Shown here piece after piece: positions 1-35,710 of a DNA stretch of 35,710 nt (position 1 is the first letter of the stretch; every line of letters begins with the position of its first letter). The notes under the pieces were generated by a model. The model saw nothing but the letters and a program-made list of their open reading frames with translations. It was not told where the DNA came from and made no database searches. The position numbers were made by a program, and so were the translations under genes. Origin of the DNA: Candidatus Staskawiczbacteria bacterium RIFCSPHIGHO2_01_FULL_39_25 (GTDB lineage Bacteria > Patescibacteriota > Minisyncoccia > Minisyncoccales > Staskawiczbacteraceae); assembly GCA_001820095.1 (NCBI GenBank), contig MHOO01000011.1, positions 65,958 through 101,667 on the forward strand, written 5' to 3'.

Positions 1-287
1 GCCGCCAAGTCTCCTGCCCGTTCAATGGCGGGACCCGAAGTCACCCTGATTTTCTTCCCCATTTCCAAGGCCACCAAGTGGGCAAGGGTGGTTTTTCCCA
101 AACCCGAGTTGCCGTAAAACAGCAAGTGGTCTGGCGACTGGCTCCGTTGCTTTGCGGCGGCAACAATAATCTGGATATTCTCTTTTATTTTCTCTTGGCC
201 GACGTAATCTGACCAATTTTTCGGCCGCAAGGCCGAATCTAGGATTTCGTCGTCAGGAGAAGGGTTTTTGGCCAAAAGGCTTGACAT
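1..287 (-). CDS. ruvB: RuvB Holliday junction helicase, N-terminal fragment (runs off the window)
   Basis: Translating the minus strand from the ATG at 287 gives a reading frame open to the window edge (95 codons). It begins MSSLLAKN and continues through the RuvB hallmark 'LRPKNWSDYVGQ' and the Walker A 'GNSGLGKTTLAH', then 'SGPAIERAGDLA'. RuvB is the hexameric AAA+ motor that drives Holliday-junction branch migration with RuvA, which is encoded about 15 kb away in this window (15281-15850) instead of next door. The ORF track misses it because the frame has no stop inside the window; the 22-216 track entry is another frame of the same gene. The -35 box of the divergent plus-strand promoter overlaps its start codon, so the two transcription units may interfere. 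Confidence 0.95.
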   Translation of the reverse strand, partial: MSSLLAKNPSPDDEILDSALRPKNWSDYVGQEKIKENIQIIVAAAKQRSQSPDHLLFYGNSGLGKTTLAHLVALEMGKKIRVTSGPAIERAGDLA

Positions 288-309
288 ATAATCTTGATGG
301 TGATATAAT
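281..309 (+). promoter_or_regulatory. Consensus sigma-70 promoter for candidate ncRNA
   Basis: TTGACA (281-286) and TATAAT (304-309) are separated by exactly 17 bases, a perfect vegetative promoter. No plus-strand gene lies just downstream. What follows is a 136-base inverted-repeat structure, so the promoter probably drives an RNA gene. The -35 overlaps the ruvB start codon on the other strand. Confidence 0.75.
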
Positions 310-351
310 TAATTTATGGTCAATAAATGACCTTTTTACGATAAATTTACT

Positions 352-487
352 AAAAACAGCTCTGGAGTTGGAGGCTAATATGGTTTTGTCTTAGTAATGG
401 ATGATCTTGCTCCGGCTCGATCATTCCTCAGACAAGATTTTACTTGTATCCCAGATACAATGCACCTCCAACTCCAGAGCTGTTTTT
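352..487 (+). ncRNA. Candidate structured small RNA, 6S-RNA-like architecture
   Basis: A perfect 23-base inverted repeat (arms 352-374 and 465-487, ending CTGGAGTTGGAGG / CCTCCAACTCCAG) closes a 90-base interior. The interior holds a second imperfect stem (TTGTCTTAGTAATG with CATTCCTCAGACAA, plus GATC/GATC) and, on the 3' side, a small hairpin TTGTATC-CCA-GATACAA. A consensus promoter ends 42 bases upstream, and the closing stem runs out into GTTTTTATTT, a terminator-like U-rich end. A long closing helix, an open central bubble with a small 3'-side hairpin, and an apical stem is the layout of 6S RNA, the RNA polymerase-sequestering RNA. That identity is inference from shape and size only. Alternatives are a bidirectional terminator of the minus-strand PilB-like gene or a MITE-like repeat. 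Confidence 0.45.
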
Positions 488-545
488 ATTTACAAGAATT
501 ACTTAGAATAATTAGTATAATTAGGTTAATTAGAATAATTTGTCG

Positions 546-1868
546 TTATTCATCTGCTTCTACTACTTTGCGTACTTCTTCTAGGGTAGTTTCTCCCAAT
601 GCCACTTCTATCAGTCCCGATTGCCACATAGTAATCATCCCTTTCTTTACTAATAATGCCTTAATTTGTGAAACTGGCGGGTTGGTTAAAATAAACTTTT
701 CCATTTGTTCATCAGCTACAAATAATTCATAGATACCCTTCCTGCCTCGGTAGCCGGTAAAATTGCAGGCAGCGCACCCTTTCTCGTGGCTCATGGGTAT
801 TTTTAGGGCAGTTAAGTTTTTAGGAAGCCCTATTTCTTTCGGCACTCCTTTTAGTCCTTTTTTAATTTCTGAAAGCTCTTGGGGGCTAGGCTTTGCCAAG
901 CTGGAACATTGTTTGCAAACTTGTCTTACCAACCGCTGCCCAATAACCATATTAAGGCCAGGGGCTATGGAAGAAGGCTCCGCCCCTAGGTCAACTAGCC
1001 GCGGGATGGCGCCGGCCGCATCATTGGTGTGGAGGGTGGAAAGCACTAAGTGGCCGGTCAGCGCAGCCTGCAGGGCTATTTTAGCTGTTTCTAAGTCCCT
1101 GATTTCTCCCACCAAAATTACATCAGGATCCTGTCTTACAATAGACCGAAGGCCCCCGGGAAAGTCGTATCCTTTTTCTGGCGCTACCTGGGTTTGGGAT
1201 ACGCCTTTTAAGTGATACTCAATGGGATCCTCAATAGTAATAATTTTCATTTCAGAGTTTTGCATTTTCATCAAAAAAGCATACAGGGTAGTTGTTTTTC
1301 CCGAGCCGGTGGGCCCGGTTACCGCAATCATCCCATTGGGCCTGGTGATTTGTTTTTGGATAATTTCATACAGATCTTTTCTTAAGCCCAAAGCGGGAAG
1401 CTCCATAAAGTTCTGGGGGTTTAAAATTCGCATGACGATTGATTCCCCATATTCGGCGGGCAAAGTAGACGTCCTTATTTCAACGGGCAAGTCTCCTATG
1501 GCAATGGTGAATCTGCCGTCTTGGGGCTTATCAGTAATGTTAAGCTTGATTTTTGATAAGAGTTTGATGCGGCTAAGAAGGTTGTGGTAGATATTTTTCT
1601 GAAAGAAACAAATATCTTGCAATACCCCGTCAATTCTCATCCTTAGCCGTATTTCTTCTGTTTGAGGCTCAATATGGATGTCAGAGGCATTGAGAATAAT
1701 AGCCCCGTATAAAATAACGTCTAAAAGATTCGTGGTGTTTTGGGCAGCGTATTCCTCAATTTTTTTCTTAAGTTCGGCAACATTGTCAACATTTTTTTTA
1801 ATGTCTTCAATGGTTTGAGGGGATATGGTTACCGTTCCCAGTAATTTTTTTTCTGCTTGTTCTGCCAT
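546..1868 (-). CDS. Short PilB/GspE-family secretion ATPase
   Basis: This is a hexameric ATPase of the type II secretion/type IV pilus assembly family. The protein shows the Asp-box region 'NASDIHIEPQ', Walker A 'GPTGSGKTTTLY', Walker B 'DVILVGEIRDLET', the His box 'TGHLVLSTLHTNDA' and a four-cysteine zinc site (CKQC near the end plus CAAC, followed by 'GYRGRKGIYELF'). I use the ATG at 1868 (440 aa, MAEQAEKK) because the track start at 1961 overlaps the upstream gene by 73 bases and adds a non-homologous Arg-rich stretch. It lacks the large MshEN N-terminal domain of the full-length PilB in this window (30202-31923). It lies 20 bases after the DHH-like gene on the same strand, so the two are probably co-transcribed. 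A second assembly ATPase suggests a second, perhaps pseudopilus or DNA-uptake, machine; this is inference. Confidence 0.9.
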   Translation of the reverse strand: MAEQAEKKLLGTVTISPQTIEDIKKNVDNVAELKKKIEEYAAQNTTNLLDVILYGAIILNASDIHIEPQTEEIRLRMRIDGVLQDICFFQKNIYHNLLSRIKLLSKIKLNITDKPQDGRFTIAIGDLPVEIRTSTLPAEYGESIVMRILNPQNFMELPALGLRKDLYEIIQKQITRPNGMIAVTGPTGSGKTTTLYAFLMKMQNSEMKIITIEDPIEYHLKGVSQTQVAPEKGYDFPGGLRSIVRQDPDVILVGEIRDLETAKIALQAALTGHLVLSTLHTNDAAGAIPRLVDLGAEPSSIAPGLNMVIGQRLVRQVCKQCSSLAKPSPQELSEIKKGLKGVPKEIGLPKNLTALKIPMSHEKGCAACNFTGYRGRKGIYELFVADEQMEKFILTNPPVSQIKALLVKKGMITMWQSGLIEVALGETTLEEVRKVVEADE

Positions 1869-1888
1869 AAGTTTGATTTTTGATTTTT

Positions 1889-3034
1889 CTAAGAAAGCGA
1901 ACGCATGATTTTTTCTTTTACCGCATGAACGTCTGACCCTGGAGCGGCTAGAAATACCCAATCATTTTTAACGGTGTAGCGGGCTGCCGGGCTCTGCCAA
2001 TCTTCGCTTGATGATAGTTTTTTTATTGCCTCGGGTTTCTTTGAATATAAAAATCCTTTTACCATGGGGTCAGAAGCATGGCTTTGCCACAGCACGAGCA
2101 AGTCATTTTGAATGCCGATAGTTTTAATTTTTTCAGTGGCTATTTTGGCTTCATTTTCGCCGAAGTTTTGAAATTCATTTGAGTCTAGCAAGGCAATAGC
2201 CGGTCCGTCATTTTCAGAAGTTTTTAAATTTTGGAATATCGCATAAAAGAAGCTTACTTCTTTGTGGGTCGCTTTATATGCATTATCTATTACCTGCTGG
2301 TGCACGGCCCCTTTTTTTATCAATTCGGCGGTGAGCTGGAATATTTCAGGGCTGGTATTCGGGCTTTTAAAATTCTCATAGCAGACAACAAGCCCCGTAA
2401 GAATGCATTGGGCGATTTGCTTAGCAGTATTTGGCGAAACAGAAGGGTCAATAATCTTTTCATCAAGCGAGACAATAAGGTTAAGGGTGATTTCAGAAAT
2501 GGATTTGTTTTCCAGGATATTCATGGCACCGAATTTTTTATTTTCCCGGCTGGCGCTGTCGGCAAAATTGGTATCAATATTAATAATAGGGACGTCTAGC
2601 AGAAAGCCGAAAGAGTCTAGCTGGTTAGTAAAGTAGCTCTGCATATCTTTTATTCCCAGGGTGATTACCAAATCCGGCTTGGCATTTTCAAAATAAAAAG
2701 AAATATCGTCTTTTTTAATGCGGCCATTGTCTACCGTTAAATGCACCTTTAAATTTTCTTCGGTTTTTTCATAATAAATCTGGGAAATGTCAGCCACTGA
2801 CCGCGGGATGGAGATGACAAAGTTTTTTGGAGAGCCGATAAAGTCTAACGAAGGGACCAAGAAGTTAAATTTCTCCGGTAAATCCCCTATGATTAAGTTT
2901 ACATTTTTATGCAATTCTTTTAAAGTATAAAAAAGAGCTAAAGCACTTGGCGTACTTTCGCTCTCGTTTGGTTCTGAAGGGATAATGCAGATATTCTTGG
3001 CTTCGCTGATAAGTTTTTTTGCTTCAAGTGACAT
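1889..3034 (-). CDS. Degenerate DHH/NrnA-like phosphoesterase-fold protein
   Basis: The 381-residue protein follows the layout of DHH-DHHA1 phosphoesterases (NrnA/RecJ superfamily): 'SALALFYTLKELHKNVNLI' matches the first helix after motif I, 'IINIDTNFAD...KKFGAMNI' matches 'iNIDHHxxN...FGxxN', and 'ILTGLVVCYENFKS...TAELIKKGA' matches 'lltGIxtDTgxF...AaeLI..Ga'. The metal ligands are gone: motif I DxD is replaced by ESEST, DHH has become DTN, and the motif IV Asp is Cys/Tyr. It may therefore be a nucleotide-binding pseudoenzyme or structural protein. It sits upstream of, and close to, the short PilB-like ATPase, which hints at a pilus- or signalling-linked role. The start is ATG at 3034 with no SD. 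Assignment to the fold is by pattern; the function is unknown. Confidence 0.6.
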   Translation of the reverse strand: MSLEAKKLISEAKNICIIPSEPNESESTPSALALFYTLKELHKNVNLIIGDLPEKFNFLVPSLDFIGSPKNFVISIPRSVADISQIYYEKTEENLKVHLTVDNGRIKKDDISFYFENAKPDLVITLGIKDMQSYFTNQLDSFGFLLDVPIINIDTNFADSASRENKKFGAMNILENKSISEITLNLIVSLDEKIIDPSVSPNTAKQIAQCILTGLVVCYENFKSPNTSPEIFQLTAELIKKGAVHQQVIDNAYKATHKEVSFFYAIFQNLKTSENDGPAIALLDSNEFQNFGENEAKIATEKIKTIGIQNDLLVLWQSHASDPMVKGFLYSKKPEAIKKLSSSEDWQSPAARYTVKNDWVFLAAPGSDVHAVKEKIMRSLS

Positions 3035-3077
3035 TATTTTTTAGACTAGATCTAATAATTCAAACTAATTCATTTAT

Positions 3078-3587
3078 ATGCAAAAGTCAACTACTAAAAG
3101 TTTTATACAAACGCAAAAATTAGGGCAAGGGCTTGCAAAAGAAATTTTACAAAAAGAATCTGGCAAAAAGGCCTTGGTTTTAGGCTTGCAGGGGGATTTG
3201 GGAGCAGGGAAAACCACCTTCCTGCAGGGATTTGCGAAAGGATTAGGAGTTACCGAGAAAATAAATAGCCCGACGTTTGTAATTTTGAGAAGATTCAAAA
3301 TTACTAAAATCAAAAATCAAAAATCAAAAATCAAAATTACAAATCAAAATTCAAAATTTATAAATTTTTACCATCTGGATTGTTATAGGTTGAACAAGGC
3401 CGAAGAAATTTTAGATTTGGGGTTTAAGGAAATTATTTCAAATCCGGAAAATATCGTAGCCATTGAGTGGCCGGAAAAAATTAGTAAGTTCCTGCCAAAA
3501 GACATGATAGAAATAATCTTTAACCATCTTGGGGGCAACAAAAGAGAGTTAATCATCACAACACAAAACATTTATGGGTATAAATGA
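3078..3587 (+). CDS. tsaE: TsaE, ATPase of tRNA t6A synthesis
   Basis: TsaE (YjeE) is the P-loop ATPase that works with TsaB and TsaD to make N6-threonylcarbamoyladenosine at position 37 of ANN-decoding tRNAs. The Walker A 'GDLGAGKTTF' is at residues 39-48, followed by 'INSPTFVI' (family SPTF), 'YHLDCYRL' (family HlDlYRl) and 'IVAIEWPEKI' (family vvEWpE). Between SPTFVILRRF and the YHLD motif lies a Lys/Asn/Ser-rich stretch encoded by tandem 'aaatcaa' DNA, which expands a loop normally only a few residues long. It is transcribed divergently from the DHH-like gene with a 43-base gap and is followed 12 bases later by the exonuclease gene. No SD is visible at the ATG. Confidence 0.93.
   Translation: MQKSTTKSFIQTQKLGQGLAKEILQKESGKKALVLGLQGDLGAGKTTFLQGFAKGLGVTEKINSPTFVILRRFKITKIKNQKSKIKITNQNSKFINFYHLDCYRLNKAEEILDLGFKEIISNPENIVAIEWPEKISKFLPKDMIEIIFNHLGGNKRELIITTQNIYGYK
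3295..3360 (+). repeat. In-frame AT-rich simple repeat inside tsaE
   Basis: A run of near-identical 7-base units (AAATCAA / AAATTCA) encodes the KNQKSKIKITNQNSKF segment of TsaE. Its length stays in frame and it sits in a loop between conserved motifs. The same kind of tract recurs in four other genes and in several intergenic gaps of this window. Confidence 0.85.
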
Positions 3588-3599
3588 TATGATAGACTT

Positions 3600-4487
3600 A
3601 TGGAAAATAAAAAATTAATTATTATTGACGGACACTCCCTATTATATCGGGCGTTTCATGCCCTGCCGCCATTGACCAATAAAAAGGGGCAGGCGACGGG
3701 GGCGGTATATGGATTTTTGCTGATTCTGTTTAAGGCTATTAAAGATTTAAGGGCGCAATATATTGTAGCCTGTTTTGATACGGCAAAACCGACCTTCCGC
3801 CACGAGCAATTTGAGGCATATAAATCCCACCGGCCCAAAACTCCCGACGGCATTATCTCCCAAACGCCCATTATAAAAGAGGTATTAAAAAGTTTTAATA
3901 TTCCTATCTTTGAAAAAGAGGGTTTTGAAGCAGACGACTTAGTAGCTACCATTGCTACAAAAAGCGCAAAAGAAGAAGGGCTGGAATCTTATATTTTAAG
4001 CGGAGACCTGGATAATTTGCAGCTTGTGGATGAAAAAACAAAAGTGTATACTTTAGGTAAGGGGATAAAAGACAGTGTGGTGTACGATAGGCTAAAAGTC
4101 ATTGAGCGGTTTTCGGTAGAGCCTGACCAAATGAACGACTTTAAAGCCTTAACCGGAGATGCTTCAGATAATATTCCCGGGGTTCCTGGCATCGGCAAAA
4201 CTACGGCGGCTGACTTAATTAAAAAATTCGGCAGCATAAAAAACCTTTACGCAGAAATGGCAACAGATACGGCATTATTAAAGCCAAGGGTGAAAGAGGC
4301 GCTGAAACTAAATAAAGCAAACGCTTTTTTATCCCTGGAATTAGTAAAAACTAAAAAAGATGTTGAACTGGATTTTAATGTGGAAGATTGCAGGTTTAAC
4401 ACCTACGACCAGGAAAAAGTAAAAACTATTTTTAATGAACTGGGTTTCTATAGCCTTATTGATAGGCTTCCCACCATTACTTTTTAA
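3600..4487 (+). CDS. Free-standing 5'-3' exonuclease (Pol I N-terminal type, FEN family)
   Basis: The protein matches the 5'-3' exonuclease domain of DNA polymerase I. It has 'IIDGHSLLYRAFHALPPLTNKKGQ' at the N terminus, 'FDTAKPTFRHEQFEAYKSHRP', the metal-binding 'EADDLVATIA' and 'SGDLDNLQLV', and the helix-hairpin-helix 'LTGDASDNIPGVPGIGKTTAADLI'. At 295 aa it carries only this domain; the polymerase and proofreading domains are absent, so it would act as a flap/RNA-primer nuclease (an ExoIX-like arrangement, but with the metal ligands kept). The promoter is an extended -10 (TGATATGAT, 3585-3593) placed 6 bases before the ATG, predicting a leaderless mRNA. A separate polA could exist elsewhere in the genome. 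Confidence 0.9.
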   Translation: MENKKLIIIDGHSLLYRAFHALPPLTNKKGQATGAVYGFLLILFKAIKDLRAQYIVACFDTAKPTFRHEQFEAYKSHRPKTPDGIISQTPIIKEVLKSFNIPIFEKEGFEADDLVATIATKSAKEEGLESYILSGDLDNLQLVDEKTKVYTLGKGIKDSVVYDRLKVIERFSVEPDQMNDFKALTGDASDNIPGVPGIGKTTAADLIKKFGSIKNLYAEMATDTALLKPRVKEALKLNKANAFLSLELVKTKKDVELDFNVEDCRFNTYDQEKVKTIFNELGFYSLIDRLPTITF

Positions 4488-4519
4488 AATTTTTTAGCAC
4501 AGCAAAATATCATAGAACT

Positions 4520-5095
4520 ATGTCAAGCATTTCTTCAAAAATAGCCTATCCTATTATCATTGCGGGCTTTTTTATTATCACTGCTTTTATAGGATTAAAT
4601 TACCAAAGCCTTACCTTAAATTCTCTTACCACTATTGTGTTCCTCATTATCTATGTATTCTTTTTTGGTTTTGCGGCGGGCCAGAATCTTGCTTCGCCCA
4701 TACGCAAACTCCTGCAACGAGCCGATAGCTTGAGCAAGGGTGACTTAAAAAGCCGCTTTTACTCAAAAGATAAAGATGAATTGGGAGAGTTAGCCAAAGC
4801 TTTTAACAAAATAGCCGAAGAATTTGAGCAAGCCAAGGTTGAATCAGAAATAACGGAAAATTCGGTTGACATTAAGGTAAAGGCAAGGACCCAGGGATTG
4901 GAAGAAACGATTTATGCGTTAGAGCAAAAGGTGAAAAATAGGACGGCTGAACTTCAAAAAGCACTAGGAGATTTAGAAAAATTGCAGCAGCAGATGAAAT
5001 TAAAAGAGGCGGAGGTTCAGGATTCAGGGATTGAGGTAAAAACTCCTAAGGTTAAAGTCCCCAAAGAAAAAAAGAAACCAACATCTATCATATAG
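4520..5095 (+). CDS. Membrane HAMP-domain protein with long coiled coil, no output domain
   Basis: The 191-residue protein has two N-terminal transmembrane helices (about residues 9-27 and 33-55) joined by a very short outer loop. A HAMP linker follows (about 55-108: 'ASPIRKLLQRADSLSKGDLKSRF...DELGELAKAFNKIAEEF'), then a coiled coil rich in Glu/Lys to about residue 165, and a Lys/Pro-rich basic tail. Sensor kinases and chemoreceptors carry HAMP between sensing and output domains; here neither a real sensor loop nor a kinase or methyl-accepting domain is present. It may pass membrane signals by protein contact or act as a scaffold. TATCAT lies 6 bases before the ATG, so leaderless initiation is likely. 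It lies between the exonuclease and mutM, and its stop is one base from the mutM start. Confidence 0.8.
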   Translation: MSSISSKIAYPIIIAGFFIITAFIGLNYQSLTLNSLTTIVFLIIYVFFFGFAAGQNLASPIRKLLQRADSLSKGDLKSRFYSKDKDELGELAKAFNKIAEEFEQAKVESEITENSVDIKVKARTQGLEETIYALEQKVKNRTAELQKALGDLEKLQQQMKLKEAEVQDSGIEVKTPKVKVPKEKKKPTSII

Positions 5096-5096
5096 T

Positions 5097-6017
5097 ATGC
5101 CAGAACTGCCAGAAGTAGAAACTACCGTCAAAGGGTTAATAAAATTAAAGGTCCTTAACCGGACCTTTATTAATGCATGGTCAGATTGGAAAAAGGTAGT
5201 CCGCCTTCGCTCCAATTTTATTGGAGCTACGGCGAGACAAGTTAAGACACCTAAAGATTTTGAGTTGTTTAAAAAAGAACTAAAAGGAAAGAAAATAAAA
5301 AAAATATGGCGCCGGGCGAAAAACATTATCTTTGAATTATCGGGCGGGTACTCGCTTTTAATTCATCAAAAAATGACCGGGCACCTACTGTATGGAACAT
5401 GGAACATGAAACATGGAACATGGGAAAGTGTTAAAAAGGGGCCGTTAGAAGAGAAAATCAATCTATTTATCCATTTGCTGTTTACGTTAGACAATGGAAA
5501 AATGATTGCGCTGTCTGACTACCGGAAATTTGCAAAAGCCGAATTATGGAAAACTGAAGAATTATTAAACTCGCCAGAATTTAAAAATCTGGGGCCGGAA
5601 CCCCTGGAAAAATCCTTTACCTTTGCAGTATTTAAAAAAGCTTTGCAAGGCAAAAGGGGCAAGGTAAAACAGGTTATTATGGTTCCGGAGGTTATCGCCG
5701 GCATCGGCAATATTTATTCTAGCGAGGCGTTATGGTGGGCAAAAATACATCCCCAAAAAGATGTTTCAAAGCTCAATGAAAAAGAATTAAAGCTGCTCTA
5801 TGGCGCGATAAAAAAAGTATTATTGACGGGGGTAGTATTGGGAGGCGAGAGTTTTGCTGATTACCGGAATATTGAGGGAGAAAAAGGACATTTTGATGAC
5901 GAACGGAAAGTCTATAAACGGGAGAAACAGCCGTGTTTCCGATGCGAAGAGTCTATTGTAAGATTAAAATTCGGCGGAAGGAGCGCCTTCTTCTGCCCTA
6001 AGTGCCAAAGGTTATAG
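5097..6017 (+). CDS. mutM: Formamidopyrimidine-DNA glycosylase (MutM/Fpg)
   Basis: Bifunctional glycosylase/AP lyase that removes oxidised purines such as 8-oxoguanine. The mature N terminus PELPEVE carries the catalytic Pro2 and Glu3; 'RRAKNIIF' holds the conserved Lys; 'VIAGIGNIYSSEALWWAKIHP' is the H2TH DNA-binding segment; and the C terminus is a zinc finger (CFRC...CPKC) with the conserved 'GGRSAFF' Arg. At 306 aa it is longer than the usual ~270, partly because 'TWNMKHGTWESVKKG' interrupts the loop after 'GHLLYG'; that stretch is encoded by tandem 'aacatgg' repeats. The start overlaps the neighbour's context closely (stop, one base, ATG) and TATCAT ends 5 bases before the ATG. Confidence 0.95.
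   Translation: MPELPEVETTVKGLIKLKVLNRTFINAWSDWKKVVRLRSNFIGATARQVKTPKDFELFKKELKGKKIKKIWRRAKNIIFELSGGYSLLIHQKMTGHLLYGTWNMKHGTWESVKKGPLEEKINLFIHLLFTLDNGKMIALSDYRKFAKAELWKTEELLNSPEFKNLGPEPLEKSFTFAVFKKALQGKRGKVKQVIMVPEVIAGIGNIYSSEALWWAKIHPQKDVSKLNEKELKLLYGAIKKVLLTGVVLGGESFADYRNIEGEKGHFDDERKVYKREKQPCFRCEESIVRLKFGGRSAFFCPKCQRL
5391..5424 (+). repeat. In-frame 'AACATGG' tandem repeat inside mutM
   Basis: Four near-copies of AACATGG/AACATGA encode the Trp/His/Met-rich loop insertion of Fpg. A related motif (CATAGAACA / TGTTCTATG) recurs as an inverted pair upstream of pilT. Confidence 0.8.
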
Positions 6018-6021
6018 CTTA

Positions 6022-6049
6022 TTTACAAAACTTTTTTATACTATACAAT
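6022..6049 (+). promoter_or_regulatory. Promoter of the unknown 6095 gene
   Basis: TTTACA (6022-6027), 16 bases, TACAAT (6044-6049). It gives a leader of about 40 bases ending in the strong SD GGGAGGG (6084-6090), 4 bases before the ATG. Confidence 0.6.
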
Positions 6050-6094
6050 TGAGGAACGGTTCTTTGAAATTACTATTACACAAGGGAGGGCAAG

Positions 6095-6718
6095 ATGACC
6101 ACTTCTGTTGCACCGGCTCCAGTTAGGGTAAATGCCGCCCATTTGGCTAAAATGGCATCCCTGCCAAATATTGACAGCGGCAAGGCTTACCAAGCGCTTG
6201 GCATGGCAAAAGAGTATAAAAAAGCAATATCTAAAATCAAGAAAGTTGAAGATCCCAACCTATGGACAATTATGATGCTTAAAGGCATTAGTCCCGATAG
6301 GATTGTCAAATGCTTGTTGGGTTTGGGTGTAAAGGTTCATAAGCACCCCATAGATAGCCTAGATAAGGAAGTGACTCATAATGACCGAGATCCTAACATT
6401 CAAGGCTCTTATCTAGTAAATTTTAAAAGAGCCTTGCAAACGCGCAACGGCCATGTGAATCCGTTTAAAAAATGGGCTCTGCAAGGCAGTACGCTGTGCG
6501 AGGGATTGTTGCTAGAATTATCTTGTTTTTTAAGCATCCACAAACACTTAGATACTGAAAAAATTAATCTGTGCAACGCGTCACGCTGTTCTAACGGCAA
6601 CATCCCGAGCATTCACTATTACCTTGTTACTAATGAGGTTTGCATTTTCCGCCGTGCTGCCGGCGATTGCATTGGCAACATACGGTCAGTCACCTATAGT
6701 TATCTTACGCTAAGGTAA
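6095..6718 (+). CDS. Unknown soluble protein with strong SD
   Basis: A 207-residue protein that I do not recognise. It has no signal peptide or membrane segment. The N terminus is Ala/Pro/Val-rich, followed by a basic helical part to about residue 90, a Cys-containing middle ('STLCEGLLLELSCFLSIHKHLD', then 'NLCNASRCSNGNIPS') and a C-terminal part rich in Ile/Tyr/Arg. It is a clear independent unit with its own -35/-10, SD GGGAGGG, and a terminator directly after the stop. SDs of this quality are rare in the window and occur chiefly on genes of unknown function (also 15911-16414). That pattern suggests a lineage-specific, strongly translated accessory gene; the function is not predictable from sequence. 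Confidence 0.75.
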   Translation: MTTSVAPAPVRVNAAHLAKMASLPNIDSGKAYQALGMAKEYKKAISKIKKVEDPNLWTIMMLKGISPDRIVKCLLGLGVKVHKHPIDSLDKEVTHNDRDPNIQGSYLVNFKRALQTRNGHVNPFKKWALQGSTLCEGLLLELSCFLSIHKHLDTEKINLCNASRCSNGNIPSIHYYLVTNEVCIFRRAAGDCIGNIRSVTYSYLTLR

Positions 6719-6731
6719 AATATATTCTCTT

Positions 6732-6765
6732 AGTCCCCATGCATTGGTGTGTGGGGCTTTTTTTT
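6732..6765 (+). terminator. Rho-independent terminator after the 6095 gene
   Basis: AG(T)CCCCA pairs with TGGGGCT across a short loop, with one bulged T, followed by eight Ts. The downstream holA promoter lies on its heels (TATAAT at 6767). Confidence 0.75.
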
Positions 6766-6772
6766 GTATAAT
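6744..6772 (+). promoter_or_regulatory. holA promoter, near-leaderless
   Basis: TTGGTG (6744-6749), 17 bases, TATAAT (6767-6772), with the ATG at 6782. The -35 sits in the loop of the upstream terminator. Confidence 0.6.
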
Positions 6773-6781
6773 AGCACTAAC

Positions 6782-7717
6782 ATGATTATTTTTCTCTACG
6801 GACAAGACTCCTACCGGTCAAAGCAGAAGCTTGATGAAATAGTAGGCCATTACAAAAAAGTCCACAAAAGCGGGCTTAATTTAATATACTTGGATGCCCA
6901 GCAGAAGGATTTTTCAGATTTCTATAGCCATTTTAAGGTTTCCTCAATGTTCACCGAGAAGAAACTGATTGTTTTAAAAAATGTATTTTTAAACAAAAAA
7001 TTCCAGGAAGATTTTTTAAAAGAAATTAAACAGATAGAATCTTTTAAAGATATTGTGGTGGTTTACGAAGACCAAGAGCCAGACCAACGCTTGAAAATTT
7101 TTAAAGTGTTAACCAAAGAGTGCAAGTTGCAGGATTTTAAGCTGCTAGACGGTAAAAATTTAAAACTGTGGGCATTGAAAGAAATTGAAAACCGCGGGGC
7201 AAAAATTAATATGGATGCCACAGATTTACTGATAATCTATACAGGAAATAATTTATGGCAACTTTCCAATGAAATAAAAAAATTATCAGATTATAAAAAA
7301 GGCGCTGTTATTAAAAAAGAGGATGTAGCATTGCTGGTAAGGCCGAGGATTGAGGTGGATATTTTTAAAACCATAGATGCGTTAGCCCAAAAAAATAAAC
7401 AGCAGGCTTTTCATTTTATCCATACCCACTTAGATAACGGGGAAAGCCCGTTGTATCTGCTTTCCATGGTTGCCTACCAGTGCAAGAATCTGCTCATTGT
7501 CAAAGAATTGGCGGAGCAGGGCTTAATGTACGCCTCTATTGTGAAACGAAGCGGACTTCACCCCTTTGTGGTAAAAAAAAATTATTTCCAGTGCAGCAAA
7601 TTTTCTTTGCCAGAACTTAAGGCTATTTACCATAAAATTTTCCAAACAGATCTAGCCATTAAAACCGGTAAAGTGGAAGCCGAAACCGCCCTAGATTTAC
7701 TCATTTCGCAAATCTAA
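6782..7717 (+). CDS. holA: DNA polymerase III delta subunit (clamp loader)
   Basis: HolA opens the sliding clamp during clamp loading. The protein starts 'MIIFLYGQDSYRSKQKLDEIV', typical of the delta family, with 'SSMFTEKKLIVLKN' and the later 'GAKINMDATDLLIIYTGNNLWQLSNEIKKL', 'VEVDIFKTIDAL'-like and C-terminal 'LDLLISQI' segments of the family. I moved the start from 6749 to the ATG at 6782 (311 aa) because 6749 lies inside the preceding terminator. TATAAT at 6767-6772 is only 9 bases before this ATG, with TTGGTG 17 bases further up, so the mRNA probably has almost no leader. It is followed by a terminator shared with the convergent rpsT. Confidence 0.9.
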   Translation: MIIFLYGQDSYRSKQKLDEIVGHYKKVHKSGLNLIYLDAQQKDFSDFYSHFKVSSMFTEKKLIVLKNVFLNKKFQEDFLKEIKQIESFKDIVVVYEDQEPDQRLKIFKVLTKECKLQDFKLLDGKNLKLWALKEIENRGAKINMDATDLLIIYTGNNLWQLSNEIKKLSDYKKGAVIKKEDVALLVRPRIEVDIFKTIDALAQKNKQQAFHFIHTHLDNGESPLYLLSMVAYQCKNLLIVKELAEQGLMYASIVKRSGLHPFVVKKNYFQCSKFSLPELKAIYHKIFQTDLAIKTGKVEAETALDLLISQI

Positions 7718-7737
7718 AGCGACACTAATTTAGTTCC

Positions 7738-7769
7738 AGCAAAAAATCCGTCGTGGCGGATTTTTTGCT
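7738..7769. terminator. Bidirectional terminator between holA and rpsT
   Basis: AGCAAAAAATCCG / CGGATTTTTTGCT is a perfect 13-base stem with a 6-base loop. It carries A-runs on one side and T-runs on the other, so it can end transcripts from both convergent genes. Confidence 0.9.
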
Positions 7770-7792
7770 ACGAGTACTATTGTATATAATTA

Positions 7793-8059
7793 TTACTTAA
7801 AAGATTTATCTATTAGTTTAGCCAATCTAGACTTCTTCCTTGAGGCATTATTCTTTTTTATAATTCCCACCTTTGCGGCCTTATCTAGTATCTCATAGAC
7901 CTTAGGCAAAAGCTCTTTGGCTTCTTTTGCCTTTTTTTGCGCAACAAAAGCGCGCGCCTCTTTGAGAAGGCTTTTCATTTTATTGATGTATATGAGGTTC
8001 CTGGCTCTTCGTGTCTTATTTTGCCGGATTGCCTTTTTCGCTGATTTTATGATTGCCAT
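7793..8059 (-). CDS. rpsT: 30S ribosomal protein S20 (bS20)
   Basis: An 88-residue basic protein with the S20 signature: 'MAIIKSAKKAIRQNKTRRARN', then 'KMKSLLKEARAFV', 'LPKVYEILDKAAKVGIIKKNNASRKKSRLAKLI'. The NAxRkKSRL motif is diagnostic. S20 binds the 5' domain of 16S rRNA early in 30S assembly. It stands alone with a good promoter (-35 TTGCAA, 17 bases, -10 TATATT) giving a short leader of about 23 bases without a clear SD. It converges on holA. Confidence 0.97.
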   Translation of the reverse strand: MAIIKSAKKAIRQNKTRRARNLIYINKMKSLLKEARAFVAQKKAKEAKELLPKVYEILDKAAKVGIIKKNNASRKKSRLAKLIDKSFK

Positions 8060-8088
8060 CTTAGTTCAAGAATTATTTAATAAGTCTT

Positions 8089-8117
8089 AATATATCAGAT
8101 AATAATTAATTTTGCAA
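8089..8117 (-). promoter_or_regulatory. rpsT promoter
   Basis: On the minus strand TTGCAA (8112-8117), 17 bases, TATATT (8089-8094). It sits immediately after the terminator of the upstream coiled-coil gene. Confidence 0.75.
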
Positions 8118-8132
8118 TATTTACAATAAAAG

Positions 8133-8163
8133 AGGCACAAATTGGTTAGACCAATTTGTGCCT
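8133..8163 (-). terminator. Terminator of the 8205-8567 gene
   Basis: A perfect 14-base stem AGGCACAAATTGGT / ACCAATTTGTGCCT with a 3-base loop. On the minus strand it is followed by CTTTTATT. Confidence 0.85.
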
Positions 8164-8204
8164 TTGTCTTCTCCTTATTCCTAAGGATTAAGTGCCTTCC
8201 TGAT

Positions 8205-8567
8205 TTATCCGAGAAGATTTTCAAGTTCTTGGATTTTTTCTTTGAGAGCTTTATCGTGTCGGATATGTTCTTGGACAAATGCTTCATTTTCTATTTTGAG
8301 GGTATTTCGTTCTTGTCGAAGAGGTGCGATCTCCTGTTCAAGAGAGGCTTTCTCTTGTTTTAAGATAATAATTCTGGATTGTAACTCTTCTATGCTTCTC
8401 ATCAACTTTTCAGGAACTTCCCTAAGGATATTTACTCTTTCATTCAACTCTTTAATATACTCTATGGCTGCCACAATACCTTGTTGCTCATCTAGCTTAA
8501 ATCTTTTCTTAACAATCCTCAATAGGATATTAAGGATAAAATCAATGATTTTTTGCAGAAACCACAT
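8205..8567 (-). CDS. Small membrane-anchored coiled-coil protein (EHIRH motif)
   Basis: A 120-residue protein of unknown function. Residues 1-24 (MWFLQKIIDFILNILLRIVKKRF) form a hydrophobic/amphipathic anchor followed by positive charges, so the rest should be cytoplasmic. Residues about 35-118 are almost continuous coiled coil with Leu/Ile heptads. Near the C terminus is 'VQEHIRHDKALKEKIQELENLL'; the EHIRH pentapeptide recurs in the neighbouring gene 8694-9050 at a similar distance from the end. It has its own promoter (TTGAAA-N17-TAGATT) and terminator. No strong SD is visible before the ATG at 8567. Confidence 0.75.
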   Translation of the reverse strand: MWFLQKIIDFILNILLRIVKKRFKLDEQQGIVAAIEYIKELNERVNILREVPEKLMRSIEELQSRIIILKQEKASLEQEIAPLRQERNTLKIENEAFVQEHIRHDKALKEKIQELENLLG

Positions 8568-8606
8568 AAGAGCCGCCAGTTGATTTAAGGAGCAAATTTT
8601 GTAATT

Positions 8607-8635
8607 AATCTAACATGTATCTGAGTTATTTTCAA
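8607..8635 (-). promoter_or_regulatory. Promoter of the 8205-8567 gene
   Basis: Minus strand TTGAAA (8630-8635), 17 bases, TAGATT (8607-8612), with a TG one base before the -10 (extended -10). Confidence 0.7.
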
Positions 8636-8651
8636 CTAATATAAAAAATAA

Positions 8652-8680
8652 GCGCGAATGAGTATGAAATCTCATCGCGC
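8652..8680 (-). terminator. Terminator of the 8694-9050 gene
   Basis: On the minus strand GCGCGATGAG pairs with CTCAT(T)CGCGC with one bulge, followed by TTATTTTTTAT. Confidence 0.8.
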
Positions 8681-8693
8681 CTTAGGCCCATAA

Positions 8694-9050
8694 TTAGCTT
8701 TTCGTCGGAGAGAGTTTTTCTAGTAGATCTTTCATTCTTTTCTCTATTGCTCCAAGGGTTTGCATCATGTCGCCATGATGTCTTATGTGTTCTTTTATTC
8801 TCGCTTCTTTTTTTTCTTCCTGTGTTCTTATATCTTCTTCAAGTTTTTTTCTTGCTTCAAGCAAGTTATTTGTTTCCTTCTCAAGCTTATTAAGTAGTTT
8901 TGGGAGCTCCTCTTTAATAATTTTCTCCATCTGCTTATGTTCGGCAATATATGCCCCTGATACAATTTGGTTATCTTGTTGGGCCGATTCAATTGTTTCA
9001 TTGCTTGATTCTGAAGCAGTAGCCATATTTGGAGCTGTTGTATTTTCCAC
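8694..9050 (-). CDS. Small soluble coiled-coil protein (EHIRH motif), GTG start
   Basis: A 118-residue acidic/basic coiled-coil protein of unknown function with no membrane segment. The first ~35 residues are Ser/Thr/Ala/Glu-rich and probably disordered; residues about 38-115 are predicted coiled coil. 'RIKEHIRHHGDMM' repeats the EHIRH motif of the adjacent gene, but with different codons, so this is not a fresh DNA duplication. The GTG at 9050 is chosen because AAGGAG lies 6 bases upstream. The promoter is TTGACA-N17-TATCCT on the minus strand, divergent from the J-domain gene. The shared motif and adjacency suggest the two proteins meet the same partner or each other. Confidence 0.75.
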   Translation of the reverse strand: MENTTAPNMATASESSNETIESAQQDNQIVSGAYIAEHKQMEKIIKEELPKLLNKLEKETNNLLEARKKLEEDIRTQEEKKEARIKEHIRHHGDMMQTLGAIEKRMKDLLEKLSPTKS

Positions 9051-9088
9051 AAAAATCTCCTTAAAAAGAACTGTTCGTTACCTTCTAG

Positions 9089-9117
9089 AGGATACTACAC
9101 TATTACTTTATTGTCAA
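9089..9117 (-). promoter_or_regulatory. Promoter of the 8694-9050 gene
   Basis: Minus strand TTGACA (9112-9117), 17 bases, TATCCT (9089-9094), followed by a leader with SD AAGGAG (9057-9062). Confidence 0.7.
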
Positions 9118-9121
9118 CATT

Positions 9122-9149
9122 TTGATAAGTATTTTATAAATGTTATAAT
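9122..9149 (+). promoter_or_regulatory. Promoter of the J-domain gene
   Basis: TTGATA (9122-9127), 16 bases, TATAAT (9144-9149), 24 bases before the ATG. It lies back to back with the minus-strand promoter at 9089-9117. Confidence 0.7.
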
Positions 9150-9173
9150 TTAGTATTAAATACTTTAATCCAC

Positions 9174-11612
9174 ATGAGTGAAATACCAAAACAAGACAAT
9201 GAAGGCGATTTGGTTGATAGGCAAAATAAAACACAAGAGGCTCAAGCCAAAAATGTTTTAGATTTAGTTAATCAATCTGTCAGTCTAGCCCAAGAAAAAT
9301 CCTTACCGCCCCTATCTGAAACTAAAGGTTTAAAAACAGAAAAAAAATTGACTATTTCTGAACTTAGAGCGGATTTGGGTTTGCCGGAAAATGCTTCTAT
9401 AAATGATATAGCAAATGAATTATACGAAGCCATTAGTACTACTATTTCTCTGGATGATCCCGAAAAAGTTCAAAAAGATAAGCGACTCGATAAGATTGTA
9501 GAAATATGCGATGGTTTTGGCATAGATGTCGAAGAGTTAGATATAAGAGAAAAAACAGAAACATTATTTAGCTTAAAGAAAGCTCTATTAAAAAAAGATA
9601 AAGAAGGAAAAAAGGAAACAAAATTAGATATATCAGATATGGGAGATACGGTTGAAAGAATGCCTGTGCCAGAAAAAAAACCTAAACAAGAAACTCCTGA
9701 TTATTATAAAATTTTAGATGTTGGCGCAGATACCACTATAGAACACATTAATAGAGCCTATGGGTTGCGTTCAGACGAGATCGAAAATGATTTCAAAGAT
9801 AATATAATTGATCGAGCAAAATACTTAAAGAAAATGTCCCAATTAGTAGAAGCTCATGATGTTCTTGTAAATCCAAAAAAGCGCGCTGAATACGATGAGC
9901 AAACTGCTAAGAAGCCAGAAGCCGGAACACCTGTAGAGGCTGGGACTGAAGCTCCTCCAGAGCCAGTTGAACCCCCAGTTAAAAAAGCCAAAAAAACTCC
10001 TTTAGCTAAAAAATGGGACACGTTAAAAGAATTACGAGAGCGCTATAAAAATGAACCTGATGAAGCCACCAAGAAATCTCTTTCAGAGCAATGGAAAAGT
10101 TTATACAAAGAATTTACAGAATTTTATAAGGAGGAAACCGGAAGAGAATTAAGGGATGATATTAAGGAAAAAGCTACGTCAAAACCCGGAGTGCGTTTTA
10201 TGAAAGTAGAGCAATATCGTGAGATGTTGGAGAAAAAGGCTGCCCAAGAATTAAAAAAAGAAGAGCCAGAAATTAGAAAAAAAGTTCAAGAAGACAGGCA
10301 CAGCCGTTTTATAAAAGAAAGTTTTGATAAGATTCCTAATCCTAATAAAGAAAAGTATAAAAATGAAAAAGGAGAAATAGATATAAAAGAATATGAAAAA
10401 GAACTGGATGACCAAAGGGACAGAGCTAATAAAGAGCTAGAAAGACATGGCGTTGAGCTATCAAAAGATGTGTTTTATGAATTGATGCGCAGAGGATATC
10501 AAGCCAAGGACATTAAAGGCAAGTTGCTGGAAAAGGATGAAGGCAGAGCTGTGGTAATCGGATTAACTGGAGTTGTTGCCGTAGGGAGTGTAGTAACTAT
10601 GGGTCTTTTTGGAGGTATCGTTGGCGGAGGAGCGGCAGCCCTTAGCACATTCGGCGAAAAATTTTTAAGCAAGAGGCTTTATGGGGGTGTTAAAATACCT
10701 TCTACTGAAAAACCAGGGGAAACATTATCTCAAGAAGAGCTTGAACTTTTAGTCCAAAAAATAGAAAGAGAAAGCCAAAAATCCCTAGAAGAAGAAGTTG
10801 AAAAAGCGATACACTTTAGAGATGAAGAAAAAAAGCAGGAAATTATTAAAAAAATTAAGAAAGGCAAAAAGAGATTTAATGGAATAAAGAATGAAGCTAC
10901 GGATAATATAGTAAGTCAGGCAGTTGTGGATGGCAAGAAATCAAAAGAGACCTTGCCGAAGGTAGCTACCCTTGAGGAAGCTTATGAGTTGCTGACTGAG
11001 AATGAGAAAAAGACTATAGATGATAGTCGGGAAGCCGTGAAAAAATTCTTTGAGGATCACGATACCTCAAAAGAATCACTAAAGATATTAAAGGGTATCT
11101 TAGAAGATAAAAAAGAATCACCGTTATGGGAAATATCTAATGTAAAAAAGCGCCGGGAAAAAATAGTCACACTGCTTTCAAAGGAAGTAAACAACAAGGT
11201 TAAGCAATTGAGAAAAGAAGAAAGATTATCTTCTCAAAAAGATAAAAGGGAGCCAGTAGAAAAACTAAATCCAAGCGAAGGAGAAAATCGTAATATAGAG
11301 TTTACCTCAGAAGAACTGGAGGCTTTAAAAAATAGGGGAAATGCAGATAATCCATTGGAAGTTTCAAAACCAGTATCTGTACCAGAAAACAAAGAAGATA
11401 TGGAAAAAGTAAAAAGTGAATTCGGTGTTGAATTCTCAAAAGATGCATATAATGAATTAGAAAAGTTTAAATATATTCCCCAAAAAGCGAAAAAAATAGA
11501 CAATAAAATAGTAATTCCATATGTAGATCCAAGTCAAGACTGGTTAATAGATATAAGTGAATTTGAATCTAATATGCAACATATACTGAAAAACATAGAT
11601 CAGAGTAAATAA
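9174..11612 (+). CDS. Large protein with degenerate J domain and glycine-rich hydrophobic segment
   Basis: An 812-residue, highly charged protein. Residues about 176-246 resemble a DnaJ domain: 'PDYYKILDVGADTTIEHINRAYGLR', a long second helix pair, and 'LVEAHDVLVNPKKRAEYDE', matching the helix I and helix IV consensus. The HPD tripeptide needed to stimulate Hsp70 is absent ('LRSDEIEND' stands in its place), so canonical DnaK stimulation is unlikely. A Pro-rich linker follows, then long Lys/Glu-rich helical regions. A hydrophobic Gly/Val/Ala stretch about residues 462-495 ('VVIGLTGVVAVGSVVTMGLF...') may insert in the membrane. It has its own promoter and terminator and faces the two EHIRH coiled-coil genes across a shared divergent promoter region. 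I do not recognise a named family; the function is unknown. Confidence 0.7.
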   Translation: MSEIPKQDNEGDLVDRQNKTQEAQAKNVLDLVNQSVSLAQEKSLPPLSETKGLKTEKKLTISELRADLGLPENASINDIANELYEAISTTISLDDPEKVQKDKRLDKIVEICDGFGIDVEELDIREKTETLFSLKKALLKKDKEGKKETKLDISDMGDTVERMPVPEKKPKQETPDYYKILDVGADTTIEHINRAYGLRSDEIENDFKDNIIDRAKYLKKMSQLVEAHDVLVNPKKRAEYDEQTAKKPEAGTPVEAGTEAPPEPVEPPVKKAKKTPLAKKWDTLKELRERYKNEPDEATKKSLSEQWKSLYKEFTEFYKEETGRELRDDIKEKATSKPGVRFMKVEQYREMLEKKAAQELKKEEPEIRKKVQEDRHSRFIKESFDKIPNPNKEKYKNEKGEIDIKEYEKELDDQRDRANKELERHGVELSKDVFYELMRRGYQAKDIKGKLLEKDEGRAVVIGLTGVVAVGSVVTMGLFGGIVGGGAAALSTFGEKFLSKRLYGGVKIPSTEKPGETLSQEELELLVQKIERESQKSLEEEVEKAIHFRDEEKKQEIIKKIKKGKKRFNGIKNEATDNIVSQAVVDGKKSKETLPKVATLEEAYELLTENEKKTIDDSREAVKKFFEDHDTSKESLKILKGILEDKKESPLWEISNVKKRREKIVTLLSKEVNNKVKQLRKEERLSSQKDKREPVEKLNPSEGENRNIEFTSEELEALKNRGNADNPLEVSKPVSVPENKEDMEKVKSEFGVEFSKDAYNELEKFKYIPQKAKKIDNKIVIPYVDPSQDWLIDISEFESNMQHILKNIDQSK

Positions 11613-11616
11613 TAAT

Positions 11617-11646
11617 AAAAAAGTAACCTAGCTAGGTTACTTTTTT
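11617..11646. terminator. Bidirectional palindromic terminator (J-domain gene / uvrB)
   Basis: A 30-base perfect palindrome: A6 then GTAACCTAGCTAGGTTAC then T6. It ends both convergent transcripts, lying 5 bases past one stop and 1 base before the other. Confidence 0.92.
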
Positions 11647-11647
11647 A

Positions 11648-14600
11648 TTAGGAGTTTTTATTCTCTAACTTTTGTATAAGATCTCGTAATTCGACAGCGC
11701 GTTCAAAATCAAGATTTTTTGCGGCTATTTTCATTTCTTTTTCCAGGAGTTTTTTGTCATGGACCAAAGCAAATTCTGATTCCACATCTTCCTTTTTTGA
11801 AAAGCCCCAGTCGCGAATGTCTTTGATAATTGCTTGCGGGGTTATGTTATGTTTTTTGTTGTAGGCTTGTTGGATTTTTCTTCTTCGGTTTATTTCATCT
11901 ATGGCTGACTTCATAGACATGGTGGTCTTGTCGGCATACAAAATAATTCTGCCATTGGGATGCCGTGCCGCCCGGCCCATGGTTTGAATCAACGTAGTCT
12001 TATTCCTTAAAAAACCTTCTTTGTCGGCGTCCAAAATGGCTACTAATGAAACCTCTGGCAAATCCAGTCCTTCCCGCAACAGATTGATTCCTACCAACAC
12101 ATCATACTTACCTCTCCTAAAATCATTTAAAATTTCGGGGCGCTGCATCGTTTTTACTTCAGAATGCAGGTACTGCGTTTTTATTTTATGGTCAACTAAA
12201 TAGTCTGAAATTTCTTCGGCTAGTCGTTTGGTTAACGTAATGACGAGCACCCTATGTTTTTTGGCAACCTCTTTTCCAATCTCGGCGATCAAATCTTTAA
12301 TTTGGTTTTCAGTTTTTTTAATTTCTATGGAAGGTTCCAGCAATCCGGTTGGCCTTACTAATTGCTCTATAATATGTTTCCCAGACTTTTCCTTTTCGTA
12401 ATCAGCGGGTGTTGCGGAAACATAAATAGTTTGCTCTTGGCGTTCCTGGAATTCTTTAAAGGTAAGCGGCCGGTTGTCTACCGCCGAAGGAAGCCTGAAT
12501 CCGTAGTTAATCAACGTTTCTTTCCGTATTCTGTCTTGTACGGACATGGCCCGTATCTGCGAGGTAGAAATATGAGATTCATCAATGAACATTAAAAAAC
12601 CGTTTTGATTGGCGTGCTTAAAATAATCAACCAAAGAAAATGGGGGCGACCCTGGTTTCCTAAACTCCAGCTGGCTTGAGTAATTTTCTATGCCATGGCA
12701 CCAGCCGGTTTCTTTAAGCATTTCCAAATCATAATTTGTTTTTTGTTCCAGCCGCTGGGCTTCTACCAATTTTTTTTGTTTTTGCAAAACCTTTAATCTT
12801 TCTTGAAGCTCCAGTTTTATATTTTCAATAGCAATGTTTATTTTATTTTGAGGCGCAACCCAGAAGGTGGCGGGAAAGAGTGTGAATTTTGAATTATGAA
12901 TTATGAATTTTGAATTTGGCCCAGAAGGCGATTCAAATATGTTATGTATTTTATCTCCGGAAAATTCTACCCTAACTATTTTTTCTCCCGTTACCAGGTA
13001 AATTTCAACCATTTCCCCCCGTACGCGGAAGGTCGCAGGCTTAAAATCAATGTCATTCCTTTTATACTGCATGGCAATAAGGTGTGAGATGAATTCCTTG
13101 CGGGTGATTTTCTGGTTTGCTTTAATTTCCAGGGAAACGCTTTGATAGTTTTCCGGCGAGCCGATGTTGTAAATGCAAGATACGGAAGCCACCACAATCG
13201 CATCTTTGCGCGAAAGCACATCTTGAGCGGCAGCGTGGCGAAGGCGGTCTATTTCCTCGTTTATCTTTGCATCTTTTTCTATGTAGGTGTCCGTTTGGGG
13301 AATATAGGCTTCTGGCTGGTAATAATCATAGTAAGAAACAAAATAGTGCACGCCGTTATTCGGGAAAAATTCCTTGAATTCCTGGTAAAGTTGGGCCGCG
13401 AGAGTTTTGTTACAAGCTACTATGAGCGTAGGTTTTTTCACTTCATTTATTACATTTGCCATAGTGAATGTATTATGCGCAAATAATCCTCCAAAACCAG
13501 CAAGAAAGGTTTCATTTCCCTTGACTGCAAAATCATAGACATAGGGACATTGTGAAGCTACTTCTTTAATTTCGGCAATTTTTAACCAGTGGCAGTTGAG
13601 AAGACTTTTTAGCTCATTAACCTCATTACTTTTTCCAGAAACTTTTACTAAACAGTTGATTATTTTTTCAAAAGTTTGTTTTCTAGGATTATTAATGCCA
13701 AGTTCAACGGAATTTAAAGTGCCCTGTACTACGCCCGCCATTTCTGAAAAAACTCTTTGAGAAATTTTTAAAGACGTCCTAAGTTTTTTTATTTGCGGAC
13801 CAACATCGGGAATAATATCAACGTTACTTCCTTTGGTGGTGTTATATAATGTTATTAAATTTTTTTGTTTTCTTGGCAGTGAAAATCCAATACATTTTTT
13901 AAATTTTTCTAAATTTTCTTTTCCTGAAATGGTAATATAATAATAGTAACTTCCTTTATGGTAAAGAGAGTTAGTGGCATGGCTCCATCTTTTGTTAATT
14001 CGAGCCCATATGCCAAACCGCAAAAGAGCATAACTAATATCAGAAGCAAGTTGCTTGCTTGCAGTTGGAGCTACCACCTCTCCACTTTTGGGAAAGGCGC
14101 CCCCATCACCATTAAAATAAGTTTGAAGCAAAACTGCAAGTTGTTTTTGCGAAAGATCTGGCCAGAAAGAAGGCAGTTTTTTAGAGCGGGAATTACTTCC
14201 CAAAAGAGAAACTAAAAATTCAGTATGAATTTTAGATGTAATGTTAAAATCGCATTTTCTGTATTTTCCTCGATGGTAGTTTAGCGAAAGTTTTTTAAGG
14301 GTATTCCTTAAGTCTTTTTGGATGTATTTTTCTGCTGCACTGATAGTGAAAAACCTTGATTTCGGTTCACCGTGTCCTTCTGCAATATAGTAACCCATTA
14401 ATTTTAGCCACTCCTCGGTTAGTGGGACTTTTCCCGGTAAACTGTAGTTATGGATTTGAGAGCCAACAACTATTTTATTAAAATCTTCTAAACAAGTATC
14501 AATTTTGAATTCTCGGCTTATTTGATCAATCGTTGAAATGGGCATTCCACAGTAAGCTCCATGCATAATCTGGTAAACCTTATGCCTGGGGAAAGCGTAA

Positions 14601-15268
14601 TATTTACCCATAGCTTGAATTACTTCAGAAAGTTTTCTTTGCATTAATACCCTTGATACAAATAAATTTGCATTAGCAAATAGCATGTTTTTATTTAGAA
14701 CTTCTAAGGTATCAATATGGGAAAGGTCTTTTTCAGACGTAGTTATATCGGTCGGCAAGGGGATAAAGTCAGTCTTTTCTACCTCTTTGGTTGGCATAAG
14801 CGTTAATTTGCCTTTTCTAAGTACCCAAAAATTATGGTCACCGGTAACTGTTATTTCCCGGCCACAGGTTGTTTTTACTTCGTAAAGATTCTTAGGAGAA
14901 GTATGACGGACTAATTGCGTAACAGCTTTCCACTCAGTCTGCTTATTTTTAGGATTAAGAGAAATTGTTTCTATATACTTTTCTTTTTTAATTGAGTCGG
15001 TAAAAATTATTTCACTATCTTCTATTACCCTAATTTTATCAGGGTATTTTTGGAATAATTCATCAACAAACCTACCAATGGGATTACATGTGGTTTTCCC
15101 ATTTAATTTCACTACTACTGGTGTCTCTGGTGTTATGCTTTTACCACTTCCCGTAACACCTAAAAGAACCTGGTCCCTGATGCCAGATGTAAGGTTTTTT
15201 ACGAGTTGCTTGATAGCGTGCGGTTGATCTCCGGTTGGCTTGAACTTGGTATTTAACTTAAATTCCAT
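11648..15268 (-). CDS. uvrB: UvrB excinuclease subunit, interrupted in frame by an intein
   Basis: The precursor is 1206 aa. Removing residues 44-599 leaves a 650-residue UvrB of normal length. The extein shows '[11 protein letters not shown]', Walker A 'GVTGSGK/TFTMANV' split by the intein, '[15 protein letters not shown]', the Tyr-rich beta-hairpin '[22 protein letters not shown]', 'DESHIS', 'RPTGLLEP', '[29 protein letters not shown]', '[10 protein letters not shown]' and the C-terminal UVR motif ('[16 protein letters not shown]'). UvrB loads at damage with UvrA and recruits UvrC. A short repeat-encoded insert ('[11 protein letters not shown]') lies in the middle. The ATG at 15268 is divergent from ruvA, 12 bases away, with TATCAT upstream on the minus strand. 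Splicing must occur for activity, because the intein breaks the ATP-binding loop. Confidence 0.95.
   Translation of the reverse strand: [1206 protein letters not shown]
12883..12917 (-). repeat. In-frame simple repeat inside uvrB
   Basis: Tandem GAATTNTGAATT units encode '[10 protein letters not shown]' in the UvrB extein, another member of the short AT-rich tracts found inside genes of this window. Confidence 0.8.
13472..15139 (-). mobile_element. Intein with LAGLIDADG homing endonuclease and an inserted HTH domain (in UvrB)
   Basis: The 556-residue element begins Ser1 ('[10 protein letters not shown]', block A) and ends '[12 protein letters not shown]' followed by Thr+1 of the extein, i.e. 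a Ser-type, class 1 intein with terminal His-Asn. Block B is 'VTGDHNFWV' (precursor residues 141-149, T..H present). Two LAGLIDADG motifs are visible: '[11 protein letters not shown]' (288-298) and '[11 protein letters not shown]' (379-389), with the acidic residues retained. Between the endonuclease and the C-terminal splicing block lies '[19 protein letters not shown]...' (489-535), an XRE/Cro-type helix-turn-helix pattern. Insertion is exactly between Lys and Thr of the UvrB P-loop. All visible catalytic residues look intact, so both splicing and homing are likely functional. Confidence 0.92.
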
Positions 15269-15274
15269 TATAAT
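15246..15274 (+). promoter_or_regulatory. ruvA leaderless promoter
   Basis: TTGGTA (15246-15251), 17 bases, TATAAT (15269-15274), then 6 bases to the ATG at 15281. The expected start of transcription falls on or beside the A of the ATG. The -10 abuts the uvrB start codon on the other strand. Confidence 0.65.
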
Positions 15275-15280
15275 TGCTTA

Positions 15281-15850
15281 ATGATAACATTTTTAGCTGG
15301 GAAAATCCTTCTAAAAAAGGACAAGTTCATTATTCTTGAAGTGGCCGGCATCGGCTACAAAGTTTTTTTGTCCCGCCAAACCTTATTAAAATTACCAGAA
15401 ATTAGCAATGATATCAAATTATTTTGTTTTCAAAATGTGAAAGAAGACGCCTTGGATTTATATGGGTTTTTAACCTATGATGAACTGGATTTTTTTGAGG
15501 TATTAATGGATATCCGCGGCGTGGGGCCAAAGTCAGCTTTGGATATTGCTGCCCTGGGGTCTCTGGAAAAAATTAAAGACAGGATTTTAGCCCAAGATGA
15601 AAAAATATTTGAAGGCATTCCGGGCATTGGCGCAAAAAAGGCCATGACGATTATTTTAGAGCTTACGGGAAAGATTAAATTATTGAGTGGGGCAAAATCA
15701 AAGGGATCAACTGATTCAGCCGAGGACGCATTGGTCCAGCTTGGTTTTTCTAGGCAGCAGGCAAAAGAGGCATTGCGGCATGTTTCAGCTACGGTGAAAA
15801 GTCCAGAAGAAAGAGTGGAAATTGCTTTAAAGAGCTTAGGAAAAAATTAG
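15281..15850 (+). CDS. ruvA: Holliday junction DNA-binding protein RuvA
   Basis: A 189-residue RuvA, the tetramer that grips Holliday junctions and loads RuvB. The N terminus 'MITFLAGKILLKKDKFIILEVAGIGYKVF' forms the OB fold; two helix-hairpin-helix motifs follow ('LMDIRGVGPKSALDIAAL' and 'FEGIPGIGAKKAMTIILELTGKI'); and the C-terminal RuvB-contact domain is 'DSAEDALVQLGFSRQQAKEAL'. It is separated from ruvB, whereas ruvA-ruvB are adjacent in many bacteria. It is transcribed divergently from uvrB, so two repair genes share one control region. Confidence 0.95.
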   Translation: MITFLAGKILLKKDKFIILEVAGIGYKVFLSRQTLLKLPEISNDIKLFCFQNVKEDALDLYGFLTYDELDFFEVLMDIRGVGPKSALDIAALGSLEKIKDRILAQDEKIFEGIPGIGAKKAMTIILELTGKIKLLSGAKSKGSTDSAEDALVQLGFSRQQAKEALRHVSATVKSPEERVEIALKSLGKN

Positions 15851-15868
15851 CTGTTTTTTAAATTTCTG

Positions 15869-15877
15869 TGTTATATT
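15869..15877 (+). promoter_or_regulatory. Extended -10 promoter of the 15911 gene
   Basis: TGTTATATT (15869-15877) is a TGn extended -10 without a good -35. It is followed by a leader ending in SD GGAGG (15901-15905), 5 bases before the ATG. Confidence 0.55.
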
Positions 15878-15910
15878 GATCCAACCAGCACTTTTACAAC
15901 GGAGGCTAGC

Positions 15911-16414
15911 ATGAGAGCTAGAGAAATACCCAAGATATTATTTAGTAAAATCATAAGAAAGGCGAAATGCAATGTCTACAAATTTACCTATTCAGAAGAT
16001 GAGGCATACTATGTGATTTTTTCTAAAAAAGCGCAAGCTGCAATCGGCTATACGGAAAATAAATCTAAAAAAGGGGTTTTTTCTTTCTTAAATGTATGGA
16101 GCCTTGAATTAGGAGATAATTTTCATGTAAATGATTTTTGGAATACTATTTTTAAACTACCCGATTTCCAAATTTTTGCAGGGCCAATTCCTACGGCACA
16201 GTGGCAATCTGGCCAAGGGAATAGCTTGGTGGAAAACATTGTGGCAAGCTATCCTGATTATACCAATGGATTTTTGATTGACAATCCATTTTTTTCTCTG
16301 ATTACTTCCATTGCTAAATCTGCTTACCAGTTGGTCCATTTAAAACGGCCTAAAAAATTAAGCTACTGGGAAGCATTCCTAGACCCTACGGCTGACTACT
16401 CAAAACCGCCCTAA
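15911..16414 (+). CDS. Unknown protein with strong SD
   Basis: A 167-residue protein that I do not recognise. It starts with a basic segment 'MRAREIPKILFSKIIRKAK', then mixed alpha/beta sequence with aromatic-rich stretches ('FSFLNVWSLELGDNFHVNDFWNTIF') and a C terminus 'SYWEAFLDPTADYSKPP'. There is no transmembrane segment and no cysteine pattern beyond one Cys. It is a single-gene unit with an extended -10, an SD and a terminator whose stem includes the last codons and stop. It belongs with 6095-6718 as an SD-led gene of unknown role between housekeeping genes. Confidence 0.75.
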   Translation: MRAREIPKILFSKIIRKAKCNVYKFTYSEDEAYYVIFSKKAQAAIGYTENKSKKGVFSFLNVWSLELGDNFHVNDFWNTIFKLPDFQIFAGPIPTAQWQSGQGNSLVENIVASYPDYTNGFLIDNPFFSLITSIAKSAYQLVHLKRPKKLSYWEAFLDPTADYSKPP

Positions 16415-16431
16415 AAAGCGGTTCTTTTTTT
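16404..16431 (+). terminator. Terminator overlapping the stop of the 15911 gene
   Basis: AACCGC / GCGGTT with an 8-base loop, then CTTTTTTTT. The TAA stop lies in the loop, so the hairpin forms within the end of the coding region. Confidence 0.8.
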
Positions 16432-16461
16432 TATGAAGACTTTATGCTAGATTAAAAAGCA

Positions 16462-17694
16462 ATGGGAATCAAAAAAATAATTAAAAATTTACTACCCGGG
16501 TTTTTATTGGGTTTTTATTACTATACCATAGCGCTTCTTGGCGCAGTCATTTTTTTGTTTCCTTCGCGTAAATTAATCGTCATTGGAGTTACTGGCACCA
16601 GCGGAAAATCTACCACCGTGGATTTTACGGCTAGAATCTTAGAAGAGGCAGGCCGAAAAACTGCTTCAATGTCTTCGGTAAGGTTTAAAATTGCAGAGAA
16701 AGAATGGAAAAATGAATTAAAAATGACGATGCCCGGCCGTTTTACCATTCAGAAATTTTTACGGCAGGCGGCAAATCAAGGCTGCAAATACGCAGTTTTA
16801 GAAGTTACATCAGAAGGCATAAAACAATTCCGCCACAAGTTCATCAATTTTGATGTCGCAGTTTTTACTAATTTAAGCCCCGAACATATTGAATCGCATG
16901 GAGGTTTCGAAAATTACCGGAGTGAAAAATTAAAATTATTTCAGGCAGCAAAAAATATCCATGTTATAAATATTGACGATGAAAACGCGAGATACTTTTT
17001 AGATATTCCCGCAAAAAAAGTAATTACATTTGGGATAGAAAAAGGAGATTTTAATTTGAAGAATACAAATTTTCATTTGAATTTATTGGGAGATTTTAAT
17101 AATTATAATGCGTTGGCGGCGATTGCCGTGGCAGATGCTTATGGTATTTCTCTGGATACATGCAAAAAAGCTTTAGAAAAAGTGGAAGGAATCCCCGGTA
17201 GAATGGAAATTGTTGCAAAAAATCCCTTGGTGGTGGTTGACTACGCACATACACCCGTCCAGCTTGAAGGCGTTTATAAAACGCTTTCAAGCTGGACGGG
17301 AAATTCGAAATCCAAAGCACGAAATCCGAAATTAATTTGTGTATTGGGCTCTTGCGGAGGGGGGAGAGACAAGTGGAAACGGCCGGTATTGGGAAAAATT
17401 GCCGAACAATATTGCAACCAAATAATTATTACCAATGAAGACCCGTATGACGAAGACCCTCTGGAAATTATGGAGCAAGTGGCAAGCGGCGTTACAAATC
17501 ATGAGCATCATATTGTTATAGATAGAAAAGAAGCCATAAAAAAAGCCTTAGAGCTTGCAAAACCCGAGGATACCGTGATTATTACCGGCAAGGGATCTGA
17601 ACCTTTAATGTGCCTTGAAAATGGCAAAAAGATTCCCTGGAGTGATAAAAAGACAGTAGGAGAATTAATAGGATCTCAAAAAGTTGATTTTTAA
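16462..17694 (+). CDS. Membrane-anchored Mur ligase (MurE-like)
   Basis: ATP-dependent amide ligase of the Mur family, 410 aa. A hydrophobic helix (about residues 12-35) replaces the UDP-sugar-binding N-terminal domain of normal MurE. The ATPase core follows: P-loop 'GVTGTSGKST', 'VLEVTSEGI', 'FTNLSPEHIESH', 'LLGDFNNYNALAA', then the C-terminal domain 'VVVDYAHTPVQLE', 'LGSCGGGRDKWKRP', 'TNEDPYDEDP' and 'GKGSE'. The position of the MurE DNPR meso-DAP-recognition motif reads EDPYDEDP, so a different amino acid or acceptor is likely. A simple-repeat insert ('GNSKSKARNPKL') expands the loop before 'ICVLGSCGGG'. The promoter looks like an extended -10 TGCTAGATT ending 8 bases before the ATG. Lipid-linked or capsule-like substrates are possible; this is inference. 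Confidence 0.8.
   Translation: MGIKKIIKNLLPGFLLGFYYYTIALLGAVIFLFPSRKLIVIGVTGTSGKSTTVDFTARILEEAGRKTASMSSVRFKIAEKEWKNELKMTMPGRFTIQKFLRQAANQGCKYAVLEVTSEGIKQFRHKFINFDVAVFTNLSPEHIESHGGFENYRSEKLKLFQAAKNIHVINIDDENARYFLDIPAKKVITFGIEKGDFNLKNTNFHLNLLGDFNNYNALAAIAVADAYGISLDTCKKALEKVEGIPGRMEIVAKNPLVVVDYAHTPVQLEGVYKTLSSWTGNSKSKARNPKLICVLGSCGGGRDKWKRPVLGKIAEQYCNQIIITNEDPYDEDPLEIMEQVASGVTNHEHHIVIDRKEAIKKALELAKPEDTVIITGKGSEPLMCLENGKKIPWSDKKTVGELIGSQKVDF
17300..17337 (+). repeat. In-frame simple repeat inside the Mur ligase
   Basis: GAAATTCGAAATCC...GAAATCCGAAATT units encode a Ser/Lys/Arg/Asn loop between the C-terminal domain strands. Confidence 0.75.
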
Positions 17695-17734
17695 GAGGTT
17701 TTAGGTTAAAGTGTAAGAAGCATAGAAATGCCTG

Positions 17735-17790
17735 CCCGGTTAAATAGCGCCTCTGGCGCTAATTTTGCTGGGCAAAATTATTTAACTGGG
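17735..17790 (+). promoter_or_regulatory. Three-way-junction RNA element upstream of small basic ORFs
   Basis: A closing stem CCCGGTTAAAT / ATTTAACTGGG (one G-T pair) encloses two perfect hairpins, AGCGCC-TCT-GGCGCT and ATTTTGC-TGG-GCAAAAT. The 56-base element ends 21 bases before the ATG of the 17812 ORF. It has no T-run directly after it, so it is less like a terminator and more like a 5'-UTR structure, for instance a protein-autoregulation site. The function is inferred from position only. Confidence 0.5.
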
Positions 17791-17811
17791 TGAACTTTTT
17801 GTGTTGAAGAA

Positions 17812-18066
17812 ATGTCTAAAAACAATCAAATAAGAAAATCTGATAAGAAGTTTATAAGACTTGAAAAAGCCCGCATCCGCAGGCAGATTTTAGATAGTAA
17901 AAAACAGCAAGAATTAATCACGAATCTTTATAAAAGATTTTTAGTTCAACCAGAAATAGCCGCCATTGAAACGGCGGTACAAAAAATTTCAGAGCCAAAG
18001 GTTTTATCTGCAAAAGTAAAAACCACAAAATCAAAAGTAAAAAAATCTGCAGTAAAAGTAAAATAA
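17812..18066 (+). CDS. Small basic protein, unknown
   Basis: 84 residues, very rich in Lys, with no hydrophobic core segment. 'RIRRQILDSKKQQELITNLYKRFL' is helical; a middle 'QPEIAAIETAVQKI' follows, then a Lys/Val/Ser-repeat tail ('KTTKSKVKKSAVKVK') like nucleic-acid-binding tails. It could bind rRNA or DNA. It is preceded by the three-way-junction RNA and followed after one base by another tiny basic ORF, suggesting a co-translated pair. I recognise no family. Confidence 0.65.
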   Translation: MSKNNQIRKSDKKFIRLEKARIRRQILDSKKQQELITNLYKRFLVQPEIAAIETAVQKISEPKVLSAKVKTTKSKVKKSAVKVK

Positions 18067-18067
18067 T

Positions 18068-18157
18068 ATGAAACGCAATAGCACAAGGCATAACGCCAGG
18101 ATAAATAAACGCTGGAGGAAAAGCAGGAGTAAAAAATACAACACTATCAAAGCATGA
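18068..18157 (+). CDS. 29-residue extremely basic micro-protein
   Basis: Not in the ORF track because it is too short. The ATG lies one base after the preceding stop. The reading frame MKRNSTRHNARINKRWRKSR... ends at a TGA that overlaps the next ATG (ATGA), a classic translational-coupling arrangement. More than a third of its residues are Lys or Arg, comparable with the tiny ribosomal proteins (bTHX, bS22, bL36 size class), but I see no diagnostic motif of any of them. It lies between the 84-aa basic ORF and the NIF3-like gene. That it is translated is inferred from the tight spacing and composition. Confidence 0.5.
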   Translation: MKRNSTRHNARINKRWRKSRSKKYNTIKA

Positions 18158-19098
18158 GGGTAATAGATATCCAAAATTTATCCATTAAAATGGGGATGGA
18201 ATCGGATTTCCGCGGAAGAGAAGGAGTCCAAAAGCTTTTAGATAGTAAAAAATCAAAATTCCAAAAACTTTCATTAAAAGAACAAGAGGAATTTGATAAA
18301 GAGGCCTTAGAAAACCCCTATTTAGATTCGGGAGTGTATAATGTTTCTGACGACAAAGAAATAAAAAAAGTGTTAGTGGGAATTGATATCGGCCCGGAGG
18401 AAATTTTATTGGCTAAGCAATTAGGCAATATAGATTTAGTTATTGGCCACCATCCGATAGGTAAAGGGTTGGCGCAATTGGCCGATGTCATGGACTTGCA
18501 GTGCGATGTGTTGCACCAATATGGCGTGCCCATTAATATTGCAGAAGGGTTAATGCGAATACGCATTTCTGAAGTTGCCAGGGGTGTAAATGCCATTAAT
18601 CATCAGCGTACCGTAGATACGGCGCGGATTCTCGGAGTCAACCTAATGAATTCGCATACGCCGACTGACAATCTAGCTGCCAGATTTTTAAAAAACCATA
18701 TTGAGCAAAAAAAGCCCGAAAGAGTGGGAGAAATTATAGACGCCTTAAAAGAGCTTCCGGAATATAAAGAAGCGATGAAAATAGGAGTCGGCCCTAAAAT
18801 TTTTGTTGGTTCACCAGAAAATAGAACCGGCAAGATTGCCGTTTCTGAAATTACCGGCGGTACGGAAGGCTCTCCAAAACTGTATGAAAAAATGGCGCAA
18901 GCGGGCATTGGAACCGTTATCGCCATGCACACGTCAGAAGAGCACCGGAAAGAAGCCGAAGCGGCCCACATTAATATTGTAATTGCGGGACACATGTCTT
19001 CTGATTCTTTGGGGGTTAATTTGTTTATTGATGAACTTCAAAAGCAGGGAATTGAAATTATGCCTTGCTCGGGATTTACCAGGGTTTCAAGGGCATAG
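18154..19098 (+). CDS. NIF3-like metal-binding protein
   Basis: A 314-residue protein with NIF3/YbgI family features: 'VLVGIDIGPEEILLAKQLGNIDLVIGHHPIGKG' (the metal-binding HH after the first beta-alpha unit), 'MNSHTPTDNLAARFL' (second metal site, T/SxxDxa) and near the C terminus 'VIAMHTSEEHRKEA' with 'IVIAGHMSSDSLGVNL' (GH..SD..G metal ligands). NIF3 proteins form toroidal hexamers with a dinuclear metal centre; their biochemical role is disputed (GTP cyclohydrolase-like fold, often noted as GTP cyclohydrolase 1 type 2). The N-terminal ~75 residues are longer than in YbgI. It is translationally coupled to the micro-ORF (ATGA overlap) and followed by a strong terminator. Confidence 0.8.
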   Translation: MRVIDIQNLSIKMGMESDFRGREGVQKLLDSKKSKFQKLSLKEQEEFDKEALENPYLDSGVYNVSDDKEIKKVLVGIDIGPEEILLAKQLGNIDLVIGHHPIGKGLAQLADVMDLQCDVLHQYGVPINIAEGLMRIRISEVARGVNAINHQRTVDTARILGVNLMNSHTPTDNLAARFLKNHIEQKKPERVGEIIDALKELPEYKEAMKIGVGPKIFVGSPENRTGKIAVSEITGGTEGSPKLYEKMAQAGIGTVIAMHTSEEHRKEAEAAHINIVIAGHMSSDSLGVNLFIDELQKQGIEIMPCSGFTRVSRA

Positions 19099-19103
19099 CA
19101 AAT

Positions 19104-19125
19104 AAGGCGGCGAAAGCCGCTTTTT
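19104..19125 (+). terminator. Terminator after the NIF3-like gene
   Basis: GCGGC-GAAA-GCCGC with a GNRA tetraloop, then TTTTT. Confidence 0.9.
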
Positions 19126-19127
19126 GG

Positions 19128-19156
19128 TTGCGCAACAGCAGGATTTGTGGTAATTT
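19128..19156 (+). promoter_or_regulatory. Probable promoter of the DHOD gene
   Basis: TTGCGC (19128-19133), 17 bases, TAATTT (19151-19156). A leader hairpin TTAAGG/CCTTAA follows, then SD AAGGAG (19181-19186), 7 bases before the ATG at 19194. The match to consensus is modest. Confidence 0.4.
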
Positions 19157-19193
19157 AAGGCAGGAAAAGAACCTTAACAAAAGGAGTATTGCG

Positions 19194-20138
19194 ATGATTC
19201 TCCGTGGAATTGATTTTGGAGATGTCTGGGGCGCTTCCGGTGTCCAGGGTTTCTTTGGGGAGGGGTATTGGTTCCACAAACTGCCATTTTTATGGCCGGA
19301 TTTTACTGGCATGACTTTTGTTTCAAAAACAGCGACTCTTTTCCCCAGGAAAGGCAATATGTCGCTGAATAAGTATTATAGGCCTAAGAAATTTTTCCCC
19401 TCTTGCGTGAAAGTAAAGTTTTTCAAGGGCTTGATGCTTAATTCGGTTGGCTTGAGCAATCCGGGCATTGATGCGTTGCTTGAAGAAGGAATATGGCAAA
19501 AACGCAAAGAGCCTTTTATTATTTCCGTTGCTTCGGTGGAAGATAGCCAGGAAAAACGCTTGGAAGAGCTGCGGGCAATAGTACGGGCTATCAAAATTTA
19601 TAAAAAGCAATTCTTAGCGCCATTTGGCTTGCAGATTAATCTTTCCTGCCCTAATACTGGGCACGCTCCCCAAGAGCTTATCGGCGAATCTGAAAAGGTA
19701 CTGGATATTGCTAAGGCATTGGATGTTCCCCTTATTCCAAAATACAGCATTGCATCAGCTCCGATTAGGGCGATCATGGAACTCAACGACAATGTATTTT
19801 GCGACGCGATCTGCGTATCAAATACCCTGCCATTTGGTTGGCGGGGGCTTGATTGGAAAAAAGTGTGGGGATCAGATATTTCAAGCCTTGCAGACCTTGG
19901 CGGAGGGGGATTATCAGGGAAAGAGCTGTGTCCTTTGGTGTGCCAATGGATTCGCGATCTTAAAAGAATCGGATTCAGAAAGCCCATCAATGGGGGCGGA
20001 GGGATTTTTTCCTCTGATGACGTGGTACGATACCTTGATGCGGGAGCCGCATCAATCTTTCTGGGATCAGTTGCAACATTGCGTCCATGGAAAGTGAAAG
20101 GAATCATCAAATACGCAAACAACTTGCAATGGAATTAA
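19194..20138 (+). CDS. Dihydroorotate dehydrogenase family protein
   Basis: FMN-binding TIM-barrel enzyme of the dihydroorotate dehydrogenase family (dihydroorotate to orotate in pyrimidine synthesis). Motifs: 'LQINLSCPNTGHAP', with Cys at the place of the class 1 catalytic base; 'PLIPKYSI'; 'AICVSNTLPFG' (FMN-contact SNT); and the phosphate-binding end 'INGGGGIFSSDDVVRYLDAGAASIFLGS'. I use the ATG at 19194 (314 aa) because it has an SD and because the track start lies inside the previous gene and terminator. It has its own promoter and a terminator. No other pyrimidine gene is in the window, so its true substrate in this organism (salvage, partial pathway) is open. Confidence 0.85.
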   Translation: MILRGIDFGDVWGASGVQGFFGEGYWFHKLPFLWPDFTGMTFVSKTATLFPRKGNMSLNKYYRPKKFFPSCVKVKFFKGLMLNSVGLSNPGIDALLEEGIWQKRKEPFIISVASVEDSQEKRLEELRAIVRAIKIYKKQFLAPFGLQINLSCPNTGHAPQELIGESEKVLDIAKALDVPLIPKYSIASAPIRAIMELNDNVFCDAICVSNTLPFGWRGLDWKKVWGSDISSLADLGGGGLSGKELCPLVCQWIRDLKRIGFRKPINGGGGIFSSDDVVRYLDAGAASIFLGSVATLRPWKVKGIIKYANNLQWN

Positions 20139-20146
20139 CTAGTCAT

Positions 20147-20172
20147 GTCGTCACTCTGTGGCGACTTTTTTA
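20147..20172 (+). terminator. Terminator after the DHOD gene
   Basis: GTCGTCAC-TCT-GTGGCGAC, an 8-base stem with one G-T pair, followed by TTTTTT. Confidence 0.88.
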
Positions 20173-20253
20173 TGAACCACGAATATTTATAAGATGAATA
20201 ACCTGTGAATTAAGAGTTGATTTTGATGTTGATAAAAATAACAAGAATTATGA

Positions 20254-20281
20254 TTGACATTTGTTCTTGAGAGATTACAAT
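20254..20281 (+). promoter_or_regulatory. Promoter of second candidate structured RNA
   Basis: TTGACA (20254-20259), 16 bases, TACAAT (20276-20281). The predicted start falls at about 20287, where a self-complementary transcript begins. Confidence 0.6.
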
Positions 20282-20286
20282 GTAAA

Positions 20287-20445
20287 ATGAGAGGCAAGGA
20301 CAAAATAATTTTTAACGAAAAGGGTTTTGGCGTACGCCTAGTTTCAATTGTCCGAAATTAGTTTCAATAAGAATCACGTTCGTTGAGAATTATAATCCCT
20401 CTCATAAAAAGCCATCGGAATACATTTTCTGATGGTTTTTTAGTT
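20287..20445 (+). ncRNA. Candidate structured RNA with terminator (leader or free sRNA)
   Basis: This is the main content of the 350-base gene-free gap 20139-20488. The predicted 5' end ATGAGAGG (20287-20294) pairs perfectly with CCTCTCAT (20398-20405), closing the molecule. Inside, GGACAA (20298-20303) pairs with TTGTCC (20348-20353), the palindrome GGCGTACGCC caps that arm, and GTTTCAAT occurs twice with a 20-base period (20341, 20361). A terminator follows directly (GCCATC...GATGGT then Ts, 20409-20445). It could be an independent sRNA, or a riboswitch/attenuator for the downstream genes, although these have their own extended -10 after the terminator. A 24-codon ORF also starts at 20287, but the conserved-looking pairing argues for RNA. 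I match it to no known family. Confidence 0.45.
20409..20441 (+). terminator. Terminator of the candidate RNA at 20287
   Basis: AAGCCATCGGAA pairs with TTTCTGATGGTTT, including G-T pairs, followed by T-rich sequence. Confidence 0.75.
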
Positions 20446-20451
20446 AATTTT

Positions 20452-20460
20452 TGGTATAAT
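20452..20460 (+). promoter_or_regulatory. Extended -10 promoter for the 20489 gene
   Basis: TGGTATAAT is a perfect TGn-TATAAT, 28 bases before the ATG. No SD is present in the leader. Confidence 0.65.
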
Positions 20461-20488
20461 AGATGCAATTAATATTAAACCCATCTTT

Positions 20489-20785
20489 ATGGCAAAAGAA
20501 AAAAAAGAACCCTCCGTTGCTAAAGCTACGAAGGGCGAAGGAAAAATAATTGGTAAAGTTACCCATTATTTTTCAGATATTAACGTGGCCGTGGTTAAGC
20601 TTTCAGCTCCCTTGAACCAGGGCGACGAAATTAGGATTATGGGAGGCGAAAACACGGATTTTAACCAAAAAGTAGATTCAATGCAGGTTAACCACAAAGC
20701 AGTGAAAAAGGCAAAAAAGGGAAATTCCATAGGTCTGAAAGTGAGTGAAAAAGTGAGGGAGGGATACGGGGTTTACAAAGTGTAA
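20489..20785 (+). CDS. Small EF-Tu domain-2-like beta-barrel protein
   Basis: A 98-residue protein. After a Lys-rich start, 'IIGKVTHYFSDINVAVVKLSAPLNQGDEIRIMG' and 'VDSMQVNHKAVKKAKKGNSIGLKVSEKVREGYGVYKV' match the EF-Tu domain 2 beta-barrel pattern seen in translation-factor-like proteins and in the C-terminal domain of U32 peptidases. No GTPase domain is present. Stand-alone forms of this domain are usually annotated as 'translation elongation factor-like'; an RNA- or ribosome-linked role is plausible but unproven. The GreA/GreB gene follows 60 bases later on the same strand. Confidence 0.75.
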   Translation: MAKEKKEPSVAKATKGEGKIIGKVTHYFSDINVAVVKLSAPLNQGDEIRIMGGENTDFNQKVDSMQVNHKAVKKAKKGNSIGLKVSEKVREGYGVYKV

Positions 20786-20845
20786 TATGCCAATTGACAT
20801 TGGAGGCAAAAGGCCATAGTATAGAAGAATAATTCACCAATCATT

Positions 20846-21322
20846 ATGGAAGGAAAAGTTTTTCATATCACAAAGGAAAAAATGAAAGAGCTGAAGAAAG
20901 AGTACGAAGAGCTGGTTGTTTCAGAGCGCGATAAGGTGGTTGGAGTGGAAGCTCCTAAAATTTTAGAGTCGGAAGATGTCAACCCAGAATTTATAAGTTT
21001 TCAAGAAGATATGGAAAAACTAAGATCCAGAATTGACGAATTAAAGGATATTCTAGAGAACCATCAGTTAATTAAAAAACCTCCCAAAGAAAAACAGGTT
21101 TTTGTGGATTTGGGGGCCAAGGTTAAAATAGATGTTGCTGGAAAAAAAGATGAATTTACCATTATGGGAACGTTAGAGGCTAACCCTAATTTGGGGAAAA
21201 TTAGCAATGAATCTCCGGTGGGCAGGGCTTTACTGGGACATAAGATTGGAGATGAAGTAGTGGTATTTTCTCCCCATAAGAAAGTCTATAAAATAAGGGA
21301 CATTAAGTATGAAGTTGGTTAA
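20846..21322 (+). CDS. GreA/GreB family transcription elongation factor
   Basis: A 158-residue Gre factor: an N-terminal antiparallel coiled coil ('ITKEKMKELKKEYEELV' through 'LRSRIDELKDILENHQLI') and the C-terminal FKBP-like domain ending 'ISNESPVGRALLGHKIGDEVVVFSPHKKVYKIRDIKYE'. 'SPVGRALLGhkxGDeV' is diagnostic. Gre factors insert the coiled coil into the RNA polymerase secondary channel and stimulate cleavage of backtracked RNA through two acidic residues at the tip. Here the tip region reads 'EAPKILESEDVNPEF', acidic but different from the usual GDLSENAEY, so the cleavage activity should be checked. It ends at a strong terminator. Confidence 0.88.
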   Translation: MEGKVFHITKEKMKELKKEYEELVVSERDKVVGVEAPKILESEDVNPEFISFQEDMEKLRSRIDELKDILENHQLIKKPPKEKQVFVDLGAKVKIDVAGKKDEFTIMGTLEANPNLGKISNESPVGRALLGHKIGDEVVVFSPHKKVYKIRDIKYEVG

Positions 21323-21335
21323 AATTATATGAATT

Positions 21336-21366
21336 AAAAAGAGGCTGTAAAAAGCCTCTTTTTTAT
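21336..21366 (+). terminator. Terminator after the Gre factor
   Basis: AAAGAGGCT / AGCCTCTTT stem with a short A-rich loop and a T-run. Confidence 0.9.
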
Positions 21367-21367
21367 G

Positions 21368-21573
21368 TATATGAATAGCCAAGGCTATTCATATAATTCT
21401 GCACTTGGTCGAAATAAAGAATAAGAGGCGGGAAAAATAATTGTGATTCTTTTCCTTTTCCTCCTATCATTTACTTTCTTCTCGTTTGAATTATATGAAT
21501 AATTCATATAATTCTGCACTCGAAGAAAATAAATAATTTGCGAATCATTTACTTTCTTCTCGTTTGAATTATA
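21368..21573. repeat. Tandem duplicated intergenic element with hairpins
   Basis: Two copies of a composite unit. Each has a palindromic head (TATATGAAT...ATTCATATA), then ATTCTGCACT, a variable spacer, and an identical 30-base tail beginning ATCATTTACTTTCTTCTCG (21466-21495 and 21544-21573). The first copy's head is extended to ATGAATAGCC-AA-GGCTATTCAT. The spacer is about 60 bases in copy 1 and 23 in copy 2. The second tail supplies TTTACT-N16-TATAAT, a probable promoter for the MFS gene; the first tail reads TATATG at the same place. It could be a duplicated regulatory region or a small mobile-type repeat. Confidence 0.75.
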
Positions 21574-21614
21574 ATGAGCTAACGTAAAATTAATAACCAA
21601 TAATAACTAAAAAC

Positions 21615-22253
21615 ATGTTTAAAGGCGTAAACAAGGTGATGCGGGCGTACATATATTGGGACTTTGTCATAAATTCTGGCTGGGGTTTGCTGGGCCCTGT
21701 ATTTGCAATATTTCTTCTTGAGACCATTGCCATTGGAAATGTGGCCGAGGGCGCAAAAATAGCCGGCTTTTCCACGCTTTTCTATTGGACAACCAAGTCA
21801 ATTTTGCAAATACCCATTGGGCATTATTTAGATAAAAACCATGGGGAAATTGATGATTTTTGGTTTTATGTTATAGGAACCGTTATTACCGGCTTGGTGC
21901 CTTTTGGATTTTTATTTTCATCTGTGCCATGGCATATCTATGCCTTGCAAATACTGCATGGCGTTGGAATGTCTATGATTATCCCTTCTTCGTATGCCAT
22001 ATTTATACGGCATACCGATAAAGGCCGGGAAGCATATGAAAGCGGCTTAGATAGCACCCTTTTGGGGGTAGGAGCGGGTTTTGCGGGAGCCCTTGGAGGG
22101 ATTATGGCAGGATACATTGGCTTTAAATTGATTTTCGTTTTAACGGGAATATTCACCTTTATTTCAGTCTTTTTTATATTCGCTGTGCGCAAGGATATGC
22201 TGCCGAAAACACCTGATCATGTACATGAATTTCCTGCATCAAAGACTTTTTAA
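21615..22253 (+). CDS. Half-size MFS-like membrane protein (about six TM helices)
   Basis: A 212-residue protein with six hydrophobic helices (about 12-38, 49-72, 82-103, 105-130, 149-170, 172-191). Its pattern fits one half of a major facilitator transporter: 'PIGHYLDKNHGEIDDF' resembles the loop 2-3 motif A region (G..aDr.grr), and 'SSYAIFIRHTDKGREAYESGLDSTLLG' resembles the helix 4-5 loop. Full MFS proteins have 12 helices and ~400 aa. No frame-shifted second half follows, since PolX starts 12 bases later, so it is either a truncated remnant or a protein that dimerises. No substrate can be predicted. Confidence 0.7.
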   Translation: MFKGVNKVMRAYIYWDFVINSGWGLLGPVFAIFLLETIAIGNVAEGAKIAGFSTLFYWTTKSILQIPIGHYLDKNHGEIDDFWFYVIGTVITGLVPFGFLFSSVPWHIYALQILHGVGMSMIIPSSYAIFIRHTDKGREAYESGLDSTLLGVGAGFAGALGGIMAGYIGFKLIFVLTGIFTFISVFFIFAVRKDMLPKTPDHVHEFPASKTF

Positions 22254-22265
22254 GTTTTTTAAAAA

Positions 22266-23990
22266 ATGCGAAATCATAAAATAGCTAAAATTTTTAACGA
22301 TATAGCCAGATTTTTAGAAATAGATGGAGTGGCTTTTAAGCCCTATGCCTACCAGCGGGCGGCCATGTCGTTGGAAGGATTAAAAGAGGATGTTGCTGAT
22401 ATATATCGGAAAGGGGGCAAAGCGGCATTGCAGGAAATTCCGGGAATCGGCAAGGGTATTGCGGGCCACATTGAAGAATATTTAAAAAAGGGCACCATAG
22501 CAGATTTAGAGAATTTTAAAAAAAGGCTGCCGGTTGATATGGAGGGGCTTTTAAGGGTAGAGGGCTTGGGTCCAAAAAAAGTAAAAGTGCTTTATGAAAA
22601 ATTGGGAATTAAAAATATAAAGGATTTAGAGAAAGCGGTAAAAACCCATAAGATAGCCCCTCTTTTCGGCTTTGGAGAAAAAACTGAACAAAATATCGTG
22701 CAAGGATTGGAATTTTTAAAAAAGGGCAAAGGCAGGTCTTTTCTGGGTGAAATACTGCCTATTGCCAGGCAGGTACTTTGGCAGCTGGAAAAATTACCAG
22801 AGGTTCAAAAGGCAAGTTTGGCAGGGTCATTGCGGAGGAAAAGGGAAACCATTGGGGATGTCGATTTTTTGGTGGCTTCCAAAAGCCCCGGAAAGGTAAT
22901 GGATTTTTTTGTGAACCTGCCGGGCGTAGAAAAGGTATGGGGAAAGGGCGGAACAAAGGCATCGGTACACATGGTTAACGGTTTTGATATGGATTTGCGG
23001 GTAGTGCCGGAAAAAAGCTACGGGTCTGCTTTGCAGTATTTTACCGGTTCCCAAGACCACAATATTGCCACCCGTAAAATTGCCATAGATAAGGGGTTAA
23101 AGTTAAGCGAATACGGCGTATTCAGAGGATCAAAGCAAATTGCGGGCAAAACAGAAGAGGATGTATATAAGGCAATAGGCCTGCGGTGGATGGATCCTGA
23201 AATAAGGGAAAATGCAGGAGAGATTGAAGCTTCTTTGCAAGGGAAGTTGCCAACCTTGGTTGATATAAAGGATATTAAGGGCGACTTGCATTGCCATTCT
23301 GACTGGAATGGAGGCAAAAATCCCATTGAAGTGATGGCACAGACTGCTATGGATATGGGGTATGAATATATCGGCATTTCAGACCATACCAAAACATTAA
23401 AAATTGAAAATGGGCTTAATGAAAAACAATTATTAGAACAGATAGAATATATTAAAAAAATAAACCGATCATTTCAAATTTCAAATTTCAAATTTCAAAT
23501 TTTAGCGGGCTGCGAAGCAGATATTTTAAAAGATGGTTCAATTGATATTAAAGATGAAGTTTTGGCGCAATTAGATTATGTTATTGCATCGGTTCACTTA
23601 AATACGAAAATGGAAAAAAAAGAAATGATGGCGCGCATTGAAAAAGCGATGCGAAATCCAAATGTGGATATATTTGGGCATCCCACAGGACGCATTGTAA
23701 ACCAGCGCGATGAGTACCAAATTGATTTTGATAAAATATTAAAGATAGCCAAAGAAACCGGCACCATTTTAGAAATAAACTCTTCACAAAGATTAGATTT
23801 GCGCGATTTTTACATAAGGCGCGCCAAAGCCGAGGGCGTAAAAATGATTATTAATACTGACTCGCATCATAAAGATCAAATGAACCTTATGGAATATGGA
23901 GTCAGCCAAGCGCGAAGAGGTTGGGCAGAGAAATCTGATATAGTAAATACGTTGTCAGTCGAAAAACTATTAGAGCATTTCAAAGTTTAA
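22266..23990 (+). CDS. polX: DNA polymerase X with PHP domain
   Basis: A 574-residue bacterial PolX for gap-filling repair. It comprises the N-terminal 8-kDa-like helix-hairpin-helix domain ('LQEIPGIGKGIAGHIEEYLKKG', 'LLRVEGLGPKKVKVLYEKLG'), the polymerase palm ('AGSLRRKRETIGDVDFLV' with two catalytic Asp, 'FDMDLRVV' with the third, 'GSALQYFTGSQDHNIATRKIA'), and the C-terminal PHP phosphoesterase ('GDLHCHSDWNGG', 'YIGISDHTK', 'GCEADIL', 'VIASVH', 'DIFGHPTGR', 'EINSS', 'NTDSH'). All PHP metal motifs are present, so 3'-5' exonuclease or AP-endonuclease activity is expected. A simple-repeat insert ('FQISNFKFQI') lies before GCEADIL. It follows the half-MFS gene by 12 bases and precedes the Nudix gene by 5. 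Confidence 0.93.
   Translation: MRNHKIAKIFNDIARFLEIDGVAFKPYAYQRAAMSLEGLKEDVADIYRKGGKAALQEIPGIGKGIAGHIEEYLKKGTIADLENFKKRLPVDMEGLLRVEGLGPKKVKVLYEKLGIKNIKDLEKAVKTHKIAPLFGFGEKTEQNIVQGLEFLKKGKGRSFLGEILPIARQVLWQLEKLPEVQKASLAGSLRRKRETIGDVDFLVASKSPGKVMDFFVNLPGVEKVWGKGGTKASVHMVNGFDMDLRVVPEKSYGSALQYFTGSQDHNIATRKIAIDKGLKLSEYGVFRGSKQIAGKTEEDVYKAIGLRWMDPEIRENAGEIEASLQGKLPTLVDIKDIKGDLHCHSDWNGGKNPIEVMAQTAMDMGYEYIGISDHTKTLKIENGLNEKQLLEQIEYIKKINRSFQISNFKFQILAGCEADILKDGSIDIKDEVLAQLDYVIASVHLNTKMEKKEMMARIEKAMRNPNVDIFGHPTGRIVNQRDEYQIDFDKILKIAKETGTILEINSSQRLDLRDFYIRRAKAEGVKMIINTDSHHKDQMNLMEYGVSQARRGWAEKSDIVNTLSVEKLLEHFKV
23471..23501 (+). repeat. In-frame TTTCAAA tandem repeat inside polX
   Basis: Four 7-base units TTTCAAA encode FQISNFKFQI in the PHP domain. 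The same unit is found in the rpmI-rplT gap and after pilO. Confidence 0.85.
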
Positions 23991-23995
23991 ATAAG

Positions 23996-24448
23996 ATGCC
24001 ACGGGAAAATTCAGCGGGAGCCATAGTGTTTAGGATAAAGGATAATACGCCGTATTACCTGCTTTTGCATTATCATTCTGGCCATTGGGAATTTCCCCGG
24101 GGCCATGCCGAAAAAGAAGAAACCCAAGAGCAATCTGCCAGAAGAGAAGTAGAAGAGGAAACCGGTTTAAAAGATTTTAAAATACTCCCAGGGTTTAAGG
24201 GATACACGAAATTTTCTTTCAGAAGGGTATATGGGTTGCAGGGCGAAGCCAGGAAAAAGGCCCCATGGGTCTTTAAAATTGTAACGCTTTATTTGGCAGA
24301 AACAGGAACCGAAGAAATAAAAATCTCCCATGAACACAAGGGATTTGCCTGGCTTACCTATGAAGATGCCATTAAAAAATTAGCAAAAGACGCAAAAAAA
24401 GTGTTTGCCGAGGCCCATGAGTTTGTTATGTCGCAAAAGAATTTATAA
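23996..24448 (+). CDS. Nudix hydrolase
   Basis: A 150-residue protein with a complete Nudix box: 'GHAEKEETQEQSARREVEEETGL' fits Gx5Ex7REUxEExGU exactly. The start 'MPRENSAGAIVFRI...YYLLLHYHSGHWEFPRGH' resembles the diadenosine polyphosphate hydrolase (Ap4A) branch. It would cleave nucleoside diphosphate derivatives; clean-up of Ap4A or damaged nucleotides is likely but not certain. It follows polX after 5 bases and is probably in the same transcript. It ends at a bidirectional terminator shared with rplT. Confidence 0.9.
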   Translation: MPRENSAGAIVFRIKDNTPYYLLLHYHSGHWEFPRGHAEKEETQEQSARREVEEETGLKDFKILPGFKGYTKFSFRRVYGLQGEARKKAPWVFKIVTLYLAETGTEEIKISHEHKGFAWLTYEDAIKKLAKDAKKVFAEAHEFVMSQKNL

Positions 24449-24477
24449 TTAATATGGAGGGTGCCTTATAGCGTGGA

Positions 24478-24513
24478 AACTAAAAACAGGCTTTAGAGAG
24501 CCTGTTTTTAGTT
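24478..24513. terminator. Bidirectional terminator between the Nudix gene and rplT
   Basis: AACTAAAAACAGGCT / AGCCTGTTTTTAGTT, a perfect 15-base stem with a 6-base loop, A-rich on one side and T-rich on the other. Confidence 0.9.
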
Positions 24514-24546
24514 TAACTTCTGCGTAGTTTCGCGTCAGTTCTGCGA

Positions 24547-24894
24547 TCACTTTTTGGCTTCTTCTACAATCTTCTCAAAAATTTCGGGATGTTTTTCTAT
24601 AAGCTGGGCCAAGATTTTCCTATCCAATTCAATTTTTTTCTTTTTTAACTCGTTCATAAATCTGCTATAGTTGATCCCCAACTTGCGGCAGGCCGCATTA
24701 ATTTGAAGCTGCCAGAGTTGGCGAAAATCCCTTTTTTTGACTTTCCTGTCACGATATGAAAAAGTCCAAGCATGGCGCAAGGCATCTTTTGCCAATTTAT
24801 ATTTTGATTTTCTTCCGTATTTAAAACCCTTGGCATGTTTTAATAAATGCTTCCTATGCTTGTGGGCTGTTTTTCCTTTTTTGACTCGTACCAT
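24547..24894 (-). CDS. rplT: 50S ribosomal protein L20 (bL20)
   Basis: A 115-residue basic protein with the L20 signature: 'MVRVKKGKTAHKHRKHLLKHAKGF', 'ALRHAWTFSYRDRKVKKRDFRQLWQLQINAACRKLGINYSRFM', and a C-terminal globular domain. L20 is essential for early 50S assembly and in many bacteria represses the infC-rpmI-rplT operon. It is the last gene of that canonical trio. The 165-base gap to rpmI holds AT-rich repeats and a CCTGC/GCAGG hairpin instead of a tight junction. Confidence 0.97.
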   Translation of the reverse strand: MVRVKKGKTAHKHRKHLLKHAKGFKYGRKSKYKLAKDALRHAWTFSYRDRKVKKRDFRQLWQLQINAACRKLGINYSRFMNELKKKKIELDRKILAQLIEKHPEIFEKIVEEAKK

Positions 24895-24900
24895 GGTGTG

Positions 24901-25053
24901 AATTTACAATTTACAATTTGAAATTTGAATTCAATATTTCAATAATTAAATATTTAAATTTGAAAACACGACGTCGCCTGCATGCGTAAGCAGGGGTTTT
25001 AATCATTTCAAATTCAGTTAATTCAAATTGATTTCAAATTTCAAATTTCAAAT
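24901..25053. repeat. AT-rich simple repeats between rpmI and rplT
   Basis: AATTTACAATTTACAATTTGAAATTTGAATT on one side and ATTTCAAATTTCAAATTTCAAATT on the other flank a GC-richer core with CCTGC-ATGCGTAA-GCAGG. The repeat unit is the same as that inside polX. Confidence 0.8.
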
Positions 25054-25059
25054 TATTTT

Positions 25060-25248
25060 TTAAACCTGAAGATATCTTTTAATTCTTTTGGTTTCAGATT
25101 TTGAGATTTGAATCCACTTTCTTCCCTTTCTCCTCATTTGTCCGGTTTTTTTTGCGCGGTAATGATTCTGGCCTGAAAGCCTTCTTAAAATCTTGCCGGT
25201 TTTTGTAATTTTAAAACGCTTGGTTAGCGCTTTTTTTGTCTTATTCAT
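25060..25248 (-). CDS. rpmI: 50S ribosomal protein L35 (bL35)
   Basis: A 62-residue basic protein: 'KALTKRFKITKTGKILRRLSGQNHYRAKKTGQMRRKGRKWIQISKSETKRIKRYL' is the L35 pattern (KrfkvTgtGKi.r....H....Ks...R.lr). It lies between infC and rplT as in most bacteria, 15 bases after infC. No SD is visible. Confidence 0.95.
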   Translation of the reverse strand: MNKTKKALTKRFKITKTGKILRRLSGQNHYRAKKTGQMRRKGRKWIQISKSETKRIKRYLQV

Positions 25249-25263
25249 TTACTTATTAATGGA

Positions 25264-25773
25264 TTATTTCTTTGAAATTATCATTGTGAAACCCTTTGGC
25301 TCTCGTTTTAGTTCCCGTTCAGTTTTAATAGGCAGTAATTTATCGGCGGTTTCCAAGAAAAATGATATTTTCTTTTTTGCAAATTCGCCCATGGCTTTTT
25401 CTCGTCCCCGCAGCACCATTTGAAGTTTAACCTTGTCGCCCTCTTTTAAAAACTTTTCCGCCTGTTTGGCTTTTACTTCAATATCGTGAGGCGACGTATT
25501 AAATCCAAGCTGGATCTCCTTAAGTTTTGAAATATGGGTTTTTACTTTTATTTTCCGCTCTTTCTTCTGCAAAGAATACAGGTATTTTCCGTAATCGGCA
25601 ATCCTGCATACCGGCGGCTCAACTTTTTCGGTAACCTGTATTAAATCTAATCCCTTGGATTTTGCCAAGTCAATGGCCTCAAAAATATTTTTCACGCCAA
25701 GTTGCGCGCCAGTTTCATCTATTACCCGCACCTCTTTAGCCCGTATGAAATTGTTGATAGGTATTCTTTCCAA
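25264..25773 (-). CDS. infC: Translation initiation factor IF-3
   Basis: IF-3 prevents premature subunit joining and checks start codons. The 169-residue frame shows the N-domain 'INNFIRAKEVRVIDETGAQLGVKNIFEAIDLAKSKGLDLIQVTEKVEPPVCRIADYGKYLYSLQKKERK' and the C-domain 'KEIQLGFNTSPHDIEVKAKQAEKFLKEGDKVKLQMVLRGREK'. There is no ATG: an in-frame TAA is 9 bases upstream of the track start, which is a TTG at 25773. The real start may be this TTG or a nearby ATA/ATC, as infC is known for rare start codons (AUU in E. coli) that allow IF-3 to control itself. TATAAT (25774-25779) directly precedes the TTG, which would place transcription start inside the frame; see findings. Confidence 0.95.
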   Translation of the reverse strand: MERIPINNFIRAKEVRVIDETGAQLGVKNIFEAIDLAKSKGLDLIQVTEKVEPPVCRIADYGKYLYSLQKKERKIKVKTHISKLKEIQLGFNTSPHDIEVKAKQAEKFLKEGDKVKLQMVLRGREKAMGEFAKKKISFFLETADKLLPIKTERELKREPKGFTMIISKK

Positions 25774-25790
25774 ATTATAACTTTAATTAG

Positions 25791-26143
25791 TGGAGATGGA
25801 GGAGTTGAATCCTCGTCTGAAAAGCTATTAAAAACAATTCTACAAGCGTAGCTCATCTTTAATTTAAGATATGAAATAAAAGATAAGCGAAATTTTCATA
25901 TCCTAGCTTTATTGGGTTTTGGTAATTACTTTAAAGCTAAAATAATTACCTATCCCGATTATATAACACCTTTATCTACCTACCGGGAATCAATAGTAAA
26001 GATGTAGCACTAAGCGTATGCTAATGCTGGTTGCCTCTTATTAAATAAGTTAGCAATTATTGTTTTCTCAAAGTTTTATGAGGTTTGAGAATACTCAGCT
26101 TGCCTTGTTTTTAAAGGACAAATCATCGAAAGCTTTCATCCCC
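25791..26143 (-). ncRNA. ssrA: Transfer-messenger RNA (tmRNA)
   Basis: On the minus strand the 5' end GGGGATG pairs with the 3' CATCTCC (one G-T) to form the tRNA-like acceptor. The 3' part has the T arm GAGG-ATTCAACT-CCTC, and the 5' part has the 'CTTTCGATGA' segment typical of tmRNA D-region starts. The tag reading frame (26010-26054) reads ANLFNKRQPALAYA then TAG; the C-terminal ALAYA resembles the ALAA degradation signal. Hairpins compatible with the pseudoknot region follow, for example GGTAATTA/TAATTACC. The CCA is not encoded: the discriminator A is followed by CTA, so it must be added. The length is about 353 bases. The gene lies 5 bases after the smpB stop and 17 bases before infC. 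Confidence 0.93.
26010..26054 (-). other. tmRNA proteolysis-tag reading frame
   Basis: Resume codon GCT, then codes for ANLFNKRQPALAYA and stop TAG. It marks stalled proteins for ClpXP-type degradation. The penultimate Tyr in ALAYA differs from the common ALAA. Confidence 0.85.
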
Positions 26144-26148
26144 ATGTC

Positions 26149-26604
26149 TTAGCGACTCAATTCTCTCTGGGTATCGCGTTCCACGTCTCGCTTTTTAATC
26201 TTCTCTTTCTTGTCAAATTTTTTCTTTCCCTTGGCCAGTCCAAACTCAAGTTTTATCCTACCATCTTTTGCGTAAACCTTCAAGGGTATGAGGGAGAAAC
26301 CCTTCTCATTTGCCTTTCCGGCAAGGTATTGGATCTCCTTTTTATTTAAAAGAAGCTTCCTGGTTTTTTCGGGGTTATAATCGGCCGGGGCGTTTTTTGG
26401 CTGGTAGGGAGGTATCTTGGCCCCTAGCAGATAAGGCTCCCCGTCTTGCATGACGACATATGATCCCGCTAAATTGATTCGCCCATTTCGTATGGATTTT
26501 ACCTCTTGGCCGATTAATACCAAACCCGCCTCATATTTTTCAATGATTTCGTAGTCAAAATAGGCTTTTTTATTGTCGGCATAGATTTCCATTGCTATTA
26601 CCAT
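26149..26604 (-). CDS. smpB: SmpB, tmRNA-binding protein
   Basis: SmpB binds the tRNA-like part of tmRNA and delivers it to stalled ribosomes. Motifs: 'FDYEIIEKYEAGLVLIGQEVKSIRNGRINLAGSYVVMQDGEPYLLGAKIPPYQP', 'KTRKLLLNKKEIQYL', 'SLIPLKVYAKDGRIKLEFGLAKGKKKFDKKEKIKKRD'. I use the ATG at 26604 (151 aa, MVIAMEIY), with 26592 (147 aa) as an alternative, because the track start at 26682 overlaps comF by 70 bases and gives a non-family N terminus. Its stop is 5 bases from the tmRNA 5' end, so protein and RNA partner are probably made from one transcript. Confidence 0.95.
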   Translation of the reverse strand: MVIAMEIYADNKKAYFDYEIIEKYEAGLVLIGQEVKSIRNGRINLAGSYVVMQDGEPYLLGAKIPPYQPKNAPADYNPEKTRKLLLNKKEIQYLAGKANEKGFSLIPLKVYAKDGRIKLEFGLAKGKKKFDKKEKIKKRDVERDTQRELSR

Positions 26605-26612
26605 AACATCTT

Positions 26613-27356
26613 TTATCCTTCGCGGGCAATGACAATGCCCCAAACTTGTGTTGACTTGGCTTCTTTTAAGATTCTTGCGCATTCAGCCATAGTGGAGCCG
26701 GTGGTATACACATCATCAACTAAAAATACCTTTTTTCCCGCTATTTGGGCGGGATTTTTTATGGCAAAAGCATTAAGCAGGTTTTCTTGGCGGGCTTTTG
26801 CCGAAAGCTTCATTTGCTCCGCTGTTTCCCGTATTTTTACTAATTCGTCCCTTGCCACAGGAACTTTTAACACTTGTGAGAGCTCATCAGCCAAAGCGCC
26901 TGCCTGGTTATAGTCGCGGCTTTTTAATTTGCTTTTTCCCAGGGGGACAGGAACCAATACGCTGTTTTCCCATATTGCTTCGGTGTTGTTTTTTGCCAAT
27001 ACCAGGTGTTCTACGACGATTCCGGCACAAGTCTCTGCCAAATCTTTAACGTACGGCTCATACTTGAAATTATGGATAAGTTTTCTGGTCAAAGATTTTT
27101 CTTTATAGGGCAAGGCAGAGTACAGGCCGGAAAGCTTGTGGTCTTGGCATCTTTGGCATTTGCCGTTACTGTGGTGGTCTGGCGCAAGCCGGATAGGGTT
27201 TTTATTGCACAGGCAATAGTTGTATTCTGAAATTTCCAAGGTTGCTTTGCAGTCTTGGCAAAGGTAGGTGCCTTCTTTGTTGCAGCCAAAACAGAAAGAG
27301 GGGAAAAGCAACTCTAATATAACATCATTGTATTTTTGAATAGATGATTTATCCAC
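26613..27356 (-). CDS. comF: ComF family phosphoribosyltransferase-like protein
   Basis: A 247-residue ComF/GntX protein. The N-terminal four-Cys zinc region ('CFGCNKEGTYLCQDCK', with further CLC and CQRC) is followed by 'SALPYKEKSLTRKLIHNFKY', 'VLVPVPLGKSKLKSRDYNQAGALADELS', and the PRPP-binding 'VFLVDDVYTTGSTMAECARILKEA'. ComF is needed for DNA uptake in naturally competent bacteria, which fits the nearby type IV pilus cluster. The start is GTG at 27356; no upstream in-frame ATG is available. The -10 on the minus strand is TACAAT (with TTCTTG 17 bases upstream). It overlaps no neighbour; smpB starts 8 bases after its stop. Confidence 0.92.
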   Translation of the reverse strand: MDKSSIQKYNDVILELLFPSFCFGCNKEGTYLCQDCKATLEISEYNYCLCNKNPIRLAPDHHSNGKCQRCQDHKLSGLYSALPYKEKSLTRKLIHNFKYEPYVKDLAETCAGIVVEHLVLAKNNTEAIWENSVLVPVPLGKSKLKSRDYNQAGALADELSQVLKVPVARDELVKIRETAEQMKLSAKARQENLLNAFAIKNPAQIAGKKVFLVDDVYTTGSTMAECARILKEAKSTQVWGIVIAREG

Positions 27357-27413
27357 AGTGTGGTTGTCTTTCTTTCATTGTACAATAAAAGGAAAACAAC
27401 AAGAAGTTGGACA

Positions 27414-27429
27414 TTTTTTGTTGTATATG
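27414..27429 (+). promoter_or_regulatory. Probable pilM promoter element
   Basis: TTTTTTGTTGTATATG precedes pilM. The 14-base core TTTTTTGTTGTATA recurs exactly before pilN (28530-28543), where it leads into TATAAT. The -10 (TATATG) is 10 bases before the pilM ATG. Confidence 0.5.
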
Positions 27430-27439
27430 AATAACCCCA

Positions 27440-28516
27440 ATGAAAGACTTTTTAAAAAACCCTTTTAAGATGTTTTTTCCCAAAAAAATGGTGGGAATAG
27501 ACATTGGCACAGCTTCAATTAAAATTGTGGAGCTTTCCCGTTGGGGAGAAGGGAAAACCTTGGAGAATTATGGAGAAATGAAATCCACCTTTATTTATAA
27601 AGAACCCTTAACGAACGGCGAAAAAAGCAATGGGCTTTCAGCCAGCTTTGTGGCCACTGCTATAAAGGCGATTTTGCAAGAAGCTAGAATAAAAACAAAA
27701 ACAGCTATTTTTTCAATTCCTGATTTTTCAACTTTTTGCACTTCTTTTGATATTCCCTCAATGCCGGAAAAGGAAATTCCAGATGCTATCCGCTATAATG
27801 CGTCCCAGTATATTACGCTACCGGTAAAAGAAGTTACCTTGGATTGGAGGATTGTAGAAAACGCTTCAACAGATTCACGCCCTTCGTTAAGGGTATTCTT
27901 GGTAGCTATTCCAAACCAAGTGGTGCAAGAGTACCGGAGTATCGCCAAAATGGCCGGTTTAGAGCTTTACGCCTTGGAGGCAGAAGCATTGGGGATTACC
28001 CGATCACTGGTGAAGAATAATAAAAAAACGATATGTGTTATGGATATAGGCGTACAAAGTTCTACCATAAATATTATTGATAAAGGTTTTTTAATTCGGA
28101 GCTACAGTTTTAATTTTTACAGCGGCCAATTGGCGAAAGCAGTTTCTGCGGTACTTGGAATAAGCCTTGGCCAGGCAGAAGCTATAAAAAACAAAGAAGG
28201 CCTTATTTTTTCTAAGCAAGGGATTGCCGAAACCTTGTATCCCTTGATTGACCCCCTTTTAATAGAAATAAAAAGCATTTGCGCTGAATTCTTGCAAGCA
28301 GAGAAAAAAGAAGTTGAGGAAATTTATTTAACCGGAGGCACCGCAAACTTACCGGGATTAAAAGAATATTTTGCTGAAAGTTTTAAGAAAAATGTATATG
28401 TGACCAATTGTTTTTCAGAATTTTTATATCCGCCCATTCTTGACCAAACTCTCCGCCAAATGAGCCCTAGTTTTTCAGTAGCGGTGGGGATAGCCTTAGG
28501 AGGGTTGGAAACGTAA
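27440..28516 (+). CDS. pilM: Type IV pilus assembly protein PilM
   Basis: Cytoplasmic actin-fold ATPase of the pilus inner-membrane platform that binds the N terminus of PilN. The 358-residue protein shows 'VGIDIGTASIKIVELSRWGEGKTLENYG', 'FSIPDFSTFCTSFDIPSMPEKEIPDAIRYNASQYITLPVKEVTLDW', 'ICVMDIGVQSSTINIID' and 'IYLTGGTANLPGLKEYF', the FtsA/PilM nucleotide-binding motifs. It is first in the pil block, divergent from comF with 83 bases between them. Confidence 0.95.
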   Translation: MKDFLKNPFKMFFPKKMVGIDIGTASIKIVELSRWGEGKTLENYGEMKSTFIYKEPLTNGEKSNGLSASFVATAIKAILQEARIKTKTAIFSIPDFSTFCTSFDIPSMPEKEIPDAIRYNASQYITLPVKEVTLDWRIVENASTDSRPSLRVFLVAIPNQVVQEYRSIAKMAGLELYALEAEALGITRSLVKNNKKTICVMDIGVQSSTINIIDKGFLIRSYSFNFYSGQLAKAVSAVLGISLGQAEAIKNKEGLIFSKQGIAETLYPLIDPLLIEIKSICAEFLQAEKKEVEEIYLTGGTANLPGLKEYFAESFKKNVYVTNCFSEFLYPPILDQTLRQMSPSFSVAVGIALGGLET

Positions 28517-28529
28517 TTTTAGACTTCTG

Positions 28530-28545
28530 TTTTTTGTTGTATAAT
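28530..28545 (+). promoter_or_regulatory. pilN promoter
   Basis: TTTTTTGTTGTATAAT contains a perfect -10 TATAAT (28540-28545), 25 bases before the pilN ATG. It shares its first 14 bases with the element before pilM. Confidence 0.55.
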
Positions 28546-28570
28546 GAAGTAATACATTAATACTTTTGCA

Positions 28571-29110
28571 ATGGATTTTAATCTACCAAACCAATTAAAA
28601 GATAAATCGTGGAGGGTGAACTTTTTGTTTTATTCCGCTCTTGTGTTGCTGATGATTGCCATTTTTTGCTACGGAATTTTTTGGTTAAAAACATATCTGC
28701 AAAATCAGAAAATTGGCGAATTGGATAAACAAATAAGTGAATATGGCACCGACCAAGAGAAACTCTACGAAAAAGAGGTTTTAGGGCACAAAAAAACGAT
28801 AGATGATTTTGCCGCCATAATCGGTGACCATAAAATATCTTCAAATGTGTTTGTTTTTATAGAAGAAAATACCTTGCCAAGCATTTGGTTCTCAAATTTT
28901 GACATGTCAAAATCTACCAACGAAATTAAATTATCGGGGGAATCGGCAAGCATGGAAATCCTAAGCCAGCAGGTCCAAATTTTTGAGAACAAAAAAGAGC
29001 ATGTTAAGAGTATAAGTGTTTTGGAATCTGAGACTGGCGCTAATGGAAAAATTAAGTTTATTTTAAATCTTTCGTTGAACCCTAACATTTTTACCTATGG
29101 AAATAAATAA
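28571..29110 (+). CDS. pilN: PilN-like pilus platform protein
   Basis: A 179-residue bitopic membrane protein. It has a short cytoplasmic N terminus 'MDFNLPNQLKD' (family 'iNLLP', the PilM-binding peptide), one transmembrane helix (about 18-41), a coiled segment, then a ferredoxin-like outer domain ('IWFSNFDMSKSTNEIKLSGES...'). PilN and PilO heterodimers link PilM to the pilus machine. Assignment rests on topology and position after pilM. Its last 14 bases overlap the start of pilO. Confidence 0.85.
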   Translation: MDFNLPNQLKDKSWRVNFLFYSALVLLMIAIFCYGIFWLKTYLQNQKIGELDKQISEYGTDQEKLYEKEVLGHKKTIDDFAAIIGDHKISSNVFVFIEENTLPSIWFSNFDMSKSTNEIKLSGESASMEILSQQVQIFENKKEHVKSISVLESETGANGKIKFILNLSLNPNIFTYGNK

Positions 29111-29666
29111 ACCCGTATCCACTGTTATTATTTTTATTATCACGCTTGTTCTTATTTTCCTTTTTGTTTGGCCGAAATACCAAGAATCAATAGTATTGCA
29201 AAAAAAATTGGCCGAAAAACAAGCAGAGTATAATAATAAGGCCATGTATTATGTAAAAATATTAGATGCGATGAATGAAATCAATAGCAGAAAAGAAGTA
29301 ATAGGAAAAATTAGCAGCGCCTTGCCTTCAGATGTTGCTTTTGCTCCGCTGGTGTATTTTTTGCAAAAAAAATCATCTGAAGCGGGATTAATTATAAAAT
29401 CAATAAAATTTTCAGAGGTTTCTAAAAAAAATCCTAATCAAACCTTAGATGGCAGTGGAATTAAAGTGATTAAGTTTAACATGAATATATTAGGGAACTA
29501 CCAAGGTTTGAAAAATTTCCTTTTATTATTAGAAAGATCGGCTCGTTTATTTGAGGTGGACAGCATCTCTTTTAATGCCCTCCAGGCTCAACAAGGATTA
29601 TCTCAGTCCAACAACCAATCCCAGACCTACAATTTCTCACTGGACTTGCAGACCCACACTTATTAA
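29097..29666 (+). CDS. pilO: PilO-like pilus platform protein
   Basis: A 189-residue bitopic protein with one N-terminal transmembrane helix (about 7-24), a coiled coil ('QKKLAEKQAEYNNKAMYYVK') and a periplasmic-type domain containing 'PSDVAFAPLVYFLQKKSSEAGLIIKSIKF' and 'VIKFNMNILGNYQGLKNFLLLLERSARLFEVDSI', which matches PilO ('f.v~GsY..l..Fl..le...R...v'). It overlaps pilN by 14 bases, implying coupled translation. Confidence 0.88.
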   Translation: MEINKPVSTVIIFIITLVLIFLFVWPKYQESIVLQKKLAEKQAEYNNKAMYYVKILDAMNEINSRKEVIGKISSALPSDVAFAPLVYFLQKKSSEAGLIIKSIKFSEVSKKNPNQTLDGSGIKVIKFNMNILGNYQGLKNFLLLLERSARLFEVDSISFNALQAQQGLSQSNNQSQTYNFSLDLQTHTY

Positions 29667-29745
29667 ATTTGAAATTTGAATTCAATCTTATTGAAAATTG
29701 TCCCGCAAACGGGATCCCGCCTTGCGGGAAAAATTGAAAATTCGT
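29667..29745. repeat. Simple repeat and tandem hairpins after pilO
   Basis: AAATTTGAAATTTGAATTC repeats, then two adjacent hairpins (TCCCG-CAAA-CGGGA and TCCCGC-CTT-GCGGGA, 29701-29729), then AAATTGAAAATTCG. There is no T-run, so it is more likely an mRNA structure or repeat insertion than a terminator. Confidence 0.65.
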
Positions 29746-29749
29746 TTAT

Positions 29750-30184
29750 ATGGCCATTGTATTTGTATCGCCAAGAAAAGTGCAAAAGATGTTTTTTGGG
29801 GGCATCATTACCCTGATAGCTTTGCTTTTGTTTGCAATTTCTCTCCTTGTCCTTCTGCCTGAACTTAGAAATAAGTTAAACGATATTCCAGCTAATATCC
29901 CTGTAAGGGGGGATTTTAATGGACCAGACCTGAAAATTAACTTTAGAGCAATAGATTCAGATGAAGTTAAAAATTTAGAACCGTTTGGCGCCATGGAAGG
30001 AAATTTTTCTTATATCGCAGAAGATGAGAATGGAAGGCAAATTACGGGGAAAATATCTGCGGCAAGCAGAGAAGATGCTGAAAAGAATTTAGCGGCAATG
30101 GGTTTAACAATACAAAGCATAGAAGAGATAACGATAGGCAGAAATGAGCCCTTTGTCCCTTATTATCAAACGGAAACTAAATAA
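29750..30184 (+). CDS. Membrane-anchored GspF/PilC N-domain-like protein
   Basis: A 144-residue protein. It has one transmembrane helix (about 15-38), a ~50-residue linker, then 'NFSYIAEDENGRQITGKISAASREDAEKNLAAMGLTIQSIEEI' (about 85-127). That last segment follows the pattern of the start of PilC/GspF ('f.Y.Ar...Gk...G...A.s...A...L...g..v.sleE'); the true PilC in this window has 'FNYKARTRAGKIETGVIEASSEEAAALILQKYNIFVTSLEE' at residues 3-43. So this looks like a separated, membrane-anchored copy of that module. It sits where pilP would lie in classical clusters (after pilO) but has no PilP features. A role as an extra contact for the pilus ATPase is inference. Confidence 0.7.
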   Translation: MAIVFVSPRKVQKMFFGGIITLIALLLFAISLLVLLPELRNKLNDIPANIPVRGDFNGPDLKINFRAIDSDEVKNLEPFGAMEGNFSYIAEDENGRQITGKISAASREDAEKNLAAMGLTIQSIEEITIGRNEPFVPYYQTETK

Positions 30185-30201
30185 TATAATACCTATAGCG
30201 T

Positions 30202-31923
30202 ATGAAAATAATTCAAGAACTATACGGAGAAGGCGTCATCAATGAATCAAGAAAGAATGAATTGCAGAATGAATTGAAAAAGACCGATAAAACCGAAGAG
30301 GAAATTATCTTGCAAAATAAAATTATTGATGAGGACTCTTTATTTAAATTAAAGAGCAAGGTTATTAAGACTCCCCTTGTACATCCGAATGCCGAAGGGG
30401 TGCCTTTAGATGTATTAGAACTGATATCTGAAGAGGCCGCCATTAACTATAAAATGATACCTCTCTTCAGAAAGGGCAATGTGATTGGAATAGGAATGGT
30501 TTATCCCGAAAATATATTGGCCCAAAACGCGCTTAGATTCTTAAGCCAAAAGGAAAATTTTACTTACGAAATAAATTTGATAACATTCTCCGACTTAAAT
30601 AAAATTTTAAAACAGCATAGGACTTTAAAAGGAGAAACTAAAAAAGCTCTTGTAGAACTGGGAAAAGATAAAAATGAAATCTTGGCTGAAGCCAACAGAA
30701 ATGCAAGCCCGGTAAATATTACCGATGAAGCCCCCATCATCAAGATGGTTTTGGTAATTTTAAATCATGCCATTGAAGGCAACGCCTCTGACATCCACAT
30801 TGAGCCTGCAAGGGAAAAATTAAATGTCCGCTTCAGGCAAGATGGTATATTGCATTTAAGCCTCTTTTTGCCGATTAGCGTTCATCTTTCTATTGTGGCA
30901 AGAATTAAAATACTTGCTAATTTAAAGATTGATGAAAATAGGGTGCCGCAGGATGGCAGGTTTTCAGCAAGGATTAGCAATAAGGATATTGATTTTAGAG
31001 TCGCTACTCTGCCGACACTGTATGGAGAAAAGGTTGAAATTAGGGTATTGGATTCTACCTTAGGTCTAAAATCTTTTGATAAAATGGGACTAACCCAAAG
31101 AAACCTTGAATTGATACAAAGCGCCATAAAAAGACCCTATGGCTTGATTCTATCTTCTGGGCCCACGGGATCTGGAAAAACAACGACCCTGTACTCTCTG
31201 CTACGCGAATTGAATCAAGAAAGCGTAAACATTGTTACCATTGAAGATCCCATTGAATATTCTATTGCTGGGGTCAACCAGTCCCAGGTTAAGCCCGCTA
31301 TAGGCTACTCTTTTTCAGAAGGGTTAAGGCAAATTTTACGGCAAGATCCTAATGTGATCATGGTGGGAGAAGTTAGAGATGAAGAAACCGCTAATCTGGT
31401 TATTCATTCCGCGCTAACCGGCCATATTGTGCTTTCTACATTGCACACTAATTCGGCAGTGGGAGTTATTCCGCGATTAATTGATATGGGGATAAGGCCT
31501 TTTCTTATCCCTTCAACATTAAGGATTGCCATTAGCCAGCGATTGATTAGGATCCTTTGTGACAAGTGCAAGAAAAAGGTAAGGCTTAGCGACAAAGTAA
31601 AAACTTTTGTTTTGGAGAATCTAAAAAATCTGCCAGTATCTGCAAAAAAAGAATTTGAGATCCCAAATCCTCTATATGGATATTCTGCTAATGGATGTGA
31701 AACCTGCAATTTTAAGGGGTATAAAGGAAGAACCGGCCTATACGAAATTCTGCCTATGACTGATGAATTGGCTGATATTATTCTAAAAAATCCGGTGGAG
31801 CATGTGATTTTACGCGCGGCCCAGAAGCAAGGCATGGTTACCATGGCCCAGGCTGGCATTATGAAAGTGTTAGCCGGTGAAACAAGCATAGATGAAATCA
31901 TAAGGGCAACCGAGGAAAAATAA
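30202..31923 (+). CDS. pilB: Type IV pilus extension ATPase PilB
   Basis: A full-length 573-residue PilB. The N-terminal MshEN-like region (to about residue 145) contains 'LVHPNAEGVPLDVLELISEEAAINYKMIPL'. The ATPase core has 'EGNASDIHIEPAREKLNVRFRQDG', Walker A 'SGPTGSGKTTTLYSLL', 'NIVTIEDPIEYSIAGVNQSQV', Walker B 'NVIMVGEVRDEET' and 'TGHIVLSTLHTNSA'. The zinc site is CDKC...CETC followed by 'GYKGRTGLYEILPM'. It powers pilin polymerisation. TATAAT (30185-30190) is 11 bases before the ATG, so a very short leader is possible. It is the second assembly ATPase of the window. Confidence 0.95.
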   Translation: MKIIQELYGEGVINESRKNELQNELKKTDKTEEEIILQNKIIDEDSLFKLKSKVIKTPLVHPNAEGVPLDVLELISEEAAINYKMIPLFRKGNVIGIGMVYPENILAQNALRFLSQKENFTYEINLITFSDLNKILKQHRTLKGETKKALVELGKDKNEILAEANRNASPVNITDEAPIIKMVLVILNHAIEGNASDIHIEPAREKLNVRFRQDGILHLSLFLPISVHLSIVARIKILANLKIDENRVPQDGRFSARISNKDIDFRVATLPTLYGEKVEIRVLDSTLGLKSFDKMGLTQRNLELIQSAIKRPYGLILSSGPTGSGKTTTLYSLLRELNQESVNIVTIEDPIEYSIAGVNQSQVKPAIGYSFSEGLRQILRQDPNVIMVGEVRDEETANLVIHSALTGHIVLSTLHTNSAVGVIPRLIDMGIRPFLIPSTLRIAISQRLIRILCDKCKKKVRLSDKVKTFVLENLKNLPVSAKKEFEIPNPLYGYSANGCETCNFKGYKGRTGLYEILPMTDELADIILKNPVEHVILRAAQKQGMVTMAQAGIMKVLAGETSIDEIIRATEEK

Positions 31924-32050
31924 TACGATAAATTTAAAATTTCTAATTTAAAATTTAAAAATAATACAAAAGCGCTAATAACTAAAACGTGTTTTTCATT
32001 AGAATTTTTAAATTGTTTTTGAATTTGTTATTTTAAATTGAAAATTCGCC
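31924..32050. repeat. AT-rich repeat gap between pilB and the receiver gene
   Basis: The gap contains repeated AATTTAAAATTT and GAATTTTTAAATTG units resembling the tracts elsewhere, with no clear promoter or terminator. Confidence 0.6.
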
Positions 32051-32416
32051 ATGAAAACTATTCTCTTAGTTGAAAATGATCCATTTATTGCAGGAGTTTA
32101 TGGAAAGAAATTCAGAAAAGAAGGCTACCAAGTGGATATTGCCAACAACGGTCAAATGGCTTTAGAAAAGATAAAACATCATTACCCTGATGTATTGGTA
32201 TTAGACACTGTATTGCCCAAAATGGATGGCTGGAATCTTTTAAAAAGAATACGTAATGATTTAGGGCTGAAAAATTTAAAAGTTATTATTCTTTCAAACG
32301 CTGCATATAAAGATTGCGCCAAAGATGTTTCTAGCTTAGGGGTAGAAAAGTATTTTTTAAAAGCAGAAAAAACTTCTCAAGAGCTAGCATTATCTATCGC
32401 AGAAGTACTTAAATAA
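32051..32416 (+). CDS. CheY-like single-domain response regulator
   Basis: A 121-residue receiver domain. The acidic pocket is in 'VENDPFI', the phospho-acceptor Asp in 'PDVLVLDTVLPKMDG', the Ser/Thr switch in 'VIILSNAA' and the conserved Lys in 'EKYFLKAEK'. There is no output domain, as in CheY/PilG/PilH. Placed between pilB and pilT, it probably modulates pilus extension or retraction by protein contact. No cognate histidine kinase is in the window; the HAMP protein at 4520 lacks a kinase domain. Confidence 0.92.
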   Translation: MKTILLVENDPFIAGVYGKKFRKEGYQVDIANNGQMALEKIKHHYPDVLVLDTVLPKMDGWNLLKRIRNDLGLKNLKVIILSNAAYKDCAKDVSSLGVEKYFLKAEKTSQELALSIAEVLK

Positions 32417-32490
32417 ATCACATAACCCATAACATAGAACACATAACAAAAAAAACGATGCCGTAGTTTTGTTCCATGTTCTATGTTGTA
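32417..32490. repeat. Inverted ACATAGAAC / GTTCTATGT repeat before pilT
   Basis: Two arms with ACATAGAAC and its complement GTTCTATGT flank an A-run. The units resemble the AACATGG tract in mutM. The gap separates the receiver gene from pilT and may form a hairpin in the mRNA. Confidence 0.65.
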
Positions 32491-32503
32491 TGTTTCATAA
32501 AGA

Positions 32504-33568
32504 ATGGATTATTTATCACATTTAAAAAAGATTTTAGATATTGCCATGCAGGAAGGGGCATCCGATTTGCTTATTTCAGTGAACCACTCTCCCACCATAC
32601 GGGTTACCGGGCAGCTTATTGCTTTATTGCGAGAAAAGAAAGTTACCCCAGAAGATGCAAAGGGATTTGCTTTTAGCTTAATTAATGAGTCTAAACAGCA
32701 AAAATTATTAGCAGAAAAAGAAATTGATTTTTCCTATGATTTTGACGGTAAAACAAGGTTTAGGGTAAATATCTTTTTTCAGCGGGATTGCATAAGCTTG
32801 GCAATGCGCCTTATTTCTTCAAAAATAAAAACCGTTGAAGAGTTATTGCTTCCGCCCATTTTGCATGAATTCAACCATAAAAAACAAGGGTTATTATTGA
32901 TGACTGGCGCCTCTGGCCAGGGAAAATCCACTACGCTCGCAGCTCTTCTAGATGAAATAAACCACTCTAACGCCGTACATATTATTACGGTTGAAGATCC
33001 CATAGAATATATTTATACAGGGGATAAATCCATTATTGAGCAAAGAGAAGTTTCGGTTGATACCAATAGTTTTACAAGTGCGCTAAGGTCTATTCTAAGA
33101 CAAAATCCAGATGTAATTATGGTCGGAGAGATGAGAGACTTGGAAACTATTTCTACTACGATCACCGCGGCTGAAACCGGGCACTTAGTGTTTGCCACAC
33201 TCCACACAAATTCAGTTTCCCAATCCATTCATAGGATTATTGATGTTTTCCCCGCTGAACAGCAAAATCAAATAAGGTTTCAACTGGCAGGATCTTTGCT
33301 GGGCGTAGTTTCTCAAAGGCTGATTCCGCGGATTAGTGGAGGGTTTATACCGGTATGCGAAGTCATGATATGCAATACGGCAGTTTCTAATTTAATTAGG
33401 GAAAATAAAATTCATGAAATACCGACAGTGATTGAAACCTCATCAAAAGAGGGGATGATTTCTCTTAATAGAGCATTATCTGATCTCGTCAGAAAAAAGG
33501 AAATCTCCTTAAAGGATTCTATCCGTTATTCTTCAAATCCCTTGGAGTTAAAAAATCTTTTAAAATAA
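32504..33568 (+). CDS. pilT: Pilus retraction ATPase PilT
   Basis: A 354-residue PilT-family ATPase that depolymerises the pilus for retraction. Motifs: the N-terminal 'AMQEGASDLLISVNHSPTIRVTGQLI', Walker A 'TGASGQGKSTTLAALLDEIN' (Gln-Gly in place of the usual Ser-Gly), 'HIITVEDPIEYIYTGDKSIIEQREV', Walker B 'DVIMVGEMRDLET', the His box 'TGHLVFATLHTNS', and near the C terminus 'NTAVSNLIRENKIHEI', matching the AIRNLIRE motif needed for retraction. No zinc site, as expected for PilT. Confidence 0.95.
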   Translation: MDYLSHLKKILDIAMQEGASDLLISVNHSPTIRVTGQLIALLREKKVTPEDAKGFAFSLINESKQQKLLAEKEIDFSYDFDGKTRFRVNIFFQRDCISLAMRLISSKIKTVEELLLPPILHEFNHKKQGLLLMTGASGQGKSTTLAALLDEINHSNAVHIITVEDPIEYIYTGDKSIIEQREVSVDTNSFTSALRSILRQNPDVIMVGEMRDLETISTTITAAETGHLVFATLHTNSVSQSIHRIIDVFPAEQQNQIRFQLAGSLLGVVSQRLIPRISGGFIPVCEVMICNTAVSNLIRENKIHEIPTVIETSSKEGMISLNRALSDLVRKKEISLKDSIRYSSNPLELKNLLK

Positions 33569-33608
33569 TAATTGTTTTGACGTAGGGGCTATCTTGGTCC
33601 CTTAGGCT

Positions 33609-34817
33609 ATGAAGTTTAATTATAAAGCAAGAACAAGAGCCGGGAAGATAGAAACCGGCGTTATTGAAGCTAGTTCCGAAGAAGCAGCAGCTCTTATTTT
33701 ACAAAAATATAATATTTTTGTAACTTCTTTGGAAGAACAGAAGACGCAAAGATTTTTCTTAAGCAATATAAAGTTTGAAAGAAAAATTTCAAAAAAAGAC
33801 TTAGCAATATTCTTCCGACAGCTTTCGGTGATGTTGGAATCCCGGGTTCCCGTAGTCCAGAGCCTTTCCAGTTTAGCCGGACAAACGAGCAAGAGTAATT
33901 TTAAAAAAGTAATATTAGACATATCCAGTTTAGTTGAAGAAGGCGTCTTGCTTTCAGAGGCCTTAGCTGCCCATCCGAAAATCTTTGATAGTTTTTATAT
34001 CAACTTAGTTAAATCAGGGGAAGCATCCGGCAATATTGCCGGGGCGTTTAATTATATTTCAGAACACATAGAAAGAGATAACGACATCGTAGTGCAGGTT
34101 AAGCAGGCAATGATATATCCCGCTTTTGTAATATCGGTGCTTTTCATAGTCATTGGAATCATTATAGCGGAAGTAGTGCCAAAAATAGCAGATCTCATTA
34201 AGGAATCTAATACCCAGCCCCCCCTTTTTACGGTCCTGATGCTGAAATTTTATAAATTTTTAGAAAATTATTGGTGGGCCTTGCTGGCAGGGATATTCTT
34301 ATTAATCTCTGCGGCATTTTTTTATTTTAGGACAGAAACAGGGAAAAGAAATCTTAATAGAATATCTTTAAAAATACCCTTAATAGGCAATATTTTGAAA
34401 AAAGTGTTTCTTACCCGGTTTTGCGGCAATATTTCAACTTTAATGGTAGCGGGAATTTCCATTAATAGGGCCCTGAAAATTACGGAAGATACGGTGAATA
34501 ACGTGGTCTATAAAGAGATTATTATGGCGGTAGAGAAAGAAGTATCGGAAGGAGAAAGAATAAGCTCGGCATTAGCGAAACATAAAGATTATTTCCCTTC
34601 TTTTGTCATTCAAATGATTAAGGTCGGTGAAGAAACTGGAAAGTTAGATAAAACATTAATAGAAGTGGTAAATTTCTATCAGAAAGATGTAAAAAGAGCC
34701 GTAGATTTATTTTCAACTCTTATAGAACCTATTTTAATAATATTTTTAGGCGCCATTGTAGCTATGCTTGCCGTTTCGGTTTTAGCCCCTCTTTATGGGG
34801 CGCTGGGAACCATCTAA
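33609..34817 (+). CDS. pilC: Pilus inner-membrane platform protein PilC
   Basis: A 402-residue GspF/PilC protein with two repeated cytoplasmic helical domains and membrane helices. 'FNYKARTRAGKIETGVIEA' opens the protein; 'KKDLAIFFRQLSVMLESRVPVVQSL' and 'LTRFCGNISTLMVAGISINRALKI' begin the two T2SSF repeats; 'INLVKSGEASGNIAGAF' and 'IQMIKVGEETGKLDKTL' are the matching repeat motifs. Transmembrane helices lie at about 166-190, 218-238 and 370-395. It couples PilB and PilT motion to pilin insertion. Confidence 0.95.
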   Translation: MKFNYKARTRAGKIETGVIEASSEEAAALILQKYNIFVTSLEEQKTQRFFLSNIKFERKISKKDLAIFFRQLSVMLESRVPVVQSLSSLAGQTSKSNFKKVILDISSLVEEGVLLSEALAAHPKIFDSFYINLVKSGEASGNIAGAFNYISEHIERDNDIVVQVKQAMIYPAFVISVLFIVIGIIIAEVVPKIADLIKESNTQPPLFTVLMLKFYKFLENYWWALLAGIFLLISAAFFYFRTETGKRNLNRISLKIPLIGNILKKVFLTRFCGNISTLMVAGISINRALKITEDTVNNVVYKEIIMAVEKEVSEGERISSALAKHKDYFPSFVIQMIKVGEETGKLDKTLIEVVNFYQKDVKRAVDLFSTLIEPILIIFLGAIVAMLAVSVLAPLYGALGTI

Positions 34818-34848
34818 GTGCCGCATTATGGCATATAGTTTCAATGCA

Positions 34849-34857
34849 TGTTAAAAT
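34849..34857 (+). promoter_or_regulatory. Extended -10 promoter of the first pilin
   Basis: TGTTAAAAT (TGn plus TAAAAT), 19 bases before the ATG at 34877. It allows pilin expression independent of pilC. Confidence 0.5.
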
Positions 34858-34876
34858 TAACTAACTTATAGGGCTT

Positions 34877-35341
34877 ATGCAAACATCAAGATATAATCAT
34901 AAGAAAAATAAATCTCTGGCGGGGTTTACCATTATTGAGCTGTTGGTCGTGGTTTCCATTATAGCCGTGCTAGCCTCTATTGTACTGGTAAATGTTACGG
35001 GGTATATCAATAAAGGAAAAAATGCCGCAATAAGGGGAAATTTAGCCACGGTGGTAACGAACGGATCCATATTTTATGATAACAATGGCACGTTTGATAA
35101 CTTCTGCGCCAACGCCTACTTCACCAGCCCTTCAGCCGCAATTACCTCTGCGGGCGGTACGGCTGCTTGTGTTGAAAAGGGAGATAACACCGCCTGGTGC
35201 GCCTGCTCAACGATGAAGGTTACGGTTGAAGAGCCCTTAAACAGCACATTCTGCGTAGATTCTACGGGGTATAAAAAAGTAACGCAAAACATCGGTTTGT
35301 GCCCTACAAGATGCCCTGCGGCAGGAGCGTGTGTGGATTAG
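34877..35341 (+). CDS. Type IV pilin, cysteine-rich C-terminal domain
   Basis: A 154-residue prepilin. A 16-residue positive leader ends in Gly; cleavage by prepilin peptidase would fall at G/F in 'SLAGFTIIELLVVVSIIAVLA', with Glu5 of the mature protein present. The hydrophobic N-terminal helix is followed by 'NVTGYINKGKNAAIRGNLATVVTNGSIFYDNNGTF' and a C-terminal domain with eight cysteines, suggesting disulfide bonds outside the cell. It is followed about 100 bases later by a close paralogue with a much shorter leader. Major versus minor pilin cannot be decided from sequence. Confidence 0.93.
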   Translation: MQTSRYNHKKNKSLAGFTIIELLVVVSIIAVLASIVLVNVTGYINKGKNAAIRGNLATVVTNGSIFYDNNGTFDNFCANAYFTSPSAAITSAGGTAACVEKGDNTAWCACSTMKVTVEEPLNSTFCVDSTGYKKVTQNIGLCPTRCPAAGACVD

Positions 35342-35394
35342 AGTTACAAAACAGATTAGAATTAGTTTTACAAGGAGTTATCCACAGACTTATA

Positions 35395-35423
35395 TTGCGT
35401 ATACTGGTGATACATATTAAAAT
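35395..35423 (+). promoter_or_regulatory. Promoter of the second pilin
   Basis: TTGCGT (35395-35400), 17 bases, TAAAAT (35418-35423), 20 bases before the ATG at 35444. A TTATCCACA motif lies just upstream (35378-35386). Confidence 0.55.
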
Positions 35424-35443
35424 TGTATTAGCTGATAAAACTT

Positions 35444-35710
35444 ATGCGAACATCAAAAGGTTTCACCATCATTGAACTGTTAGTCGTAGTTTCCATTATT
35501 GCCGTATTGGCTGCTATTGTACTAGTGAATGTAACGGGCTATATCAACCGAGGCAAGAATGCTTCAATAAAATCAAATTTGGCTACCGTAGCGACGAATG
35601 GTTCTATTTTCTTCTATAATAACAGCACCTACGACGCCTTCTGCACCAACGCCTACTTCACCAGCCCTTCAGCGGCAATTACTGCTGCCGGCGGCACGGC
35701 TATTTGCACC
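35444..35710 (+). CDS. Second type IV pilin, paralogue of the first (cut by window end)
   Basis: The frame from the ATG at 35444 is open to the window edge (89 codons) and is absent from the ORF track because it has no stop here. It reads MRTSKG/FTIIELLVV... with a leader of only 6 residues, then 'NVTGYINRGKNASIKSNLATVATNGSIFFYNNSTYDAFC'. It repeats 'NAYFTSPSAAIT.AGGTA' of the first pilin nearly exactly, also at DNA level. The strong local identity suggests a recent duplication or gene conversion. Expression is probably independent through the promoter at 35395. Confidence 0.93.
   Translation, partial: MRTSKGFTIIELLVVVSIIAVLAAIVLVNVTGYINRGKNASIKSNLATVATNGSIFFYNNSTYDAFCTNAYFTSPSAAITAAGGTAICT

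Follow-up and report, generated by a model that had tools for sequence, protein, structure and literature searches.

The window analysed here, a stretch of 35,710 nucleotides from a 743-kb draft genome whose relatives in the same genus mostly carry the name Candidatus Staskawiczbacteria, contains a compact fold upstream of two tiny basic genes and a NIF3 gene. This fold very probably belongs to a small mobile palindrome, copies of which are dispersed over many Patescibacteria genomes, and is not a switch for its neighbours; that assessment covers jointly a mobile element and genuine small genes beside it. Of the two findings, that on the fold holds more interest, since it points to a three-armed insertion element that invades proteins in Patescibacteria.

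A three-armed fold and its dispersed copies

Direct reading of the forward strand gives the anatomy described in an earlier note on this DNA: a three-way junction of 56 nt at 17735–17790. The 5′ half of the closing stem, CCCGGTTAAAT (17735–17745), pairs with the 3′ half, ATTTAACTGGG (17780–17790), over 11 bp, one of them G-U; between them lie two abutting perfect hairpins, arm A (AGCGCC-TCT-GGCGCT, 17746–17760) and arm B (AATTTTGC-TGG-GCAAAATT, 17761–17779). The region folded alone is stabler than shuffled sequences (z −2.74), and the centroid structure of the window region is the three-way junction, with a different minimum free energy structure. The surrounding gene layout, also on the forward strand, is likewise that of the earlier note. 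A MurE-like Mur ligase (16462–17694; Pfam, NCBIfam) lies upstream; the start codon of an 84-aa ORF (17812–18066) follows the element after 21 nt; then come a 29-aa ORF (18068–18157) and, joined to it by an ATGA overlap, a NIF3/DUF34 gene (18154–19098). Two further features of the window, both on the reverse strand, are a UvrB gene (11648–15268) containing an intein (Pfam Intein_splicing, 1e-15) whose domains include LAGLIDADG and HTH, and a tmRNA (25788–26143) that scores 122.7 bits in Rfam and is absent from the ARAGORN output.

In the window's own genome, a DNA search returned a single similar copy (85%) along with several fragments. Counts for whole genomes were obtained by searches with the covariance model R2, to which the window copy scores 75.5 bits; many sites were matched on both strands, so sites are fewer than hits. 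By this model the own genome has six element sites. Within the order, 20 of 39 genomes, counting the own, have the element, and the highest number of hits in a single genome is 52. Of 240 genomes sampled across the whole phylum 13 have it, and twelve of these lie outside the class of the window. One strict pattern, run against viral contigs with phage carriage in mind, gave no match to the element.

Comparison of 66 copies places the core at 52–69 nt. There are 61 distinct first arms and 61 distinct second arms, and both arms reach at least 5 bp in 52 copies. In the model alignment, which leans towards the structure because it was fitted to it and includes many copies on both strands, 97.5% of cells are paired and 17 of 21 pairs are changed on both sides; when the structure is slid by 1–3 columns as a control, pairing drops to 32–56%. 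Raw counts agree with the covariation: stem position 7, for example, is T-A in 48 copies and C-G in 16. The junction is far beyond chance, for in other copies the bases differ while the pairing is preserved. The earlier note had proposed covariation as a test of the junction; covariation is indeed present in the pairing, but as a property of the mobile element and not of the operon. Arms are more similar within genomes (0.673) than between them (0.625), a difference reached by 1 in 2000 shuffles. In two instances (L114/L160 and L137/L167) matching flanks indicate what is apparently the same site in different genomes, and there the arms are quite different.

Copies inside genes and the ends of the inserted unit

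Most copies are intergenic. Six of the 66 are within ORFs, preceded by 15 or more residues and followed by 60 or more. In the rpoC of one genome exactly 20 residues are added between GSEKE and KLF, inside the Pfam domain RNA_pol_Rpb1_3, and this addition is absent in 23 other genera. A further 20 residues are added inside PPDK_N in the PEP synthase of another genome and are missing from the orthologues compared, while a PAP2 phosphatase of the own genome has 22 added residues that are missing in two congeners and in one more distant genome. Copies in FtsZ-like and PrmC-like genes stand near the N termini, where a misplaced start codon is also possible. The inserts use at least two reading frames (HPVKSREAGIPSSAGLFNRV is one example of a peptide encoded by the element), and their open frames suggest that they are translated. 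On the sequences compared, the element inserts in frame into essential genes, RNA polymerase among them, and illustrates one route by which such bacteria acquire lineage-specific insertions in core proteins.

Two other observations concern coding sequence. In the type IV pilin-like genes of L221 (genome G081) and L127 (G012) a copy stands directly before the cleavage motif (..LTG|FTLIELL and ..STG|FTIIELI) and makes up most of the leader peptide. The PAP2 gene of L175 (G010) has a different, 10-residue insert, LPQEQSRPAG, near the position of the element in the own genome, and its DNA is partly palindromic.

The three clean cases (rpoC, PEP synthase and PAP2) define the inserted unit: the insert consists of the core and 4 further nt, and the flanks are not repeats, that is, there is no target duplication. 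The ends are sharp, with TTTA abutting a unit that runs from CCC to GGGTGAA. For 49 copies an orientation could be assigned from the mismatched base pair beside the ends. Among these, each position of the left flank agrees with TTTA in 44–47 of 49 copies, and further out the sequence is close to random. TGAA forms the right end, with T-rich DNA after it; its T and G largely follow from the orientation rule, but its AA does not. We take TTTA to be part of the target and CCC...GGGTGAA to be the inserted unit because PEP synthase orthologues that lack the insert already have TATATTTA. In the window the corresponding TGAA is found at 17791–17794 (forward strand), a candidate right cleavage site by virtue of the flank profile and the empty sites. 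One end deviates from TTTA/TGAA in both the PAP2 insert and the window copy. The left flank of the latter (17731–17734, forward strand) is CCTG in place of TTTA, which counts against the above reading of the ends; CCTG is a minority variant that occurs also in L110 and L164, on one side or the other.

The order of the arms relative to the TTTA/TGAA polarity is random, 19 against 18 (L104–L173, 66 copies), as if the core flips between the ends. Inversion between the stem halves and hairpin copying are possibilities. The randomness counts against simple cut-and-paste, which does not explain it.

From the comparison of genomes we envisage a small non-autonomous insertion element, consisting of an 11-bp closing stem and two abutting hairpins whose sequences would be free so long as they pair. 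It would spread within genomes, landing mostly between genes and sometimes in frame, where it would add about 20 residues. The IS608-like layout of the ends suggests, tentatively and at somewhat less than even probability, that the moving form is folded single-stranded DNA, which an HUH-type transposase supplied in trans would cut 3′ of TTTA and after TGAA. A Y1 transposase is encoded in 22 of the 39 genomes of the order. Its presence does not track that of the element: at an E value of 1e-5 no Y1 transposase was found in several copy-bearing genomes, the own genome among them. Neither were element ends found around the four strongest Y1 loci, and both observations speak against a Y1 transposase as the partner. 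A weaker Y1 gene of G012 does have an ordinary copy 0.8 kb away (L282).

The leader of the 84-aa gene and the small basic proteins

The earlier note had likened the junction to a ribosomal-protein autoregulation site, and position lends this some appeal: if the 84-aa/29-aa/NIF3 operon had the junction as its cis-regulatory leader, for example one mimicking rRNA, a place 21 nt before the start codon would suit it, as would the position of most copies elsewhere, which is upstream of genes (co-oriented genes enclose 50 of them, divergent ones 12 and convergent ones 3). The relatives that were read, however, have no junction before the 84-aa gene; copies are dispersed at unrelated loci in the own and other genomes, some of them within protein-coding genes; and Rfam gives no family at gathering level, the best sub-threshold match over the element (19.3 bits against a cut-off of 58) being read, like the others, as chance. 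Regulation of the operon by the junction is thus very improbable, and the distribution of copies led us to reject it. The same bias to positions upstream of genes, together with the strong covariation and the retention of orthologous sites in two genomes despite different arms (L114/L160, L137/L167), could instead mark a structured RNA with a conserved function in trans (a regulatory RNA, mRNA stabiliser or processing site) that has been amplified in 5′ untranslated regions without being selfish. Against such an RNA stand the arm order, which favours neither direction with respect to the ends, the copies that lie in frame in rpoC and PEP synthase, and a presence that is patchy even inside one genus; we regard it as unlikely. 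Slimmest of all is the chance that the element is an intrinsic or bidirectional transcription terminator. Arm A was flagged by a terminator scan and T-rich DNA lies past the right end, but copies occur inside ORFs and merely 3 of 66 lie between convergent genes, against 12 between divergent ones; the orientation of the genes around the copies was our reason for rejecting termination.

In the leader of the 84-aa gene many relatives have, before the ATG, a promoter-like sequence and then a small hairpin with a T tract. Hairpin plus T tract occur in 21 of 30 leaders as against 11.3 in shuffles, a modest excess that includes some upstream terminators. In the window, the corresponding hairpin, GCATAGAAATGC (17720–17731, recognised by comparison with leaders in relatives), and the T tract (17796–17800), both on the forward strand, are split by the element. 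The element is not the ancestral regulator of the 84-aa gene, and it entered the leader apparently between the small hairpin and the T tract; we infer this from the pattern, no relative being close enough to provide an empty site at the nucleotide level. Inserts of this kind can pass for leader RNAs, and the present case serves as a warning.

As to the two ORFs, homologue counts and pN/pS bear out the suggestion that both are real genes under purifying selection. Of 58 genomes in the order, 49 have the 84-aa gene, with a single match in each except one, and the family is patchier beyond the order (11 of 240 genomes sampled across the phylum). Conservation is concentrated in some 35 residues, KSxRKFIRxEKARIRRQFLDxKKQEELIxELY, after which comes a variable Lys-rich tail; AlphaFold2 predicts a confident helical hairpin (residues 9–44) and a low-confidence tail. 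The 29-aa gene was found in 13 of 13 genomes of the genus, with no convincing match elsewhere, and its frame, whose loss in relatives would have spoken against it, is kept. Twelve of the 29 residues are Lys or Arg, and the core, TRHNxRINKRWRKSR, with its one Trp, is nearly invariant. Within the genus, the 29-aa core has a pN/pS of 0.12 and the 84-aa core one of 0.21. At the loci read, the 29-aa gene comes after the 84-aa gene, often 1–5 nt past its stop codon, otherwise overlapping it or further away.

Across the order, the 84-aa gene usually has NIF3 as its neighbour. The NIF3 ORF matches Pfam PF01784 above the cut-off (4.5e-10), yet with 31.4 bits it falls well below the equivalog cut-off of TIGR00486 (130.55). 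By sequence comparison, the 84-aa and 29-aa genes are genuine and form a cluster with NIF3. Distant members of the 84-aa family from outside the class (L244–L249) showed no NIF3 motif within 1.5 kb downstream in a simple pattern test.

Tiny ribosomal proteins, such as bTHX, bS22 and bL37, exist in other bacteria, and the two proteins could be lineage-specific counterparts. They are tiny and strongly basic; an invariant core with one Trp, a single copy per genome and strong purifying selection would all be in keeping with such a role, as would the predicted helical hairpin with a disordered Lys-rich tail in the 84-aa protein. Set against this, the neighbours are murE and NIF3 and not ribosomal genes, the 29-aa gene is confined to one genus, and a basic composition in itself suits any nucleic-acid binder. 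Nor did any known ribosomal protein match either ORF, in agreement with the earlier note: Pfam and NCBIfam gave no match for the 84-aa or the 29-aa ORF at E values up to 1, sequence and fold searches of the PDB gave no match to a solved chain for the small proteins (a query of 29 residues has little power), and a fold search with the 84-aa model returned nothing significant. A ribosomal identity is possible, but less likely than not. Their composition hints in the same guarded way that the proteins bind RNA, possibly the ribosome. As two conserved families of tiny basic proteins they are candidates for proteomics.

Relation to known palindromic elements

The ends of the element resemble those of the IS200/IS605 family, including IS608, and of its non-autonomous derivatives (PATEs): insertion takes place 3′ of a fixed tetranucleotide, which remains as the left flank, another tetranucleotide closes the right side, the hairpins lie between these ends, and the target is not duplicated. 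IS608 inserts 3′ of TTAC, which is kept in the left flank, and TCAA is its right cleavage site (PMC5934647). The present element differs in that no transposase gene is associated with it, in its two abutting hairpins under one closing stem, and in an arm order that is not fixed to the ends.

REP sequences and REPINs, with TnpA-REP, are likewise short dispersed palindromes, mostly intergenic, which a Y1 enzyme may move in trans (PMC8266576). REP elements are palindromes of 20–50 nt preceded by GTAG, whereas the element has three arms, TTTA/TGAA ends and copies inside genes. In the flank and core sequences of the 66 copies no GTAG was found before a hairpin of 20–50 nt, and membership among REP sequences was rejected on this basis. 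A search of the open-licence literature found no description of palindromic elements in CPR/Patescibacteria, which is weak evidence of absence.

In behaviour the element is closest to the Rickettsia palindromic elements (RPEs), small dispersed palindromic repeats that lie in frame in unrelated, essential genes and add a peptide of similar sequence (PMC10969869, PMC6649704). Both are hairpin-forming palindromic repeats, both are dispersed, and both enter unrelated or essential genes in frame. The element is nonetheless not filed as an RPE, being set apart by the descriptions of RPEs: the RPE unit is about 150 bp (PMC10969869) as against about 60–70 bp here (core 52–69 nt), and the element is three-armed with covarying arms, has TTTA/TGAA ends, resides in Patescibacteria and uses at least two reading frames. 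It is conceivable, though we hold it as a conjecture more likely wrong than right, that the element represents a class of its own in Patescibacteria: three-armed protein-invading palindromes, moved as single strands by an HUH-type enzyme, that enter 3′ of TTTA and place peptides of about 20 residues in essential proteins including RNA polymerase, with arms that are replaced and a core that flips relative to the ends, which would suggest that a hairpin is copied much as in certain terminal repeats of viruses. With the RPEs as the first, the element would provide a second family of protein-invading palindromes, in a distant phylum of reduced genomes, and its readable ends and many empty sites make the mechanism testable.
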